A DNA stretch of 64,000 nucleotides, from positions 1 to 64,000 of the forward strand of contig NZ_BBYM01000030.1 in assembly GCF_001570405.1 (NCBI RefSeq), read 5' to 3'. Positions 1 to 64,000 of the stretch are shown here, in pieces. Position numbers and translations under genes: made by a program. Under the pieces are notes generated by a model. It was not told where the DNA came from, searched no databases, and was given only the letters and a program-made list of their open reading frames with translations. Numbering within the stretch: the stretch's first letter is position 1; the number at the start of each line of letters is the position of its first letter. This DNA comes from Microtetraspora niveoalba. Lineage in GTDB: Bacteria > Actinomycetota > Actinomycetes > Streptosporangiales > Streptosporangiaceae.

Positions 1-52
1 GCCCTCGCCCGGCCCCGCCGCGGCCCACGGACCCGCCCCGGCGCGCGCCCCG

Positions 53-622
53 ATGCCCCGCGGCAAGCGGCTCGCGCTCCAGGGCGCCGGCGCGCTGCTG
101 TCCGTCACGGTCGCCCTCGCCGGCCCCGGCTGGTTCGCCTACAACGTCTATGAGTACGGCCGGCCGGCCGACCACATCCAGACCGTCCAGCCCGGGCAGA
201 CCGCCACCTGGCGGCACGTCTCCTGGCGGGTCGCCGTGGAGCGCATCCCCGATCCCACGGGCAAGGCCGCCAGTCCGGACCGCCAGTGGATGAAGATCGT
301 CGCGACGCGGACGGCTCTGGACGAGGAGGGAGCCATCCGGCACGGCGCCCCCGACGTGGAGTTCTCCGACCGGGCCGGGCGCACCTGGAAGACCCAGCTC
401 CTGAACGACGCCACCCCGCCCGACACCCTGGACAACAAGATCGGCGCGCCGTACCGGATCGAGTTCCTCGGGGTGGTTCCCCCGGCGATCGCGGACGAGG
501 TGATGGTCGATCTGCGCCCGAGCACCTATCGCAGCGTGCCGGGGCAGTCCGTGGAGGACTTCATGAAGGAGGCGGCGTCGACGACGGAGAAGAGGGACCG
601 GGTGCTCCGGTTCCTGCAGTGA
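53..622 (+). CDS. Putative exported or membrane-anchored protein of unknown function
   Basis: The 189-residue product begins with a short basic segment and one hydrophobic stretch (about residues 8-30), so it is probably exported or held in the membrane by an N-terminal anchor. The rest is soluble and contains WRVAVERI and FSDRAGRTW, which suggest a beta-rich extracytoplasmic domain. I recognise no family. The frame stays open to the left window edge with no stop, so the true start may lie upstream and the protein may be longer. It converges on the next gene, with only 6 bases between the two stop codons. Confidence 0.7.
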   Translation: MPRGKRLALQGAGALLSVTVALAGPGWFAYNVYEYGRPADHIQTVQPGQTATWRHVSWRVAVERIPDPTGKAASPDRQWMKIVATRTALDEEGAIRHGAPDVEFSDRAGRTWKTQLLNDATPPDTLDNKIGAPYRIEFLGVVPPAIADEVMVDLRPSTYRSVPGQSVEDFMKEAASTTEKRDRVLRFLQ

Positions 623-628
623 CCGACG

Positions 629-1912
629 TCAGACGCCGAGCCGCTTCCGGGTCGCCGCCAGGTCGAACGTGGCGGCGATCAGGCACATGGTCAGCGTCGT
701 CGTGACCAGTTCGGTGACGAAGTCCACAGGGACGTCCGTGACGAACCAGAAGTACGGCTCGTCGCTCGCGGCGAGATACCGCCCCGCCCGGCCGAGGTAG
801 TCGGAGCCGATCTGGAGCCCGACGTAGCACAGGGCGAACAGCCCGAAGAGCGGGGCGCCTCCGCTGACGGTGAGGCGGAAGGCGTTGATCAGCGGGATCC
901 AGCGCTCCGACCAGCCGGCCGTCAGCCGCGCCGCCACGCGGCGGGTGAGCGTGTGGGTCCGCCGCACCCGTTCGGCGACCGTCTCCAGCCGCGTCCCCCT
1001 GATCGTGGTCTCGGTGTCCTCCACGTACGCCCCGTACGCCAGGACGCCCACGGTGAGCCAGGCCAGCGGGAGGATCAGGGCCTCCACGACGTACGGCCAC
1101 GCCTCGGTCACGAACTCGGAGACCGCCGCGAACCCCGGGACGCTCTTCTCCGCGTCGGCCACCCAGTCCTGCAGCGCGACGAACGCGGTGCGGCTCCCGA
1201 CCCATCCGCTGCGCGTGTCCGCGGCGGCGCCGACCACGTTGATGCCGTAGAACACGAACGCCAGCTCGCCGAAGGTGGCGAGGACGCCGGAGAAACGCCC
1301 CTCGTTCGCCTCGTGCCTGCGGCCCGCCACGGTCTTGAGCACGTACGCGAGGATCATCGCGACCAGCGAGACGGTGAGGCTCAGGTTGGTCAGGCCCTGC
1401 GCCACCCCGCTGTGCTCACCGGTGAACGCCTCCACGGTGAGGGCGTCCGGCTTGCGGAAGTAGTCGATGTTCATGAAGTCCCGCACGTCCTGCAGGACGA
1501 ATCCCCACGTCATGTAGATGCCGGCGAACAGGAGCGCGGTCCGGTTGAACGCTCCGAAGATGTTCTCGCGGCCCTCTCCGGCCGCCCGGCGCGCCCGGGT
1601 CTCCATGAGCGCGCCGCGGATCACGTACAGCATGCCCACGGTGGTCGCGAGGGACGTCATCACGACGAGCGTGAACAGGAACACGGTCACCACGAGGCGC
1701 GCCTGGTACCAGGAGCCGTGTGAGACCGTCGCGGCGAGCAGGAGCAGTCCCCACCGCACCACCCGCCCAAGGGCGAACCACATGATCAGCGGCAGTGCGC
1801 ACGACCCGGCGATACGCAACACGTGCAGCGGCAGCGAGTACGGCGACAGCATCCACCGCGAGCGCGGTTCGGCGGCCTGGCGTGGCGCGACAAGCGCGGA
1901 CGTTCCGGACAT
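629..1912 (-). CDS. Multi-pass membrane protein, unknown function
   Basis: This 427-residue protein has about eight to nine hydrophobic segments separated by short charged loops. One cytosolic-looking loop is basic, around VAERVRRTHTLTRRVAARL. There is no signal peptide or catalytic motif, and I do not recognise the family. The ATG start at 1912 is the only reasonable one before the first hydrophobic segment. The gene stands alone, convergent with the upstream exported protein and about 105 bases from the toxin-antitoxin pair. Coding composition matches its neighbours, so it is probably a real native gene. Confidence 0.8.
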   Translation of the reverse strand: MSGTSALVAPRQAAEPRSRWMLSPYSLPLHVLRIAGSCALPLIMWFALGRVVRWGLLLLAATVSHGSWYQARLVVTVFLFTLVVMTSLATTVGMLYVIRGALMETRARRAAGEGRENIFGAFNRTALLFAGIYMTWGFVLQDVRDFMNIDYFRKPDALTVEAFTGEHSGVAQGLTNLSLTVSLVAMILAYVLKTVAGRRHEANEGRFSGVLATFGELAFVFYGINVVGAAADTRSGWVGSRTAFVALQDWVADAEKSVPGFAAVSEFVTEAWPYVVEALILPLAWLTVGVLAYGAYVEDTETTIRGTRLETVAERVRRTHTLTRRVAARLTAGWSERWIPLINAFRLTVSGGAPLFGLFALCYVGLQIGSDYLGRAGRYLAASDEPYFWFVTDVPVDFVTELVTTTLTMCLIAATFDLAATRKRLGV

Positions 1913-2018
1913 CTCGTGAATGTTATCGGGTTAACTCCGGTCGCATCAGCACCATGCCACGGCCGTACGTCCCTCATCACCGGCGACGGCCGATGCCGGG
2001 AAATCCAGCCGCCTGATC

Positions 2019-2450
2019 TCAGGGCGTGACGAGGTCCAGAGTCGGGAAGTAGGTGCGGTAGCGCGCTCCGTCCCTTGTCAGCAAGGTGTAGTTCCGCACG
2101 GCCGCGTGCGCGCCGATGAAGAAATCCGGCAGGGGAGATCTCCGCTCACCGCCACGCTTTCGATAGGCGAGGTGCGCCCTCCCGGCCAGAAACGCGGCTT
2201 CGTACGGAATGTCTTCGCGCTCGAAATCGTCGGAGGGCAGCGCCGCATCGACGGCCTCGATGCCCGGGTATCCGACCGAGACCTCCGCGTAGATCACCGG
2301 GTTGATGACCACACGACCCTTGTCACGCGCCGACGCGACGGCTTGGTCCGACCAGTCGGCCCACTTCGGGTCATCGGTGGCGATATCAAGAAGCACGCAG
2401 GAGTCGACCATCGTGACCCGATCACCGACGACATGCAGACTAGTCGCCAC
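2019..2450 (-). CDS. vapC: VapC-type PIN-domain ribonuclease toxin
   Basis: PIN-domain toxins are Mg-dependent RNases that cut tRNA or mRNA when freed from their antitoxin. The acidic active-site set is visible in order: VDSCVLLD near the N-terminus, YAEVS in the middle, LPDFFIGAHA and then TRDGARY near the C-terminus. At 143 residues it has the usual VapC length. The GTG start at 2450 lies inside the antitoxin gene, an 11-base overlap that indicates coupled translation. An internal ATG precedes VDSC and could be the true start. The toxin appears intact. Confidence 0.87.
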   Translation of the reverse strand: MATSLHVVGDRVTMVDSCVLLDIATDDPKWADWSDQAVASARDKGRVVINPVIYAEVSVGYPGIEAVDAALPSDDFEREDIPYEAAFLAGRAHLAYRKRGGERRSPLPDFFIGAHAAVRNYTLLTRDGARYRTYFPTLDLVTP

Positions 2451-2667
2451 GCAGCAGCCCCATGATCTCGTCCGTGCTCATGGTCGTCGTCGCGGTTCCG
2501 CGAAGCCGCCGGGTCGCACGCTGTCCCCGGGTGGCGCTCGCCTCACGACGGACGATCTGCAGCGTGTTGCCGACCTCTATCACGTCGACCTCGTCACCTT
2601 CGTGCAGACCGTATTTCTCGCGGATCTCGGCGGGGATGGTGACCTGCCCCTTGCTGTTCAGCCGCAT
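2440..2667 (-). CDS. vapB: VapB-type AbrB/SpoVT antitoxin
   Basis: The product begins MRLNSKGQVTIPAEIREKYG, the hallmark of the swapped-hairpin AbrB DNA-binding fold, followed by GDEVDVIEVGNTLQIVRR. The C-terminal tail (about residues 45-75) is the part expected to block the VapC active site. The ATG at 2667 is chosen over an upstream in-frame GTG at 2685 because GGAG sits 8 bases before it and because family members start MRLNSKGQ. The pair should repress its own promoter; direct repeats lie just upstream. Confidence 0.87.
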   Translation of the reverse strand: MRLNSKGQVTIPAEIREKYGLHEGDEVDVIEVGNTLQIVRREASATRGQRATRRLRGTATTTMSTDEIMGLLRGD

Positions 2668-2682
2668 GCAGCCCACTCCAGA

Positions 2683-2708
2683 CACGTATTACACCTACCA
2701 CGTAACAC
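2683..2708 (-). promoter_or_regulatory. Candidate VapB/VapBC operator (direct repeats)
   Basis: Two copies of a CACGTA(TT/AA)CAC-like decamer (2683-2692 and 2699-2708) are separated by 6 bases immediately upstream of vapB. The 16-base centre-to-centre spacing is more than one helical turn. AbrB-type antitoxins usually bind repeats in this position, but binding here is inferred. Confidence 0.35.
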
Positions 2709-2741
2709 TAGGTGGGGCCGGTCGAACGGCACAAGAAGCGA

Positions 2742-2775
2742 AAGGGCCGGTGCGTCGGGAGACGCACCGGCCCTT
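2742..2775 (-). terminator. Rho-independent terminator after sseC
   Basis: A perfect 15-bp stem (2742-2756 with 2761-2775) closes a 4-base loop. Read on the minus strand it is followed by a T-rich run (TTTCGCTTCTT). It lies 15 bases past the sseC stop codon and ends the leader-DUF4395-sseA-sseC transcript. It may also insulate vapBC from that operon. Confidence 0.8.
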
Positions 2776-2789
2776 ACGGGAGAACCGGA

Positions 2790-3092
2790 TCAGACGGCGA
2801 CGGCGAGCTGGGCGACCTCGCCCAGCTTGGCCTCGACCGCGACGTCCTTGGTGACGCCGCCGCCCGCGATGATGCGGACGGTCCACTGGCCGGGAGCGGC
2901 GAAGAACCGGAAGACGCCCTCGTCGGAGACGACGACCTCGCCGGTGAACTCGCCGGAGTGGTCGAGCAGGCGGGCGTAGGCCGTACCGGCGCCGGAGACG
3001 ACGCCCTGGATGACGGCCTGCGTCGACAGGTCGATGCCTGCCGGCAGCGCCACGGTCTGCTCCGGTGCGGCGCAACCCTGAGTGGTGGTCAT
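2790..3092 (-). CDS. sseC: DUF1416 protein (SseC-like), sulfur operon
   Basis: This 100-residue protein is a beta-rich domain of the DUF1416/SseC family (MTTTQGCAAPEQ start; GEVVVSDEGVFRFFAAPGQW core). In mycobacteria sseC follows the thiosulfate sulfurtransferase gene cysA2/sseA, as here. The biochemical role is not established. A link to sulfur transfer is inferred from the constant pairing and the N-terminal Cys7. Its ATG overlaps the sseA stop codon by 1 base (ATGA-type junction), so translation is probably coupled. An upstream in-frame extension exists but lies inside sseA. Confidence 0.9.
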   Translation of the reverse strand: MTTTQGCAAPEQTVALPAGIDLSTQAVIQGVVSGAGTAYARLLDHSGEFTGEVVVSDEGVFRFFAAPGQWTVRIIAGGGVTKDVAVEAKLGEVAQLAVAV

Positions 3093-3931
3093 CAGCGAGC
3101 CTCCCCAAGCTCCACGGGCACGCCCACGAGCGAGCCGTACTCGGTCCACGAACCGTCGTAGTTCTTCACATTGGGCTGGTCGAGGAGCTCGTGCAGCACG
3201 AACCAGGTGTGCGCCGAGCGCTCCCCGATGCGGCAGTAGGCGATGGTGTCCTTGCCGAAGTCGACGCCGGCCGCGGCGTAGAGCTTCTTCAGGTCCTCGT
3301 CCGACTTGAAGGTGCCGTCGTCGTTGGCCGCCTTGGACCACGGGATGTTGCGGGCGGTGGGCACGTGGCCCGCGCGCTGCGCCTGCTCCTGCGGGAGGTG
3401 CGCCGGGGCGAGCAGCTTGCCGGTGAACTCGTCGGGGGAGCGCACGTCGACCAGGTTCTGCTTGCCGATGGCCTCCACGACCTCGTCACGGAAGGCGCGC
3501 AGCGACAGGTCCTGCTCCTGCGCGGTGTAGGTGGTGGCCGGACGCTGCGGCACCTCCTCGACCAGCTCGCGGGAGTCGAGCTCCCACTTCTTGCGGCCGC
3601 CGTCGAGCAGCTTGACGTTCTCGTGGCCGTACAGCTTGAAGTACCAGTACGCGTAGGACGCGAACCAGTTGTTGTTTCCGCCGTAAAGCACGACCGTGTC
3701 GTCGTTGGCGATGCCGCGAGCCGACAGCAGGGCTTCGAACCCGGCCCGGTCCACGAAGTCGCGGCGGACGGGGTCCTGGAGGTCGTCCCTCCAGTCGATC
3801 TTCACGGCGCCACGGATGTGACCCTTGTCGTAGGCGCTGGTGTCCTCGTCGACCTCGACGAGCACGACACCGGGCGTGTCGAGGTTGGCCTCGACCCAGT
3901 CGGCATCCACCAGGACGGCGGAGCGGCTCAT
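3092..3931 (-). CDS. sseA: Thiosulfate/3-mercaptopyruvate sulfurtransferase (tandem rhodanese)
   Basis: The enzyme moves sulfane sulfur from thiosulfate (or 3-mercaptopyruvate) to a thiophilic acceptor through a cysteine persulfide. The 279-residue product has two rhodanese domains. The N-terminal one (about 5-125) lacks the cysteine and the C-terminal one (about 140-275) carries the active-site loop CRIGERS with Cys233. The CRIGERS form is typical of the actinobacterial CysA/SseA subgroup. The ATG at 3931 overlaps the end of the DUF4395 gene by 4 bases and starts at the conserved MSRSAVLV. It lies in an operon with a cysteine-type leader peptide, so expression probably responds to cysteine supply. 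Confidence 0.94.
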   Translation of the reverse strand: MSRSAVLVDADWVEANLDTPGVVLVEVDEDTSAYDKGHIRGAVKIDWRDDLQDPVRRDFVDRAGFEALLSARGIANDDTVVLYGGNNNWFASYAYWYFKLYGHENVKLLDGGRKKWELDSRELVEEVPQRPATTYTAQEQDLSLRAFRDEVVEAIGKQNLVDVRSPDEFTGKLLAPAHLPQEQAQRAGHVPTARNIPWSKAANDDGTFKSDEDLKKLYAAAGVDFGKDTIAYCRIGERSAHTWFVLHELLDQPNVKNYDGSWTEYGSLVGVPVELGEAR

Positions 3932-4338
3932 GTGGTTCTCCCAGGTTGTAGACGGCGGATGATCAAGTACATTTCGCAGCCCAGGCAGAAGCCGAAGGCG
4001 GCGTTGAGGAAGGCGGCCAGCAGTGCCGCTGCTGTCGCACCCAGAGCCAGAGGGATGATCCCGGTGGCGAACCCGATCAGGCCGGCGACCGCGAAGACGA
4101 TGCCCACGCCCTGCGCGAACCGGGGCGGCGCCGCGTCTTCCAGCTCTCCCGGCGGCCCCAGTCTCGGACGTACGAACCCGCGGAAGAGTAAGCCGTACGG
4201 GGAGACGTCGAGGACGCCGAGCATGAACACGATCGCCTGGAAGGCGAGGAGCCATGCGCTGCCCGTCACCAGGACGAGCGCGAGAACCACAGTCGTGATC
4301 GCCGCGCCGAAACGCGGGCCTCGGGGATCGACCTGCAT
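3928..4338 (-). CDS. DUF4395 membrane protein
   Basis: This 136-residue protein has about four membrane segments and ends with a cysteine pair in FCLGCEMY, typical of DUF4395. In Actinobacteria this family sits beside thioredoxin and sulfurtransferase genes. A role in membrane-associated thiol or sulfur chemistry is inferred from that context and from the CxxC-like pair, not proven. The gene begins 57 bases after the leader peptide stop with a CAGGAG ribosome-binding site and overlaps sseA by 4 bases, placing it first among the structural genes of the sulfur operon. Confidence 0.88.
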   Translation of the reverse strand: MQVDPRGPRFGAAITTVVLALVLVTGSAWLLAFQAIVFMLGVLDVSPYGLLFRGFVRPRLGPPGELEDAAPPRFAQGVGIVFAVAGLIGFATGIIPLALGATAAALLAAFLNAAFGFCLGCEMYLIIRRLQPGRTT

Positions 4339-4394
4339 CGTGAGATGCTCCTGAAGGATTCGGATTGCGGCGTGTCAGCCGCGCGGAATCACCC

Positions 4395-4478
4395 TCAGGC
4401 CATGCGACAGAGCGCGGTGGCGACGCGGCAGAAGTCAACCGCCCGCCGCTTCGTCAGCAGCTCTGTCGTGGGAGTCAT
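4395..4478 (-). CDS. Cys-rich regulatory leader peptide (27 aa)
   Basis: A 27-residue ORF with the conserved core LLTKRRAVDFCRVATALC and two cysteines lies 57 bases upstream of the DUF4395-sseA-sseC genes. This matches the small actinobacterial Cys-leader peptides (Ms5788A-like) located before sulfur genes. In mycobacteria such ORFs act as cysteine-responsive attenuators, where ribosome stalling at Cys codons controls the downstream operon. The ATG at 4478 lies 7 bases after a TACTGT -10 element, so the transcript is probably leaderless. Attenuation here is inferred from the peptide and its position. Confidence 0.8.
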   Translation of the reverse strand: MTPTTELLTKRRAVDFCRVATALCRMA

Positions 4479-4485
4479 GGTCTCG

Positions 4486-4515
4486 ACAGTACCCGGCGTC
4501 TCGACATCTGTCACA
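4486..4515 (-). promoter_or_regulatory. Promoter of the sulfur operon (leaderless)
   Basis: On the minus strand, TGTGAC (4510-4515) and TACTGT (4486-4491) are separated by 18 bases and resemble -35 and -10 boxes. The expected start site falls on the A of the leader ATG at 4478. The -35 box overlaps the last codons of the upstream thioredoxin-like gene, so the sulfur operon has its own promoter inside that gene's end. Confidence 0.55.
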
Positions 4516-5104
4516 CCGCGTCCGATTGGTGAGACGATTTGTCCGAGCTCTGATCAAACCGGGCCGCCGGGCCGGGCTTCCCCTGGATCGCGGCGCCCTC
4601 GCCGGCCGTCACCGCCGCGCCGAGGGCCGCGATCACATCGGCCTTCCTGGGCAGCCCGGACGCCCTTTTCACGACATTTCCCGAACCGTCGAGAACCAGC
4701 ACCGTCGGCGTACGCAGGACGTCGAACCGCCGGACCAGATCGAGGCGGCTCTCCGCGTCGATCTCGACGTGCCGGACGCCGGGCACCATCGCGGCCACCT
4801 CGTCCAGGATCCTGCGGGTCGCCCGGCACGGCTGGCAGAACGCGGTGGAGAACTGCACGAGCGTGGCGCGCTCCCCCAGCTCCGCGCCGATCTCCTCACC
4901 GGTCACGGCACCCGCCCCCTCGCTCGTCCCGGAGGCCGCGCCCCCGGCCGCCGCCGTACCCGTCCCGGAGGGCGGCCGCACGTCACGCAGCCTCCCGTCC
5001 CGCCGCCGCGCCAGGAGCCCGATGACCAGGCCGGCGGCGAGCGTCGCGCACAGGACGACGATTCCTACCATCGCGATGGACAACCCGCGCGCGGCACGGG
5101 TCAT
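4511..5104 (-). CDS. Membrane-anchored thioredoxin-like protein
   Basis: This 197-residue protein has one N-terminal membrane segment (about residues 7-31), a low-complexity Gly/Ala/Thr linker, and a thioredoxin fold from about residue 70. The redox motif is FCQPC with Cys90 and Cys93, and a cis-proline loop is seen at RTPTVLVL. The disulfide site should face the outside, where it would reduce or isomerise thiols. It corresponds in position to the thioredoxin gene (thiX) next to cysA2 in mycobacteria. Its ATG overlaps the anti-sigma stop by 4 bases, so it is co-translated with the sigma/anti-sigma pair, suggesting a redox link. Confidence 0.88.
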   Translation of the reverse strand: MTRAARGLSIAMVGIVVLCATLAAGLVIGLLARRRDGRLRDVRPPSGTGTAAAGGAASGTSEGAGAVTGEEIGAELGERATLVQFSTAFCQPCRATRRILDEVAAMVPGVRHVEIDAESRLDLVRRFDVLRTPTVLVLDGSGNVVKRASGLPRKADVIAALGAAVTAGEGAAIQGKPGPAARFDQSSDKSSHQSDAV

Positions 5105-5895
5105 TCCCCCGGCTTCACACGTGCGGTGACCAGCTTCCGCCCGTCCGCGGTGGTCAGCTCGAAGCGCGCGATCTCCCCGACCCGGAGCTCGGTCGACCCC
5201 GTGAACGCGGCCGGGGCCGAGCTGAACCCCTGGGCGGTCGCCGACCAGCTCGCCACGGCGGAGCGTGTGCGGTCCAGGCCGACGGCGGTGAGGCGGCACA
5301 CCACACCGGCCGGCACCCCTGTGACGGTCGCTTCCACGCTGGTGCCGCCCTCGCCGGGCGTGAGCCGTACCGTCATCCGGACGTTCCCCTCCCGGCCGGT
5401 CGCCTCGGTGGCGGGGGCGGTGAGCGTGCGCGCGAGAGAGTCGGCGCTCGTGTCGGCCTCCGTCCTGGCCTCCGTCTTGGCCGCCGCCCCCGGCTCGCCG
5501 CCGGCGGCGTCGGACCGGGGCTGCGCCTGTGCCGAAACGGTGGACGCGCCGGCGGAGCCGTCCGCCGACGGGCGGGCGACCGCCATCCAGGTCGTCCCGC
5601 CGAGCGCCGCCACCACGACGGACGCGGCGAGCCCGAGCATGGCCCGCGAGAGGCGCCTGCGCCGTACGGTGGCCGCGAGGAGGCGGTCGAGCACCTCGCG
5701 CGGCGGCTCGGCCGCGTGCCTGATGTCCTCCTCCGACACACGGGCGAGGAACGGCGGCAGCCCGGACAGCTCCGCCAGCTCGGCCGGGCAGTCGGGGCAC
5801 TCGTCCAGGTGCGCCTCGACCTGCGCGGTCTCCTCGTCGTCGAGCGCCCCCAGGACGTACGCGCCCAGCGAGATCCGGACGTCGTCGCAGGTCAT
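5101..5895 (-). CDS. Transmembrane zinc-binding anti-sigma factor
   Basis: The 264-residue protein starts with a ZAS-type anti-sigma domain (LGAYVLGALDDEE, then HLDECPDCPAEL giving the HxxxCxxC zinc motif). It then has one membrane segment (about residues 85-108) and an extracytoplasmic domain. Such proteins hold an ECF sigma factor inactive and release it when the zinc thiols are oxidised or the protein is cleaved. The start of the domain resembles mycobacterial RslA, the SigL regulator. It overlaps the sigma gene by 4 bases upstream and the thioredoxin-like gene by 4 bases downstream. The outer domain is probably the sensor. Confidence 0.9.
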   Translation of the reverse strand: MTCDDVRISLGAYVLGALDDEETAQVEAHLDECPDCPAELAELSGLPPFLARVSEEDIRHAAEPPREVLDRLLAATVRRRRLSRAMLGLAASVVVAALGGTTWMAVARPSADGSAGASTVSAQAQPRSDAAGGEPGAAAKTEARTEADTSADSLARTLTAPATEATGREGNVRMTVRLTPGEGGTSVEATVTGVPAGVVCRLTAVGLDRTRSAVASWSATAQGFSSAPAAFTGSTELRVGEIARFELTTADGRKLVTARVKPGE

Positions 5896-6452
5896 GGTGC
5901 CAGCCCCCGTTCCTCCAGAGCCAGCTTGAGCGCCCGGAGCGCGTAGAAGGTCCGCGATTTGACCGTCCCCGGCGGGATGCCGAGGATCTCCGCCGCCTCC
6001 TTCACCGATCTCCCCCGGTAGTACGTCTCCAGGAGCACCTCGCGGTGCTCGGCCCTCAGCGAGGCCAGCGCCTCGGCCACGGCCCACGACTCGACGGCCC
6101 TGTCCAGCTCGTCGGCGGCGGGCAGCACGGCCAGCGCCTCGTCGCCGGTCTCCTTCGGCCGCGACCGGCGCGCCCGGTGCTGGTCGACGACGAGGTTACG
6201 CGCCACCGTGAACAGCCAGGCGCGCACCGGCCGCCCCGACATGGCCGAGGGGTTCTTCCAGGCGCGCAGCAGCGTCTCCTGGACGACGTCCTCGGCACGT
6301 CCGGGGTCGCCCGTCAGCCGCAACACGTATCCGTACAGGGGCCCGGCGTGATCGTCGAAGAGGACGCGGACGAGCTCCTCGTCGGCGGTTCCTGCTGGGC
6401 TCACGTCCTCTTGACGTAGGGACGGATCGTCGGGTTCAGCGGAGCGGGACAT
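5892..6452 (-). CDS. ECF RNA polymerase sigma factor (SigL-like)
   Basis: A 186-residue group 4 sigma factor. Region 2 lies at about residues 25-95 (VRVLFDDHAGPLYGYVLRLT, then AEDVVQETLLRAW) and region 4 at about 125-180 (REVLLETYYRGRSVKEAAEI and GTVKSRTFYALRAL). It directs RNA polymerase to stress promoters and is held by the anti-sigma protein encoded next. SigL-like identity rests on its pairing with an RslA-like protein. The start at 6452 overlaps the end of the LmeA-like gene by 17 bases, so it may be transcribed with it. Confidence 0.92.
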   Translation of the reverse strand: MSRSAEPDDPSLRQEDVSPAGTADEELVRVLFDDHAGPLYGYVLRLTGDPGRAEDVVQETLLRAWKNPSAMSGRPVRAWLFTVARNLVVDQHRARRSRPKETGDEALAVLPAADELDRAVESWAVAEALASLRAEHREVLLETYYRGRSVKEAAEILGIPPGTVKSRTFYALRALKLALEERGLAP

Positions 6453-7116
6453 CTGTCGCCGAGCCTTCGACCGCGAGCCCCTCGGGCACCGACCTCACCT
6501 TGGTGATCTTCAGGTTGAGCGGCAGGTTCTTCACCGGCACCGTGAAGCCGACGAACTTCTCCACGTTGGGCACGGAGATGCCTCCGGCGATCCGCACGTC
6601 GGCCGGGACCAGCCGGATGCCGCCCTTGGCCGTCTCGATCTTCAGGTCGGCGGTGATCGGGATGTCCTGGCCCAGCACGGTGACCTTGCCCGACACCCGC
6701 AGCCGGTCGCCGTCCCCGCCCTCGACCTTGACGCCGCGCGGCGCCCGCTCGTCGAGGGTCTTGCGGGAGATCACGATGGTGCCGGTCACCCGCTCGGCGC
6801 GGAGGTCGGCCTTGGAGGCGTCCTGGATCAGGTCGGCCAGCGGGGCGGACACGCCGTACAGCGTGGCGTCGATCTTGGAGATCGAGACGCCCTCGCGGGT
6901 CAGCGGGCCGGTGGCGATGGTGATCTCCTCATAGTTCCCCGCGACCGCCTGGGTCAGGAAGGGGATGCCCTCGATGTGGACGGTCGGGGTCGAGGAGAGG
7001 TCGTACTTGGCCTCGATCTGCCTGGCGATCTCCCGCTGCACCCCGGCGACCGCCACCCGGTCGAGGATGGCGAGCACGACGACGAGCAGGATCAGGAACA
7101 CGACGAGCTTGCGCAT
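6436..7116 (-). CDS. lmeA: DUF2993 (LmeA-like) phospholipid-binding protein
   Basis: This 226-residue protein has an N-terminal hydrophobic signal or anchor (MRKLVVFLILLVVVLAIL) followed by a DUF2993 domain covering the rest. Mycobacterial LmeA belongs to this family, binds phosphatidylinositides and supports lipomannan elongation in the periplasm. Its gene lies between the thioredoxin and glnR genes there, as here. The ATG at 7116 has a GGAGG site 8 bases upstream. Whether this organism makes lipomannan is not shown, so lipid binding is the safer call. Confidence 0.88.
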   Translation of the reverse strand: MRKLVVFLILLVVVLAILDRVAVAGVQREIARQIEAKYDLSSTPTVHIEGIPFLTQAVAGNYEEITIATGPLTREGVSISKIDATLYGVSAPLADLIQDASKADLRAERVTGTIVISRKTLDERAPRGVKVEGGDGDRLRVSGKVTVLGQDIPITADLKIETAKGGIRLVPADVRIAGGISVPNVEKFVGFTVPVKNLPLNLKITKVRSVPEGLAVEGSATDVPLR

Positions 7117-7315
7117 CCGTCTTCCTCCGGGGGCGCGGTCTGACGGGGGCACGCGGGTCGGCTCACCCTTGGTAGTGCCTGACGAGGTTGGTGGGTCCTG
7201 ACAAATCATGCCCTGTCGCGCGTGCCCCTGGCGACGCGCCTCCGGGGGCGGGAGACCCGCTCCGCCCGGCGACACGCCGTCCGGGTCCGCACCCGGGTCG
7301 GGCGGCCTTCGCTCC

Positions 7316-7564
7316 TCATCCCCCGGCAAAGGGAGGTAAAACTTCGACGACGGCTCCCTCGGGGAGATCGACCGTGTGCGGGTCACGCGTCCCCGCGGGC
7401 GCGCCGTTCACAAGGAAGGAGCAGCGCCGCAACACCCGCGCCAGATCGGGGTTGGCGGAGATCCCCGCCAGCAGGTCCCCGAGCGTCGGCGCGTCGAACC
7501 GCTCCTCGGCGACCCCGGCCGCGGCCTTCGCCGCCGCCCAATAACGGACCGTGCCCGTGGCCAT
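7316..7564 (-). CDS. MoaD/ThiS-family sulfur carrier protein
   Basis: An 82-residue ubiquitin-like protein ends in PPFAGG, the diglycine tail that is thiocarboxylated in MoaD and ThiS. N-terminal VRYWAAAKAAAG is typical of the MoaD branch. It may provide sulfur for molybdopterin synthase, but no moaE lies nearby, and some stand-alone actinobacterial members have other carrier roles. The 199 bases up to the LmeA-like gene hold no gene. Confidence 0.82.
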   Translation of the reverse strand: MATGTVRYWAAAKAAAGVAEERFDAPTLGDLLAGISANPDLARVLRRCSFLVNGAPAGTRDPHTVDLPEGAVVEVLPPFAGG

Positions 7565-7694
7565 GATCCCCCTCCGTTTCCCGCCGTACGTCCTGGTTTG
7601 TCGTGTTTTCCGGGACGCCCGGCGGACACCTGTGCGTGACCGGACGGTTACGCCGATTGTCCACGTGAAGAACTTTTAACACGCCCGACTCACA

Positions 7695-7723
7695 TTGGAC
7701 CCAATATTCCTGTGAGCTACCCT
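7695..7723 (+). promoter_or_regulatory. Candidate glnR promoter with long leader
   Basis: TTGGAC (7695-7700) and TACCCT (7718-7723) are spaced by 17 bases. A start near 7730 would give a leader of about 200 bases before glnR. The 368-base gap between the MoaD-like gene and glnR otherwise holds only two very small ORFs, listed separately. Confidence 0.4.
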
Positions 7724-7810
7724 ACGGAAGACGGGACCTGGGCGACGTTGCCCCCGGGTCCCGACGTGTTTGTACGGCTCACGCCGTGATGACGCGGAGG
7801 AGGCGAGCCT

Positions 7811-7864
7811 GTGAACGTGCACAGCGCGGTGCTCTCCCGGCGCGCCCTGCCGTTTCGCTTGTGA
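7811..7864 (+). CDS. Candidate upstream small ORF 1 before glnR (17 aa)
   Basis: A GTG-started 17-codon ORF encodes a basic peptide ([17 protein letters not shown]) and has a GGAGG-type site about 10 bases upstream. It resembles short actinobacterial leader peptides in size and position, but no known sensor residue run such as Cys or Trp is evident. Expression is unproven. Confidence 0.3.
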
Positions 7865-7876
7865 CGAGGAGGGCAT

Positions 7877-7936
7877 GTGAGCGAGCGATCTCGACAATCC
7901 CGCCAGTGCGGGGGCGTGGCGAGGAGGTCGATGTGA
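7877..7936 (+). CDS. Candidate upstream small ORF 2 overlapping glnR (19 aa)
   Basis: A GTG-started ORF with an AGGAGGG site closely upstream ends in ATGTGA, whose TGA overlaps the glnR GTG start at 7933. The 19-residue peptide is Arg/Ser rich. The overlap would allow translational coupling of glnR. It is supported by ribosome-site spacing only. Confidence 0.3.
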
Positions 7937-8652
7937 GCAACCTGCTCCTGCTGACGAACGCGCTGGAACCGTCCGCCGAGGTGCTTCCCGCGCTCGGCCT
8001 GCTCCTGCACTCGATACGCGTCGCGCCGGCCGAGGCCTCCGCGCTGATCGACACCCCGCCCGCCGACGCCGTCCTGGTGGACGCGCGGCGCGAGCTCGTC
8101 CACGCCAAGAGCCTGTGCCGGCTGCTCCGCACGACCGGGCTGGCCTGCCCGCTGCTGGTGATCGTGACCGAGGGCGGCCTGGCCGCGATGACGGCCGAGT
8201 GGGGCGTGGACGACGTGCTGCTCGACAGCGCCGGCCCCGCCGAGGTCGAGGCCCGGCTGCGCATCGCCACCGGCAGGCTGTCGCTGGCCGCCGCCGACGA
8301 GGTCCCGGACGAGATCCGCAGCGGCGACCTGGCGATCGACGAGGCGACCTACACGGCCCGCTTGCGCGGACGCGCGCTCGACCTGACCTTCAAGGAGTTC
8401 GAGCTGCTCAAGTACCTCGCGCAGCACCCGGGCCGGGTGTTCACCCGCGCCCAGTTGCTGCAGGAGGTGTGGGGATACGACTACTTCGGCGGCACCCGCA
8501 CCGTGGACGTCCACGTCCGGCGGCTGCGCGCCAAACTCGGCGCCGAGTACGAGTCGCTGATCGGAACGGTCCGGAACGTCGGCTACCGCTTCGTGCCCGA
8601 CCGCGGGGGCGAGCAGGCCGAGACCGACGACCAGGAGCCCGCCCGGCACTGA
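7933..8652 (+). CDS. glnR: GlnR, OmpR-type nitrogen-response regulator
   Basis: GlnR is the actinobacterial master regulator of nitrogen assimilation (glnA, amtB, nitrate and nitrite genes). The 239-residue product has a receiver-like domain (about 1-120) with [14 protein letters not shown] at its start and VLVDARRE where a phosphorylated Asp would sit. Its winged-helix domain (about 130-225) contains [19 protein letters not shown] and [18 protein letters not shown]. The receiver is an atypical, orphan type and no kinase gene is adjacent. The GTG at 7933 matches the conserved N-terminus and has GAGGAGG upstream. The position between lmeA and mshD matches mycobacteria. Confidence 0.93.
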
Positions 8653-8683
8653 CCCCTCGCGGGGGCGCCGGACGGGCCCGCGA

Positions 8684-10459
8684 TCAACCGATCTTGGTGA
8701 TGCGGTTCAGCGCCGGCGGCGCCACCGGGGAGTTGGCCGTGAGATAGGCGGTGAAGGCGTCGACGTCGAAGCCGCCGTTCCACGTCCACAGGTCGGTGCC
8801 CTTCGTGAACTCGGCGAACGCGTCGCCACCCGAGATCAGGAAGTTGTTGGCCGCCACCCGGACCGGCTGGGCGTCCGTCACCGGCACGCCGCCGATCTTG
8901 AGGTCCGAGATGCGGGAGCCCCAGGCCGCGCTCGCGTCGTAGCTGTACGTGAGGTTGGACGACGGCTGCAGGATCTTGGTGAATGCCTGCTCGTTCGGGC
9001 CTCCGGTGAACTGCTGCTCGAGCACCGTCTTGAGCTGTGCCCCGGTCAGCGTGACCGCCTGCAGCAGGTTGTTGAACGGCTGCACCGCGAACGCCTCGCC
9101 GTAGGTGACGACGCCGTCGCCCTCACCGGCGGCGGAGCCGGCGTAGGTGAGGAGCGTCCGGACGCCGCCCGGGTTCATCAGGGCGACGTCGGCGTTGCCG
9201 CCGCCGCTCTTGGCCGCCGCGAGCTGGGCGTCCGCGATGACGTCGCCGAGCGCGGTCTCTCCGCTGCCGCCCGCCGGGACGACGTTGGAGATGTCCGCCG
9301 TGATCTTGCCGACCGGCGCGTTCGCCTTGGTCGCCACGGCCGTCTTCCAGTACGCGACCAGCGACTCGATCTTGGGGTCGGCGGCGTACTTGGTGATGGC
9401 GAGCCCGGCGTTGGCGGGGCCGTCCACCGCGACGACCTTGTTGTCGGCGGTCACCGAGGAGCGGATGACGTCCTTCGTCCGCCGGTCCACCTGGAAGTCG
9501 ATCTGGGTGAGCACCCGGCCGAACGAGGACCCCTGCGTGAAGTAGCGCGTGTTGCCCGCGGGGTCGGTCGTCGTGCAGACGTACGCCTGGTGCGAGTGGC
9601 CCATGACGACGAGGTCCACGTCGGCGCTGAGCTTGCTCGCGATCGTCCGGCCGACGCCCGTGGTCAGCGGGCAGGCGTCCGGGCTCTGGTTGGCGGCGAC
9701 CGAGTCGCCCTCGTGGACCAGGGCCACCATGGCGTTGACGCCGCGCCTCTTCAGCCAGGCGGCCGCCCGGTTGCCCGCCTCGACCTCGTCCTGGAAGGTG
9801 AGGCCCGCCACGCTGGCGGGGGTCACGATGGACGGGGTGGTCTTGGTCACCAGGCCGATGTAACCGATCCTGACGCCGTTCACCACGCGGATCGCGATGG
9901 GCGGCAGCGCGTTCCTGCCGTCGTCGTCCACGACGTTCGCCCCGATGTAGTCGAACTGCGCGCCCTTCCACCGCCCGGCGGGCGAGCAGCCGTCCGTGGG
10001 GTGGCAGCCGCCCTTCTGCAGGCGGAGCAGCTCCGGCAGCCCCTCGTCGAACTCGTGGTTGCCCACGGACGACACGTCGAGCCCGAGCGCGCCGAGCACC
10101 TGTACCGTGGGCTCGTCGTGGAAGGCCGCCGAGACCAGCGGCGATGCGCCGATCAGGTCGCCGGCCGCGACGACGTCGGTCCTGCCCTTGATGCTGTTCT
10201 GCTTGATCGCGGTGGCCAGATGAGCCGCGCCGCCGGCGGACTGGACGGTCACGCCCGTCTCGTCGACGATGCGGCCGCTCGACCCGGACGGGGTCTCCAG
10301 GTTGCCGTGGAAGTCGTTCACCGTGAGCAGCCGGATCGGGATCGGCTGCGGCTTGGCGGAGGCGGTCGGCGCTGCCGCCGCGGGGTGCGCGGCCGCCGCC
10401 AGTCCCGCCGCCGCGGCGACGCCCGCCACCGTGAGGCGGAGAAGGGAGCGAGAGGTCAT
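8684..10459 (-). CDS. Secreted 5'-nucleotidase / metallophosphatase
   Basis: This 591-residue enzyme hydrolyses nucleoside 5'-phosphates (and possibly nucleotide sugars) outside the cell. It has a signal peptide (MTSRSLLRLTVAGVAAAAGL then an Ala-rich cleavage region), a metallophosphatase domain with LTVNDFHGN, AGDLIGASP, SVGNHEFDEG and VMGHSHQAY metal-ligand motifs, and a C-terminal 5-nucleotidase substrate domain ending near residue 590. The ATG at 10459 begins the signal peptide. It converges on glnR and is divergent from mshD. Linkage to the phosphate transporter nearby suggests phosphate scavenging, which is inference. Confidence 0.92.
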   Translation of the reverse strand: MTSRSLLRLTVAGVAAAAGLAAAAHPAAAAPTASAKPQPIPIRLLTVNDFHGNLETPSGSSGRIVDETGVTVQSAGGAAHLATAIKQNSIKGRTDVVAAGDLIGASPLVSAAFHDEPTVQVLGALGLDVSSVGNHEFDEGLPELLRLQKGGCHPTDGCSPAGRWKGAQFDYIGANVVDDDGRNALPPIAIRVVNGVRIGYIGLVTKTTPSIVTPASVAGLTFQDEVEAGNRAAAWLKRRGVNAMVALVHEGDSVAANQSPDACPLTTGVGRTIASKLSADVDLVVMGHSHQAYVCTTTDPAGNTRYFTQGSSFGRVLTQIDFQVDRRTKDVIRSSVTADNKVVAVDGPANAGLAITKYAADPKIESLVAYWKTAVATKANAPVGKITADISNVVPAGGSGETALGDVIADAQLAAAKSGGGNADVALMNPGGVRTLLTYAGSAAGEGDGVVTYGEAFAVQPFNNLLQAVTLTGAQLKTVLEQQFTGGPNEQAFTKILQPSSNLTYSYDASAAWGSRISDLKIGGVPVTDAQPVRVAANNFLISGGDAFAEFTKGTDLWTWNGGFDVDAFTAYLTANSPVAPPALNRITKIG

Positions 10460-10568
10460 GGAACAGGACACTAGGACCGCGACCTTTACATGAGATGGCG
10501 AAGAGACAACGATTCGCCGCGCGTGATGATGGCGGCTTTTGCCACTAGACGGAACCGAGGTGTACGAC

Positions 10569-11471
10569 GTGGACGTGCGTGTGGAGACCGGGAGACGACT
10601 CGATGACCGGCAGGTCGCCGAAGTCATGGATCTGGTCAGCGAGGCCACGGAGGCCGACGGGGTGCGTCCGCTGAACGAGCATGTCATGTTGCAGGTGCGT
10701 CACGGCGCCGACCCGGGCGCCAGAGCCGTGCTCCTTCACGAGGGTGACACGCTCGCCGGGTTCGCCCACCTGGACCCCGCCGACCCCGTGGAGGGATCCG
10801 GGGGCGAGCTGGTCGTCCGCCCGGCGCTCCGCCGCCGCGGCCTCGGACGCCGGCTGCTCGACGCGGTGCTGGCCGAGACCGGCGGGCGGGTCCGCCTCTG
10901 GGCGCACGGCGACCACCCCGGCGCCGCCGCGCTGGCCGCATCCGCGGGACTGACCCGCGCCAGGTCGCTGTGGCAGATGCGCCGCCCGCTGGACGCGCCG
11001 CTCCCCGCCGTCACCGTGCCCGACGGCGTACGGCTGCGCACGTTCGTCCCCGGGAAGGACGAGGACGCGTGGCTCGCGCTCAACGCCCTCGCGTTCTCCC
11101 GGCACCCCGAGCAGGGCGCGTGGACGATGGAGGACCTGGAGCTGCGCGAGCGGGAGCCGTGGTTCGACCCCGAGGGCTTCTTCCTCGCCGACCGGGACGG
11201 CGCCCTCGCCGGCTTCCACTGGACCAAGGTCCACGGTGGGGAGGGACAGGACGCCGAGCCCGTCGGCGAGGTCTACGTGGTCGGGGTGGACCCCGCCGAG
11301 CAGGGCTCGGGGCTCGGCCGCGCCCTGACGCTCACCGGGATCGAGCACCTGCGCTCGCGCGGCCTCGCCCAGGTCATGCTGTACGTGGACGAGGAGAACC
11401 GGCCCGCGATCAGGCTGTACGAGTCGCTCGGGTTCACCCGGTGGAACACGGATGTGATGTATCGCCGCTGA
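10569..11471 (+). CDS. mshD: Mycothiol synthase (acetyltransferase)
   Basis: MshD acetylates Cys-GlcN-Ins with acetyl-CoA, the last step of mycothiol synthesis. The 300-residue protein has two GNAT domains. The first contains VVRPALRRRGLGRRLLDAVL and the second has the active acetyl-CoA loop in VVGVDPAEQGSGLGRALTL, followed by LYVDEENRPAIRLYESLGF. I chose GTG 10569 because GAGG lies 8 bases before it; upstream in-frame GTG 10560 and TTG 10539 are possible. The location after glnR is as in mycobacteria. A strong hairpin follows the gene. Confidence 0.93.
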   Translation: MDVRVETGRRLDDRQVAEVMDLVSEATEADGVRPLNEHVMLQVRHGADPGARAVLLHEGDTLAGFAHLDPADPVEGSGGELVVRPALRRRGLGRRLLDAVLAETGGRVRLWAHGDHPGAAALAASAGLTRARSLWQMRRPLDAPLPAVTVPDGVRLRTFVPGKDEDAWLALNALAFSRHPEQGAWTMEDLELREREPWFDPEGFFLADRDGALAGFHWTKVHGGEGQDAEPVGEVYVVGVDPAEQGSGLGRALTLTGIEHLRSRGLAQVMLYVDEENRPAIRLYESLGFTRWNTDVMYRR

Positions 11472-11484
11472 GCCGTACCGGCGC

Positions 11485-11511
11485 GCGGCTCCCCGGCTCC
11501 CGGGGAGCCGC
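11485..11511 (+). terminator. Intrinsic terminator between mshD and pit
   Basis: A perfect 12-bp GC-rich stem (11485-11496 with 11500-11511) with a 3-base loop lies 14 bases after the mshD stop and 22 bases from the end of the convergent pit gene. It has no clear U run, so it may work in both directions as a strong hairpin. Confidence 0.65.
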
Positions 11512-11532
11512 CCGGCGGATCAGGCGGGCCCG

Positions 11533-12531
11533 CTATTCCAGGATCCAGTGCAGGCCGAGGTAGGCGAGCGCGGACACCAGCGCGGCTGCGGGGATCGTGA
11601 GCACCCAGGCGGTCACGATGTTGCCCGCGATGCCCCACCGCACGGCCGACAGGCGCTTGGTCGCGCCGACGCCCATGATCGCGGTGGTCATCGTGTGGGT
11701 GGTCGAGATCGGCGCGCCGAAGCCGATCGCGGCCGTGTAGAGGACGGACGAGGCCGCGGCCTCCGCCGCGAACCCGCGCGGCGGGTCGAGGTGGATGATC
11801 CGCCTGCCCATGGTCCGCATGATGCGCCAGCCTCCGGCGTACGTGCCGAGGGAGATGGCGGCGGCCGAGGCGGTGATGACCCACTCCGGGATGTCCGCCG
11901 TCGGGGACGCGTAACCGCCGACGACGAGCGCCAGGAAGATGACGCCCATGGTCTTCTGCGCGTCCTGCAGGCCGTGGCCGAGGGCGATCGCGGCGGCCGA
12001 CACCGGCTGGACGAAGCGGAAGCCCCGGCTGGTGCGGTGCGGGTTGGACTTGCGGAAGATCCACAGAATGGTGATCATGACGATGCCGCCCAGGACGAAC
12101 CCGATGACAGGCGACAGGATCATGGGGATGACGACCTTCTCCACCACGCCCGTCCAGTGCACGGTCGCGCTCGCCGCGAGGGCGGAGCCGACCAGCCCGC
12201 CGATCAGGGCATGGCTGCTGGACGACGGCAGGCCGAAGTACCAGGTGATCAGGTTCCAGACGATCGCCCCGATGAGGGCGCCGCCCACGACCACCAGGCC
12301 GTGCGTGCCGTTCGGAGCGTCGATGATCCCTTTGCCCACGGTCTGGGCGACCGCGGTGCCGAGATGCGCGCCGATGAAGTTCATCACGGCGGCGAGGAGC
12401 AACGCGATCCGCGGGGTGAGAGCCCGCGTGGAGACCGAGGTCGCGATCGCGTTGGCGGCGTCATGGAAGCCGTTGGTGTAGTCGAACACCAGGGCGACGA
12501 CGATGACGCCGATGACGAGTGCGAGCTCCAC
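11533..12531 (-). CDS. pit: Pit-family low-affinity inorganic phosphate transporter
   Basis: A 332-residue membrane transporter takes up phosphate (metal-phosphate) with protons. The N-terminal FDYTNGFHDAANAIATSVST and the internal repeat GAPISTTHTMTTAIMGVGAT are the PiT signatures. About nine to ten membrane segments are present. The GTG start at 12531 directly abuts the stop codon of the DUF47 gene, a tight two-gene operon common for Pit systems. Pit is convergent with mshD. Confidence 0.94.
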   Translation of the reverse strand: MELALVIGVIVVALVFDYTNGFHDAANAIATSVSTRALTPRIALLLAAVMNFIGAHLGTAVAQTVGKGIIDAPNGTHGLVVVGGALIGAIVWNLITWYFGLPSSSSHALIGGLVGSALAASATVHWTGVVEKVVIPMILSPVIGFVLGGIVMITILWIFRKSNPHRTSRGFRFVQPVSAAAIALGHGLQDAQKTMGVIFLALVVGGYASPTADIPEWVITASAAAISLGTYAGGWRIMRTMGRRIIHLDPPRGFAAEAAASSVLYTAAIGFGAPISTTHTMTTAIMGVGATKRLSAVRWGIAGNIVTAWVLTIPAAALVSALAYLGLHWILE

Positions 12532-13149
12532 TTAGCTTTCCTTGACCGCGATCGACTCGATCGTGTTCGCCACGTGCTCGAACGCGTCGGCCGCGAGCTC
12601 GAGCTGCTCGATGACCTCACGCATCTTCATCACCATGAGCGCGTCGTACTCGCCGCTGAAGAGCTTGGCCAGGAGCCGGCGGTAGACCTGGTCGGCCTGG
12701 TTCTCCAGGCGGTTGATCTCGATCCAGTACTCGTTGAGGTTCTGCATCGAACGCAGGCGGGGCATGGCGTCGGCCGTCAGCTCGGCGGCCCTCTCCAGCA
12801 CCTCGACCTGGCGGACGACCTCTTTCGGCAGATGGTCGATCTGGTACAGGACGATCAGGTCGGCGGCCGCCTCCATGAAGTCCATCACGTCGTCCAGGTT
12901 GGACGCGAGGCGGTAGATGTCCTCGCGGTCGAACGGAGTGATGAAGCTCTCGTTGAGCCTCTTCATGATCGCATGAGTGCGCTCGTCACCCGCGTGTTCG
13001 CAGGCGCGCATCTTGTCGGCCAGGGCCTCCCGATCCGACCCGTCACTGATGATCTCTACCAGCAGCCGGGATGCGGTGACGAGGTTGTTCGCCGAGTCTG
13101 CGAACAAGTCGTAATAGCTGTCCTCACGGGGCGTGAGACGCAGGCGCAC
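12532..13149 (-). CDS. DUF47 (PhoU-like) Pit accessory protein
   Basis: This 205-residue all-helical protein belongs to the DUF47/PhoU-like family (PREDSYYDLFADSANNLVTA at the N-terminus; ACEHAGDERTHAIMKRLNES in the middle). Such proteins are usually encoded just before a Pit transporter and are thought to modulate its activity. The GTG start has GGAG 7 bases upstream. The 175-base gap up to dcd contains the operon promoter region; I see no convincing PHO box in it. Confidence 0.92.
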   Translation of the reverse strand: MRLRLTPREDSYYDLFADSANNLVTASRLLVEIISDGSDREALADKMRACEHAGDERTHAIMKRLNESFITPFDREDIYRLASNLDDVMDFMEAAADLIVLYQIDHLPKEVVRQVEVLERAAELTADAMPRLRSMQNLNEYWIEINRLENQADQVYRRLLAKLFSGEYDALMVMKMREVIEQLELAADAFEHVANTIESIAVKES

Positions 13150-13324
13150 GTCATTCTCCAGAGGTGAGGTGCGGGGATGGTCCGCAGAGAAGAGTACGGG
13201 TAACCGGTTGGGATGCGAACTTAAGGGTATGCATGCCTGCTTGTAACAGCCCCATCACTGCCCCGTAGTCATCCGTTAATGCATTGGTGCTGGTGAGGCG
13301 CCGCACGGCCAGTGAGGCCGCCGC

Positions 13325-13900
13325 TCATATCTTCGTACGGTGGAAGTTCAGGAACGACCTGCTCGGCGTCGGCCCGCGCTGCCCCTGGTAGCGGGAGCCG
13401 TACCGGCGCGAGCCGTACGGGAACTCGGCGGGTGAGCTGAGCCGGAACATGCAGAGCTGACCGATCTTCATGCCCGGCCACAACTTGATGGGCAAAGTGG
13501 CGACGTTGGACAACTCCAGGGTGACATGCCCCTCGAACCCCGGGTCGATGAAACCCGCCGTCGAATGGGTGAGCAGCCCCAGCCGCCCCAGACTCGACTT
13601 GCCCTCCAACCGGGACGCGATGTCGTCGGGCAGGCTGATCACCTCGTACGTGCTGGCCAGCACGAACTCGCCCGGGTGCAGGATGAACGGCTCGTCGCCC
13701 TCCGGCTCCACCAGGCGGGTGAGGTCGGGCTGCTCCACGGCCGGATCGATGTGCGGGTACCGGTGGTTTTCGAACACCCGGAAGAACCGGTCCAGCCGCA
13801 CGTCCACACTGGACGGCTGGATCATCTCCGGCTCGTACGGATCGATCTTGACCCGTCCGGTCTCGATTTCGGCACGGATGTCACGGTCGGAAAGCAACAC
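13325..13900 (-). CDS. dcd: dCTP deaminase
   Basis: Dcd converts dCTP to dUTP (and in some actinobacteria directly to dUMP). The 191-residue product begins [19 protein letters not shown] and has the conserved [20 protein letters not shown] followed by [15 protein letters not shown], containing the nucleotide-binding and catalytic residues. Length is normal for a trimeric dUTPase-like enzyme. GTG 13900 is chosen because the family starts at M-L-L-S-D. It is divergent from tRNA-Gly and about 270 bases from it. Confidence 0.95.
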
Positions 13901-14171
13901 GCGTGCAAGGGTAACCGCCCCCGCCGAGCCCCAGTCGTGGACATCCACAGGAAGCACCCCGCCCACGCGTACCTCCACCTCCCGCCGGACGCTCCGTACC
14001 CCCTCCCCCTGCCGCCCTCCCGGGCATCTCGCCCTGGGCGAGCCCGGCAGGAGACAGAGCCCTCTCCCTTTGGGGAAAGGGGCACCGCGAAACTTCTCGG
14101 CCTCGACGGCGCGACCACACCGCGATTTCCGCTAGAGTGATGGACGCGGTCGGCTCTCAAGAACGACCGAT

Positions 14172-14245
14172 GCGGGTGTAGTTCAATGGCAGAACATCAG
14201 CTTCCCAAGCTGACAGCGCGGGTTCGATTCCCGTCACCCGCTCCA
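14172..14245 (+). tRNA. tRNA-Gly (anticodon CCC)
   Basis: Acceptor stem GCGGGTG pairs with CACCCGC, with a T discriminator base and encoded CCA (14243-14245). The anticodon stem TCAGC/GCTGA closes the loop TTCCCAA, giving anticodon CCC. The T arm is GCGGG-TTCGATT-CCCGT. Integrase remnants follow directly, so this gene is the likely insertion site of a past mobile element. Confidence 0.96.
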
Positions 14246-14325
14246 CGAGCGAAGGCCCAGGTCAGGAAGTAGATCCCCACCCGGGCCTTGATCATTTCTA
14301 GGGCCTTCTCGATCTTCCGTGCCCG

Positions 14326-14890
14326 TTACGTGCCCGATCCGTTGGGATCTTGTTCGCTCAGGGCTTCTTCAGCTGGCTTCCCGAGCGCGTCGGCGATCGC
14401 CTGATCCCGCTCCATCGCGGTGTGCTGACAGATCAGTGCGGCCCGGGTGGTCGAGTGCCCCATGCGGTTCATCAGCTCCCGCAGCGTCGCACCGGACTGC
14501 GACGCGAAGGTGTTCCCGGTGTGACGCAGATCATGGAATGGAAGCCGCCCCCTGCCCGCCATCGACCCAGGCCCGGTGGTCGCCTGCCGCCTACATCTCG
14601 CCTTCGCTGTTCTTGATCAGCCCAACGCGACAGCGCTCGACCTCCTCGGAGACCTTCTCCATATACCAGCGCATCACCTCGTACGATCCACAGCGCCCGC
14701 TCGGCATCGCCCCTCGTCATGAAGACCTCGGGATGGGTGCGCATCTCGCCGTACCGCTGGAAGCGCAGCCGGTAGGCAGTGTTCTTGAGCTTGCGGACGT
14801 TGCCGACCGGACGACTGCCGATACGCCTTGGCCGCCATGGACACCGAGACGCCGTTGCCGAGCAGGTCGGCCCGCCACTACCGAATCATC
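14326..14890 (-). pseudogene. Tyrosine integrase remnants, shuffled and frameshifted
   Basis: Three integrase pieces remain on the minus strand. The C-terminal catalytic part (14326-14562) reads FHDLRHTGNTFASQSGATL then MGHSTTRAALICQHTA, where the expected catalytic Tyr (usually ALIYQH) is Cys. An N-terminal arm piece (about 14690-14804) reads YRLRFQRYGEMRTHPEVF. A core-binding piece (about 14815-14885) reads RADLLGNGVSVSMAAKAYR and is preceded by a TAG stop. The last two are in the wrong order for one gene and in different frames, and the middle of the catalytic domain is gone. The gene is dead and marks an element that used the adjacent tRNA-Gly. Confidence 0.8.
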
Positions 14891-15047
14891 GCTGTGGACA
14901 GCGTGCCAAGGGCGGCGCTCCCGCGCCGCCTCGCGGCCCTGCACCCGCTCGGCGGTCGGGCATGCGGCCCGGGGGCCGGTCCCGGCCGCCGGCAGCTCAG
15001 GCCGCGTCCAGACAGGCCCACACCCGCCCCCAGAGATCCCGCAATCC

Positions 15048-15533
15048 CTACACACACGGATCGGCCAAAAGCACCACTCGATCAGCCTCCACATCGAACC
15101 CCAGGAGCGGAGGACCATCAGATCCCTCCGAGCACATCAGCACGGACTTCCTGAGCCGCCGCCCGATCACCCTGTAGAAATCGAACAGGACGTCCAAGCG
15201 CTCCTGCCCCTGCAACTCTTTCAGGTCGACATCGAAGTCGATTGACTCGGCCTGATACGCGCGAAAGATCGCTTCAATCTCGGGCACCGGCCACACCCGC
15301 AAGTGTGCTGAGCCGGCTCCCGTCGCGATCATCTGGGTGGCGGTGGGAAGCTCTGCAGGCTCGTCGTACAGCTCATAGGCGTACTGCCAGCCATGAGACT
15401 GAATGAGATCAAGAAGGGTCTGCCAGTCCTCAACGCTCGTTCCTTCGATCACCACGTCGGGCAACGCCCCATTGAACTCCAGATCGAAGAAGGGCTTTAC
15501 GTCATCCCACAACAGGTCAGGCATGAAACCCAT
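15048..15533 (-). CDS. Hypothetical protein, 161 aa
   Basis: A soluble acidic protein beginning MGFMPDLLWDDVKPFFDLE, with LRVWPVPEIEAIFRAYQAES in the middle and a C-terminus ending near LLGFDVEADRVVLLADPCV. No membrane segment, signal or catalytic motif is visible. I recall similar small hypothetical proteins in other actinomycetes but know of no function. The second Met (MPDLL) could be the start. It lies between integrase debris and an empty stretch, so it is probably island cargo. Confidence 0.72.
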   Translation of the reverse strand: MGFMPDLLWDDVKPFFDLEFNGALPDVVIEGTSVEDWQTLLDLIQSHGWQYAYELYDEPAELPTATQMIATGAGSAHLRVWPVPEIEAIFRAYQAESIDFDVDLKELQGQERLDVLFDFYRVIGRRLRKSVLMCSEGSDGPPLLGFDVEADRVVLLADPCV

Positions 15534-15627
15534 GTTCTCTGCGGAACCTATCTGCGACTAGCCATTAACGAACGCACCTCCGGTGGGGGCGCTCCGGCTA
15601 CGGGGTGATCGCCGTGTTACACACACA

Positions 15628-15697
15628 GGGCCGCAGATGGCTGAGGTGGAAGCCTGATCACCCCGCTCGCCATCGACCCAGGACAAGCCGAGCAGAC
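15628..15697 (+). repeat. Dispersed repeat copy A
   Basis: About 70 bases here align with 24613-24680 at roughly 80 percent identity by eye, sharing the exact run GAGGTGGAAGCCTGA. A shorter match, including CGCCATCGACCCAGG, lies in the integrase pseudogene near 14533-14571. It may be integrase debris or an old junction. The rest of the 471-base gap 15534-16004 shows no convincing gene. Confidence 0.45.
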
Positions 15698-16004
15698 CAA
15701 GGCCACCGGATCCAGGTCGTTCGTCCAGTAGGGCGCTCCACCTGGCCCCGGCGGCCTGGTCACTTCCCCTTCGGGCGGGTCGACGGCATACAGAGTGATC
15801 AGGCAGGCGGAGCGTGCGCGCCGCGCGAGGAAAGGCCAGGTCACGGGTTGATCATCGTGGCATGGGGAGAAGCATGCGGCGCCGCATAACCAATGATGGT
15901 CGCTATAGCCAGTGAACGAGTTCGCCCTCTCTCTCATACTGAATCCCTGTGCATGTGAAGAACAAGACTGTGATTATGCGACGTACATCAGGACACTCGT
16001 GTGC

Positions 16005-16697
16005 ATGAAGCCTCCCCGCACTGCCCCAGGCAGCGATAGGACGCTCATCGAGCATCTGGCGCACGTACGTTGGATCGCCGGTGGAACAGGAGCCGGCAAG
16101 AGCACAGTGACTATGGCGCTGGCCCGCCGACACGACGCCCGGCTCTACAACGGTGACCGAGCAGAACACGACTGGGTGGCCCGCAGCACGCAGCAGCATC
16201 ACCCTCACCTGCACGCCCTATTGGGCGCTGCGCCTGGACAGGTATGGGCGGGCCGGTCGGCACAGGAAGTGTTCCGGTCGATGGCCAGCCTGCATGGAGA
16301 GGTGATCGGCTTCCTCATCGAGGATCTCCTTGCCCTTCCCAACGACCGGATCGTCCTGGTCGACTACTTCGGCGTCCTGCCCCGCGATGTCGCACTCCTG
16401 CTCGCCGGCTTTCACCAGGCGGTGTTCTTGCTGCCTTCCCCCGAGTTCCGTCGGCGTGTTCTCGCCATGCGCTATGCCGACCCTCTGCGAGCCCGAACCA
16501 CCTGGGGATCCCACTGCCGAGAAGAAATGCTCGCCAAGCGCCTCGCCCGAGACGCGCTGTGGGATGAGGAGGTCCGCCAGCAAGCCACCGCCTACGGGCT
16601 GCGTACGGTCTCGGTAGACGGCACCCGTCCCGTCGAAGACCTCGTCACCGAGGTGGCCACCCATCTCCGCCTGCCTCAGGCGCCGGCGTGCTCTTGA
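16005..16697 (+). CDS. P-loop NTPase/kinase-like protein
   Basis: The 230-residue product has a Walker A motif in WIAGGTGAGKSTVTMALARR near its N-terminus and a hydrophobic strand ending in Asp (RIVLVDYFGVLP) that could serve as Walker B. The pattern resembles small nucleoside/nucleotide or shikimate-type kinases that phosphorylate a small molecule, but the substrate is unknown. A C-terminal region with RVLAMRYADPLRARTTWGSH may form a lid. The ATG 16005 start is a choice; an in-frame GTG at 15912 would add 31 residues with a Cys-rich head. It stands alone within the accessory region. Confidence 0.72.
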   Translation: MKPPRTAPGSDRTLIEHLAHVRWIAGGTGAGKSTVTMALARRHDARLYNGDRAEHDWVARSTQQHHPHLHALLGAAPGQVWAGRSAQEVFRSMASLHGEVIGFLIEDLLALPNDRIVLVDYFGVLPRDVALLLAGFHQAVFLLPSPEFRRRVLAMRYADPLRARTTWGSHCREEMLAKRLARDALWDEEVRQQATAYGLRTVSVDGTRPVEDLVTEVATHLRLPQAPACS

Positions 16698-16914
16698 ACT
16701 GATTCGCCGACGATCCGCCGTCCCGCCTTGGACTTGGGCGGGCCAAGGGCGACGCCAAGGCCAGGAACAAGACGACCGGCCCCCCGAGCCGGCAGGTACC
16801 CGTGATGGACTTCGCCCCCTCACGCGTTCGGACCCCACACCGCGAATACCGGAGGAGGCCTCATCAGGCACGCCCGCAGAATCTTGCCCTTGGTCGCTTT
16901 CCGCGGCGAACCGA

Positions 16915-17847
16915 ATGGGACGGGCAACACGTCCCAGTGGAGTGCGATCTCTTCGGGTAGTTCTCGCCCTGTTCGCTGTCGTCGTTCTCACCGGATGCGA
17001 CCGCGAGGAAGGCAGTGCCAAGTTGGATCACGTCGTCACCGCTTCATGCCCGAAGATGCCGGACCCGTACCTGCCGGCCTCGCCACGCCAGCAGCTCCCC
17101 GACGGCTTCATCCCGGCCCAGGTCATCCGCTGCCGTTGGGAGCCCCGCTATCTGCCCGGCAAGGGGAGCTGGGAGGTCGTGATCCAGGAGCACGCCGACG
17201 GCCCCGCAACCGAGCTGATGACCGAGCTACGCCGCCCATCCGAGAGGTCGTTATTCGGTCGGGACTGCCTGGACATACGCATCAAGGTCGATTATTTGGT
17301 CGTGGTGGACTCCTCCGGCAGGGCGGTGTTACCCGACGTGCCGAACGGCGTATGCGGAGAGCCGTTCCCCTCCGCTATGGCCGCCATTCGCAGCCTGCCG
17401 TACCAGGTCGACAAACAGGTACCCGTTCGGAGGATCGAGAGCGAAAAGTCCTTCCGGGCCGGCTGCGGCGGCGAATTTCCCGACATTCTCCGCCGCCGGA
17501 GACAGCCAGGAGCGGCCCACCAAAACTGGAACCCTCCACCGCAGGGCCTACGGGTATGCGTCTACCGCATCACAAAGAAGACCCCGGGCACGGCCCAGAC
17601 CTGGAACATGGTCAGGGGAAGGCTCGAATCTTCGCACATCCTCCGGGGCAGCAGACTGCGCGCCCTGCTCGATGCCCTGGACACCGCGCCGCCGAGCGAC
17701 TGTCCGAGCGACCATACCCGGTTCGCAGTACTAACCCCGGGCTCCTGGGAGGCATACGTCGCGCTGGACGGGTGCCATAACCTCCGACGCTCCGATGGAA
17801 CCCTCGGCCGTCTCGCCCCTGATGCCGTAGCACTCCTCACCAAGTGA
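16915..17847 (+). CDS. Putative lipoprotein, unknown function
   Basis: The 310-residue protein has a lipoprotein signal (basic RPSGVRSLR then VVLALFAVVVLTGC, lipobox LTGC), so it is exported and lipid-anchored on the outer face of the membrane. The mature part contains several cysteines that could form disulfides. No domain is recognised. Codon choice is a little less GC-extreme than in nearby conserved genes, consistent with island cargo. The gap to the preceding gene (16698-16914) holds nothing clear. Confidence 0.78.
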   Translation: MGRATRPSGVRSLRVVLALFAVVVLTGCDREEGSAKLDHVVTASCPKMPDPYLPASPRQQLPDGFIPAQVIRCRWEPRYLPGKGSWEVVIQEHADGPATELMTELRRPSERSLFGRDCLDIRIKVDYLVVVDSSGRAVLPDVPNGVCGEPFPSAMAAIRSLPYQVDKQVPVRRIESEKSFRAGCGGEFPDILRRRRQPGAAHQNWNPPPQGLRVCVYRITKKTPGTAQTWNMVRGRLESSHILRGSRLRALLDALDTAPPSDCPSDHTRFAVLTPGSWEAYVALDGCHNLRRSDGTLGRLAPDAVALLTK

Positions 17848-17922
17848 ACCTACGGATCAGCCGGCAGGACAGTGGCTCGCCGTCGCACGGCATCCGCGAT
17901 CGCCGAGCGTCAAGGCGAATGC

Positions 17923-17954
17923 GGCCCGCAACTCGCGAAGCCGAGCTGCGGGCC
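17923..17954. terminator. Hairpin after the lipoprotein gene
   Basis: An 8-bp outer stem (17923-17930 with 17947-17954) continues inward with a CTCG/CGAG stem. It lies between the convergent lipoprotein and DUF4132 genes, about 75 bases past the lipoprotein stop, and could end transcription from the left. Confidence 0.5.
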
Positions 17955-18001
17955 CCGACGACGTGCAGCTCCGGGAAGCCGCACAGCGGGCGAAGACCGA
18001 A

Positions 18002-18023
18002 ACGGCCTGTCCGGGCAGGCCGT
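18002..18023 (-). terminator. Hairpin after the DUF4132 gene
   Basis: An 8-bp perfect stem (18002-18009 with 18016-18023) with a 6-base loop is followed on the minus strand by TTCGGTCTTCG. It lies 33 bases beyond the DUF4132 stop codon. Confidence 0.5.
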
Positions 18024-18056
18024 CATCGATTCGGGGTTCCCCCGGGGCTGCGTGGA

Positions 18057-20147
18057 TCAAGCCCGGATCTGGCGAACGATGGAGGTGTCGGTGATGGCGG
18101 TGTCGTTGGCCAGCAGGAAGGCCTTGCTGAGGATGAGCGACAACCGGCCGTCCTCCTCGAACGGAAGAAACAGCCCGGTGTGGGGGCCATGCGCGGCAAC
18201 GATGCACAGGTAGGCGTCGTTGGGTTCCATCAGGATGTTCGCCGACCCCAAATGGATCTTGTAGGTGCGCAGATCGCCCCGGACCACCAGGAAGCGGTCG
18301 GTCAAGGTGCACCGGTCGGCAATGGCCGTACGGCCGATCAGGCGCGACAGCGCGTCGCGCCGCACCTCGGCGGAGGACGTCAGCGCAGCGAACGAACCGG
18401 TCCGCCAGTAGTCCTGCATCTGGTCCGGCCCCTGGTCGGACCAGTGGGGGTCGGTCGTGATCGAGGTGACGGCCACGAAAAGGTCGACGTCCCGCATGGC
18501 CTCGCTGAAGACCAGCGCCGGGACCTCCCTCAACGGCGCCTGGTGCCAGACGCCCCCGGCCAGCCTGTGGAAGTGGACCTGATCGGTGAGCGCGTAGCCC
18601 TCCTCGTACAGACCGTGGCTCAGTGTCGCCCGCCACTGCCCGCCGGCCAATACCCGCTGGGCCGCCCCGTCGTTGTGGCCGCCATCCCAAAACCCCAGGT
18701 AGTGGGATTTCCAGCCGCGGTCCTTAAACAATGCGCGCAGTTTGCGGTAGTCCACCACGTGCCCGGCGAACCGGTTGGAGTAGGTCCCGGTCGTCTCCTC
18801 GGCGGGGGTCAGCAGGTAGACCTCACGGAATGCCTGCTTGTACGGCTGACGCAGTTCCTTGCTCTCCACGACCTCCCGCCAGGCGCGCACCTCCTCCACG
18901 GACGCGCGCGCCGGATGCCACAGCCGCACCGGCACGTCCGGCACGCTCAACCCCAGTTGGGCCCGCCACACCCCGGGCGCGACCTCGAACTCCCAGATCA
19001 GCCGGTCGGTGATCGCGTGGCCTTCAAGCTGCCGGTACGGCGGAGGCGGCTCGTTGGTGTATCCGGCCTCCAGCGCTCTGGCCAGGGTGGCCTGCTGCTG
19101 CGCGGTCTGCTTGGCCAGCTCGCGCAGCCGTTTGACCTCCTCGGGGTGGTCCCGTTTGACCGCGGCGGGGACCGACTTCAGCTTCTTGTCCCCGTGCCAC
19201 CAGGACAGCTCGACGCCGCCGTCGGTGGTGATCACCGCGGTATGGTCGCCGACGACTTGTCGGACCTGCCCGTCGGGCAGCCGAAACGCCACCTCCAGCC
19301 GGTTGGCCAGCGCGGGCTCGATGCGCTTGAACTTGCGGTCCAGTTCCTTGGGCACCCCCGCGTGCCGGGTGATCCGGCGGGCGGTGCGCAGCGCGATGAT
19401 CACCTCGGGGGTCGGGTAGTCCTCCGCCGCGCGGGCGATCTCGAACAGCAGTGCCTGTGAGGGCAGGGTCTTGGCCGGGGTGGGCGCCACCGCGATTCCG
19501 CGTACCAGACTGTGCAGCAGATCGGGCAGCCAGGGCTCGTCCCGGTGGAGCGCCATCCGGACGGCCCGGCCGAGGGTCTCCGTTTCCCCGTTCTCGAACG
19601 CCTTCTCCGCTCTGTACGGGATCTCGCCGGCGTGGATCGCCGTGACGCGGGCCACGGCCGTCTCCAGCGCGGTCCTGGCGAAGTCCAGGTAGCCGGGCTG
19701 GGCCGCGAGCCAGTCGAGTACGGCGGCCGGTGGCCTGGGGGGCGAGCTCGACGCCATCCGCATCGCCTCGGCGAACAGCGCCCGCAATTCCAGTTCCCAG
19801 CCGAACAACACGCGCAGCTCGGCGACCGCGATGGGGCCGCGCTCCCCGGCGAGCCGGGCCCACACTTCGGCGTCCATGTCCGCCAGCCCCGCCGCCACCA
19901 CCTCGGAATAGAGCCCCAAGAGCCGATACCGCTCACGCAGGAGGAGTTCGACCAGTTCGCGGGCCGGCTCGATCAGTCGCCGCCGGTTCTCTTCGGTGAA
20001 CGTGTACCGTCCCGAAGCCGACGTGCCCAACGCGGCGCCCAGTTGCGAGGCGTCGGGCCAGCGCATCGGCTCCTCCGCGGACCCCTCGAGAAGATCGAAC
20101 AGGCGTTTCGCGGGACGGGAGAGCTGCGCGAGAGGGGAGACGTTCAT
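18057..20147 (-). CDS. DUF4132 (MolR-like) large protein
   Basis: A 696-residue soluble protein. The C-terminal third has the DUF4132 pattern, with DYRKLRALFKDRGWKSHYLG and a terminal region GDLRTYKIHLGSANILMEPN. The N-terminal half is helical and charged. In E. coli, DUF4132 proteins (MolR/YehI) are encoded with a MoxR ATPase, a von Willebrand A protein and a SWIM-domain protein. None of those partners is in this window, and the only companion is the 130-residue gene 1 base upstream. The function is unknown and a conflict or stress role is speculative. A hairpin follows the gene. Confidence 0.85.
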   Translation of the reverse strand: MNVSPLAQLSRPAKRLFDLLEGSAEEPMRWPDASQLGAALGTSASGRYTFTEENRRRLIEPARELVELLLRERYRLLGLYSEVVAAGLADMDAEVWARLAGERGPIAVAELRVLFGWELELRALFAEAMRMASSSPPRPPAAVLDWLAAQPGYLDFARTALETAVARVTAIHAGEIPYRAEKAFENGETETLGRAVRMALHRDEPWLPDLLHSLVRGIAVAPTPAKTLPSQALLFEIARAAEDYPTPEVIIALRTARRITRHAGVPKELDRKFKRIEPALANRLEVAFRLPDGQVRQVVGDHTAVITTDGGVELSWWHGDKKLKSVPAAVKRDHPEEVKRLRELAKQTAQQQATLARALEAGYTNEPPPPYRQLEGHAITDRLIWEFEVAPGVWRAQLGLSVPDVPVRLWHPARASVEEVRAWREVVESKELRQPYKQAFREVYLLTPAEETTGTYSNRFAGHVVDYRKLRALFKDRGWKSHYLGFWDGGHNDGAAQRVLAGGQWRATLSHGLYEEGYALTDQVHFHRLAGGVWHQAPLREVPALVFSEAMRDVDLFVAVTSITTDPHWSDQGPDQMQDYWRTGSFAALTSSAEVRRDALSRLIGRTAIADRCTLTDRFLVVRGDLRTYKIHLGSANILMEPNDAYLCIVAAHGPHTGLFLPFEEDGRLSLILSKAFLLANDTAITDTSIVRQIRA

Positions 20148-20148
20148 G

Positions 20149-20541
20149 TCAGCCTCCGACCAGCGGGACGAGCTTGACGAAGGAGACGACGGGGTCGGCG
20201 ATCAGGTCGATCTCCGTGTCCAGGTCGAGGATCTGCCGGTCGCCGATCAGCAGCAGGAAGCCATTGCGGGCGAACGCCGCCTCGGCGGCATCGGCTTGTT
20301 TCTCCCAGTCCAGCTTGCGCGGCGTCCGCATCCGGTAGCCGTTGAGTTCGGCCTCGGCGTCGGCCGGTTCGACCAGACCGCGGAAGTGGTGGGAGGGGGC
20401 GGCGTTGTGGCGGGCCACCTCCTCGCGGACGCGCAGCCGTACCAGCTCCCGGGCCGAGATGCGCTCGAACAGGTCGGACAGGGAGAACTCCGCCAGCGCC
20501 CGGCCAGTCGCGGTCTCATCGCGAAACGTCACCAATGCCAT
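20149..20541 (-). CDS. Small partner protein of the DUF4132 gene
   Basis: The 130-residue product begins MALVTFRDETATGRALAEFS and ends in a hydrophobic strand (DPVVSFVKLVPLVGG). A central helix FERISARELVRLRVREEVAR and a NGYRMRTPRKLDWEKQ segment are notable. No known family is recognised. Only 1 base separates its stop from the DUF4132 start, so the two are almost surely co-translated and may act together. The start at 20541 is preferred over upstream alternatives because MALVTFRDE looks like a natural N-terminus. A TATAGA box lies about 40 bases upstream, without a good -35. Confidence 0.75.
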   Translation of the reverse strand: MALVTFRDETATGRALAEFSLSDLFERISARELVRLRVREEVARHNAAPSHHFRGLVEPADAEAELNGYRMRTPRKLDWEKQADAAEAAFARNGFLLLIGDRQILDLDTEIDLIADPVVSFVKLVPLVGG

Positions 20542-20679
20542 CGAACACCGCGCTCTCGTCAAGGTCAGGTGGTGGCACCATCTATAGCAACGGCGAACGA
20601 CAAAACGCCGACGTCGTAGGCCGCGCAGCATGACCGGCGGTGACGCGGCACGGACAGATCCCGGCCGGCGACCGGCGGC

Positions 20680-21324
20680 TCACGTGGGCCGGTGGACTCC
20701 CGCGTCCCGCGCCCGCGCGACGGCCTGTGCCCGGTCCTCGACACCGAGCTTGAGCAGCACGTTGGAGACGTGATTCTGCACGGTCTTCAGGCTGATCCCA
20801 AGCCTGGCGGCTATGGCCTGGTTGGACTGGCCGGCGGCCATTCGCGCCAGGATGTCGAGCTCCCGCCCGGTGAGCTGCGGGAACGGGTTGGCCGGGGCGG
20901 TGTCCGCGAGCGCCGCGAGCATCCGGTCGGCCACGGCGGAGTCGAGGATCGCCTGGTCGGCGTGCACCGCGTGCACGGCGCGGATGATCTCGTCGGGTTC
21001 GGCGTCTTTGAGGAGGTAGCCGCGGGCGCCCGCCCGGATCGCCTGCCGCACCATGGCGTGCTCCGCGTGCATGGTGAGGACGAGCACCCGCGTACGCAGC
21101 CCTCCGCGCCGGATCTGTTCGGTCGCTGAGGCCCCACCGCCGCCGGGCATGTGCAGATCGACGATGGCCACGTCGGGATCGTGTTCCACGACTGCGGCGA
21201 CCGTCGCATCGGTGTCGGCCGCCTCAGCGACGACGATGATGCCGGGCACACTGTCGAGAAGCCTGTGCAGCCCCATCCGGAACACGTGGTGATCGTCGGC
21301 GATCACCACCCGCAGCTCGTTCAT
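20680..21324 (-). CDS. NarL/LuxR-type response regulator
   Basis: The 214-residue protein has a receiver domain with ADDHHVFRMGL and the phospho-acceptor Asp in VAIVDLHMPGGGG, and a C-terminal LuxR helix-turn-helix (LTGRELDILARMAAGQSNQA, then LGISLKTVQNHVSNVLLKLG). It overlaps the sensor kinase gene by 4 bases and is certainly its partner. Targets may include its own operon, which begins with a membrane protein gene. Confidence 0.93.
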   Translation of the reverse strand: MNELRVVIADDHHVFRMGLHRLLDSVPGIIVVAEAADTDATVAAVVEHDPDVAIVDLHMPGGGGASATEQIRRGGLRTRVLVLTMHAEHAMVRQAIRAGARGYLLKDAEPDEIIRAVHAVHADQAILDSAVADRMLAALADTAPANPFPQLTGRELDILARMAAGQSNQAIAARLGISLKTVQNHVSNVLLKLGVEDRAQAVARARDAGVHRPT

Positions 21325-23336
21325 CCGCCGCCCTCCATCGGGAACACGGCCCGTACCGTCGTGCCCTCGGCGTCTCGGGGGCGCAGCTCGAACCGACCGC
21401 CCAATTCACCCACCCGCCGTCGCATCGAGGCTGTACCGACGCCGGCGACGTACCGCTCGCCGATGCCGACCCCATCGTCATCGATCTGTACGACCAGCCG
21501 CCCACAGCGGGTGGAAAGGGTCAGCGTACAGGCGACGGCATCAGCGTGCCGCAGGACGTTGGCCACCGCCTCCAGCAGGACGAAATAGGCGGCTTCGGCC
21601 ACGGCGGGCGGCACCCGTGCCTCGTCCACGTCCGCGTAGTAGGTGATGAGAGGTGCCCCGGGCAGCTCGGCACACCGCTCGAGGTGGTCGGCGATCGCCG
21701 CGGTCAGGCCCAGATCGGCCACGGCGGCGGACGGCAGGGCGTCGATGATGCGGCGGACCTCAGTGGCCGCCGAGCGCACCTGGTCGGTGATGACGCGCAA
21801 CTCCCCCGCCACCGGGCTGTCCGTGCTCAGGGTACGGCGGACGCCGTCCACGGCCAGTCCGATGCCGGACAGCAACGGCCCGAGCCCGTCGTGCAGATCC
21901 TGGCGTAACCGGCGCCGCTCATCGGCGATGGCGTGCACCGCCTGCTCCTGCGCGGTGCGCAGATCCTCTGCGAGACGGACGGCGTGCAGGGCCGAGCCGA
22001 TGGCGTACGCCAGCTCGTTGAGCAGCGCCAGGTCGGACCGGGAGTACGCCTCGCCGGGCGCGCGCGGTCCCACCGTCAACGTCCCGACCAGCTCACCGCG
22101 CCACTCCAGCGGCACGTCCACGGAAGGCTCCACGCCGGAGACGCCGACGCGGGCCACCTCGCCGTACTCGCCGTCGGCGAGCAACTGTACGGACACGTAC
22201 TCGGCGCGCAGAGCCCGGGCGACCGCGTTGGCCGTTGTGGCAGGCATCTCCGACGGGTCGGCCACGGCTCTCAGCTGCTGTCGCAGTCCGGCGAGAGCCT
22301 CCAGCGGTTCCTCCCGCTGTCCGAAGAGGAACCGGCTGACCGCCCGCTGCAGTCGCCGCCGCACCGGATCGGCGAGCCCGGCGACCGCGGCTGACGCGAT
22401 CAGCGCGAGACCGGGTGAGGGGCCCACGGCCATGCCGAGCACGGAGACGATCCCGAGGTAGACCGCGAACACCACCGCGGTCAACGCGGCGAACACGACG
22501 GTGCGCCGGATCACGAGATCGATGTCGTAGAGGCGGTAGCGGCGTACGGACAGCGCGATCGCGCCCACGAGCAGGAACGGAATGAGGAAGTAGCCCGCCT
22601 GCGCAACGTGGTGCGGCATCAGCCCGCCGAGCAGCTCGATCGCGAGAACCAGCGCCATGGCGTACCACAGGAACTTCATCTGCTGGCGCTGGGTCGAGCC
22701 GGCGCGGTGCCACCGCACTCCCAGGCTGGCCAGACTCGACAGGACGGCCGCGACGACCATGAGGCCCGCCATGGTCATCAGAGTCCCGCCGGCGGCGATG
22801 GCAAGCGGATTCGGCGGGCCGGCATCCTCGCCGACCAGCAGTGGACCGGGTTCCACAGCAGCCGCCACCGCCGTCAGCACGCTGGCCCCGGCGCCAAGCC
22901 ATGACGCCCACCGCCAGTTCCCCGAAGGCGCCCGTCCGTTCGGGAAGATCGACGGCAACACCGTGAACAGCGGCACGACGTACAGCGGCCACAACCACAG
23001 CACCAACCATGCCGCCACCTGCCACCCGGGCCAGCCGGCCTGGAACCCCGCAGTCCCCGACCCCTCGGCGAGCACGCCGAGGGCGCCGGCCGTGCCGGTG
23101 CCGAGCAGCAGCCACCCGACTGGCCGACCCCCTCGGCTGCGGGACAACCACCATCCGGCTCCGCCCAACAGCAGGCTGTGTCCGACGTTGCCGACGAGCG
23201 CCCAATTCAGCGCCGTACCGGCGGCCAGCGAGAGGGTTCCACCGGCTGCGGTCATGACGACGGTGGCGACCATGGTGAGCAGCGCGCCCGGCGGCCGCCG
23301 GACCGCCCGGCCGGTGGTCACCGTGACCCCGCTCAT
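21321..23336 (-). CDS. Membrane sensor histidine kinase (HisKA_3 type)
   Basis: This 671-residue kinase has about eight to ten membrane segments in the first 320 residues, a GAF-like domain (about 345-465), then a dimerisation/phospho-acceptor region with RRRLRQDLHDGLGPLLSGIG (His in DLHDGL) and an ATPase domain ending in VGTASMRRRVGELGGRFEL. It phosphorylates the response regulator encoded next. The large membrane part suggests that a membrane or lipid-phase signal is sensed. It follows the small membrane protein by 14 bases in one operon. Confidence 0.93.
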   Translation of the reverse strand: MSGVTVTTGRAVRRPPGALLTMVATVVMTAAGGTLSLAAGTALNWALVGNVGHSLLLGGAGWWLSRSRGGRPVGWLLLGTGTAGALGVLAEGSGTAGFQAGWPGWQVAAWLVLWLWPLYVVPLFTVLPSIFPNGRAPSGNWRWASWLGAGASVLTAVAAAVEPGPLLVGEDAGPPNPLAIAAGGTLMTMAGLMVVAAVLSSLASLGVRWHRAGSTQRQQMKFLWYAMALVLAIELLGGLMPHHVAQAGYFLIPFLLVGAIALSVRRYRLYDIDLVIRRTVVFAALTAVVFAVYLGIVSVLGMAVGPSPGLALIASAAVAGLADPVRRRLQRAVSRFLFGQREEPLEALAGLRQQLRAVADPSEMPATTANAVARALRAEYVSVQLLADGEYGEVARVGVSGVEPSVDVPLEWRGELVGTLTVGPRAPGEAYSRSDLALLNELAYAIGSALHAVRLAEDLRTAQEQAVHAIADERRRLRQDLHDGLGPLLSGIGLAVDGVRRTLSTDSPVAGELRVITDQVRSAATEVRRIIDALPSAAVADLGLTAAIADHLERCAELPGAPLITYYADVDEARVPPAVAEAAYFVLLEAVANVLRHADAVACTLTLSTRCGRLVVQIDDDGVGIGERYVAGVGTASMRRRVGELGGRFELRPRDAEGTTVRAVFPMEGGG

Positions 23337-23350
23337 CGCCTCCCCGCTGG

Positions 23351-23947
23351 TCAGTGCGCCGCGTCGAGCGCGGTCTCGACGTCGGTACTCCGGCGGCCCG
23401 CCCGGGCGGCGCCGACCACCAACATGATGCCGAACACGGCGTACACCGCCGCCAGCGCCATCGGCATGACGAAGTCACCCAGCAGGCCGATGAGCAGCAT
23501 CGCTCCCCACCAGCGCACTCCGGCATCGAGCAGGAACGCCACCCCGCACACCACCACGCCGAGCATCATGGCGTAGAAGAGCGACTCCACCGTCATCACC
23601 GACGGGGGCAGATCGCCGCGACCGAGGATCCCACCCCACACCAGCGCGCCCACCGCAATGAGCAGCGCGGTGACCGGCCCGCAGGCCAGCAGCGCCGCGC
23701 CGATCCGGCCGAGCAGCCCTCCCCGCTTCCCGCGGCGCGCCCACAGCATGAGAAACGCCAGGGGCAGCAGCCCCCAGTACGTCTCGATGGTCAGCCGGGC
23801 CACCCACTGAGGCAGTTCCTCCCCGCCGCTGGCCCGGATCTGCTCCAGCAGCAGCACGTGCCCGGCTGCCATCGCCGCGCTCAACAGGATCAGAAAGCCG
23901 ACCGCCGCCAGCGGTACCCGCGCCAGCCGATCGATCACCGCACGCAT
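23351..23947 (-). CDS. Membrane protein of the two-component operon
   Basis: The 198-residue product has five to six hydrophobic segments and no enzyme motif. It is first in an operon with the sensor kinase and response regulator, so it may be a sensory accessory or a target of the pathway. The ATG at 23947 has a GAGAGGAGAAAG site just upstream, which settles the start against longer readings into the intergenic region. Confidence 0.82.
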   Translation of the reverse strand: MRAVIDRLARVPLAAVGFLILLSAAMAAGHVLLLEQIRASGGEELPQWVARLTIETYWGLLPLAFLMLWARRGKRGGLLGRIGAALLACGPVTALLIAVGALVWGGILGRGDLPPSVMTVESLFYAMMLGVVVCGVAFLLDAGVRWWGAMLLIGLLGDFVMPMALAAVYAVFGIMLVVGAARAGRRSTDVETALDAAH

Positions 23948-24175
23948 TCTCTTTCTCCTCTCCGTGAACACGTAAAGCGTGCGGAATGCGGTTCCCGGGT
24001 GGCATGAGGTGCGTCTCCCGTCCCGGCCGGGAATCCGGCCCCGGTGGCCTGTCGCCGACACCCCGGCCCGCATCCACAGGGCATGGCGGGTCAATGCGAA
24101 ACAGAAGGTTGCCGTCCGAACACCGTGCCCTGTCTCGCCTGGACACGGACCGCACGTAAGCGGAATTCTCAGAAG

Positions 24176-24556
24176 ATGGAGCCGATGACCTACGAGGACG
24201 TGGTGGACCGGTTCGTGCGGGAGGTTCCGGAGTTCGCTCCGATTTGGCGAGAACACGTGGCCGACAACGGAGAGGTCCTACAGCACGTGCTGTTCTGGCA
24301 CGTCACAACGTTCGTCCTTGACGCGCATGAGCGAGGAGACCAAGAGCTTGTCGAGCGCTGCCTCGACTTCCTGGAGCGTGCTCTTCACTCGACAGATATT
24401 CGAGTGCGGGAACTGGTCGGAACGTCCTTCGTGTACAACGTCGGCCCGTGGGATCCAGCTGTTCACGGCTTCATCGAGACCTGGCCTCCGCTTCTCCGAG
24501 AGCAGGCAACTCGGGACGGTTGGCAGGCGGCGGCGGTGTGCGACGATGCGCGCTGA
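24176..24556 (+). CDS. Hypothetical protein, 126 aa
   Basis: A soluble acidic protein starting MEPMTYEDVVDRFVREVPEF with a central helix GDQELVERCLDFLERAL and SFVYNVGPWDPAVHGFIETW near the end. It resembles small immunity-like or contact-system proteins only in size and acidity, and I do not assign a family. The start may be Met1 (24176) or Met4 (24185). The upstream 228-base region (23948-24175) is the divergent promoter area with the two-component operon. Confidence 0.65.
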   Translation: MEPMTYEDVVDRFVREVPEFAPIWREHVADNGEVLQHVLFWHVTTFVLDAHERGDQELVERCLDFLERALHSTDIRVRELVGTSFVYNVGPWDPAVHGFIETWPPLLREQATRDGWQAAAVCDDAR

Positions 24557-24612
24557 AGTGTCCATGCCTCCGGCGGGCCCTCACTCCGGAATGATCGCCC
24601 GTACGTGAGCCG

Positions 24613-24680
24613 GGGCCGTAGCCGGCCGAGGTGGAAGCCTGACCGCCCCGCCCCCCACGCCCCAGGCAAGTCCGGCAGAC
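24613..24680 (+). repeat. Dispersed repeat copy B
   Basis: This is the second copy of the sequence at 15628-15697, with the shared core GAGGTGGAAGCCTGA. On the minus strand it reads RSGFHLGRLRP, faintly like the integrase catalytic RHxxLRH region, so it may be another integrase scar. It lies between a hypothetical gene and the VOC gene. Confidence 0.4.
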
Positions 24681-24727
24681 GGGATGGGCTGGAACGGCTG
24701 AGCGGCTTGGCGGCAGGACGCAGGTGG

Positions 24728-25111
24728 TCAGAGGGGCTGGAGCCGGGTGTGCAGGAGGCAGAATTCGTTGCCTTCCGGGTCGGCCAGAACATGCCAGCTC
24801 TCGGTGCCGGTCTGGCCGACGTCGGCGGGCCTGGCGCCGAGAGCGAGCAGTCGCTCCAGCTCGGCGTCCTGGTCGCGGTCGGTGGCGTTGACGTCGATGT
24901 GCAGTCGGAGCTTCCCGGCGCGCGGGTCGCTGCTGGGGCTGAGGACGAGGGTGGGCTGCGGGCCGCCGAAGCCGACGCCGGGCGGCCCGATCGCGATGCT
25001 TCCGTCGTCCTCCCGGCCGAGTTCGACGTAGCCGAGGACCTCGCTCCAGAATGCGGCGAGCCGCTCGGGGTCGGCGGCGTCGATGACCAACTCACTGATG
25101 CGGCATGCCAT
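24728..25111 (-). CDS. VOC-family (glyoxalase-like) protein
   Basis: This 127-residue protein has the paired beta-alpha-beta-beta-beta modules of the vicinal oxygen chelate fold. The N-terminal module has SELVIDAADPERLAAFWSEV and the C-terminal one has WHVLADPEGNEFCLLH, with a metal-ligand-like Glu near the end. Members are glyoxalases, dioxygenases or drug-binding resistance proteins, and the exact function cannot be told. The gene is single and the ATG at 25111 is clear. Confidence 0.88.
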   Translation of the reverse strand: MACRISELVIDAADPERLAAFWSEVLGYVELGREDDGSIAIGPPGVGFGGPQPTLVLSPSSDPRAGKLRLHIDVNATDRDQDAELERLLALGARPADVGQTGTESWHVLADPEGNEFCLLHTRLQPL

Positions 25112-25667
25112 GCCCGTCAGTGTACGTAGCCGATCGGAGAGTCGATCATCGCCCTCCCGCTGGCGCTTCGTGGTGGGCCGACGTCATCCGGGATGCGCGG
25201 AGGAAAAACGCGCGGGCCGCACTCGCGCGAAACCATCGCCTGATGGAAGAAGCGCGAGGCTTGTCGCGTGACCGGATCATCGATGCGCCGCGTTCGGCGA
25301 TCTCGGCGGGTTCGTTCAGGCGTTTCTTCCACGCCTCGTGGTCTTCGCCATCGCCGGAATTGCCGAGGCAGGGGTGCTCAAGCGCGTTCGAATCCAGCTC
25401 GCTGGATATCGATGGCCTCAGGCCGGGCTTGGTGGTCCAGCCGCGGCGGTCCGTCATCCACAGGAAGGACGGTTTGATTCAGGTCATCCGTTCACGCCTG
25501 AAGGGCGAAACGAATCGTTGCGCGACGACGGCGAACTCACTGGATGAGCGGCGTGCTCGGACCGGTCGACGCCGGCAGTTCGGTCACGGCGCCGAGGGGA
25601 AGGCCGGGTCGGACTGCGCACGCGGCGCGCACCACTCCCCGCCAGTTTCACTTTATAGCACATTCGC
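25112..25667. other. Gap before rph with no supported gene
   Basis: The 556 bases hold several open frames, one of them continuous with rph, but none has a ribosome-binding site, a recognisable domain or a natural N-terminus. I see no tRNA, clear hairpin terminator or rifamycin-associated palindrome here. Confidence 0.5.
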
Positions 25668-25683
25668 GCGCCTCATGAGGCGC
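25668..25683. promoter_or_regulatory. 16-bp perfect palindrome upstream of rph
   Basis: GCGCCTCATGAGGCGC is a perfect palindrome 60 bases before the rph start. It lies just after a TATAGC box (25654-25659) that could be a -10 element. It could be a repressor operator for rph. It does not match the GC-rich element I recall for rifamycin-inducible genes. Confidence 0.4.
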
Positions 25684-25743
25684 CGAAAAGTGTTTCATAC
25701 TTGCACGTCGCGAACCGACCCGACGAACGATGGAGCAACGGAA

Positions 25744-28350
25744 TTGGCTTACGTGATGGGTTTCGAGCAAATCGACTCGACGAATGTCGCAGAGGTCGGC
25801 GGCAAGGGGATGCACCTGGGCGAGCTCTCGCGAATCGATGGCATCCGCGTGCCGGACGGCTTCTGCGTCACGACGGACGCCTTCCAGCGGGTCGTGGCCG
25901 AGGCGCCGTCGCTCGACGCTCAGCTTGACCCGCTGTCGCGCGTGAAACCAGACGACCGCGCGGCGATCCGCACCCTGAGCGCGGATATCCGCCGCGTCAT
26001 CGAAGGCGTCGCACTGCCCGACGATCTCGTGGCAGCGATCGGCGAATCGCTGGCCCGGCTCGGGGAGCAAGCCTCCTACGCGGTGCGTTCCAGCGCGACG
26101 GCCGAGGACCTGCCGACCGCGTCCTTCGCCGGCCAGCAGGACTCGTACCTGAACATCGTGGGCCCAGAGGCGATCCTTCGGCATGTCCGGCGGTGCTGGG
26201 CCTCGCTGTTCACCGAGCGGGCGGTGACCTACCGGTGCCGTAACGGCTTCGACCACCGGAAGGTACGGATGGCCGTGGTCGTACAGCGGATGGTGTTCCC
26301 GGACGCGGCCGGGATCCTGTTCACCGCGGACCCCGTGACCTCGAACCGGAAGATCGCCACCGTGGAAGCGGGCTGGGGGCTCGGCGAGGCGCTTGTCTCC
26401 GGTCTGGTCGCCGGGGACGTCTACACGGTGCGCGACGACCGGGTCGTCACCGCATCGGTCGCCACCAAGCCGCGGTTCCTCCGGGCGTCGCCGGAAGGCG
26501 GTACCCAGGACGCGCCGATCGAGCCGCAGCGGCAGACGCAGCCGGCGCTGACGGACGCACAAGTCGTGCGCCTGGTACGGCTGGGCCGGCGAATAGAAGC
26601 GCACTTCGGCCGGCCCCAGGACATCGAGTGGTGCCTGGTCGGCGACGACTTCCACATCGTCCAGAGCCGGCCGATCACCACCCTGTTCCCCGTCCCCGAG
26701 GCCGATGACCAGGAGAACCACGTCTACGTCTCCGTCGGTCACCAGCAGATGATGACCGACGCGATGAAGCCGCTGGGGCTCTCCGTGTGGCAGCTGACGA
26801 CCCCACGGCCGATGCACGAGGCGGGCGGACGGTTGTTCGTCGACGTGGCCCCCGTCCTGGGGACGCCCGCGGGTCGCGCGTACCTCCTCGGGACCCTGGG
26901 GAAGTCCGACCCGCTCATCCGGGACGCGCTGCAGACCGTCCTCGACCGCGGCGACTTCCTCCGCTCGCTTCCGGACGGAGGTTCTGGCGCCGCACCCGCC
27001 GGTGACCCACCCGCCCCGATCGAGACCGATCCGGCCGTCGTCACCCAGCTGATCCGACACAGTGAGGCGTCCGTCGCCACCCTGCAGCGCGAGATCCGGA
27101 CTCTGTCCGGACCGGCGCTGCTCGACTTCATCCTGGCCGACATCGCAGAGCTGAAGCGCATCCTGTTCTCTCCGCAGAGCCACCAGGTGATCATGGCGGG
27201 GATGGAGGCGACCTGGTGGCTCAATGACCACCTCGAGACCTGGCTGGGCGAGAAGAACGCGGCCGACGCGCTCACGCAATCCGTCCCCCACAACGTCACG
27301 TCGGAGATGGGGCTGGCGCTCCTCGACGTCGCGGACACCATCCGACCGCATGCGGACGTCGTGGCGTTCTTGCAGCGCGTCGCGGACGAAGGCCGGGAGG
27401 GCGACGACTTCCTGGACGAACTGGCCGGGCTGGCCGGCGGGCGGGAAGCACGTGACGCCATCCGGGGCTACCTCGACGAGTACGGCATGCGCTGCGCGGG
27501 CGAGATCGACATCACCAGAACGCGCTGGAGCGAGCATCCCGCCACGCTCGTGCCCGCCATCCTCGGCAACATCAAGAACTTCGAGCCGGGCGCCGGCAAG
27601 CGACGCTTCGATCAAGGACTCCAAGAGTCACGACGGAAGGAACAGGAACTGCTGACGCGACTGCGCGCCCTGCCCCACGGGGAGCAGAAGGCCGAGGAGA
27701 CCAAGCGGATGATCGACCGCGTCCGCACCTTCGCCGGATACCGGGAGTACCCCAAGTACGGCATGGTGAGCCGCTACTTCGTCTACAAGCAGGCGTTGCT
27801 GCGGGAAGCCGACCGCCTCGTCCGGTCCGGCACACTGCGCGAGAGAGAAGACATCTTCTTCCTCCGGTTCCAGGAGTTGCAGGAAGTCGTGCGCGCCAAC
27901 GACGTGGACGCCGAACTCATTCTGGAAAGGCGGGAGGCGTTCCGGTCGTACGAGACGCTCACACCGCCCCGGGTCCTCACGTCGGACGGCGAGGCCATCA
28001 CCGGCCGGTATCGGCGTGACGACGCCCCGCCCGGCGCGCTGGCCGGCCTCCCGGTCTCGGCCGGGACCGTCGAGGGTCGCGCCCGTGTCGTCATGGACAT
28101 GGCGCAGGCCGACCTTGAGGCGGGCGACATCCTGGTCACCGCCTACACCGACCCCAGCTGGACTCCCCTGTTCGTCGCCGCCGCCGGCCTGGTGACGGAG
28201 GTGGGCGGCCTCATGACGCACGGGGCGGTGATCGCGCGGGAGTACGGCCTGCCGGCCGTCGTGGGCGTGGAGCAGGCCACCCGGCTGATCCGGGACGGGC
28301 AGCGGATCCGCGTTCACGGAACCGACGGGTACGTCGAGATCCTCGCCTGA
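25744..28350 (+). CDS. rph: Rifamycin-inactivating phosphotransferase RPH
   Basis: RPH transfers the beta-phosphate of ATP to the C21 hydroxyl of rifamycins, destroying activity. The 868-residue product follows the Listeria-type enzyme throughout. It has an ATP-grasp domain (about 1-315; VGGKGMHLGELS, RSSATAEDLPTASFAGQQDS, GILFTADPVTSNRK), a rifamycin-binding domain (about 320-750; HQQMMTDAMKPLGLS) and a swivelling His domain with VGGLMTHGAVIAREYGLP, where His826 carries the phosphate. TTG 25744 is chosen because GGAG lies 8 bases before it and the N-terminus AYVMGFEQ matches the family. Generic PEP synthase is less likely. Confidence 0.93.
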   Translation: MAYVMGFEQIDSTNVAEVGGKGMHLGELSRIDGIRVPDGFCVTTDAFQRVVAEAPSLDAQLDPLSRVKPDDRAAIRTLSADIRRVIEGVALPDDLVAAIGESLARLGEQASYAVRSSATAEDLPTASFAGQQDSYLNIVGPEAILRHVRRCWASLFTERAVTYRCRNGFDHRKVRMAVVVQRMVFPDAAGILFTADPVTSNRKIATVEAGWGLGEALVSGLVAGDVYTVRDDRVVTASVATKPRFLRASPEGGTQDAPIEPQRQTQPALTDAQVVRLVRLGRRIEAHFGRPQDIEWCLVGDDFHIVQSRPITTLFPVPEADDQENHVYVSVGHQQMMTDAMKPLGLSVWQLTTPRPMHEAGGRLFVDVAPVLGTPAGRAYLLGTLGKSDPLIRDALQTVLDRGDFLRSLPDGGSGAAPAGDPPAPIETDPAVVTQLIRHSEASVATLQREIRTLSGPALLDFILADIAELKRILFSPQSHQVIMAGMEATWWLNDHLETWLGEKNAADALTQSVPHNVTSEMGLALLDVADTIRPHADVVAFLQRVADEGREGDDFLDELAGLAGGREARDAIRGYLDEYGMRCAGEIDITRTRWSEHPATLVPAILGNIKNFEPGAGKRRFDQGLQESRRKEQELLTRLRALPHGEQKAEETKRMIDRVRTFAGYREYPKYGMVSRYFVYKQALLREADRLVRSGTLREREDIFFLRFQELQEVVRANDVDAELILERREAFRSYETLTPPRVLTSDGEAITGRYRRDDAPPGALAGLPVSAGTVEGRARVVMDMAQADLEAGDILVTAYTDPSWTPLFVAAAGLVTEVGGLMTHGAVIAREYGLPAVVGVEQATRLIRDGQRIRVHGTDGYVEILA

Positions 28351-28439
28351 GCCGTAGCAGCGACACCTACAGCCGCCGCCTCGCCCGCATGCCCGATGCA
28401 TGCCGATACGGCCGGCGATCCCCGGGGGAGCCGAGCAGT

Positions 28440-28946
28440 TCAGTGGCAGCGGAGATCCCAGCCGGGACCGGTGCTGTCGAAGATCTCCACGACGAACGAC
28501 TCAGGCCAGCCACCCTCGAACCGGCTGGAGTACTTGGGGAAGTACACCGTCACGTAGGCGCGATCTCCATCGACACCGGGGATCTCGGCCTGTTCGTAGT
28601 AGCGCGTGATCTCCTCGTCCGAGAGCTGGGTCGTAAGCGAAAACCTGACAAGGTAGTCACAGTGGTTCCCGTTCCCGCGAAGCTGGACCGACCCTTGCCA
28701 GTCATGGTCCGCGAACTCCGTCGAGGGAGGCCGCGGATAGGCGTAGAACCGCTCGGCGAAGTCGTCCAGCCGCCCGTCATTGATCCACATCGGCATCTTG
28801 ACGAGGAGCAACACCAACAGCACCGGTACAGCCAGAGCGAGGAGGCACCCCTTCTCGGCATTCCTCGGGGAACCCTTCTCGGCATTCCTCGGGGAAGAGG
28901 GGTACCGAAGCAGATCTTGCGGATCAATGGGGGGATCGGCCTGCAT
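28440..28946 (-). CDS. Small membrane protein, unknown function
   Basis: The 168-residue protein has a short cytosolic head with the duplicated octapeptide SPRNAEKG, one membrane segment (CLLALAVPVLLVLLLVKM) and an extracytoplasmic domain of about 115 residues (DYLVRFSLTTQLSDEEITRY; YVTVYFPKYSSRFEGG). No family is recognised. It ends 89 bases from the rph stop, convergent with rph, and may share its context by chance. The octapeptide copy comes from a 24-bp DNA duplication. Confidence 0.75.
   Translation of the reverse strand: MQADPPIDPQDLLRYPSSPRNAEKGSPRNAEKGCLLALAVPVLLVLLLVKMPMWINDGRLDDFAERFYAYPRPPSTEFADHDWQGSVQLRGNGNHCDYLVRFSLTTQLSDEEITRYYEQAEIPGVDGDRAYVTVYFPKYSSRFEGGWPESFVVEIFDSTGPGWDLRCH
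28849..28896. repeat. 24-bp perfect tandem duplication within a gene
   Basis: Two identical 24-bp units (28849-28872 and 28873-28896) lie in frame inside the small membrane protein gene and duplicate its SPRNAEKG segment. This is a recent slippage-type duplication that preserves the reading frame. Confidence 0.9.
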
Positions 28947-29094
28947 GACACCTGCTCGTCCGGGATTAGGTCACGAGGTGGACATCTTCCAGCTCATGAA
29001 GATCACCAGGCAAGGCCGGGCTCGCGGCGGGCATCGCGCCTGCCGGAGGAAGGCGAGAACGGGTGGACGGCTCGGCGAAAACTAGACTTGCGCC

Positions 29095-32000
29095 ATGCCG
29101 ATCTACCTGAGCCTGCTCGACGGTGTGCGGTGGCGAGGGCAGTCGGTGGTCGGCGAGAGGGCCCAGACGCTGCTCGCAGCCCTCGCACTCGCCTGCCGGA
29201 CCGTGAACGCGGACCGGCTCGTCGCGGAGGTGTGGGGGGACGACGAACCGGCCAATCCGGCGAAAGCGCTGCAGGTCCTGGTGTCCCGGACCAGATCGGT
29301 CGTGGGGTCGGAGGCGCTGGTCACGGAAGGGGGCGGCTACCGGCTCGACGTTCCGCCCGACCGGGTCGACGCCGGCCGGCTGCACGAACTCGCGAGCCGG
29401 GCGCGGGCGCTGCTCGCCGAGAATCCGGCCGCGGCGGCCGCGGCGGCGGAGGAGGCGCTCGCGCTGGGCATCGGGGCGCTGCCACCCGAGGGCGGCGGCC
29501 CGCTGGCCGAGGTGCGCCGGCGCGCGGAACGCGACCTGGCCTCCGCGCGGCTCGTGCTCGCCCGGGCCCGAAGCCGGAGCGGCGACCACGGCCCCGCCCT
29601 GCCCGGCCTGGAGGAGGCCGTGCGCGTCCACCCCGAGGACGAGGGACTGCATGCCGACCTCCTGCGCAGCGAGGCGGCGGTACGCGGGACGGGCGCCGCG
29701 CTGGACCGCTTCGAGCGCTACCGGTCGGACCTGCGTGAGCGGATCGGCGCCGACGTCGGCCCGGAGCTGCGGCGGGTCCACCAGGAGCTGCTGGCCCTCG
29801 ACAGCCCGGTACGCGCCGGCGTGCGGTTCGACACGACCCCGCTGCTCGGCCGCGACGACGACCTCCGGCGGGTGCGGGCACTGCTCGCCGCCTCCCGGGT
29901 GGTCTCGATCCTCGGCCCGGGCGGGCTCGGCAAGACCCGGCTCGCCCATACCGTCGCCCGCGAGGCCCCGCAGCCGCTGGTGCACTTCGTCGAACTGGTC
30001 GGCGTGACCGCGCCCGAGGACCTGGTCGGCGAGGTCGGGTCGGCGCTCGGCGTCCGCGACTCGGTGACCGGACGCCGCACGCTCACCCCGCGGCAACGCG
30101 CCGACGTCCGCGCCCGGATCGCCCAGAAGCTCGACCTGGCCCCGACGCTGCTGGTGCTCGACAACTGCGAGCATCTGGTGGAGGCGGTCGCCGACCTGGT
30201 CGCCTATCTGGCCGCGACCACGCGGGAGCTGCGCGTCCTCACCACGACCCGCTCGCCGCTGGCGATCGCCGCCGAACGCGTCTACCCGCTGCCCCAGCTG
30301 GGTACCGGCGACGCCGTCGAGCTGTTCCGCGACCGCGCGACCGCGGCCCGGCCCGGCGTACGCCTCGACGAGGAGGGCGTACGCGCCGTCGTGGCCCGCC
30401 TGGACGGCCTGCCGCTCGCGATCGAACTGGCCGCCGCGAAGGTCAGGGTGATGTCGCCGGCCGAGATCGCCCGCAGGCTGGAGGACAGGTTCGCGCTGCT
30501 GCGCGGCGGCGACCGGAGCGCGCCTTCCCGGCACCAGACGCTGCTGGCGGTGATCGACTGGTCCTGGAACCTTCTCGGTGAGCGGCAGCGCCTGGCCTTG
30601 CGCCGCCTCTCGGCCTTCCCGGACGGCTTCGCCCTCGACGCGGCGGAGGAGGTTCTCGGTGGCGACGCTCTCGGCGACGTCGAGGAGCTCGTGGAGCAGT
30701 CCCTGCTCACCGTCGTGGAGACGGTCGACGGCGTCCGGTACCGAATGCTCGAAACGGTGCGCGAGTTCGGCCGGGTGCGGCTGGACTCGGCCGGCGAGAC
30801 CGCCGAGGCGCGGGCCGCCGTACGCGCGTGGGCCGTCGGTTACGCCGACCGGCACGGCGTTCGGCTGTACTCTCCGGAGCAGGTCGACGCGATGGACCGG
30901 CTGCGTTCGGAGGAGACGAACCTCGCCGACATCCTGCGCGAGGCCCTCGCCGACCCCGACCCGGAAGCGGTGGTCGTGCTGTTCTCCACTCTGGGCGGCT
31001 ACTGGACGATCCGCGGGGATCATCCGCGCGGCATCGTCCTCACCCCGGCCGTCACCGCCGCGCTGACCGACTGGACGCCGCCGCCCCGGCTCCTCGACCG
31101 GGCCCGGGTGGCCCTGAGCATGGCGCTGTTCAACACCCTCATGGTCTCCGCCGAAGAGATCGGGGGGCTGGCACGGATGTTGTCCGCGCTGGGCGCCGAC
31201 TCGGCGAACCCGGCCATCCGGGCGCTGGTGACCGCGCTGCTCACCACGGTGGCGAACCCCGAGACCGGCTTCGACACGCTGATCGCCGATCCCGACCCCA
31301 TGATCCGCCAGATCGCGCTGCACTGGCTGAGCCACGGCCTGGAGAACGCCGGCGACCCGGCCGGCGCGATCGAAGCGGCCCGGGCCGCCCTCCAGCTCGT
31401 CGGTGACGACGACGGTCCCTGGCGCCGGGCCGTGCTGCACACTCAGCTCGCCGGCCTGTACGCGCACCTCGGTGACTCGGCGTCGGCCTCCGGACACGCC
31501 ACCGAGGCGCTCCCGGTGCTCGAACGCCTCGGGGCGGTGGACGACGCCATCCAGCTCCGCGCCGCCCTCGCCATGGCGGCGCTCACCGAGGGGCGCCGCG
31601 ACGAGGCCGCACGGATGATCGACGACCTGGATTCTCTCGCCTCCCAGGGCACCTGCGGCGGGGTCCTGTCGGCCGCCGCCGGCAGAGCCCAGCTGGCCCT
31701 CGTCGACGGCGACATCGCCGAGGGTCTGCGGCGGCACCGCGAGACCGCCGAGGTGCTCCGGAACCTGCGCGTCCCCGGCACGCCGGACGGTTTCACACCG
31801 TGGACCATCCTGGGCGAGGTCATCGCGCTCTCGGCGTTCGCGCAGTACGGCGAGGGCGACGACGGCGCGGACTTCTTCGAGTCGCTGCGGACCAAGGTCC
31901 TGGTCATATTCGGTCCAGACCACACGTTCAGGGACTTCCCGGTGGTGGGGATGGTGCTCGCCGGGCTGGGCATCTGGGGCCTGCTGAAGGAGGCGCTGCC

Positions 32001-32205
32001 CGCCGAGGAGGCGGTCCGGCTGCTCGTGCTCGCCGACCGGTTCGCCTACAACCGGTTCACCCCGACGATGCAGTGGTCGGTGCTGTCCGCGCACGCCGAG
32101 CGGATCGCTCCCGGCGTGTTGTCGCGGATCGGGGCCGAATACGGCGAACGACGCGGCCCCGACCTGCTGGCCGAGGCCCGTACCGTCCTGGAGCGGGTGG
32201 GCTGA
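29095..32205 (+). CDS. SARP/AfsR-type regulator with BTAD and ATPase domains
   Basis: The 1036-residue protein has an N-terminal winged helix (about 5-90; ADRLVAEVWGDDEPANPAKA), a BTAD helical domain (about 95-240; HPEDEGLHADLLRSEAAVRG), an NB-ARC-like ATPase domain (Walker A GPGGLGKTR near residue 285, Walker B TLLVLDNCEHLVE) and a C-terminal helical TPR-like region. Such proteins activate secondary-metabolism or exporter genes. A TAGACT box 6 bases before the ATG suggests a leaderless mRNA. It converges on a DrrAB-like ABC exporter pair, a likely target though not proven. Confidence 0.92.
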   Translation: MPIYLSLLDGVRWRGQSVVGERAQTLLAALALACRTVNADRLVAEVWGDDEPANPAKALQVLVSRTRSVVGSEALVTEGGGYRLDVPPDRVDAGRLHELASRARALLAENPAAAAAAAEEALALGIGALPPEGGGPLAEVRRRAERDLASARLVLARARSRSGDHGPALPGLEEAVRVHPEDEGLHADLLRSEAAVRGTGAALDRFERYRSDLRERIGADVGPELRRVHQELLALDSPVRAGVRFDTTPLLGRDDDLRRVRALLAASRVVSILGPGGLGKTRLAHTVAREAPQPLVHFVELVGVTAPEDLVGEVGSALGVRDSVTGRRTLTPRQRADVRARIAQKLDLAPTLLVLDNCEHLVEAVADLVAYLAATTRELRVLTTTRSPLAIAAERVYPLPQLGTGDAVELFRDRATAARPGVRLDEEGVRAVVARLDGLPLAIELAAAKVRVMSPAEIARRLEDRFALLRGGDRSAPSRHQTLLAVIDWSWNLLGERQRLALRRLSAFPDGFALDAAEEVLGGDALGDVEELVEQSLLTVVETVDGVRYRMLETVREFGRVRLDSAGETAEARAAVRAWAVGYADRHGVRLYSPEQVDAMDRLRSEETNLADILREALADPDPEAVVVLFSTLGGYWTIRGDHPRGIVLTPAVTAALTDWTPPPRLLDRARVALSMALFNTLMVSAEEIGGLARMLSALGADSANPAIRALVTALLTTVANPETGFDTLIADPDPMIRQIALHWLSHGLENAGDPAGAIEAARAALQLVGDDDGPWRRAVLHTQLAGLYAHLGDSASASGHATEALPVLERLGAVDDAIQLRAALAMAALTEGRRDEAARMIDDLDSLASQGTCGGVLSAAAGRAQLALVDGDIAEGLRRHRETAEVLRNLRVPGTPDGFTPWTILGEVIALSAFAQYGEGDDGADFFESLRTKVLVIFGPDHTFRDFPVVGMVLAGLGIWGLLKEALPAEEAVRLLVLADRFAYNRFTPTMQWSVLSAHAERIAPGVLSRIGAEYGERRGPDLLAEARTVLERVG

Positions 32206-32211
32206 CACCCT

Positions 32212-33063
32212 CTACATCTTGCGGGAGTACGAGCGGACCGCCAGCGGAGCGAAGATCACGACGACGACCACGCAGCCGACGAGCGCCCAGCCGACCTCGG
32301 CCGTCACGGCCCCGTCGTTGAACAGGTCGCGCACCGCGGAGACGACGTGCGACACCGGGTTGACCTTCACGAACGCCTCCAGCCACCCGGGCAGCGTCTC
32401 GGCGGGGACGAAGGCGTTGGACAGGAAGGTGAGCGGGAACATGATCATCATCGAGATGCCCTGGACGCTCTGCGCGGAACGCGCCATCGTGCCCAGCCAG
32501 GTGAAGATCCACGCCAGCGACCAGCCTGAGATCACAGTGAGTGCCACACCGGCGACGCAGCCGAACACGCCGCCGCCGGGGCGGTAACCGATGGCCAGGC
32601 CGGTGACGAGCGTCAGCACCGACGCGATGCCGTAACGGATCAGGTCGGCGATCATCGGTCCGGCCAAGGGGGCGATCCTCGCGATCGGCAGGGACTTGAA
32701 GCGGTCGAACACCCCCTTGTCCATGTCTTCGCGCAACTGCACACCGGTCGCCATGCAGACGGTCAGGGCCGTCTGGGCGAGGATGCCGGGGATCAGTACC
32801 GGGAGGTAGTCCGACACGCTGCCGGAGATCGCGCCGCCGAAGATGAACGCGAACATCGCGGTGAACAGCAGGGGCTGGATGAGGACGTCGAAGAACTGCT
32901 CGGGCTTGCGGCGCATCTTCTTCAGGGCTCGCCGTGCCATCGCCAGGATCTGGACCCAGGTCTCCTGAACGGAGCTGTGGGACGTGGTGCGGGCGACCGC
33001 GGCGGACGGGTCGACGCGCCGAGGGGTGGGGGTGGTCGCGGTCATGGTGCTCGTCGTGGTCAT
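32212..33063 (-). CDS. ABC-2 type exporter permease (DrrB-like)
   Basis: The 283-residue membrane protein has six hydrophobic segments, with an extended Thr-rich N-terminus and the family motif RKPEQFFDVLIQPLLFTAMF. It forms the channel of a daunorubicin-type ABC exporter with the ATPase encoded just upstream, from which it starts with a 4-base overlap. The substrate may be a drug or lipid. It ends 6 bases from the convergent regulator gene. Confidence 0.92.
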   Translation of the reverse strand: MTTTSTMTATTPTPRRVDPSAAVARTTSHSSVQETWVQILAMARRALKKMRRKPEQFFDVLIQPLLFTAMFAFIFGGAISGSVSDYLPVLIPGILAQTALTVCMATGVQLREDMDKGVFDRFKSLPIARIAPLAGPMIADLIRYGIASVLTLVTGLAIGYRPGGGVFGCVAGVALTVISGWSLAWIFTWLGTMARSAQSVQGISMMIMFPLTFLSNAFVPAETLPGWLEAFVKVNPVSHVVSAVRDLFNDGAVTAEVGWALVGCVVVVVIFAPLAVRSYSRKM

Positions 33064-34031
33064 CGGGCCGCCTCCATCTGGGGTTCGTCGTCGGCGCCGT
33101 GGCCGGTCAGCGCCAGGAAGACCTCGTCCAGCGTCGGTTTGGCGACGCTCACCGAGGAGATGCCGAGGCCTGCTTCCCGCAGGCCGATCAGGACGTCCGC
33201 GGCCCGGTTGGGGTCGGGGAGGGGGATGTTCATGCGTCCTGATTCCGGAGTCAGGACCGGCTCCTCGCCCAGCAGCCGGCGGACGACGTTCGCGGCTAGG
33301 GCGATGTCGGAGCCGTCGGCGAGGCTGAGCTGCAGGGTCGAGTCGCCGACCTGGGTCTTCAGGGCGTCGGGGGTGTCCTCGGCGACCTTCCGGCCTCGGT
33401 CGATCACGGCTACGCGGTCGGCCAGCTGGTCGGCCTCGTCCAGGTACTGGGTGGTGAGGAGGATCGTGGAGCCGTCGGTGACCAGCTCGCGGATGGTGTC
33501 CCACATCTGGCCCCGGGTTCTCGGATCGAGGCCGGTCGTGGGCTCATCCAGGAAGATCAGGGGTGGGCGGGTGATCAGGCTTGACGCGAGGTCCAGGCGG
33601 CGGCGCATGCCACCGCTGAACTGGGACAGGGGACGGTCGGCCGCCTCCTGGAGGCCGAAGCGTTCGAGCAACTCACCGGCGATGGTCTTGGCCCGGGTGC
33701 CGGGCAGGCCCTGTAGACGGGCGAACAACCAGAGGTTCTCCCGGGCGGTCAGGTCCTCGTCCACCGAGGCGTACTGGCCGGTGACGCCCACCAGCTGCCG
33801 GATGCGGTGGGGTTCCCGCCGGACGTCGACACCGAAGATCTCCGCGTGGCCGCCGTCGATCGGGAGCAGGGTGGCGAGCATCCGGAGCGTGGTGGTCTTA
33901 CCCGCTCCGTTGGGGCCCAGGACTCCGAAGATCTCGCCTTGCCGTACGTGAAGGTCGATTCCGTCCACGGCCCGGAAGTCTCCGAAGTCCTTGACCAGAC
34001 TCTCGGCCCGGACGGCACTGAGGTCCGCCAT
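33060..34031 (-). CDS. ABC exporter ATPase (DrrA-like)
   Basis: A 323-residue ATPase with Walker A GPNGAGKTTTLRML, signature motif QFSGGMRRRLDLASSL, Walker B PLIFLDEPTTGLDPRTR and the extended C-terminal domain (about 230-323) typical of DrrA drug-export ATPases. It powers the permease downstream, with which it overlaps by 4 bases. The 184-base gap before the universal stress gene has no gene and holds the operon promoter. Confidence 0.94.
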   Translation of the reverse strand: MADLSAVRAESLVKDFGDFRAVDGIDLHVRQGEIFGVLGPNGAGKTTTLRMLATLLPIDGGHAEIFGVDVRREPHRIRQLVGVTGQYASVDEDLTARENLWLFARLQGLPGTRAKTIAGELLERFGLQEAADRPLSQFSGGMRRRLDLASSLITRPPLIFLDEPTTGLDPRTRGQMWDTIRELVTDGSTILLTTQYLDEADQLADRVAVIDRGRKVAEDTPDALKTQVGDSTLQLSLADGSDIALAANVVRRLLGEEPVLTPESGRMNIPLPDPNRAADVLIGLREAGLGISSVSVAKPTLDEVFLALTGHGADDEPQMEAAR

Positions 34032-34215
34032 GACGCGTCTCCTCTCTCCGCCGGGTACCTCCCGGCGTCCGAGGAGAGCTTCCGCGTTGTCGGCTTCATC
34101 GCGGCTTCACGGTGGCTTCACCTCTGACCTGCCGGTTTCACCGGCTCCGATGTCCTCCTCCTCTCCTACGGCATGATCGCTGCACTGCCTATCCTCCCGT
34201 GACGTGCCGGATGGC

Positions 34216-35073
34216 TCAGCGGCGGACGACGGCGACCGGGCCGCGCGCGTGGTGGACGACCGCGTGGGCGACGGATCCCAGGCCGAGCAGGGCGCGGCCT
34301 CCGCGGTGCGCCCCCACGATCGTCAGGTCGTGGTCCGCCGACGCGTCGATCAGGGCCTTGGCCGGATGCCCGTACACGACCTCGCGGATCAGCCGGACGT
34401 CGGGGAACTCGTCCGGCCATCCTGCGACGCTCTCGGCCAGGAGGACCTCCTCCTCCCTCCCCACGGCCTCGATGTCGAACGGGAGAAGCGCTTCGTCCGG
34501 CCCGGTACTGGTGGGGCGCGTCCAGGCGTGCAGGACGCACAGCTCGGCGCCGCGCAGGTCGGCCTCCCTGAAGGCGAAGTCCAGCACGTGCTCCTGGTCG
34601 GGCCTGCCCGTGACGCCGACGACGATCCGTCCGGCGAGGTGGGCGCGCGGGTCACGGACCACGACGGCGGGGCACGGCGCCCGCGAGGTGACGTACCGGC
34701 TCACCGATCCGAGCAGCAGCTCGGCGAACCCGCCGTGTCCCCTGCTGCCGACGACGACGAGTTGCGCCCCTTCCGCCGCGGCGACGAGCGCCTCCTGCGG
34801 CCCTTCCTCAACGACCTCGGTGCTGACCTGCACGTCCGGATGGCCTGCCCGGGTGCGGTTGGCCGCCTCCTGCAGCATCTCCTGGACGGTCTCGATCTCC
34901 GCGGAGATCCAGGCATCCGGTTGCGGGACCAGCGGGACGAAGTGCGCCCATCGCGGCTCCGCGTGCACGATCCGGACCGGTGCGCCGCGTAACTGGGCCT
35001 CGTCCCCCGCCCACCCGGCCGCCTCCAGCGAGCCCCGTGATCCGTCGACACCGACGACGATCGGTCGCACCAT
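34216..35073 (-). CDS. Tandem-domain universal stress protein
   Basis: This 285-residue protein has two Usp domains in tandem (1-140 and 148-285). The first has the ATP-binding motif VVGSRGHGGFAELLLGSVSR and the second has VGAHRGGRALLGLGSVAH. Tandem Usp proteins in actinobacteria respond to hypoxia, starvation or redox shifts, often with dormancy genes. The gene faces away from the hydrogenase-protease remnant and GH65 gene, with a 258-base divergent region (35074-35331) in which I see no clear operator. Confidence 0.93.
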   Translation of the reverse strand: MVRPIVVGVDGSRGSLEAAGWAGDEAQLRGAPVRIVHAEPRWAHFVPLVPQPDAWISAEIETVQEMLQEAANRTRAGHPDVQVSTEVVEEGPQEALVAAAEGAQLVVVGSRGHGGFAELLLGSVSRYVTSRAPCPAVVVRDPRAHLAGRIVVGVTGRPDQEHVLDFAFREADLRGAELCVLHAWTRPTSTGPDEALLPFDIEAVGREEEVLLAESVAGWPDEFPDVRLIREVVYGHPAKALIDASADHDLTIVGAHRGGRALLGLGSVAHAVVHHARGPVAVVRR

Positions 35074-35331
35074 GGGCCCTCACGCCTCCCCCTTGGTCGC
35101 GGGTCTGACCGCCGGGACCCGAGGCCGACCCGTCGCCGGTCGGCGGGCCGACGCCCTGGGCGCAGTACGTTCTTCCGCCCCTTCCCCCGGCGATCGCCCC
35201 TAATCGGACACGCGCCGTACGGGATGCCCTGCATCCGCTCCGGGCCGTGAGCGCGATCCCGCCATTTCCCGCCTTTTCGTGACATAGATCTGGATTTCGG
35301 ACAAATTACGGCTCGCTTCGGCGATATCAGC

Positions 35332-35547
35332 GTGTACAGGGGCATCACCCCAACTGACGGACGCAGCTCACGCGCCCTCGGGCCGGCGGACGCGATCGTG
35401 CTCGGGGAGGCCCTCGACCGGCTCCCGGACGAGCTGCTCGTCTTCGGGATCGAAGGCGGCGACTTCGGGCTCCACGCACCCGTCACCCCACCGGTCCGTG
35501 CGGCGATCCGCGAGACGGCCGACGCCATACGGCTGCGGCTCGGCTGA
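35332..35547 (+). pseudogene. [NiFe]-hydrogenase maturation protease remnant (C-terminus)
   Basis: The 71-residue frame has LPDELLVFGIEGGDFGLHAP, the conserved C-terminal segment of the HycI/HupD protease that trims the hydrogenase large subunit. The N-terminal half with the nickel-binding Glu/Asp and the GxGN signature is missing, and no hydrogenase genes are nearby. It is therefore a fragment rather than an enzyme. It may be the last trace of a hydrogenase locus near the stress genes. Confidence 0.6.
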
Positions 35548-35593
35548 ACCGGGTGGATCGAGACGCGATCACGGCGGCCGGAGAGGAGCGGCG

Positions 35594-37960
35594 GTGAACC
35601 CATGGTCGGTGGTGTACGAGGGATTCGACCCGGCGCTTGAAGGGCTGCGGGAGGCGCTCTGCACGCTGGGCAACGGTCGCTTCGCCACCCGCGGCGCGGC
35701 GCCCGAGGCCGAGGCCGACGGGGTCCACTACCCGGGGACGTACGTCGCGGGATGTTACGACCGGCTCACCTCGGTCGTCGCCGGCCACGAGGTGACCAAC
35801 GAGGACATGGTCAACCTGCCGAACTGGCTGCCCCTGACCTTCGCGACGCCCGGCTCGGAGTGGTTCTCCCCCGGCGGCTTCGAACTGCTCAGGTACCGGC
35901 AGGAGCTCGACATGCGCCACGGCGTCCTGCACCGCGTGATCCGCCTCCGCGACGCGGAGGGCCGCGTCACCTCGGTCCGGCAACGCCGGCTGGTCTCCAT
36001 GGCCGATCCGTACCTGGCCGCCCTGGAGACGACCTTCACGGCCGAGAACTGGTCGGGGCCGCTCCGCGTGCGGTCCGGCCTGGACGGCCGCGTGGCCAAC
36101 ACGGGGGTGCCCCGGTACCGCGATCTGCGCGGCGACCACCTGACAGGGCACGCGACCGGGGTCCGGGGGCCGCTGACGTGGCTCCGCGCGCGGACCCGTT
36201 CCTCCGGCGTCGAGGTCGTCCTGGCCGCGCGCGTCGACGTCGCCTCCGGCCGCGAGGAACCGGCCGGGATCGAGCGGAACGACGACCGCGTCGCCGAGAC
36301 GCGCGTGCTGCGGCTGGAACGCGACCGCCCCGTCGTGCTGACCAAGACCGTCGCGCTCACGACGTCCCGCGATCTCGCGTTCGCCGACGCCTCCTCCGCC
36401 GCGCTGCGCCGAGCGGAACTGGCGCCCTGCTTCGCGGACCTGCTGGAGCAGCACGAGATCGCGTGGCACGACCTGTGGGAACGCGCCCGCCTGGACGTCA
36501 CGGGGCCCCGCGTCCAGCGGGACGTCCGCCTGAACACCTTCCACCTGCTGCAGACGTTGTCGCCCCACAGCGCCGACCTCGACGTCGGCGTGCCCGCGCG
36601 GGGCCTGCACGGCGAGGCGTACCGGGGACACGTGTTCTGGGACGAGCTCTTCGTGCTGCCCTGGCTGAGCCTGAGGTTCCCCGAGATCGCCCGCGGCGTG
36701 CTGCGGTATCGGCTGCGGCGGCTCCCGGAGGCGCGGGCCGCCGCCCGCGCCTCCGGCCTGCGGGGAGCGATGTTCCCCTGGCAGAGCGGCAGCGACGGGC
36801 GGGACGAGACCCAGCGGTTCCATCTCAATCCCCGCTCCGGCCGGTGGACGCCCGACCACTCGCACCTCCAGCGCCACGCCGGGCTGGCCGTCGCCTACAA
36901 CACGTGGCAGCACTACATGATCACCGGGGACGTCGAGTTCCTGTCCGGGACGGGTGTCCGCCTGCTGGCCGAGATCGCCCGCTTCTTCGCCTCGCTGGCG
37001 CGTCTCGATCCCGCGTCGGGACGCTACGAGATCCACGGGGTGATGGGGCCGGACGAGTACCACGACGGCTATCCGGGCGCGTCCTCACCGGGTCTGGACA
37101 ACAACGCCTACACCAACATCATGGCCGTCTGGCTCCTGCTGCGGGCACGCCAGGCCCTCGACCTGGTCCCCCGGCGCGCGCGGGAGGACCTGCGCCGCCG
37201 GCTCGGCCTCACAGAGGCGGAGACCGAACGCTGGGAAGAGATCACCCGCCGGATGCGGGTGGATTTCCACGACGGGATCATCAGCCAGTTCACCGGCTAC
37301 GAGCGGCTCGCGGAACTGGACTGGACGCGTTATCGGGGCGTGCGCCGGCTGGATCGGGCGCTGGAGGCCGAGGACGACAGCCCCAACCGTTACCAGGCGT
37401 CCAAGCAGGCCGACGTGCTCATGCTGTTCTATCTCCTGACGGCACGAGAGCTGAGGCACATCCTGGACCGGCTGGGCTATCCGACCACCCCGGACATGAT
37501 CCACCGTACGATCCGCCACTACCTGGCCCGCACCTGCCACGGCTCCACGCTGAGCGCGGTCGTCCACGCCTGGGTGCTCGCGCGATCGGATCGCGCGAGA
37601 TCCTGGCGGTTCTTCACGGAGACGCTCACCGGCGATCTCACCGACGTCCAGGGAGGAACCACCGCGGAAGGCGTGCACCTCGGCGCGATGGCGGGCACGC
37701 TCGACCTCGTGCAGCGCTGCTACCTCGACCTGGAGGCCGGGCCCGACGGCCTGCGCCTGGATCCGGCGCTCCCCGAACACCTCACCGCGCTGTCGCTGAC
37801 CGTCCGCTTCCGCGGCGCGGAGTTGGCGATCGACGCCGATCCGCTCCAGGTGCGCGTCACCCGGGCCGACGACGGTCCCCCCACGCTGGAGGTCTCGGTA
37901 CACGGCCGCCGCGCCCGGCTCCGCCGCGGCGACAGCCGTACCTTCCCCTGCCGGCCGTGA
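35594..37960 (+). CDS. Glycoside hydrolase family 65 (disaccharide phosphorylase/hydrolase)
   Basis: The 788-residue protein has the three GH65 parts: an N-terminal beta-sandwich (about 1-270; EGLREALCTLGNGRFATRGA), a helical barrel (about 320-700) and a small C-terminal beta domain. The catalytic Glu is Glu488 in HGVMGPDEYHDG. Family members phosphorolyse or hydrolyse maltose, trehalose or kojibiose, and the substrate is not decided here. GTG 35594 follows GAGAGGAGCGG. It lies after the hydrogenase-protease remnant and ends 2 bases before the convergent MarR gene, so no separate terminator is visible. Confidence 0.92.
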   Translation: MNPWSVVYEGFDPALEGLREALCTLGNGRFATRGAAPEAEADGVHYPGTYVAGCYDRLTSVVAGHEVTNEDMVNLPNWLPLTFATPGSEWFSPGGFELLRYRQELDMRHGVLHRVIRLRDAEGRVTSVRQRRLVSMADPYLAALETTFTAENWSGPLRVRSGLDGRVANTGVPRYRDLRGDHLTGHATGVRGPLTWLRARTRSSGVEVVLAARVDVASGREEPAGIERNDDRVAETRVLRLERDRPVVLTKTVALTTSRDLAFADASSAALRRAELAPCFADLLEQHEIAWHDLWERARLDVTGPRVQRDVRLNTFHLLQTLSPHSADLDVGVPARGLHGEAYRGHVFWDELFVLPWLSLRFPEIARGVLRYRLRRLPEARAAARASGLRGAMFPWQSGSDGRDETQRFHLNPRSGRWTPDHSHLQRHAGLAVAYNTWQHYMITGDVEFLSGTGVRLLAEIARFFASLARLDPASGRYEIHGVMGPDEYHDGYPGASSPGLDNNAYTNIMAVWLLLRARQALDLVPRRAREDLRRRLGLTEAETERWEEITRRMRVDFHDGIISQFTGYERLAELDWTRYRGVRRLDRALEAEDDSPNRYQASKQADVLMLFYLLTARELRHILDRLGYPTTPDMIHRTIRHYLARTCHGSTLSAVVHAWVLARSDRARSWRFFTETLTGDLTDVQGGTTAEGVHLGAMAGTLDLVQRCYLDLEAGPDGLRLDPALPEHLTALSLTVRFRGAELAIDADPLQVRVTRADDGPPTLEVSVHGRRARLRRGDSRTFPCRP

Positions 37961-37962
37961 AG

Positions 37963-38409
37963 CTACGTCCGCTCCTGCCGGTGGTGCGTGAGCAGGAGGG
38001 TGAGCAGGCGGGTCAAGGTCTGCCTGTCCTCGGGCGAAAGCGGTCCGAGCAGGTCGTCCTGCACCTCGTCGAGCGCTCGGTCGATGCGCCGCATCTGCCG
38101 CTCACCCGCCTCGGTGAGGGTCACGATGTTGCGCCTTCGGTCATCGGGGTCCGGCGTCCGCTCGACGAAACCTTGCTCGGCCAGTTCGTTGATCGCCGCC
38201 ACCACGTCGCTGCGGTCCATGTTGCACCGGCGACCGAGCTCGGCCTGGCTGGCCTCCCCGAACTGATCCAGCGCGGCCAGGATGCGGTAGTGGTATCCGC
38301 GCGCCCCCACCTCGCCGAAGCCCTCCGACGCCAACCGGTGGGCGTGCACCGCCAGTTGGGTGAGCAGCCAGCTCGGCTTCGCGGTCAGGCGTGCGGGGAT
38401 CTGTTCCAC
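37963..38409 (-). CDS. MarR-family transcriptional regulator
   Basis: The 148-residue protein has the MarR winged helix, with SQAELGRRCNMDRSDVVAAI as recognition region and DPDDRRRNIVTLTEAGERQM as the wing, and flanking dimerisation helices. It likely responds to a phenolic or drug-like ligand. I set the start at GTG 38409 because AGGG lies 8 bases upstream; GTG 38418 is possible. A perfect palindrome lies just upstream, so it most probably represses itself. No obvious drug pump adjoins it. Confidence 0.9.
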   Translation of the reverse strand: MEQIPARLTAKPSWLLTQLAVHAHRLASEGFGEVGARGYHYRILAALDQFGEASQAELGRRCNMDRSDVVAAINELAEQGFVERTPDPDDRRRNIVTLTEAGERQMRRIDRALDEVQDDLLGPLSPEDRQTLTRLLTLLLTHHRQERT

Positions 38410-38425
38410 GACAGCCACCCTACAC

Positions 38426-38442
38426 CGTTGGTAGTACCAACG
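38426..38442. promoter_or_regulatory. MarR operator palindrome
   Basis: CGTTGGTA-G-TACCAACG is a perfect 17-bp palindrome (8-bp arms, 1-base centre) beginning 16 bases upstream of the MarR start codon. Size and symmetry fit a MarR dimer site. The DUF3626 gene is encoded on the same strand further downstream of this site and is less likely to be the target. Confidence 0.7.
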
Positions 38443-38566
38443 AATGCCCCCTCCGGGCGACGGCCCTTTCCGGACTGCGGCGGCCTCCCCGGACCTCGTC
38501 GGCGAACACCCCGCCACCCCCCTTGGCTACAGTCATGGATCTCGCGACGCTCGAATGGGGCGGTGC

Positions 38567-39421
38567 TCATCCACCGGGCGATCCGGGTGGCGCGCCGAAA
38601 CGCGCCACGCAGTGCCACACCTTCTTGAGTGCCTGCGGGTCGTACCGGCCCGTGCGGGCCGCGTCTCCGATGATTTGCGGATCGAGACGGCCGTCCACGG
38701 CGATCTCCGCGCCCAGATCGACATATTCCTGTCCGCGGTAGTCCGGTTCGCGGCGCAGCCGGTCGACGGACAGCCGGAATCCCGCGTGCCATTCGACCGG
38801 GCAGGGAAGCCGTTCGGCCGCGCGGTGAACCGCCGTGCCGCGATAGCTCGGATCGAGGACCAGTGCCTCCACGTCCCGGTCGAGCCTGACCGGTCCGTGG
38901 ACCTGGGCCTCGACGTAGTCGTCCAGGGCGTCCCGGTCATCGGCTTCGGCCAGCTCGATGAGCGCCATACGGGTCGCGACGCCGAAGGCCGACGGTTCGA
39001 AGAAGCTGTCCGGATAACAGAATGTGGCTCGTGAAAGGGCCTCCGGCGTCAGCCTGAGATGGCTGGACCCGAACCGCGGCGCCGCGCCGGTCGGCCTGCC
39101 GCGGAAGTTCAACGCGCCGTAGACGGGGCGATGGTGAGCGGGCGCGTGATCGTACGCGCCGCCGAAGATCCGGCTCTCCCAGCGCCACCGGTCCCCGCCC
39201 GGATACGCCGTCAGCCCGCCGTTGCTCGTTCCCGTGACGAACTGGGAGCGGTAGTGACCGTCGTCCGCGAGCTCGAGCAGAATCGGCCGGTCGCCCGCCG
39301 GCCGGTCCGGATGGAAGTTCAGTGTCACGCGCGTCCGGGGGTTGAGCGGACCGCCTGACGAGAGGGCCGCGACATGGCGGAGTGCCCGCTCCTGCGGCGA
39401 CTCGGACGCCTCAGCGCTCAT
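38567..39421 (-). CDS. DUF3626 protein
   Basis: The 284-residue protein matches the DUF3626 pattern: TRVTLNFHPDRPAGDRPILL, then YRSQFVTGTSNGGLTAYPGG and FCYPDSFFEPSAFGVATRMA. The strictly conserved FxTGTSNGGLTA and RFGSSH blocks look like an active site. The family's function is not established to my knowledge. The ATG at 39421 begins a normal N-terminal helix. The gene lies 28 bases from the flavin oxidoreductase upstream, on the same strand, so the two may be cotranscribed. Confidence 0.85.
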   Translation of the reverse strand: MSAEASESPQERALRHVAALSSGGPLNPRTRVTLNFHPDRPAGDRPILLELADDGHYRSQFVTGTSNGGLTAYPGGDRWRWESRIFGGAYDHAPAHHRPVYGALNFRGRPTGAAPRFGSSHLRLTPEALSRATFCYPDSFFEPSAFGVATRMALIELAEADDRDALDDYVEAQVHGPVRLDRDVEALVLDPSYRGTAVHRAAERLPCPVEWHAGFRLSVDRLRREPDYRGQEYVDLGAEIAVDGRLDPQIIGDAARTGRYDPQALKKVWHCVARFGAPPGSPGG

Positions 39422-39449
39422 CCCCGGCGTGCTCCCGGATCACGACATG

Positions 39450-40520
39450 TCATCCCGTTCCCGGACGCGTCCCGCGCCCCTGGGGGATCGTACTGCTATG
39501 GCCGTGGAGGCGAGGCAGCACCTCGGCGCCCAGCCGGGCGATGTTCTCCAGGGTCCGTTCATGGCGGGCCGTGCCCTGCACCATGAGGATCAGGTGCCGC
39601 AGACCGGTCGCGCCGGCCGTGGCCCGCATCACCTCGACGCAGTGCTCCGGCGAGCCGACCGGATGGATCGCGCACAGCCGCTCGACGTAACTCGCCGGGT
39701 CGGTGCGGACGGGGCCCGCGCCGTCCACCCGCACGTACCCGGCCAGTCCCGGCTCCAGCCAGCGGGGCATCTCGGCGCGCAGCTCCCGTACGGCCGCCGC
39801 CGTGGAGTCGGCCACATGGGCCATCACGGCGGCCACGTGCCCGCTCACCCCGAGCCCGTCGAGCCCGTCGGACGCGGCGGGCACGCTCGGGGCTGCGGCG
39901 TATCGTCCGTATTCCTCGATCATCGCGGCTTTCTCCGCGTCGTCGATGTGCATGCCCAGCAGCATGGGCAGGCCCCGCTCGGCGGTGAGCCGTACGGTGT
40001 CCGCGGATGTGCAGGCCACCAGCGGCCGCAGCCGGGCGGGCGGCATCATCGGCACCGGGCGAAACCTGAAGAACTCGCCGTCCGCCGCCACCTCGGGCCG
40101 GGAGAGGGCCGTACACAGCAGGTCGAGACCTTCGGCGAACCCGCGCTCGAACCGGGGCAGGCCGGTGCCGAACACCTCCAGGTCCCGCCAGGGGCCGCCA
40201 CGACCGACACCGAGCAGGAACCGGCCGCCGGAAGCGTGGTGCAGCACCGCGGCCTGCTCGGCGAGGGCGACCGGGTGCCGGGTGGACAGCGTGGCCACCG
40301 CGGTGCCGACGGCGATCCGCGTGGTCCGGCCCAGCGCGACGCCCGCCAGCACGGTGGCCGAGGGGCAGACCCCATAGGTCATGAAATGGTGCTCGGCGAT
40401 CCAGGCGTCGTCGAAACCGGCGGCCTCGGCGGCGGCGACGGCGTCGACGGTCTGGGCGAGGACCGTTCCCGGCGAGCGATCCGGAAGACACGGGGCGATC
40501 AGGAAAATGCCCAGACGCAT
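39450..40520 (-). CDS. LLM-class F420/FMN-dependent oxidoreductase
   Basis: A 356-residue TIM-barrel enzyme of the luciferase-like monooxygenase class. The N-terminal strand MRLGIFLIAPCLPD, WIAEHHFMTYGVCPSATVLA and the FLLGVGRGGPWRDLEVFG loop are typical flavin/F420-binding regions. It oxidises or reduces an unknown substrate with FMN or F420; both cofactors are possible in Actinobacteria. ATG 40520 begins the first barrel strand. An upstream in-frame GTG would add a short unstructured tail. Confidence 0.9.
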   Translation of the reverse strand: MRLGIFLIAPCLPDRSPGTVLAQTVDAVAAAEAAGFDDAWIAEHHFMTYGVCPSATVLAGVALGRTTRIAVGTAVATLSTRHPVALAEQAAVLHHASGGRFLLGVGRGGPWRDLEVFGTGLPRFERGFAEGLDLLCTALSRPEVAADGEFFRFRPVPMMPPARLRPLVACTSADTVRLTAERGLPMLLGMHIDDAEKAAMIEEYGRYAAAPSVPAASDGLDGLGVSGHVAAVMAHVADSTAAAVRELRAEMPRWLEPGLAGYVRVDGAGPVRTDPASYVERLCAIHPVGSPEHCVEVMRATAGATGLRHLILMVQGTARHERTLENIARLGAEVLPRLHGHSSTIPQGRGTRPGTG

Positions 40521-40589
40521 TCCCCAGTTGTAAACCACGCCCGCCGGCGAGGTCCATCGACGATCTCGGCCTCCCGGGACGGGGAGGGC

Positions 40590-40892
40590 TCAGTGGTCGT
40601 CCCAGTGCCCGCTGTGGCTCGCGTGCCGATGGCCGTCGTGCACGTAATCGATGTGATCGCCGTGCGGGACGGCCACGTGGCCGCAGCCGGGCCCGTGCTG
40701 GTGGTCGTGCTCGGTGTGCGTGGTGTGGCCGGAGGGCTCGCACTCATCGACATGGTCGTCGTGCACCCGGTGCAGGCACCCGTCGTGGACGTAGTCGACA
40801 TGATCGCCATGCGGGACGGCGACATGCCCGCAGTCGGCCCCGTGAACGTGGTCGTGATCGACGTGCCGGCGGTGTTCGGCGGATGTGGTCAC
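40590..40892 (-). CDS. His-rich metal-binding repeat protein
   Basis: The 100-residue protein consists of two copies of one unit, each with CGHVAVPHGDH(V/I)DYVHDG followed by an acidic His-rich tail. About one quarter of residues are His and many are Asp, with one Cys before each GHVAVPHG block. It should bind zinc or another transition metal in the cytoplasm as a buffer or chaperone. It has no membrane segment and no Zur box upstream. The family is widespread in actinomycetes and sometimes labelled as zinc-transporter associated, but no transporter is near. Confidence 0.85.
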   Translation of the reverse strand: MTTSAEHRRHVDHDHVHGADCGHVAVPHGDHVDYVHDGCLHRVHDDHVDECEPSGHTTHTEHDHQHGPGCGHVAVPHGDHIDYVHDGHRHASHSGHWDDH

Positions 40893-41057
40893 TGGTCCCC
40901 ACCTCGCTGCCCGATCTCGCTGCCCGGTCTCGGCGAGCAGTACTCCACCTGTGGTCAGTCCCCCATACCCGGCGGCCGTTCACGGGCAACGCGGTTTCTC
41001 GCCAGAAGGACGACGCCGCCGCGTAAAGAACCACCTCACGAGGCGGCCGTCTCCGCT

Positions 41058-41966
41058 TCAGGACGAGGAGGGCGGAACCGGCCGCCACCCGAAGCGGTCC
41101 CCGCGGCGCTCGATCCGCCCCAGCCCCGGGAACGGCATGTGGTACGCGTGGACGAGCAGGTTCTCGTCGGCCGCCCGCTCCACCAGCCTCCGGCGGCTGA
41201 GCACCGACCGCCCGGCGTCGAGATCCCATGGTGTGCGCCAGGCGAGGTGGGCCAGTTGGAGCCGGTCGTAGAAGGTGTCCCCGACGCACAACAACCGCTC
41301 CCCCCGCGACCGCAGCAAGAACGCCGAATGCCCGGGGGTGTGGCCGGCCGCGTCCACGGTGTGGACGTGGGGCAGGATCTCGGCGTCGTACTCGAACCCG
41401 CGCAGCCGCTCGCCGAAGAGCCTGATCGCCTCACGGGCCGGGCGGCGTTGCTCCGGCGGGGCAGAGCAGGCGGCGTCCGACCAGAAGGCCACCTCGGCGG
41501 CGTGCGCGAGCGGGATCGCGTCCGGAAAGCTCGGCTCGCCCGACCACACGGCTCCGCGCGCGTGGTCTTCGTGAAGGTGCGTGAACACGACGGCGGCCGG
41601 CTCGGACGTCGGGAACCCGGCCTCGGTCAGTCCGCCGGTGAAGCCGCCGACGAGGGGGGCGATATCGGGGCCGTATCCGAGGAAACCCCTGCCGAGTCCG
41701 GTGTCGATGACGGCCAGGCCGGCCGGGGTCTCGACGCACAGGCAGTTGTAGCCGCACGTCAGCGTCGCCCTCCCCTGCCCCTCCTCGGCCACGGCGTCCC
41801 GCAACTCCTGCTCGGGCACACCGGAGGCGGGGCTGAAGAAATCGGCCAGCGGGGGATCCCAGGGAGGGTCGAGCTGACCGTCGCTGACCACCGCGCAGGA
41901 GAGATCCCCGACCGTGAAGCGGTGGACCCGCGTGCGGTCCCCGTCGCCCGCGCCCTTCCCGGCCAC
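41058..41966 (-). CDS. MBL-fold metallo-hydrolase
   Basis: The 302-residue protein has the metallo-beta-lactamase fold, with the metal ligands in VVFTHLHEDHARGAVW (HxHxDH), LAVIDTGLGRGFLGYG, AAGHTPGHSAFLLRSRGERL (third His) and VGDTFYDRLQ (Asp). Such enzymes hydrolyse lactones, phosphodiesters or thioesters. A quorum-quenching lactonase is one option and the substrate is unknown. The GTG start at 41966 is the chosen reading. It is divergent from the ASCH gene by 88 bases. Confidence 0.9.
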   Translation of the reverse strand: MAGKGAGDGDRTRVHRFTVGDLSCAVVSDGQLDPPWDPPLADFFSPASGVPEQELRDAVAEEGQGRATLTCGYNCLCVETPAGLAVIDTGLGRGFLGYGPDIAPLVGGFTGGLTEAGFPTSEPAAVVFTHLHEDHARGAVWSGEPSFPDAIPLAHAAEVAFWSDAACSAPPEQRRPAREAIRLFGERLRGFEYDAEILPHVHTVDAAGHTPGHSAFLLRSRGERLLCVGDTFYDRLQLAHLAWRTPWDLDAGRSVLSRRRLVERAADENLLVHAYHMPFPGLGRIERRGDRFGWRPVPPSSS

Positions 41967-42054
41967 GTCGTCCCCCTCACGTCTTCACCGCGTCGTCGGG
42001 AGAGATGGTTGACGTTTCCGGCTCCGGACATGTTTCGCGGACGTCCTGGAAAAT

Positions 42055-42531
42055 ATGACGAACTTCGGCAAAGGTAATGGAATGCCCGAATCCATGGAGA
42101 TCATCGATCCCGCCTCCCTGCCCAGGGCGGAGTTCGCCTTCCCCGGCCCGCTGCGGGACCTGCTGGTCGCGGCGATCCTCGACGGCCGCAAGGTCGCCAC
42201 GACCTCCCTGCTCATCGAGTACGAACTCGCCGGCGAGGCGCTGCCCGCGGTCGGCGACCGTTCCGCCGTGGTGGACTCCGACGACCGCCCGGTGGCCGTC
42301 ATCGAGACGACCGGCGTACACGTGGTGCCCCTGGGAGAGGTGGACGACGCCCACGCGAGGGACGAAGGCGAGGGGCACACGACGGTCGGGCTGTGGCGAG
42401 CCGCCCACGAGGCGTTCTGGCACGGTCAGGAGATGCGCGCCGCGCTGGGGGATGACGCCTTCACCGTGGACGACACCACACCGGTGGTCCTGGAACGCTT
42501 CCGCGTCATCGCCGACCTCCGTACGGCCTGA
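42055..42531 (+). CDS. ASCH-domain protein
   Basis: The 158-residue protein has the ASCH beta-barrel pattern (DGRKVATTSLLIEYELAGEA; VVDSDDRPVAVIETTGVHVV) in which the conserved Gly-Arg-Lys-x-x-T-T-S segment resembles an RNA- or nucleotide-binding loop. Family members bind RNA or have nucleoside-amide hydrolase activity. The exact function is unknown. The ATG at 42055 and the ATG at 42082 are both possible. Its end overlaps the convergent gene by 26 bases. Confidence 0.87.
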   Translation: MTNFGKGNGMPESMEIIDPASLPRAEFAFPGPLRDLLVAAILDGRKVATTSLLIEYELAGEALPAVGDRSAVVDSDDRPVAVIETTGVHVVPLGEVDDAHARDEGEGHTTVGLWRAAHEAFWHGQEMRAALGDDAFTVDDTTPVVLERFRVIADLRTA

Positions 42532-43312
42532 CGCCCCCGCCACCGTCCCTCCCCAACCGGTGCCGTACGTACCGGTGGTCCGGAGTCTCGAACTCCAGCC
42601 CGTTCTCGTCGAGCGCGTTGTAGACCGTCACCTGCCCGTCCGGGAAGCGGAAGGCCGGGGCCACCGTCCCGTACGCGAGATCGCGTCCGGCCCATTCGAG
42701 GAGGCTGACCTCCAGCAGCGGCCGCCCGGCCAGGGCGGCCAGTGCGCTCGGCACCCCGCTCCGCCAGGACAACCGGAATTCCTCCGCCGCCCATTTCAGC
42801 GACCGGTCCGGGTCCACGGTGTTCCAGGTGATCGAGAGCTCGTCGAATTTCCAGTGGACGATCTCGACCTGCTCTCCCTCGAAGTCGAGCAGGACCGGAG
42901 CGTCGGGGAACCAGGCGTCCTCGTCCTCATCCCACACCAGCAGAGATCGCGTCAGCCTCCGGCCCACCAGCGTGGCGAGCCGGGAGCCGTGCGCGGCGGT
43001 GATCGCTTCGCGGCCGCTCAACCATTGCGGAAGGTAGCCGGGAATGCCGAAGTCGAACAACGCGCTCAGTCCCGGGGACGCAGAGTTTCGATCATCGGTC
43101 CAGTCTGCATCGGGCGCCGCGCACCTCCAAGGGCCGCGGACTCCAGATGAGGCCGACCCACCAGCCTGGCGGCTCCGCCTCCACGAAAATCGCGGGACTC
43201 GCCCCGGAACCGGCCGTACACGCACCCCACCTGGGCACTGCTGCGTGAGTTGGCCGATCGTGCTCTCGCCCTCATGCCGCCGCAGCCGTGGCGGTCCGAT
43301 CCGCCGGACCAC
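42506..43312 (-). CDS. Hypothetical protein, start uncertain
   Basis: The frame is 268 residues, but the first 80 residues are Arg-rich with no ribosome site and look non-coding, whereas the part from about base 43075 on (FDFGIPGYLPQWLSGREAIT; LLDFEGEQVEIVHWKFDELS) has normal acidic composition. The real protein may be about 185-190 residues. I do not recognise a family, and the trailing region RHRLGRDGGGGVRPYGGRR may be disordered. It converges on the ASCH gene with a 26-base overlap. Confidence 0.6.
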   Translation of the reverse strand: MVRRIGPPRLRRHEGESTIGQLTQQCPGGVRVRPVPGRVPRFSWRRSRQAGGSASSGVRGPWRCAAPDADWTDDRNSASPGLSALFDFGIPGYLPQWLSGREAITAAHGSRLATLVGRRLTRSLLVWDEDEDAWFPDAPVLLDFEGEQVEIVHWKFDELSITWNTVDPDRSLKWAAEEFRLSWRSGVPSALAALAGRPLLEVSLLEWAGRDLAYGTVAPAFRFPDGQVTVYNALDENGLEFETPDHRYVRHRLGRDGGGGVRPYGGRR

Positions 43313-43354
43313 ATCCTCGGCGGATGAGCGACCGCTTCCGAACGGCGCGCCGGG

Positions 43355-44848
43355 TCAGGCGTTCTCACCCGCGAGCACGCCCGCGACGGCCCGCCGCCGC
43401 CGGGCCGGGATCGCGAGGGACAGCAGCGCGGCCACCAGCGCCGCACCGCCGCCCACGATGAAGCTGGTACGGAACCCCTCCATGGACGGAACCGAATTCG
43501 GGCCGAGATGCACGACCATGTGGCTGAGCACCACGCCGACGACCGCGCTGGCGCTGGAGGTGCCGATCGACCGCATCAGGCTGTTCAGCCCGTTCGCGGC
43601 CGCCGTCTCCGAGGTCGGCACCGCCGACATGATCAGTGCGGGCATGGCGGCGTACGTGAACGCGATGCCCGCCGAGATGACCGCGGAGATCAGCGTGATC
43701 TGCCAGACGTGCCGGGTCATCCCCAGCCCCATCACGTAGCCGCAGAGGATCACCAGACAACCGATGAACAACGACGTTCTCGGCCCCCGGGCCGCCGAGA
43801 TCCGCGCGGACAACGACGAGACCAGCGGCATCACCAGCCCGCCGGGCAGCAGGCACAACCCGGCGGCCAGCATGGTCTGGCCCAGGCCGTACCCGGTCGC
43901 CTCCGGCAGTTGCAGGAGCTGCGGGAGGACGAGCGCCTGCGCGTACATGGCGAACCCGACCACGACGGAGGCGAGGTTGGTCATGAGGACCTGGGGGCGC
44001 ACGCTCGTCCGCAGGTCCACCAGGGGATCGCGCGTGCGCAACTGGTAGCGGCCCCACACGAGCAGCACCAGCGGCGCCGCGCCGAAGAGGCCCAGCGTCG
44101 CGCCGCTGCTCCAGCCCCAGTCACCACCCTTGGAGACGGCCAGCAGGAGGCAGACCAGCCCCGCGGAGAGCCCGAACGCGCCGACGACGTCGAAGCGGCC
44201 TCCGCTGCGCAGCGGCGACTCCGGGACCAGGGCCGCCACCAGCACCAGCGCCACGAGGGCCAGACCGGCGGACGCCCAGAAGAGCACGTGCCAGTGGACG
44301 TACTGCGCGACCGCGGCGGCGGCCGGCATGCCCAGCGCGCCTCCGATGCCCATCGAGGAGCTCATCAGCGCCATCGCCGAACCCAGCCTCGCGGGCGGCA
44401 GCTCGTCCCGCATGATGCTGATGCCGAGCGGGATCACCCCGACGCCGACTCCCTGCAGCAGCCGCCCGACGACCATGGGGGCGAGCGAGCCGCTCAGCGC
44501 GCACACCACGGAGCCCACGATCAGCAGCGCGAGGCTGAGCAGCAACATCCGCCGCTTGCCGTACATGTCGGCGAGCCTGCTGATGACGGGGGTGGCGACG
44601 GCTCCGGCCAGCAGCGTCGAAGTGATCACCCAGGACGCGTCGGCAGCGGTCGTGTGCAGCAGGACGGGCAGCTCGGACACCAGCGGGAGCACGAGGGTCT
44701 GCATCAGGGCGACCAGGATGCCGGCGAAGGACAGTACGACGACCACGCCCCTGGCGCGTGACGAGCGGATCTCGGCCTCTTCCTCATGACCGGTGAGTGG
44801 CGTCGCGCTCAAAGGGCCTCCGCTCGCAAATCGGGCGGAGCGGCCCAT
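43355..44848 (-). CDS. MFS drug-type exporter
   Basis: The 497-residue protein has about fourteen membrane segments, a motif-A-like loop SRLADMYGKRRMLLL and motif GRLLQGVGVGVIPLGISIM, typical of proton-driven multidrug antiporters (DHA2 type). The substrate is unknown. The ATG at 44848 is one start; a TTG at 44812 with GGAGG 4 bases upstream is an alternative and gives the more usual N-terminus. It is divergent from the two-component pair, sharing a 239-base regulatory region, so that system may control it. Confidence 0.92.
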   Translation of the reverse strand: MGRSARFASGGPLSATPLTGHEEEAEIRSSRARGVVVVLSFAGILVALMQTLVLPLVSELPVLLHTTAADASWVITSTLLAGAVATPVISRLADMYGKRRMLLLSLALLIVGSVVCALSGSLAPMVVGRLLQGVGVGVIPLGISIMRDELPPARLGSAMALMSSSMGIGGALGMPAAAAVAQYVHWHVLFWASAGLALVALVLVAALVPESPLRSGGRFDVVGAFGLSAGLVCLLLAVSKGGDWGWSSGATLGLFGAAPLVLLVWGRYQLRTRDPLVDLRTSVRPQVLMTNLASVVVGFAMYAQALVLPQLLQLPEATGYGLGQTMLAAGLCLLPGGLVMPLVSSLSARISAARGPRTSLFIGCLVILCGYVMGLGMTRHVWQITLISAVISAGIAFTYAAMPALIMSAVPTSETAAANGLNSLMRSIGTSSASAVVGVVLSHMVVHLGPNSVPSMEGFRTSFIVGGGAALVAALLSLAIPARRRRAVAGVLAGENA

Positions 44849-45087
44849 ATCCCGACACCGCTGTCTCCGTCATACATGTCATACGCATCATGCACAGTCG
44901 CTCATGTCAGGACTCGGGCGGGGCCTCACTGAGCGGGACCGGCCCACCGCCCGCGGGCGTACGTCCACGGGCTGATGCCTGCCAGGACGGGGGCCGGTTA
45001 GGGTCACAATATGCCGGAAAAACCGCCCATCTCGGTGCATATGCATGTTTCGCGGTGCACCCCCGTTCCGGGAAGCGCACCCCGCCG

Positions 45088-46287
45088 ATGACGAGATCGA
45101 AGGTCACGGCGTGGGTAGGGGGTGTCCTGTACCTGTTCCTGCTGGGTCTGCTGTTGACGGGCGCGCCGCGGGCTTCGGGCACGGTCCACGCCGTCGGGTC
45201 GCTGCTGGCCGTGAGCCTGCTCACCGGTGTGTTGCGGCGGACGCCACTGCCGGCCCTGGCCATGACACTCGTCGGTGCCACCGCCGTGGTGGTGGTCCCA
45301 TCTCACGACGTGCCAGCGAGCCTGGCGATGTCGTATCAGCAGTCGTATCAGGAGCCGTATCAGGGCCAGTTCCTGTCGTACCTGGCGGTGGACCTCGTCC
45401 TGGGCTTCATCGTCGCCACCCGTACGCGGCGCGTCTCGATCGTGGCCATGGCCGTATCGTTCACCGTGCAGCTCCTGGTGATCGGCGGCTTCGGGGGCGG
45501 GGACAACCTGACGGTCAACAGCGTGATCGCCCTCCTGGCGATGGCCGCGTCCTGCGCGGTCGGCCTGCTGATCCGCGAGCGCCGCGAGCACGCGGCGGCG
45601 CTGCGTTCACAGGAGGTGGCCGAGGCCGTGACCGCCGAACGGCTCCGGATCGCGCGGGAGTTGCACGACCAGGTCGCGCACAGCATCGGCATCATCGCCA
45701 TCCAGGCCGGGGTGGCCGGCCGCGTCATCGAGACGCAGCCGGCGGCGGCCCGCGAGGCGCTGCGAGCCGTCGAGTCCACCAGCAGAGAGACCCTGTCGGG
45801 CCTTCGGCGCACGCTGGTGGCGCTCCGTCAGGCCGACCCGGGCGCGGTGGCCTCGGAGCAGGCGTCGTTCGCCCCGTCGCCGGGTCTGGCGGATATCGAA
45901 CGGCTGGCGGCGGCGACCGCGGACGCGGGAGTACGCGTCGACGTGCGCTTCAGCGGGGAGCAGCGTCCCCTGCCGGCCGACATCGACCTGTCCGCCTTCC
46001 GCATCGTGCAGGAGGCGCTGACCAACGTGGTCCGGCACGCGGGCACCGGACATTGCCGGGTGGCCATCGACTACGGGGACGAGGAGCTGTCCGTGGAGGT
46101 CGTCGACGACGGGCGCGGCGCCGCCGAGAACGGCTCGGCCCACGGCTTCGGTCTCGTCGGCATGCGGGAGCGAGTGGGCCTGCTGCGCGGCCGGTTCAGC
46201 GCCGGGCCGCGTCCCGAGGGTGGCTTCCGTGTCGCGGCCCGGCTGCCGCTGCCCGAACCCGTCGGAGTCCCGGTGGAGGCCCGATGA
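45088..46287 (+). CDS. DesK-type sensor histidine kinase
   Basis: The 399-residue kinase has about five to six membrane segments in the first 170 residues, a dimerisation region with ERLRIARELHDQVAHSIGII (His in ELHDQV, HisKA_3) and an ATPase domain with FRIVQEALTNVVRHAG and GFGLVGMRERVGLLRGRF. It passes phosphate to the response regulator whose start overlaps its stop by 4 bases. A YQQSYQEPYQGQ repeat lies in an outer loop. It may control the divergent MFS gene. Confidence 0.93.
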   Translation: MTRSKVTAWVGGVLYLFLLGLLLTGAPRASGTVHAVGSLLAVSLLTGVLRRTPLPALAMTLVGATAVVVVPSHDVPASLAMSYQQSYQEPYQGQFLSYLAVDLVLGFIVATRTRRVSIVAMAVSFTVQLLVIGGFGGGDNLTVNSVIALLAMAASCAVGLLIRERREHAAALRSQEVAEAVTAERLRIARELHDQVAHSIGIIAIQAGVAGRVIETQPAAAREALRAVESTSRETLSGLRRTLVALRQADPGAVASEQASFAPSPGLADIERLAAATADAGVRVDVRFSGEQRPLPADIDLSAFRIVQEALTNVVRHAGTGHCRVAIDYGDEELSVEVVDDGRGAAENGSAHGFGLVGMRERVGLLRGRFSAGPRPEGGFRVAARLPLPEPVGVPVEAR

Positions 46288-46946
46288 CCGTCCGGGTCGT
46301 GCTCGCCGACGACCAGCCGCTGGTGCGGTCCGGTCTGCGCGTGCTCATGGCCGATCACCCCGACCTTGAGGTCGTCGGCGAGGCCGCCACCGGGGCCGAG
46401 GCGGTCCGGCTGGTCGAGGACGTCGGCCCCGACGTCGTGGTGATGGACATCAGGATGCCCGGCATGGACGGGATCGAGGCCACGCGCCGGATCACGGCGG
46501 GTCCGGCGACCACCCGCGTCCTCGTCCTCACCACCTTCGACGAGGACGACCACGTCTACGGCGCGCTCCGGGCCGGCGCGAGCGGCTTCGTCGTCAAGGA
46601 CATGGCGCTGGACGACATCCTCGCCGCGATCCGTGTGGTCGCCGCCGGCGACGCGCTGATCGCACCGGGCGTGACGCGCCGTCTGATCGCCGACTTCGTC
46701 GGGCGCCCCCAGATCGCCCCTGAGCGCTCGACACGACCGGTCGAGGGCGTCACCGAGCGGGAACGGGAAGTGCTGACCCTGGTCGGGCGCGGCCGGTCGA
46801 ACGCCGAGATCGCGGAGGAACTGTTCATCTCGGTGGCCACCGCCAAGGCGCACGTGTCACGGCTGTTCACCAAACTGGGCGCCCGGGACCGGGTTCAGCT
46901 CGTGATCATCGCCTACGAGACGGGTCTGGTCACGCCGCCTCGCTGA
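46284..46946 (+). CDS. NarL/LuxR-type response regulator
   Basis: This 220-residue protein has a receiver domain (LADDQPLVRSGLRVLM; phospho-Asp in VVVMDIRMPGMDGIEA) and a LuxR helix-turn-helix (TEREREVLTLVGRGRSNAEI; ISVATAKAHVSRLFTKLGAR). It is the partner of the kinase encoded upstream, with a 4-base overlap. A direct target is probably the divergent MFS exporter gene. Confidence 0.94.
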   Translation: MTVRVVLADDQPLVRSGLRVLMADHPDLEVVGEAATGAEAVRLVEDVGPDVVVMDIRMPGMDGIEATRRITAGPATTRVLVLTTFDEDDHVYGALRAGASGFVVKDMALDDILAAIRVVAAGDALIAPGVTRRLIADFVGRPQIAPERSTRPVEGVTEREREVLTLVGRGRSNAEIAEELFISVATAKAHVSRLFTKLGARDRVQLVIIAYETGLVTPPR

Positions 46947-47102
46947 CGGCGTCCCCCGGCCCCCATCCCACACATGCTCGTACGCCGTCTTCCCCCCGCT
47001 CGGCGCCCTCCCCCGCAGGCCGAGTCCGGCGGTCTGCGCGGGAGGCCGCTCCCGATACGATCAGGCGCGCAATCCGGCGCCGTCTCTAGGGGCTATCTGA
47101 TC

Positions 47103-47783
47103 GTGGACACCTCCCGCCTCCATTCGATCCGCACGCGCGCCGTCAAGCTGGCCGTCGCGGCCGTGGTCCTCGTCGTCCTCGGCGTGATCGCCCTGGCGCC
47201 GGCCCCCCAGAGGGATCCGGCGAGCGTCTCCCCGTCCGATCTCGTCTCCTTCCGTGCCGACGGGACGGTCCTGATGGCGCTCCCCGGCGTGACCTCGCCC
47301 GTCCTCGAGGTGTACGAGGACTACCAGTGCCCGTACTGCCGGGACTTCGAGCGGCTCAACGGCGGGGTCGCCAGGGAGTGGGCGATGCAGGGCAAGGTCG
47401 CGTTGGTCATCCACCCCTTCACGGTTTTCGGTGAGAGCTCCGGGGTGACGCGCGACAACTCGCGCCGCGCCCTCATGGCGTCCCTGTGCGTCACCGACCC
47501 GCGGAAGTGGCTGGCCTACCACGACGAGCTGTACTCCCACCAGCCCGAAGAGACCCTGGAAGGCGGCTTCGCGGTCGAGGAGCTGGTGCGGTACGCCAAG
47601 GGCGTCGGCATCGCGGAGGCCGAGTTCGCCGCGTGCCTGAGCTCGGAGAAGACCGCCGACCGCGCCGACGCGTTGTCCCGGCTCGCCTTCGCGCGCGGCG
47701 TGCAGGGCACGCCGACCATCCGCCTGGACGGACGCGACCTCGACTGGAGCAGGTCGTGGGCCACGCCGGTCCAGCAGGCCTGA
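47103..47783 (+). CDS. Membrane-anchored DsbA-like thiol oxidoreductase
   Basis: The 226-residue protein has an N-terminal membrane anchor (about residues 14-33) and a DsbA-type thioredoxin fold with a helical insertion. The redox motif is YQCPYCRDFE with Cys76 and Cys79, and a cis-Pro loop is at QGTPTIRLDG. It probably forms or isomerises disulfides outside the membrane. GTG 47103 has AGGGG upstream. The gene is apparently single, following the two-component pair by 156 bases. Confidence 0.9.
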   Translation: MDTSRLHSIRTRAVKLAVAAVVLVVLGVIALAPAPQRDPASVSPSDLVSFRADGTVLMALPGVTSPVLEVYEDYQCPYCRDFERLNGGVAREWAMQGKVALVIHPFTVFGESSGVTRDNSRRALMASLCVTDPRKWLAYHDELYSHQPEETLEGGFAVEELVRYAKGVGIAEAEFAACLSSEKTADRADALSRLAFARGVQGTPTIRLDGRDLDWSRSWATPVQQA

Positions 47784-47967
47784 TGCCGCGCTCCCCGCAC
47801 GGCATCGCCGATACAGCCTCAGACGGCCTTGCTGAGGCTCTCGAACTCGTCGTCCGTGTTCCCCGCCCCCGGAGACACCGACATCTCAGACCGGAAACCC
47901 CCGCACAGCACACGCTTCTCGCCTGACCGGACACTTCCTGGACGGCGGCGTGACGCTCCGGCCCGGC

Positions 47968-48330
47968 TCAACCGGCGGCTTCGTACTCCTCGACCAGCCG
48001 CCGGGGCGCGGTCAGGCACCACGCCTCGGTGACCAGCTCGGCCAGCTCGTCCGGCCGCACACGGTCCAGCCGGACCTCCACCCAGCCGAAACGGCCCGCC
48101 GTATAGGAACGGGCGAAGACCTCGGGCTCCTGCCCGACGAGCGCCTCCCGCTCCTCGATCGTCGCCTTCACCAGGGCGACGCCGGTGTCCTCCTGGAGGT
48201 AGGCGAACCCCTTGCCGCGCACCTTGACTCCGACGTGGTTTCCCGGAGCGCCCAGCTCGGCCTCCGGAAGCGCCCGCACGATCCGCAGGAACTCCTCCAC
48301 ACCGACTGCCTGATCAGCGAGTTCGTCCAT
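47968..48330 (-). CDS. MmcQ/YjbR-family DNA-binding-like protein
   Basis: The 120-residue protein has the MmcQ/YjbR fold (AYLQEDTGVALVKATIEERE; WVEVRLDRVRPDELAELVTE), a small alpha/beta domain with a possible nucleic-acid-binding surface. No function is established. The ATG at 48330 is clear. It is followed downstream, on the other side of a 14-bp tandem repeat region, by an epimerase gene in the same direction. Confidence 0.88.
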   Translation of the reverse strand: MDELADQAVGVEEFLRIVRALPEAELGAPGNHVGVKVRGKGFAYLQEDTGVALVKATIEEREALVGQEPEVFARSYTAGRFGWVEVRLDRVRPDELAELVTEAWCLTAPRRLVEEYEAAG

Positions 48331-48474
48331 GCGGAAGGTCTACCAGCCGGCACCGACAATCCTCCGTCCCCGCCGGCCCGGGTCGGCCGCGCCGGGCCGG
48401 CGCCGGCGGGTCCGTACGGGCCTCATCAGGCCGGTGCGCTTCCGGTGCAAGGACACCCACGACGGAGCGGCGGA

Positions 48475-48543
48475 GAGCGCCAAGCGGGAGCGTGAAGCCG
48501 GGAGCGTGAAGCCGGGAGCGCCAAGCGGAGAGCGCCAAGCGAG
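48475..48543. repeat. 14-bp tandem repeat array (about 5 units)
   Basis: Five near-identical units of 13-14 bases alternate between GAGCGCCAAGCGGA-like and GAGCGTGAAGCCGG-like forms, ending 5 bases before the epimerase stop codon region. It sits in an otherwise empty 218-base intergenic stretch and is a candidate for slippage variation. Confidence 0.8.
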
Positions 48544-48548
48544 GGGCG

Positions 48549-49598
48549 TCAGGAGCGCTGCCCGACGCCTGTGGCGAGTTCCTTGACGCGGCCCTTCACG
48601 CCCTCCTCGCTCGCCAGCGGCGGCGTGTCCATCCCTCCTCCTCGCTGGAGGCCCTCGAAGAACTCCTCAAGCGCCCGTCGTCCGTCCCTGAGCGGGTGCC
48701 AGCCGAGTTCGTCGTGGGCCCGCGACACGTCCATCAGGGGGATCTTCAGCGCCATCTCCAGCAGGCCCGGCGCGGCGGGCACGAGACGCAGGTGCCAGCA
48801 GGCCGCGAGTGCGCTCCTCGCCAGGATCGCGGGCACGGGCACCGTACGCGTGCCGAGGATCTCCGCCAGCATGCGCGGCGTGATGACGGGGTCGGCGGCG
48901 AGGTTGAAGGCGCCGACGACCGGCCGCGTCACCGCGAGCCGGTAGGCCTCGGCCGCGTCCTCGGTGTGCAACACCTGCAACCGGAGCCCGGGGATGTCCG
49001 GCACGAACGGGACCAGCCCCGGACGGACCAGCCGTCCCGGCAGCAGCGGCCCCGCGAAGATGCGCCGCTGCTCGGTCGCGGCCTCCCGCTTGAAGATGAA
49101 GCCCGGACGCATCCGGACGACCCTGACGGCGGGGTGATCCCGTTCGAAGATGTCCAGCAGCCGCTCGACGTAGGCCTTCTCCCGTCCGTACGCGGCGTCC
49201 GGCCAGCCGTGGGTCGGCCAGGTCTCGTCGACGGCCTGCTCCTTCGGCCCGGGAGAGTACGCCCCGACGGACGAGGCGTAGACCAGCGTGGGCACACCGG
49301 CCTTCCCCGCCGCGCGGAACACCCGCTGGCTGCCCATCACGTTGGCCCGCCAGGTCGTCACCGGATCATGGGTCGGCTGGAACAGCCAGGCCAGGTGGAC
49401 CACGGCGTCCGCTCCGGTGAAGATCCGGGCCAGGTCCGCCGTGGCGACGTCGGCCGCCTGCCACTCCGTCTTGCCGGGCCGCCATCCGGGAAGCCGCCGG
49501 GCGATGCCGACGATCGAGGTGATGCCGGGATCCGACTCCAGCGCGGAGACCAGGCTCGTCCCGACGTTGCCGGTCGCTCCGACCACGACTACTCGCAT
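48549..49598 (-). CDS. NAD-dependent epimerase/dehydratase (extended SDR)
   Basis: The 349-residue protein has the Rossmann motif VVVGATGNVGTSLV at its start and the YxxxK active site in DAAYGREKAYVERLL with VYASSVGAYS before it. It belongs to the extended SDR group that modifies nucleotide sugars or related compounds; the substrate is not known. The ATG at 49598 begins the Rossmann strand. It is divergent from the membrane protein gene by about 106 bases. Confidence 0.9.
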   Translation of the reverse strand: MRVVVVGATGNVGTSLVSALESDPGITSIVGIARRLPGWRPGKTEWQAADVATADLARIFTGADAVVHLAWLFQPTHDPVTTWRANVMGSQRVFRAAGKAGVPTLVYASSVGAYSPGPKEQAVDETWPTHGWPDAAYGREKAYVERLLDIFERDHPAVRVVRMRPGFIFKREAATEQRRIFAGPLLPGRLVRPGLVPFVPDIPGLRLQVLHTEDAAEAYRLAVTRPVVGAFNLAADPVITPRMLAEILGTRTVPVPAILARSALAACWHLRLVPAAPGLLEMALKIPLMDVSRAHDELGWHPLRDGRRALEEFFEGLQRGGGMDTPPLASEEGVKGRVKELATGVGQRS

Positions 49599-49704
49599 GT
49601 GCCCCTCGCTGCCCGGGCGGGGACCGCCGAAACCCCTCCCACCTGCGGTCCTCCGTTTCCCCGCCGCCGCGTACGGGCATGAGCCGATCTCTCGGGGAAG
49701 AAGG

Positions 49705-50133
49705 ATGATCATGCTCAGGATGCTGGTGCGCGGCGCCGCCGGCGGCGCTCTCGCCACCGTGGCGCTCACCGCGGTGTCACTGGCCGGAGACCAGGCCGGG
49801 CTCATGCGCGACCGGCCGTCGGGACGTCCCGCTCCCGCCCCGTCTCCCCGGCGAACACCCCGCCGCTCCCGACCCGCCGAGTCCCTCGCCCATTTCGGGT
49901 TCGGCGTGGCGTCCGGCGTCGTCTTCTGCACCCTGACGCGCGAACGCGCCAGCCTGCCCCTGGGCGTCGGGTACGCCCTGACCGCCTGGCTGGCGAGCCG
50001 GCGCGGCTGGGTGCCGCGCATCGGCATCCTGCCGCCGGAGAGCCGCGACGACTCCTGCCGCGCCGCCGTTCTCGCCGCCGGACACGTGGTCTACGGCATG
50101 GTCCTCGTGGCCACCCTCAACCGCCTCGACTGA
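49705..50133 (+). CDS. Small membrane protein, unknown function
   Basis: The 142-residue product has an N-terminal hydrophobic segment, a Pro/Arg-rich central part (APAPSPRRTPRRSRPAESLA) and two further hydrophobic stretches (FGFGVASGVVFCTL; AAGHVVYGMVLVATL). No family is recognised. ATG 49705 or 49711 are both plausible starts, the second with AAGAAGG 6 bases upstream. Confidence 0.72.
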   Translation: MIMLRMLVRGAAGGALATVALTAVSLAGDQAGLMRDRPSGRPAPAPSPRRTPRRSRPAESLAHFGFGVASGVVFCTLTRERASLPLGVGYALTAWLASRRGWVPRIGILPPESRDDSCRAAVLAAGHVVYGMVLVATLNRLD

Positions 50134-50160
50134 AACCCGCGACCGCCCATTGCCGAGGTT

Positions 50161-50191
50161 TTGCTCGCCTACGTATACTCGTGTACGAGTA
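50161..50191 (+). promoter_or_regulatory. PadR promoter with overlapping operator
   Basis: TTGCTC (50161-50166) and TACGAG (50184-50189) are spaced by 17 bases. An inverted repeat TACTCGT-gt-ACGAGTA (50176-50191) covers the -10 box, placed for autorepression by the PadR protein encoded just after it. Confidence 0.55.
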
Positions 50192-50213
50192 AACGTCTGC
50201 GAGGTGATCGGTG

Positions 50214-50861
50214 ATGGCGAAGCGGCGCAAGGTGACGAATCTGCTGGGGTTGGCGGTGCTCTCGGCGGTCGTGCATCGCCCCATGCATCCGTACGAGATG
50301 GCGGCGGCCCTGCGCGGCTGGAACAAAGAGCGCGACATGGGGATCAAGTGGGGCTCCCTCTACACGGTCGTCGGGAACCTGGCCAAGCACGGGCTGATCG
50401 AGGAGGCCGGCAGCACGCGCGAGGGGCGCCGCCCGGAGCGGACGGTCTACCGGATCACCGAGGCGGGCCGCGAGGAGCTGGTCGACTGGACCCGCGAGCT
50501 GCTCGGAGTGCCCCACGCGGAGTTCCCCCGGTTCCGAGCCGGCCTCTCCGTCATGGCGGCGCTCGCCCCGGACGACGTGATCGGGCTGCTCACCGACCGG
50601 CTGGCGACGCTCGGCGAAGAGATCACGGAGTTGCGGGAGCTCCACGAGCGTGAGATCGCGGACGTACCGCGGCTGTTCCTCATCGAGACCGAGTACGACC
50701 TGGCCATGCTGAAGGCGGAGGCGGCCTGGATCGGCTCCCTGCTCGAGGAACTGACCGAGGGCGCCTTCCCCGGCCTGCGGGAGTGGCGGGCCTTCCACGA
50801 GACCGGGGAGATCCCGCCCGGTCTGGAGGAGCTCGCCGAAAAGAAGATCACTGGCATCTAG
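50214..50861 (+). CDS. PadR-family transcriptional regulator
   Basis: The 215-residue protein has the PadR winged helix with LGLAVLSAVVHRPMHPYEMA at the N-terminus and KWGSLYTVVGNLAKHGLIEE, and a C-terminal dimerisation helix with ELRELHEREIADVPRLFLIE. PadR proteins repress efflux or degradation genes and release on ligand binding. ATG 50214 is used; GTG 50211 is equally near the GAGG site. It is followed by an FAD monooxygenase that it probably controls. Confidence 0.91.
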   Translation: MAKRRKVTNLLGLAVLSAVVHRPMHPYEMAAALRGWNKERDMGIKWGSLYTVVGNLAKHGLIEEAGSTREGRRPERTVYRITEAGREELVDWTRELLGVPHAEFPRFRAGLSVMAALAPDDVIGLLTDRLATLGEEITELRELHEREIADVPRLFLIETEYDLAMLKAEAAWIGSLLEELTEGAFPGLREWRAFHETGEIPPGLEELAEKKITGI

Positions 50862-50996
50862 TCCTGGTGGCGGTGCTGCAACACCGCCACCAGGGGAACC
50901 TTCGAACCGACATGCGGATGGCCCGAAGATGGCGGTCACGAGGATAACGGCTCTCCTCCATGGCGGTTCGAGCACGTCAACCGACCAGGAGGAGAA

Positions 50997-52175
50997 ATGA
51001 GACACGTCGCGATCATCGGCGCCGGCATCGCCGGCCCGGTCACCGCCCTGGCGCTGCGCAAGGCGGGCATCGACGCCACCGTCTACGAGGCGTACCCGAC
51101 CACCGCCGACGGCATCGGCGGCACGCTCGCCCTGGCCCCCAACGGCATGGCGGCGCTGGAGATCCTCGGCGCGGCCGACGCGGTGAGGGCGGTCTCCCGC
51201 CCCAGCTCGCGGACGGTCCTGACGATCGCCGGCCGCAAGCGCATGGAGCTGCCCGGCCTGTCCGGCGTCGGGCCGCTGTCCGTGGTCCGGCGCGCCGACC
51301 TCTACCGGGTGCTGCACGACGAGGCCGTCAGGCAGGGCATCGAGATCGAGTACGGCAAGCGGCTCGTCGAGGTCGACCACACCACGGCGGTCTTCGAGGA
51401 CGGCGGCCGGGCCGAGTTCGACGTCCTGGTCGGCGCCGACGGCATCCACTCGACCGTTCGCCGGCTCATCGACCCGAACGCGCCCGGCCCCAAGTGGACC
51501 GGCATGCTCGGCCTGGAGGGGGTGTCGTCGTACGAGGTGCCCGAAGATCCGGAGACGATGGTCTTCGCCTTCGGGAAGCGCGGCTACTACCTCTACTGGC
51601 CCGAGAGGGACGGCGGCAGCACCTGGGGCGTCAACCTCCCCTACCACCGGCCGCTGTCCCTCACCGAGGCCCGCGAGGTGTCGACCGAGGAGTGGATGCG
51701 CATCCTGCGTCGCACCTACGGCGAGGACGTGCCCGGCGGCGATCTGATCCGTCACACGTCGGTGGAGTCGGTGCACGTGACGGGCGCGCTCCACATCATG
51801 CCCAGCGTCCCGCGCTGGCACCGGGACCGGATGGTCCTGGTGGGCGACGCCGCCCACGCGCCGTCGAACAGCTCGGGTCAGGGCGCGTCGCTCTCCATCG
51901 AGAGCGCGATACAGCTCGCCCGCTGCCTGCGGGACATCGACGACGTGCCCCAGGCGTTCGCCGCGTACGAGCGGCTCCGCCGTACCCGGGTGGAGAAGGT
52001 GGCGGCGCGCGCCTCGAAGATCAACCACAGCAAGACGCCGGGCCCCGTCGCGCGGACGCTGATGCCGCTCCTCATGCCGCTGCTGATGAAGACGGTCATG
52101 AATCCGGAGAGGACCACGGGCCCGGAGCTGCGTTACCGCATCCCGTGGGACGCGCGCGTCGACGTCCCCGCGTAG
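50997..52175 (+). CDS. FAD-dependent monooxygenase
   Basis: The 392-residue flavoprotein has the FAD Rossmann motif HVAIIGAGIAGPVTALAL, the DG motif in LVGADGIHSTVRRL and the GD motif in RMVLVGDAAHAPSNSSGQGA. It belongs to the PHBH-like aromatic/drug hydroxylase group that uses NAD(P)H and oxygen. A PadR gene lies 135 bases upstream, so induction by an aromatic or antibiotic substrate is likely. A strong hairpin follows. Confidence 0.92.
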   Translation: MRHVAIIGAGIAGPVTALALRKAGIDATVYEAYPTTADGIGGTLALAPNGMAALEILGAADAVRAVSRPSSRTVLTIAGRKRMELPGLSGVGPLSVVRRADLYRVLHDEAVRQGIEIEYGKRLVEVDHTTAVFEDGGRAEFDVLVGADGIHSTVRRLIDPNAPGPKWTGMLGLEGVSSYEVPEDPETMVFAFGKRGYYLYWPERDGGSTWGVNLPYHRPLSLTEAREVSTEEWMRILRRTYGEDVPGGDLIRHTSVESVHVTGALHIMPSVPRWHRDRMVLVGDAAHAPSNSSGQGASLSIESAIQLARCLRDIDDVPQAFAAYERLRRTRVEKVAARASKINHSKTPGPVARTLMPLLMPLLMKTVMNPERTTGPELRYRIPWDARVDVPA

Positions 52176-52254
52176 AGACGGCGTCGGCGATCCCCGGTTC
52201 TCGAGCCGCCATCGACGGGAAAGACTTCGAGCCGCGGTCGGCCGGGAAAACGAA

Positions 52255-52285
52255 GAGGCCGGTTCCGAGGATCGGAACCGGCCTC
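52255..52285. terminator. Shared terminator of monooxygenase and tRNA-Ala
   Basis: A perfect 14-bp stem (52255-52268 with 52272-52285) with a 3-base loop lies 79 bases past the monooxygenase stop and 5 bases past the tRNA-Ala 3' end. On the minus strand it is followed by TTCGTTTTCC, so it ends the tRNA transcript and may also stop the plus-strand gene. Confidence 0.8.
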
Positions 52286-52290
52286 TGGCC

Positions 52291-52367
52291 TGGTGGAGCT
52301 ATGGGGATTTGAACCCCAGACCCCTTCGATGCGAACGAAGTGCGCTACCGGACTGCGCTATAGCCCC
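52291..52367 (-). tRNA. tRNA-Ala (anticodon CGC)
   Basis: On the minus strand acceptor GGGGCTA pairs with TAGCTCC (one G-T), with discriminator A and encoded CCA. The anticodon stem CTTCG/CGAAG closes loop TTCGCAT, giving anticodon CGC for Ala. The T arm is CTGGG-TTCAAAT-CCCCA-like. Short frames through this region are translations of the tRNA. Confidence 0.96.
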
Positions 52368-52416
52368 AATGCCTCGACTAGATTAGCAAACATTCGGAGC
52401 TGTTCGCGCCATCCGA

Positions 52417-53199
52417 TCAATCGCCGACCGCGCGCCTGTCGGAGTACTGGTCGAAGACCTGGACCCGCTTGCGCGCCTCCAGCATGATGACCTCCGCCTC
52501 GCGGGCCATGGCCTCGATGGCGCGCCGGCGCTCACGCTGCTTGGCCAGCCGCTCCGCGCGCGCCTTGGCGGCCAGCTCGCGGCGCTCCGCGTCCACCCGT
52601 ACGGCGACGCGCAGCACGGCGAGGTAAGCGACCATGAGGACGCCCGAGGGAGCGACGGCCCACCAGGGCATGACCCTGACGGCGGCGGTGACGGTCGAGG
52701 CGACGACGAGCAGGATGCTCCAGAGCAGCCGCCTGCGGCGCCGGGCGATGATGAGCGCCCGACGGCGCCGTGCCGCCCGGCGCGCCCGTGCCACCCTGTC
52801 CTCCCGGGGCCGGGAGGCGCCCTCGGCGGCCGCCTCCTCACTGCCGGTGGACGCCTCGTCGGCGGACGCGTCGTCACGCTGGGTGCCCGCGCCGGACGGG
52901 ACGCCGCCGTCGTCCGCGGAGTCCGCGGACGCGCCTGTGGTGGCCGTGGCGGCGGCCTGTCCGGCCCCCTCCGGGACCGGAGCGGGCAGCGGGACGGTGA
53001 GCGGAGCGGAGGCCGAGCCCTCGCCCTCCACGGACGCCGTACGCGGGCTCTCGATGACCGTGTCCGCGTCGGCCGCGGGCTCGGCGGGCTCGTCCTCGTA
53101 CAGGTCGTCGATGGCGTGCTTGTCCCTGCGCAGCCACATCGGCAGCAGGACCCCGAGCCACATGACGACGATGGCGAGGTAGAGGAGGACGCTACCCAT
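52417..53199 (-). CDS. glpR: GlpR/SepX-like divisome membrane receptor
   Basis: The 260-residue protein has an N-terminal membrane helix (VLLYLAIVVMWLGVLLPMW) with the conserved LPMWLRRDKHAIDD, a long acidic/Ala-rich disordered cytosolic loop, and two more hydrophobic segments (about 155-200) before a basic C-terminal helix. This architecture matches GlpR of corynebacteria and SepX of Streptomyces, which recruit the gephyrin-like Glp to FtsZ at the septum. A gene matching Glp (moeA-like) lies in the same cluster, as in corynebacteria. ATG 53199 has GGAGGTGG upstream. Confidence 0.85.
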   Translation of the reverse strand: MGSVLLYLAIVVMWLGVLLPMWLRRDKHAIDDLYEDEPAEPAADADTVIESPRTASVEGEGSASAPLTVPLPAPVPEGAGQAAATATTGASADSADDGGVPSGAGTQRDDASADEASTGSEEAAAEGASRPREDRVARARRAARRRRALIIARRRRRLLWSILLVVASTVTAAVRVMPWWAVAPSGVLMVAYLAVLRVAVRVDAERRELAAKARAERLAKQRERRRAIEAMAREAEVIMLEARKRVQVFDQYSDRRAVGD

Positions 53200-53374
53200 G
53201 CGACCACCTCCGGAGATGCCGAGCACACCTGCGGACTCTGGGCGTCGGAGATGTGCTCACGTCACGCACCGTAAGACTGCGTGTCACTGATTGACGAGCA
53301 TTCGATGCGGTGTGTCGCGAGATCGTCAAAGCTCTTCATGTAATTCGATCCCGGTGTGTGATCACCGGGAACGC

Positions 53375-54022
53375 TCACTGTCCCGGGGTCGTCTCCGTGC
53401 GCCTGGACGCCGCCGCCTCGCGGGCGCGCCGCCACTGGACGAGGAGGCCGCGCGGGGCGTCCTCGACCGTCAGCGCGTAGCAGATGTGGTCCCGCCACGC
53501 GCCGTCGATGTGGAGCTGGCGCCTGCGGATGCCCTCCTCACGGAAGCCGAGCTTCTCGACCACTCTGCGGCTGGCGTGGTTCTCCGGCCGGATGTTGGCC
53601 TCCAGGCGGTGCAACCCGGTGGTGAAGAAGCAGTGGTCGACGGCCATGGCGAGCGCGGTCGGGATGATGCCGCGCCCGGCGAGCGCGCCGTCCACCCAGT
53701 AGCCGACCTGCGCGGAACGGGCGGAGCCCCAGACGATGGCGCCCACGGTGAGCTGCCCGGCGAACTGCCCCTGGTAGGTGACCACCCAGGGCAGGGCGAG
53801 CCCCTGCCGCGCCTCGCGCCGCAGGGTGCCCACCATCGAGACGTACGGCCCGAGGCCGGTCCGGAAGAGCGGGGTCTCGGGGTTGCTCGGCTCCCATGGC
53901 CGCAGCCAGTCGGCGTTCCGCAGCCGGGTCTCACGCCAGGCCCGGACGTCACGCAGCCGCAGGGGCCGGAGCCCGACGGGCCCCTCGGTCAGGGCCGCCG
54001 GCCAGCCGCGAAGTCGATCCAC
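53375..54022 (-). CDS. rimJ: GNAT N-acetyltransferase (RimJ-like)
   Basis: The 215-residue protein is a RimJ/RimL-type acetyltransferase. The acetyl-CoA loop is in VDGALAGRGIIPTALAMAVD and the fold continues with LHRLEANIRPENHASRRVVE. Family members acetylate ribosomal protein N-termini or other amines. The neighbour order galU-glp-(moaC-moaB)-rimJ-glpR is the conserved cluster of corynebacteria and related actinobacteria. A 175-base gap before glpR contains no gene. Confidence 0.9.
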   Translation of the reverse strand: MDRLRGWPAALTEGPVGLRPLRLRDVRAWRETRLRNADWLRPWEPSNPETPLFRTGLGPYVSMVGTLRREARQGLALPWVVTYQGQFAGQLTVGAIVWGSARSAQVGYWVDGALAGRGIIPTALAMAVDHCFFTTGLHRLEANIRPENHASRRVVEKLGFREEGIRRRQLHIDGAWRDHICYALTVEDAPRGLLVQWRRAREAAASRRTETTPGQ

Positions 54023-54076
54023 GCGTCAATCATCTCCCGGAAGCCCGCCGGGGCGCCATGCCGGTGCCGGAACCGG

Positions 54077-54553
54077 TCACCGACGGTGGTCGCCGCCCCG
54101 GATCTGGTCAACGGCGTGCGCCAGGATCGGGGCGAGGATCGCCATCCCGTCCCGTACGCCTCCGGAGGAGCCGGGCAGGTTGACGACCAGTGTGGACCCC
54201 GCCTGTCCGGCGAGCCCGCGCGACAGGATCGACGCGGGCACCTTCTCGCGGTTGGCCTGCCGTACGGCCTCGGCGATGCCGGGGATCTCGCGGTCGAGGA
54301 CGCGGCGCGTCATCTCGGGCGTGAGGTCGAGGGGGGTGAGGCCGGTGCCGCCGGTCGTCACGATGACGTCGTAGCCGTCGCCGACGCCCTTGCGCAGGGC
54401 CGCCTCGACCGGCTCGCCGTCGGGGACGACGGCGGGGCCGTCCACGGCGTCGCAGCCCGCCTCGGCGAGCAGCCTCGCCAGGAGCGGCCCCGAGGTGTCC
54501 TCGTAGACCCCGGCGGACGCCCGGTTCGAGACGGTGATCACGAGCGCTCTCAC
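54077..54553 (-). CDS. moaB: MoaB/MogA molybdopterin adenylyltransferase
   Basis: MoaB-like proteins adenylylate molybdopterin before metal insertion. The 158-residue protein has the MoCF-binding fold with LVITVSNRASAGVYEDTSGP and DVIVTTGGTGLTPLDLTPEM, the conserved nucleotide/pterin sites. The GTG start overlaps the moaC stop by 4 bases (GTGA), so the two are translated together. Confidence 0.93.
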   Translation of the reverse strand: MRALVITVSNRASAGVYEDTSGPLLARLLAEAGCDAVDGPAVVPDGEPVEAALRKGVGDGYDVIVTTGGTGLTPLDLTPEMTRRVLDREIPGIAEAVRQANREKVPASILSRGLAGQAGSTLVVNLPGSSGGVRDGMAILAPILAHAVDQIRGGDHRR

Positions 54554-55044
54554 GGGCGGGTCCAGACGCCGGTCTTGCCGCCGGTCTTCTCCTCGACCCG
54601 CACCCCCGTGATGACGGCGGCCGGATCGACGGCCTTGACCATGTCGACCAGGGCGAGCGCCGCGACGGTGACGGCGGTCAGGGCCTCCATCTCGACGCCG
54701 GTGCGGTCGGCCGTCTTGACCTTCGCGGTGATCTCCACGCCGGTGTCGACGACGTCGAGCACGACCTCGACGCCCTGCACGGCGATCGGGTGGCAGAGCG
54801 GGATGAGGTCGGGGGTGCGTTTCGCGCCCATGATCCCGGCGATCCTGGCCACGCCGACCGCGTCCCCCTTGGGGACGTCGCCCGCGCGGAGCGCGGCCAC
54901 GGCGGGCGCGGCGAGCAGGACGCGCCCGGTGGCGGTCGCGGTGCGCACGGTGACGTCCTTGGCCGAGACGTCCACCATGCGGGCGGCGCCCGTCTCGTCG
55001 ATATGGGTCAGATCGTGCGTCGGCTCGCGGGTGGGGTCGCTCAT
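54550..55044 (-). CDS. moaC: MoaC cyclic pyranopterin monophosphate synthase
   Basis: MoaC, with MoaA, converts GTP to cyclic pyranopterin monophosphate in Moco synthesis. The 164-residue protein has LTHIDETGAARMVDVSAKDV, GDAVGVARIAGIMGAKRTPDL-type pterin site and PLCHPIAVQGVEVVLDV. Length is usual for a MoaC hexamer subunit. Its ATG overlaps a 20-codon frame by 4 bases upstream and the moaB start by 4 bases downstream. It is part of the glp operon. Confidence 0.93.
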   Translation of the reverse strand: MSDPTREPTHDLTHIDETGAARMVDVSAKDVTVRTATATGRVLLAAPAVAALRAGDVPKGDAVGVARIAGIMGAKRTPDLIPLCHPIAVQGVEVVLDVVDTGVEITAKVKTADRTGVEMEALTAVTVAALALVDMVKAVDPAAVITGVRVEEKTGGKTGVWTRP

Positions 55045-55103
55045 CTCTCCTCCTCGCCCAGTGGTACGGCGTCGCGTACGCGGATCAGGCCGTGCTCGCT
55101 CAC
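55041..55103 (-). CDS. Candidate 20-aa ORF coupling moeA and moaC
   Basis: Between the moeA/glp stop and the moaC ATG, a GTG-started 20-codon frame fills the 55-base gap. It overlaps moeA by 3 bases (GTGA-type) and moaC by 4 bases (ATGA), and contains the GAGGAGGAG ribosome site of moaC. It could be a translated bridge that keeps ribosomes coupled along the operon, or only a spacer. The peptide has no similarity I recognise. Confidence 0.35.
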   Translation of the reverse strand: MSEHGLIRVRDAVPLGEEER

Positions 55104-56296
55104 AGCGGGATCACGTCCACTTCGGCTCCCTCGGGCAGCTCGGTCACGTCCTCCGGCACGACGACGAGGGCGTTGGCGGACGCGAGCGCCGCGAGCTGGT
55201 GCGAGCCCTGCCCGACGACCGGGGCCACGGTGTTCCCTGCGGCGTCCGGCGACAGCACCGCCCGCAGGTAGGACCGCTTGCGGGCGGGCGAGCGCAGGTA
55301 GGCCGTGGTGGTCGCCCTGACGGTCGCGGCCGGCCCCTCGGGCAGGCCGCGCATCTTGCGCAGGGCCGGCTCGACGAAGAGCACGAACGACACGAAGGAC
55401 GAGACCGGGTTGCCGGGCAGCGTGAAGATCGGCACGTCGTCGTCGCCCACCACGCCGAACCCCTGGGGCATCCCCGGCTGCATGGCGACCTTCTCGAAGA
55501 CGACCTTGCCCAGCGGCGCCAGGGCCTCCTTGACCGGCTCGTACGCCCCCATGGAGACGCCGCCGCTGGTGATCACGACGTCGGCCCGGACGAGCTGGGC
55601 CTCCAGCGAGCGGAGGAAGCGCTGCGGGTCGTCGCCGACGGCGCCGGCGCGGAAGACCTCTCCCCCCGCCTCCTGTACGGCGGCCGCGAGCATGAAGCTG
55701 TTGGACTCCCAGATCTGGCCGTGCCCGAGCGGCGTGCCCGGCTCGGCCAGCTCCGCCCCGGTGGAGATCACGACGACGCGGGGCCGGGGCCGTACGAGGA
55801 CCCGGCGCCGGCCGGCCCCGGCGAGGATGCCGAGCTGCGCGGGGCCGATCACGCTGCCTTCACGCAGCACGATCTCCCCCGCGCGCACGTCCTCGCCGGA
55901 GCGGCGGATGGCGTTGCCCGCGGGCACCGCCCGGTGGACGGTGACGCGGGCCGTGCCGCCGTCGGTCCACTCGACGGGGACGACGGCGTCGGCACCCGCG
56001 GGCACGGGCGCGCCGGTCATGATGCGCGTGACCATGCCGGGCCCCATCGCGCGCAGCTCGGTGTCCCCCGCCGCCACATCCTCGATCACCGGGAGCACGA
56101 CCGGCGCGCCGGCCACGTCCTCGGCGCGTACGGCGTAGCCGTCCATGGCCGAGTTGTCGAAAGGGGGAAGAGCCACGGGCGACGCGACGTCCTCGGCGAG
56201 CACGGTGCCGTGCGCCCGTTCGAGATCGATCTCGAGCGGGGCCAGCGGCCGGATGGTCGCGAGGATGTCGGCGAGGTGCCGATCGACGGATTTCAT
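55100..56296 (-). CDS. glp: Glp / MoeA-like molybdopterin molybdotransferase
   Basis: The 398-residue protein has the MoeA domain set: an N-terminal domain with MDGYAVRAEDVAG, PVPAGADAVVPVE, the MoCF-binding domain (GGVSMGAYEPVKEALAPLG; LPGNPVSSFVSFVLF) and a C-terminal beta domain. It could be true MoeA (Moco metal insertion) or the Glp paralogue that works with GlpR at the septum. Order galU-glp-rimJ-glpR and the linked glpR favour Glp, while the adjacent moaC and moaB suggest it may also serve Moco synthesis. It starts 4 bases after the galU stop. Confidence 0.88.
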   Translation of the reverse strand: MKSVDRHLADILATIRPLAPLEIDLERAHGTVLAEDVASPVALPPFDNSAMDGYAVRAEDVAGAPVVLPVIEDVAAGDTELRAMGPGMVTRIMTGAPVPAGADAVVPVEWTDGGTARVTVHRAVPAGNAIRRSGEDVRAGEIVLREGSVIGPAQLGILAGAGRRRVLVRPRPRVVVISTGAELAEPGTPLGHGQIWESNSFMLAAAVQEAGGEVFRAGAVGDDPQRFLRSLEAQLVRADVVITSGGVSMGAYEPVKEALAPLGKVVFEKVAMQPGMPQGFGVVGDDDVPIFTLPGNPVSSFVSFVLFVEPALRKMRGLPEGPAATVRATTTAYLRSPARKRSYLRAVLSPDAAGNTVAPVVGQGSHQLAALASANALVVVPEDVTELPEGAEVDVIPL

Positions 56297-56300
56297 GCCT

Positions 56301-57206
56301 CTAGGATCCCGCCTGGTCGAGGAACTCGCGCAGCCACGGGATGAACTCCGGCGCGAGGTCCTCGCGGTCGGCCGCGAACTGGACGACCGTGCGCAGGTAG
56401 TCGAGCTTGTTGCCGGTGTCGTAGCGGCGGCCGCGGAACAGCACGCCGTGGACCGGCCCGCCCTCGTCGGGGCCGCGGGAGGCCAGCGTGCGCAGGGCGT
56501 CGGTGAGCTGGATCTCGCCGCCGCGGCCGGGCGGGGTGTTCTCCAGCACCTCGAAGACGGCCGGGTCGATCACGTAACGGCCGATGACCGCCCAGTTGGA
56601 CGGGGCCTCGTCGGCCGGGGGCTTCTCCACCAGGTCGGTCACGCGTACGACGTCGTCCTGGTCGGTCGCCTCGATGGCGGCGCAGCCGTACAGGGAGACC
56701 TGCTCGCGCGGCACCTCCATGAGGGCGATGACGCTGCCGCCGTAGGTGGCCCGCACTTCGATCATGCGCTTGAGCAAGGGGTCGCGGGGGTCGATCAGGT
56801 CGTCACCCAGGAGGCAGGCGAACGGCTCGTCGCCGACGTGCTGCTTGGCGCACAGCACGGCGTGGCCGAGGCCCTTGGGCTCACCCTGACGGACATAGTG
56901 CATGGTGGCGAGGTCGACCGGCTCCTGGACCTGGGAGAGGCGCTCCTCGTCGCCCTTGGCCCGCAGCGCGTCCTCGAGCTCGTACGCGACGTCGAAGTGG
57001 TCCTCGATCGAGCGCTTGTTACGTCCGGTCACCATCAGAACGTCGAGCAGGCCAGCGGAGACCGCCTCTTCGACGACATACTGAATGGCCGGCTTGTCGA
57101 CAATCGGCAGCATCTCCTTGGGCGTCGCCTTCGTCGCAGGCAGGAATCGGGTGCCGAGGCCCGCCGCCGGCACAACGGCTTTGGTCACGTTCTCAAAGTC
57201 AGCCAT
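56301..57206 (-). CDS. galU: UTP-glucose-1-phosphate uridylyltransferase
   Basis: GalU makes UDP-glucose for cell-wall and capsule polymers and trehalose. The 301-residue protein has the nucleotidyltransferase site VVPAAGLGTRFLPATKATPK and catalytic LGDDLIDPRDPLLKRMIEV, with YDTGNKLDYLRTVVQFAADR at the C-terminus. The ATG at 57206 is 6 bases after a TAGTGT -10 box, so its mRNA is probably leaderless. It is divergent from 5-FCL by only 24 bases, so the two promoters overlap. Confidence 0.95.
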   Translation of the reverse strand: MADFENVTKAVVPAAGLGTRFLPATKATPKEMLPIVDKPAIQYVVEEAVSAGLLDVLMVTGRNKRSIEDHFDVAYELEDALRAKGDEERLSQVQEPVDLATMHYVRQGEPKGLGHAVLCAKQHVGDEPFACLLGDDLIDPRDPLLKRMIEVRATYGGSVIALMEVPREQVSLYGCAAIEATDQDDVVRVTDLVEKPPADEAPSNWAVIGRYVIDPAVFEVLENTPPGRGGEIQLTDALRTLASRGPDEGGPVHGVLFRGRRYDTGNKLDYLRTVVQFAADREDLAPEFIPWLREFLDQAGS

Positions 57207-57212
57207 GGTGGA

Positions 57213-57218
57213 ACACTA
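57213..57218 (-). promoter_or_regulatory. galU -10 box inside the 24-bp divergent gap
   Basis: On the minus strand TAGTGT lies 6 bases before the galU ATG, placing the start site on the start codon. The -35 region falls inside the 5-FCL coding start. Opposing promoters overlap here, so the two genes may interfere with each other. Confidence 0.45.
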
Positions 57219-57230
57219 ATGGAGCAGGCT

Positions 57231-57806
57231 ATGGACAAGATGAACCTGCGGCGACGGATTCTTAACACACGGTCAGGACTGGACGAGCGGGTCCTGCGCG
57301 AGTCGTCCGGAGCGATCAGGGAGCATCTGCTCCAGGAGCCGTGGGTCCAGATGGCTGGGCTGGTCGCCTGTTACTGGTCGATCGGGTCCGAGCCGTCGAC
57401 GCACGGCCTGGTCTTCGCCCTCTGGAAACACGGCGCGACGGTCATGCTGCCGGTGCTGCGGCCGGACCACGATCTCGACTGGGCGGTGTACGACGGTCCC
57501 GACTCCCTCGCCCCGGGGCCGTACGGGATCATGGAGCCGGTGGACACGCGCCGCGGCGTGGACGCGATCAGGACGGCCGCGCTGGTCCTCGTCCCCGCGC
57601 TCGCGGTGGATCCCGTGACGGGCGTGCGTCTCGGGCGTGGCGGCGGGTCCTACGACCGCGCACTGGCCAGAGTGGGACCCAACGTCCCGACCGTGGCGCT
57701 GCTGCACGAAGGCGAGCTGATCGAGGGGATTCCCGCCGAACCGCACGATCAGAGCGTCATGTTTGGCGCTTTACCGACCGGTATTATCCGTTTGCGCGGA
57801 GTGTGA
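57231..57806 (+). CDS. 5-formyltetrahydrofolate cyclo-ligase
   Basis: The enzyme turns 5-formyl-THF into 5,10-methenyl-THF with ATP. The 191-residue protein has the basic N-terminal MNLRRRILNTRSGLDE, SIGSEPSTHGLVFALWKHGA and the ATP-binding GVRLGRGGGSYDRALARV. I chose ATG 57231 because GGAG lies 6 bases before it; an upstream ATG at 57219 lies inside the galU promoter. In actinobacteria this gene is the usual neighbour of galU. It is divergent from galU by 24 bases. Confidence 0.93.
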   Translation: MDKMNLRRRILNTRSGLDERVLRESSGAIREHLLQEPWVQMAGLVACYWSIGSEPSTHGLVFALWKHGATVMLPVLRPDHDLDWAVYDGPDSLAPGPYGIMEPVDTRRGVDAIRTAALVLVPALAVDPVTGVRLGRGGGSYDRALARVGPNVPTVALLHEGELIEGIPAEPHDQSVMFGALPTGIIRLRGV

Positions 57807-57838
57807 CGACAGTGGCGTGAGATGCGAAAGGGGGGCAG

Positions 57839-59347
57839 GTGGGGCTGAACGTATGGCTGCTCCTGTCCGCCATCGTCGTCATCACGGCAATCGTCTCCGT
57901 CCGCATCGCCCACCGCACCGGCCTTCCCAGCCTGCTGATCTACCTCGGCCTCGGGCTGCTGCTGGGTGAGGCGGGGTTCGCGCACATCCACTTCGAGAAC
58001 GCCGGGCTCGCCCAGCAGCTCGGTCTCGTGGCGCTCGCCGTCATCCTGGCCGAAGGCGGTCTCACCACCAACTGGCAGAACGTGCGGCGCGCCGTGCCAT
58101 CGGCGCTGGTCCTGGCCACGCTCGGCGTCACCGTCAGCATCGCCGTGTTCGCGGTGGCCGTACACAGCCTGCTCGACATGAGCTGGCGGTTGTCGCTGCT
58201 GCTCGGCGCCGTGCTCGCCTCGACCGACGCGGCGGCCGTGTTCTCCGTGCTGCGGCGGCTTCCGCTGCCGCCGCGGCTCGCCGGCGTCCTTGAGGCGGAG
58301 TCCGGTTTCAACGACGCGCCGACCGTGATCGTCGTGACGATGCTCAGCCTGCCCTCCGCGCCCATGCCGTCCGGGTGGGACATCCTGGTCAACGCGGCGT
58401 ACGAGCTGGCGGTGGGGGCCGCGGTCGGGCTGGCGATCGGCCCCCTGTCGGCGTACCTGCTGCGCAGGGTGGCGCTGCCCGCCTCCGGCCTCTATCCGAT
58501 CGCCGTCATGGCCGCCGCGTTCCTCGCGTACGCGGGGGCCGTGCAGCTCCACGCGAGCGGCTTCCTCGCCGTCTATCTCGCGACCCTGATCATCGGGAAC
58601 AGCCGGCTGCCGCACCGCTCGGCCACGAGAGGGTTCGCGGAAGGCGCGGCGTGGCTGGCGCAGATCGGGCTCTTCGTCATGCTCGGCATGCTCGCCAGCC
58701 CGGCCGAGCTGCCGAGCACGATCGTCCCCGGCCTGCTGGCCGGCGTGGTCCTCGTGCTGCTCGCCCGCCCGCTGTCCGTCGTCGCCTGCTCGCTTCTCGT
58801 ACGGCTCGCGCGGATCGACCGGATCTCCTGGCGCGACCAGGTCTTCCTCTCCTGGGCCGGTCTGCGGGGGGCCGTCCCGATCGTCCTGGCCACGATCCCG
58901 TGGGCCGACGGCATGCTCGGGGCGAAGGGAGTGTTCAACGAGGTCTTCATCATCGTGATCGTGTTCACGCTGGTGCAGGGCCCCACACTGCCGTTCCTGG
59001 CCAAGATCCTCGGCATCACCGCCGAGGGGGAGGCGCGGGACATCGACGTCGAGGCCGCGCCGCTGGAGGAGCTGAAGGCCGACCTGCTCCAGGTGCGGAT
59101 ACCTCCCGGCTCGATGATGCACGGCGTGGAGATCTTCGAGCTGCGGCTTCCGGCGAACGCGGCGGTGACGATGATCGTGCGCGACGGGCGCTCCTTCGTC
59201 CCGTCGGCCACCACCCAACTGGAGTCCGGGGACCAGCTCCTCGTCGTGACCACGGCCGCGCAGCGGCAGGTCGTCGAGCAGCGCCTGCGCGCCGTGAGCC
59301 GCAAGGGCAAGCTGGCCGGCTGGTACGGCGAACGCGGCGCCACCTGA
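57839..59347 (+). CDS. CPA1-family cation/proton antiporter with TrkA-C domain
   Basis: The 502-residue membrane protein has about thirteen segments with the antiporter motifs GLVALAVILAEGGLTTNW and GAVLASTDAAAVFSVLRRL and ends with a cytosolic RCK_C (TrkA-C) domain (about 410-495; DIDVEAAPLEELKADLLQVR). Like E. coli NhaP2 it probably exchanges K+ or Na+ for H+, with gating by a nucleotide or signal bound to the C-terminal domain. GTG 57839 has an AAAGGGGGGCAG site. It follows 5-FCL by 32 bases. Confidence 0.93.
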   Translation: MGLNVWLLLSAIVVITAIVSVRIAHRTGLPSLLIYLGLGLLLGEAGFAHIHFENAGLAQQLGLVALAVILAEGGLTTNWQNVRRAVPSALVLATLGVTVSIAVFAVAVHSLLDMSWRLSLLLGAVLASTDAAAVFSVLRRLPLPPRLAGVLEAESGFNDAPTVIVVTMLSLPSAPMPSGWDILVNAAYELAVGAAVGLAIGPLSAYLLRRVALPASGLYPIAVMAAAFLAYAGAVQLHASGFLAVYLATLIIGNSRLPHRSATRGFAEGAAWLAQIGLFVMLGMLASPAELPSTIVPGLLAGVVLVLLARPLSVVACSLLVRLARIDRISWRDQVFLSWAGLRGAVPIVLATIPWADGMLGAKGVFNEVFIIVIVFTLVQGPTLPFLAKILGITAEGEARDIDVEAAPLEELKADLLQVRIPPGSMMHGVEIFELRLPANAAVTMIVRDGRSFVPSATTQLESGDQLLVVTTAAQRQVVEQRLRAVSRKGKLAGWYGERGAT

Positions 59348-59615
59348 CCGTTCGGCGCGACCGTCCCAGATGCTGGACTGGGAGCGTTCCGGGATGTGGC
59401 GCTCGGCCTCTCGCGCAGCGGCCCTCCCGACGCGGCGGACGCCGTACGAGCGGGCCGGAACGGGACGTCCGGCCAAGCGGTGCGGGCGTTCCGGCAGGTC
59501 GGAAGGCCGTCCCGGCGGCGGGCAGGCAATAAACAGGGCCTGAGTGGCGTTTATGCTTCTCGGCTGCGTACCATTAGCAGTCGCACCGGTTGAGTGCCAG
59601 TTTCAGGAGGAGCGC

Positions 59616-59933
59616 GTGCCCACCTACCAGTACGCCTGTACCGCTTGCGGTGAGCAGCTGGAGGCCGTCCAGAAGTTCTCTGACGCCCCGCTCACCGACT
59701 GTCCGCAATGCGCCGGCCAGCTGCGCAAGGTGTTCTCCGCAGTCGGCATCGTGTTCAAGGGTTCCGGTTTCTACCGCACCGACAACCGGTCCTCCAGCTC
59801 GTCGAAGTCCACGACGTCGACGACCTCGACGTCCGGCGACTCGTCGAAGCCGGAGTCCGCCTCCGCCGCGAAGACCGACTCCGCCGCCTCGGCGCCCGCC
59901 GCCGCGCCCGCGTCGAGCACCTCCGCGGCCTGA
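59616..59933 (+). CDS. FmdB-type zinc-ribbon protein
   Basis: The 105-residue protein begins MPTYQYACTACGEQLEAVQK and has a second CPQC motif, together the FmdB-like zinc ribbon (CxxC...CxxC). The second half is Ser/Thr/Ala-rich low complexity. In methylotrophs FmdB regulates formamidase, but the actinobacterial function is unknown. GTG 59616 follows AGGAGGAGCGC, which decides the start. It lies near 5-FCL and the antiporter gene, the usual actinobacterial neighbourhood. Confidence 0.88.
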   Translation: MPTYQYACTACGEQLEAVQKFSDAPLTDCPQCAGQLRKVFSAVGIVFKGSGFYRTDNRSSSSSKSTTSTTSTSGDSSKPESASAAKTDSAASAPAAAPASSTSAA

Positions 59934-60070
59934 GCCCTCATCGGCCGGTTCGCCGCGTCTCACCACGGGCGATCATCGGCCAGGCCGTACCGGCTCCAGG
60001 CGGCGGGCGAGGGCGGCGGTTATCCACAGCCCGGATCCGCTCCCTCCGCTCTTTCGCCTAGGGTCGGCCC

Positions 60071-60877
60071 ATGGTCACTCGCGCAGACATCGGCGTCATC
60101 GGCGGTTCGGGGCTCTACTCGCTGCTCGACGACGCCGAAGAGATCCAGGTCGCCACGCCGTACGGGCCGCCCAGCGACACGATCACGCTCGGTCGCATCG
60201 GCGGGCGCTCCGTGGCGTTCCTCCCTCGACACGGCCGCGGGCACGTGCACCCGCCCCACCGCATCCCTTATCGCGCCAACATGTGGGCGCTGCGCTCCCT
60301 CGGCGTCCGCCAGGTCATCGCGCCGTCCGCCGTCGGCTCCCTTCGCGCCGAGTACGGTCCGGGCACCCTGGTGGTCCCCGACCAGCTCGTGGACCGGACG
60401 ATCAGCCGCGAGCGGACGTACTACGAGTCCGGCGCCGCCGTCCACGTGTCGTTCGCCGATCCCTACTGCCCCACCGGCCGCGCGCTCGCCGTCGACGCGG
60501 CCCGCGAGAGCGGCTGGCCCACGGTCGACGGCGGCGCCCTCGTCGTGATCGAGGGCCCGCGCTTCTCCACCAGGGCCGAGTCCCAGTGGTACGCGGGAGC
60601 GGGCTGGTCGATCATCGGCATGACGGCGATGCCCGAGGCCGTGCTCGCCCGGGAGCTCGCCCTCTGCTACACCTCGATCTCGCTGGTGACCGACCACGAC
60701 GCCGGGGTGATGGCGGGCGAGGGCGTCACCCATGAGGAGGTCCTCGCCGTCTTCGCCGCCAACGTCGAGCGGATGCGGACGCTCATCGGGCAGGTCGTGA
60801 CCGCCCTGCCCGATGAGCGTGACTGCCCGTGCGGCAGCGTCCTGGACGGCGTCCCGCTTCCGATCACCCTCCCGTGA
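60071..60877 (+). CDS. 5'-methylthioadenosine/purine nucleoside phosphorylase
   Basis: The 268-residue protein belongs to the PNP/MTAP phosphorylase family (GVIGGSGLYSLLDDAEEIQV; HGRGHVHPPHRIPYRANMWA; GPRFSTRAESQWYAGAG; GMTAMPEAVLARELALCY). It splits methylthioadenosine or purine nucleosides with phosphate, salvaging purine and methionine carbon. Which nucleoside is preferred is not settled by sequence. A TAGGGT box 6 bases before the ATG suggests a leaderless mRNA. The next gene starts 4 bases after its stop. Confidence 0.9.
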   Translation: MVTRADIGVIGGSGLYSLLDDAEEIQVATPYGPPSDTITLGRIGGRSVAFLPRHGRGHVHPPHRIPYRANMWALRSLGVRQVIAPSAVGSLRAEYGPGTLVVPDQLVDRTISRERTYYESGAAVHVSFADPYCPTGRALAVDAARESGWPTVDGGALVVIEGPRFSTRAESQWYAGAGWSIIGMTAMPEAVLARELALCYTSISLVTDHDAGVMAGEGVTHEEVLAVFAANVERMRTLIGQVVTALPDERDCPCGSVLDGVPLPITLP

Positions 60878-60881
60878 TCTC

Positions 60882-61472
60882 ATGCGCGCCCTGAGCCGCC
60901 GGCTCGCCCGGCATCGCCGTCTCGTCGCCGCGGTGCTCGCCGCCGTCTGCGTGGCGTGCGCGCTGCTCTCCGTGCGGCAGCCGCCGGGCGTGGCCGTACT
61001 CGCCGCCGCCCGCGACCTTCCCGGCGGGCGGGTGTCCGCGCCCGACGTCACCGTCGTACGGCTGCCGCCGGAGGCGGTGCCCGACGGCGCGTTCAGCGAC
61101 CGGGCCTCGGTCGTCGGCGGCGTCCTGTCCGGGCCGGTGCGCCGGGGAGAGCTCCTCACCGACGTCCGGCTGCTCGGGCGCGGGTTCCTCTCGGCCCTGG
61201 GGGCCGGCCTGGTGGCCACCCCGGTGCGGATCGCGGACCCGGACGCGGCGACGCTGCTCTCACCGGGAGACGTGGTCGACGTCCTCGCCGCCTTCGGGCA
61301 GGAGACCGCCCAGGCGATCACCGTCGCCCGGGACGTCACCGTCGTGACGCGACCGGCGACGGGGGCCGTCGAGGGCGCGCTGCTGGTGCTCGCCACCACC
61401 GGCGAGCAGGCGCTCGCCCTCGCCCGGGCCCAGTCGGCCAGCCGCCTCTCGGTGACCATCCACGCGCGATAG
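60882..61472 (+). CDS. SAF-domain protein (CpaB/RcpC-like)
   Basis: The 196-residue protein has an N-terminal anchor (LVAAVLAAVCVACALLSV), a SAF domain (about 38-105; VAVLAAARDLPGGRVSAPDV; GPVRRGELLTDVRLLG) and an RcpC-like region (SPGDVVDVLAAFGQETAQAI). This is the CpaB/RcpC module of Flp/tight-adherence pilus assembly, but no cpaC, cpaE or tad genes are near. It starts 4 bases after the phosphorylase gene and is likely cotranscribed. Confidence 0.85.
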   Translation: MRALSRRLARHRRLVAAVLAAVCVACALLSVRQPPGVAVLAAARDLPGGRVSAPDVTVVRLPPEAVPDGAFSDRASVVGGVLSGPVRRGELLTDVRLLGRGFLSALGAGLVATPVRIADPDAATLLSPGDVVDVLAAFGQETAQAITVARDVTVVTRPATGAVEGALLVLATTGEQALALARAQSASRLSVTIHAR

Positions 61473-61512
61473 CTCCCTCCCGAACGTTCCTGTGGTGGTC
61501 GGGATCGGACGG

Positions 61513-62307
61513 CTATGTGGCGGCGGGCGCCGTCCGGCGCCTCGCCGTTCGGGGAGCGGGGCGCCAGGTCGAGAGCAGGGCCAGGGCCAGCAGGAGTTCC
61601 GCTATGTCGCCGCCGTAATACATGATCTCGGCCGCGCCGCGCAGTTCCGCCGCGGGCACCCGTACGCCGACCAGGAACCCGGCGTACATGAGCTGGGCCA
61701 TCGCGGCGTGGGCGGTGATCGCCACGCCCAGGACCACCAGCCTGGTCCGCACGGACGGCCGCCGGGGCGCCGGGTCCGGCCCCGCGATGGCCCAGGCGAA
61801 CAGGTAACCGGCCAGCACGAAGTGGAGGTGCACAAGGTGATGCGGCACCCGCCCGGACGCCACCAGCCCGTACAGCGGGGTGAAGTACAACGCTGCCATG
61901 CCGCCGACGTTGAGCACCAGGGCGAGCCATGGATCGGCGAGCACCCGTGCCGGGCGGCTGTGGAGCAGCCGCGCGACGCGACGACGGCCGGTCGTGGGGA
62001 GCGACCGCAGCAGAAGGGTCAGCGGAGCGCCCAGCACGAGCGCCGTCGGCGCCACCATCCCGACGAGGAGATGTTGCAGCATGTGGCCGCGGAAATCACG
62101 CTCGGCGAAGGTCGCGACAGGCGGGAGCATCGCGACGATCAGCAGCCCCGCGCCGGCGACGACACTCGCCACGCGCCGGCGGCTCCACCCCCGCGGCTCG
62201 CGTCGACGGCCCAGCGCGAGCACCAGGTACCCGGCGAGCACGAGCGCGACGACCGCCGGCGACAGGAAGCCCACACTCGTACCGCCGTGGCCCTCATGCC
62301 CGGACAT
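61513..62307 (-). CDS. Cytochrome c oxidase assembly protein (CtaG-like)
   Basis: The 264-residue membrane protein has seven hydrophobic segments and conserved His positions (RDFRGHMLQHLLVGMVAPTA; VPHHLVHLHFVLAGYLFAWA), typical of the caa3_CtaG family that helps copper insertion into cytochrome oxidase. A His-rich N-terminus (MSGHEGHGG) could bind metal. The ATG at 62307 has GGGG 5 bases upstream. It follows the DUF2243 gene by 28 bases, an operon I recall from other actinomycetes. Confidence 0.9.
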   Translation of the reverse strand: MSGHEGHGGTSVGFLSPAVVALVLAGYLVLALGRRREPRGWSRRRVASVVAGAGLLIVAMLPPVATFAERDFRGHMLQHLLVGMVAPTALVLGAPLTLLLRSLPTTGRRRVARLLHSRPARVLADPWLALVLNVGGMAALYFTPLYGLVASGRVPHHLVHLHFVLAGYLFAWAIAGPDPAPRRPSVRTRLVVLGVAITAHAAMAQLMYAGFLVGVRVPAAELRGAAEIMYYGGDIAELLLALALLSTWRPAPRTARRRTAPAAT

Positions 62308-62335
62308 GTTCACCCCGCCGTGCCCTCATGCGCGG

Positions 62336-62875
62336 TCAGGCCGCGGAGCGGGCCGGCGCGGTGTGAATGCGGCGGGCGCCCCGTTGCAGGAGCCATCCTC
62401 CGGCGATCAGCAGCGCGCCCAGCACGAGGAAGCCGATGTCCCACCACATCTGGTACGGCCCGCCGCGGACGTGGTGGATGGACAGGATGTGGTGGTCGAC
62501 GATGCCTTCGACGAGGTTGAACAGGCCCCAGCCGACCAGGAGCCAGCCCCACAGCGCGCGCGACGTCCAGATGCTCCTGCGGCGGTGGGACATCCGCGCG
62601 TACAGCATGGCCAGGCCCACGAGCACCGCCGTCCAGGTGAACACGTGGAAGAACCCGTCCCACATGGTGTTCATCTGCAGACCGGGCACGGTGTCCACCG
62701 GGTAGTAGCGCACCCCGATGTTGTCGCTGTCGGTGCCGCTCAGCATGTGGTGCCACTGCAGGACCTGATGGAGCATGATGCCGTCGACGAATCCGCCGAG
62801 CCCCACGCCGAGGATCACCCCGGGCAGCGCGATGTCCGGCGTCGTATCGACCGGTCCGGTCGCTCTGGTCGCCAT
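62336..62875 (-). CDS. DUF2243 membrane protein
   Basis: The 179-residue protein has four to five membrane segments with conserved His (GGFVDGIMLHQVLQWHHMLS; NLVEGIVDHHILSIHHVRGG), the signature of DUF2243, a family of unknown function commonly located with CtaG-like genes. A metal or heme ligand role is inferred from the His pattern. Upstream, bases 62876-63226 hold no gene I can support. Confidence 0.9.
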   Translation of the reverse strand: MATRATGPVDTTPDIALPGVILGVGLGGFVDGIMLHQVLQWHHMLSGTDSDNIGVRYYPVDTVPGLQMNTMWDGFFHVFTWTAVLVGLAMLYARMSHRRRSIWTSRALWGWLLVGWGLFNLVEGIVDHHILSIHHVRGGPYQMWWDIGFLVLGALLIAGGWLLQRGARRIHTAPARSAA

Positions 62876-63226
62876 CGTCCCCTCTCCCCGCGGTCACATC
62901 GGTGCCCGTCCCGAAAGGGCGCCGGGTCCGGGCCTCGTGCCCTCGCGGGCGTCCGGCCCACCGTCCAGCGCACTGAGCGAGAGAGGGACCTGGACGACGG
63001 CTCGACCGCCGCAGGATCGGGACGCCACCCGGACGAGATCCGATGCTAAGCCGGGAAACCGCAGATCAGAGCGTAGGAAACGCCGTCGGTCCCGCTCCGG
63101 GCCCGGTCGGGCGTCGACGGACCGGCGCGTACGGCGGCCTGTCGACGCGGGCGCAGCCGTACGCGATCGGCGTGGCGCGGGCGCCCGAAGACGGCGGCGA
63201 TCCGGCGGATCGCCGAGACGGCGGAA

Positions 63227-63282
63227 GGCCGGTCAGAGGAGGCCGGTCAGAGAAGGCCGGTCAGAGGAGGCCGGTCAGAGAA
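63227..63282. repeat. 14-bp tandem repeat array (4 units)
   Basis: Four 14-bp units of GGCCGGTCAGAG(GA/AA) alternate exactly. The array begins in intergenic DNA and runs through the stop codon of the M15 peptidase gene (stop inside unit 4). It is a slippage-prone locus close to the gene end. Confidence 0.85.
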
Positions 63283-64000
63283 GGGAACCCACCTTGGGGT
63301 CGTACTCCCAGTGCCATGGCTCGAAGGGGCTGTGATACGCCCAGTCGGGGTGGATGAAACCGAACCGCTTCGAATTGGCCTCAAGCCAGTTGAACTGCGC
63401 GGAGCGGAAGATCTGCACACCGCCGCAGAGATCGACGGCCATGCCGAGACCGTGGTTGCTCTTGCCCGGCGTCGCGGCCAGCCCGGGGCGCTGGTAGTAG
63501 ACGGCCTGCTGCTCCCCGAGGCTGCGATAGCTGTCAGAGATGCACATGGGCGTACCGAACCGCTTCTGGTACGCGACGTTGAGGTCGGCGAAGGCGATCG
63601 CGGCGTCGGCGCGCAGTTCCTCCCCCTTCTGCGGAAGCGGGCAGAGAAACCCCCTCGGGAGCAGGCCGTTGGGGTACTGCGCCGCGAGGTCGACCCGCGT
63701 CGGGTCACAGGCCCCCGTGCCGCGATTGTTGGCGTTGACCTTCACGCCCAGTTTGACCAGCGCCCGGGTGAGCGATTTGACGAGGCTGGCCGATCGTTTG
63801 CGCAGGGCGTCGATCTCGGCGTCGAGCTGGGCCTCCTGGAGGAGGTTCTCCGCGCGCAGCTCCTGGGCCTCCGTGGCCAGCCGTTCGCGGTCCTGGAGGA
63901 GTTTGGCCGCGTCGGAGACGACGTTGTTCTGTTCCGCGACCATGTGGTTCACGTCGCTGAGCGCACGGAGGGTGGGCGTGCCGTCTCCACTCGGGAAGAA
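63275..64000 (-). CDS. M15-family D-Ala-D-Ala carboxypeptidase (VanY-like), 5' truncated by window
   Basis: The visible part has a coiled-coil-rich region (AKLLQDRERLATEAQELRAE) and a C-terminal M15/VanY peptidase domain with DSYRSLGEQQAVYYQRPGLA, SNHGLGMAVDLCGG (the Zn-site HxxxxxxD) and EPWHWEYD (the catalytic ExxH). It likely trims peptidoglycan stem peptides outside the cell. The frame is open to the window edge, so the N-terminus with the expected signal peptide is missing. The C-terminus is set by the tandem repeat array. Confidence 0.88.
   Translation of the reverse strand, partial: FFPSGDGTPTLRALSDVNHMVAEQNNVVSDAAKLLQDRERLATEAQELRAENLLQEAQLDAEIDALRKRSASLVKSLTRALVKLGVKVNANNRGTGACDPTRVDLAAQYPNGLLPRGFLCPLPQKGEELRADAAIAFADLNVAYQKRFGTPMCISDSYRSLGEQQAVYYQRPGLAATPGKSNHGLGMAVDLCGGVQIFRSAQFNWLEANSKRFGFIHPDWAYHSPFEPWHWEYDPKVGSLL

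Follow-up and report, generated by a model that had tools for sequence, protein, structure and literature searches.

Within the window, by which we mean the whole 64,000-nucleotide stretch of DNA analysed, a 27-codon open reading frame (ORF) runs along the minus strand from an ATG at 4478 to a TGA that ends at 4395, encodes the peptide MTPTTELLTKRRAVDFCRVATALCRMA, and is followed after a spacer of 56 nt by the ATG (4338) of a DUF4395 gene (Table 1). The initial annotation described this ORF as a two-Cys leader 57 bases ahead of a DUF4395-sseA-sseC operon. Apart from the length of the spacer this description holds, as the ORF was read directly, the DUF4395, rhodanese and DUF1416 domains were confirmed by Pfam, and the gene junctions overlap. 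Just 3′ of sseC a small AbrB-like (antitoxin-type) protein was seen by eye (2440-2685, minus strand). A MoaD/ThiS-like sulfur-carrier protein ending in GG (7316-7564, minus strand), likewise judged by eye, is encoded close to the sulfurtransferase operon.

On the other side of the leader lies a thioredoxin-like gene, which we take to be thiX-like and which has a relative at most of the loci checked (tblastn match in 25 of 30, the window's own included). Directly upstream of it are genes for an ECF sigma factor and for an anti-sigma-like protein (5101-6452, minus strand), identified through NCBIfam matches, those for the anti-sigma factor being below the cut-off. The arrangement suggests that the thioredoxin-like gene ends a sigma/anti-sigma operon and that the leader promoter opens a new unit at its stop codon.

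Table 1. Features of the leader locus in the window, all on the minus strand.
Feature	Position	Strand	Sequence or remark	Basis
Upstream thioredoxin-like gene	4511..5104	-	start uncertain	PF00085
-35 element	4509..4514	-	GTGACA; overlaps the stop codon of the thioredoxin-like gene	
-10 element	4486..4491	-	TACTGT (TANNNT); 7 nt before the leader ATG	
Leader ORF	4395..4478	-	lacks a Shine-Dalgarno sequence	
Conserved 17-residue core	4407..4457	-	LTKRRAVDFCRVATALC	
First Cys codon (codon 17)	4428..4430	-	TGC	
Terminal Cys codon (codon 24)	4407..4409	-	TGT; proposed sensor codon	
P1, 5′ strand	4392..4399	-	CCTGAGGG; spans the leader stop codon	proposed
P3, 5′ arm	4378..4382	-	GCGGC	
P3, 3′ arm	4367..4371	-	GCCGC	
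P1, 3′ strand	4350..4357	-	CCTTCAGG; runs into the DUF4395 Shine-Dalgarno	proposed
Shine-Dalgarno of the DUF4395 gene	4348..4352	-	AGGAG	
DUF4395 gene	3928..4338	-	PF14340	Pfam
sseA	3092..3931	-	two rhodanese domains; ATGA overlap between its start and the DUF4395 stop	Pfam
sseC	2790..3092	-	PF07210, DUF1416; TGATG overlap between its start and the sseA stop	Pfam

The two promoter elements of the leader are 17 nt apart. To judge the -10 element we applied the TANNNT criterion published for Streptomyces lividans, where the box is reported for 93.4% of leaderless genes and lies 5-7 nt from the start site in most promoters (PMC8079986). Among 79 leaders found by anchoring on SseA, the gap between box and start codon is 7 nt in 68, 6 nt in seven and 8 nt in one, and the box was not found in the other three (L081, L096, L106). 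A TANNNT box occurs at random upstream positions at a rate of 0.0021, and the true chance rate here is a few times higher, since the start of each leader was picked among in-frame ATG and GTG codons for the presence of the box. A Shine-Dalgarno-like sequence precedes the leader start in none of 76 related loci, while TGAC stands in the -35 zone of 71 of them. A generic sigma-70 scan detected no promoter; that scan demands four of six matches in the -10 element, and TACTGT has three. By comparison across these loci, the leader start coincides with the transcript start predicted from the TANNNT box, and the leaderless signature strongly fits. The -10 box 7 bases before the ATG, taken in the initial annotation as a sign of a leaderless mRNA, and the -35 box within the end of the thioredoxin gene are thus both borne out.

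The window leader scores 32.6 bits against the NCBIfam model NF042934 (cis_reg_atten, putative leader peptide; cut-off 27) and 43.4 bits against NF042933 (leader_Ms5788A, Cys-rich leader), just under the cut-off of 45. At E ≤ 1, NF042933 finds a match in all 60 genomes searched, the window's own included (seven over the cut-off and 53 without such a match), and at this threshold it also matches 6 of 14 control genomes, in each case below the cut-off; at E ≤ 0.001 it matches 262 of 393 genomes of the class and none of the controls. All 30 leader loci read from the 60-genome search, among them the window's own, precede sseA. The reverse approach, in which loci were chosen by the SseA protein alone, gave a leader upstream in 79 of the 80 best loci among the matches listed for named actinomycetes. 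The scores run from 62 to 88, and the reverse strand gives no more than 26; L067 is the sole locus of the 80 at which the leader is absent. A phylum-wide search with NF042934 returned matches in 20 of 296 genomes, only one of them outside the class, and that one a partial match that lacks Cys, so the family looks class-restricted at the search sensitivity used. The three matches obtained from Rfam belong to two eukaryotic families and fall well short of the gathering scores. The kinship with mycobacterial cysteine leaders that had been suggested for this ORF is therefore supported, and its placement in the leaderless cysteine-responsive attenuator class is well supported by these family comparisons.

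The two Cys codons of the window leader are codons 17 and 24, and they do not form the contiguous run by which polycysteine leaders are recognized. The initial annotation had remarked that the two are not adjacent; this is correct, but it does not set the leader apart, as all 79 SseA-anchored leaders have Cys at both positions, 7 codons apart, some with additional Cys. The first Cys position is less constant across the wider family, being occupied by Cys in 116 of 181 distinct cores of the single type (those lacking a Cys run), and several related leaders carry one Cys only. Poly-Cys runs were seen in the genomes of one family (f6), which is taken to be the mycobacteria and their kin. The separated pair thus looks like the standard form, and the poly-Cys runs like an elaboration of it.

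The more constant feature is the codon at the terminal Cys. In the SseA-anchored leaders (79 leaders, 55 distinct cores) the terminal Cys is encoded by TGT in every case and the first Cys by TGC in every case. In a larger set of 94 distinct sseA-type cores, compiled with a text pattern that caught 53 of the 57 loci without a species name, all 94 have TGT at the last Cys and 92 have TGC at the first, while Asp15 is divided between GAC (54) and GAT (40) and other codons vary. In neighbouring genes TGT occupies 38 of 580 Cys sites (6.6%). Paralogous leaders were picked by a protein model, which is blind to codon choice. Of 90 leaders listed from a search of 196 genomes of the class, 89 have a Cys at this position, encoded by TGT in every one, and among 46 more from lower ranks TGT is found in 42, with TGC in three and no Cys in one. 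Sixty and a further 20 leaders were taken by rank among the matches listed for the 196 genomes, and 19 represent the low end of the phylum-wide search. The combined set holds 203 distinct cores, from which L253 (a partial match with no Cys) was excluded and in which L236, the only core lacking the terminal Cys, was counted apart. The terminal codon is TGT in 181 of 181 distinct leaders that lack a Cys run and in 18 of 21 that have one. The sole terminal TGC cases are three Cys-run leaders of family f6 (L250, L252, L290), with the peptide LTRRRTVDLCRLGGCCC and the codons TGT TGC TGC, in which TGT stands two codons before the terminal TGC.

At the other Cys codons of the 181 single-type cores the choice is the opposite, with TGC at 155 of 164 and TGT at nine. 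Fisher's test of terminal against other Cys codons returns 3.6e-88, which is not a true probability because the sequences are related. The comparison shows a terminal Cys codon that stays UGU and whose spacing from a preceding R(-13)...D(-9)..R(-6) motif, numbered relative to the UGU, does not change; this codon, rather than the Cys pair, is likely the sensor. An alternative is that UGU is kept for a reason at the RNA level, such as pairing or protein binding, and a single site cannot by itself separate a codon constraint from an RNA constraint. When 79 distinct cores are compared over 33 positions, though, invariance is confined to T-G-T and to the second base of the Arg(-6) codon, which the amino acid dictates; the bases adjoining TGT and the neighbouring synonymous sites vary, and the codon is common to leaders that precede unrelated genes. 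We therefore consider an RNA-level cause quite improbable. A role of the peptide in trans, for instance as a small thiol- or metal-binding protein, would account for the conserved amino acids of the core, but it explains neither an invariant synonymous codon nor conservation ahead of many different sulfur genes, and in view of the codon constraint we rank it as very improbable.

The peptide in front of the UGU is itself conserved. Among the 181 distinct single-type cores (105 distinct peptides), R(-13) is found in 180, D(-9) in 181 and R(-6) in 177, counts that are partly circular in that the non-sseA leaders were chosen by the protein model. An R-D-R arrangement at i, i+4 and i+7 would suit a helix. 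The 16-residue segment preceding the UGU is fixed, while the distance from the start codon and the tail are variable: the UGU is codon 23 to 34 across 76 loci with a -10 box, and it is followed by 1-6 codons in 78 of 79 sseA leaders and by 58 in the remaining one. Since start distance and tail vary, the fixed part is what would occupy the exit tunnel once UGU had entered the A site. Such an architecture would also be expected of a nascent chain that senses free cysteine, or a thiol, inside the tunnel and then arrests the ribosome at UGU. TnaC, which senses tryptophan in the tunnel, is the model for this alternative, and induction by excess would fit those leaders that stand before a Cys-degrading enzyme. 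The constraint at the level of the codon points instead to decoding by Cys-tRNA, and biosynthetic and uptake targets fit a shortage better, which makes direct sensing in the tunnel distinctly unlikely.

Another alternative is a plain attenuator in which the number of Cys codons alone counts, and the peptide and codon choice are by-products; this has been proposed for polycysteine leaders. Such attenuators are an established mycobacterial class (Canestrari 2020, as described in PMC9031893 and PMC13236596), and polyCys members exist in the present family. Against this are the restriction of UGU to one position, the maintenance of three residues other than Cys, namely R(-13), D(-9) and R(-6), with counts that are partly circular, and the several leaders that have a single Cys. 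We regard a mechanism based on Cys-codon number alone as unlikely, while giving it more weight than direct sensing in the tunnel.

How the leader would communicate with the operon was addressed through the spacer. The sample consisted of 34 loci of the Streptosporangiaceae type, and P1 was tested in that group only: from 49 input loci, three duplicates, three that had no ribosome-binding site in range and seven that did not match the text pattern were set aside, giving 36, and L027 and L030 were removed for their different spacer architecture. In all 34, CCTRA starts exactly 10 nt from the first base of the TGT. The proposed outer stem P1 has a mean duplex energy of -12.7 kcal/mol compared to -6.2 for letter-shuffled arms, a value reached by 1.8% of shuffles; 89% of its alignment cells are paired, and the whole structure is 87.3% paired compared to 36-53% when it is slid. 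P1 forms in the minimum-energy folds of six of seven loci, the fold of L053 lacking it, and these single-sequence folds are not unusually stable (z of -0.3 to -1.4 in the seven loci). In L052, L053 and L057 the leader stop codon is further upstream and CCTGAGGG is still kept; these are three Acrocarpospora species and probably represent one event.

Covariation gives a different picture for the two stems. P1 shows none among the 34 loci. Its own arms pair no better than swapped ones, as the observed energy is matched in 1052 of 2000 permutations, the own arms are weaker than the swapped mean in 13 loci (the window among them, with the greatest deficit in L028, L054, L038, L025 and L056), and no P1 pair in the alignment has changes on both sides. 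An apparent compensatory change in L045/L046 was not counted, as it requires the register to be moved by one base. Pair 5 of the inner hairpin P3, on the other hand, is Watson-Crick in 34 of 34 loci with four compensating pair types, a result reached by 0 of 5000 permutations, with the qualification that the arms were selected as the best pairing and that the sequences are related. A sixth P3 position pairs in only about a third of the loci. When the loci are simply aligned by MAFFT, with some P3 arms misplaced as a result, 13 double changes and 10 unpaired cells are counted at pair 5. The covariation score of the whole structure was reached by 0 of 500 shuffles, and all double changes come from P3 pair 5 alone; the count of further pair types is unremarkable (reached by 180 of 500). 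P1, which has complementarity to the ribosome-binding site and lacks covariation, is plausible, not proven.

The leader might instead act by Rho-dependent or intrinsic transcription attenuation, as has been suggested for mycobacterial cys operons (PMC1262725), and not by controlling access to the ribosome-binding site. A terminator scan found no intrinsic terminator-like site between positions 3800 and 6500 of the window, and hairpin P3 lacks a U-run. Transcription attenuation appears rather unlikely.

Taken together, the reading we favor, at a probability of about 0.72, is that the ORF is a leaderless cis-acting cysteine-supply sensor of the DUF4395-sseA-sseC operon, based on the UGU codon and with P1 as its output. 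A ribosome would start on the 5′ AUG and translate the conserved core. When Cys-tRNA is short, it would wait with UGU in the A site, a position in which it would cover CCTRA; the leading edge of the waiting ribosome would thereby cover CCUGAGGG, which is otherwise paired with CCUUCAGG at the Shine-Dalgarno sequence of the operon, and the operon would be translated. When Cys-tRNA is plentiful, the ribosome would finish, P1 would close over hairpin P3 and expression would fall. Were the ribosome to pause at the first Cys, P1 would remain free; this would account for the universality of the last Cys alone. The least certain step is that the conserved peptide in the exit tunnel probably makes a single wobble-read codon unusually sensitive.

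The genes that follow related leaders extend beyond sulfurtransferases. In 136 related leaders, a number that includes repeats, 95 precede sulfur or cysteine genes by domain (sulfurtransferase, sulfite reductase, cysteine dioxygenase, cysK/M-like, PAPS reductase or sulfatase), 17 precede other assigned genes and 24 have no assignment; the 112 assignments were made by tblastn to a representative downstream protein. The classes are SseA (45), sulfite reductase (16), cysteine dioxygenase (15), cysK/M-like (11), CysH (6), luciferase-like monooxygenase (6), SDF symporter (5), substrate-binding protein (3), KorA (3) and sulfatase (2). TGT is present in all ten, the assigned exceptions being the three sseA leaders with Cys runs, and in 22 of the 24 leaders without assignment, L236 and L253 having no Cys there. 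The genome of the window itself gave 13 matches, of which the window leader and L002-L006 were read, L006 was dropped as not leader-like, and L007-L013 (E of 2.5-10) were left out. The four further leaders obtained in this way all end in TGT and precede sulfite-reductase-like, korA-like, winged-helix and SDF symporter genes. Among them, L003 (contig C24), with the leader VTRNILFARLHVDLCRLAAGLC... and a terminal TGT, is separated by ~360 nt from the gene of a 2-oxoacid:ferredoxin oxidoreductase subunit (POR domain) that follows it, which is not obviously a cysteine gene. L004 (contig C25) is a leader-like ORF (...LTERRHIDLLRVCAAAC...) that overlaps the start of the winged-helix regulator gene, and its TANNNT box is absent at the usual distance.

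The leaders preceding cysteine dioxygenase share the frame LWRRVHMDL[VL]RYAGC[VM]C with a terminal TGT and make up 15 of the 136 (L182, L184, L206, L209-L211, L213, L215-L217, L220-L223 and L225; L182 was assigned by Pfam, the others by tblastn). This counts against the favored reading, as the enzyme degrades cysteine and inducing it when Cys is short has no evident rationale. A broader and tentative proposal, to which we give somewhat less than even odds, is that the leaders form an actinomycete-wide class of hybrid sensors, in which an R...D..R nascent helix in the tunnel would prime a pause at a single fixed UGU. Supply would then be read by codon choice and peptide and not by the number of Cys codons, and many sulfur operons would share the sensor with outputs that differ and are possibly of opposite sign, as at cysteine dioxygenase.

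Should the sensor indeed be one wobble-read UGU preceded by a conserved peptide, actinomycete leaders with one or two Cys would be explained, and one synonymous change could separate the roles of codon choice and nascent peptide. The pattern R...D..R.....UGU also provides a sequence rule for finding unannotated sulfur-gene leaders. For the window leader, we infer both the regulation and the role of the peptide from these sequence comparisons.

Several known systems resemble the one described here. Actinobacterial Cys leaders were predicted in 2005 (PMC1262725) and were seen by ribosome profiling in 2015, with cysA2/Msmeg_5788 as an example (Shell 2015; PMC4633059), and those of M. smegmatis were reported to be cysteine-responsive (Canestrari et al., 2020, as described in PMC9031893, PMC13236596 and PMC9094748). 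Cysteine leaders have so far been accounted for by runs of Cys codons. A statement of a fixed UGU codon was not found in the literature searched, which did not extend to Canestrari 2020 itself; within a known class, the fixed UGU is a strong regularity and, subject to that paper, a new one. The closest relative is the Ms5788A-type leader (NF042933), with which the window leader shares the core LTKRRAVDxCRVA, the place before an sseA/cysA2-type sulfurtransferase and the leaderless signature, whereas it has two separated Cys in place of a polyCys run. The window operon also differs in having DUF4395 between leader and sseA, an arrangement found in many relatives, including the polyCys leader L014. 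In the mycobacterial polycysteine leaderless attenuators, a structure hides the ribosome-binding site of the next gene. NF042934 describes the same R...D..R.....C frame, but the library entry names no mechanism and no UGU rule.

More distant is uORFC-8-2, the cysS attenuator of Rhodobacterales, which likewise has Cys codons in an upstream ORF and a proposed ribosome-mediated attenuation, but in which, as reported, the Cys codons are tandem, UGC is dominant, an intrinsic terminator is present and the lineage is unrelated (PMC8632094). The cys-operon leaders of Mycobacterium, Propionibacterium and Bifidobacterium are short Cys-codon ORFs that lack terminators, as here, yet they are described as Cys-codon runs, and pairing with the ribosome-binding site is not among their reported features (PMC1262725). 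The window leader can also be compared with the arrest peptides. Peptides of the TnaC/SecM type have a conserved nascent segment before one key codon, and the window leader differs from them in that its key codon is a Cys codon with a fixed synonymous choice and that arrest is here putative.
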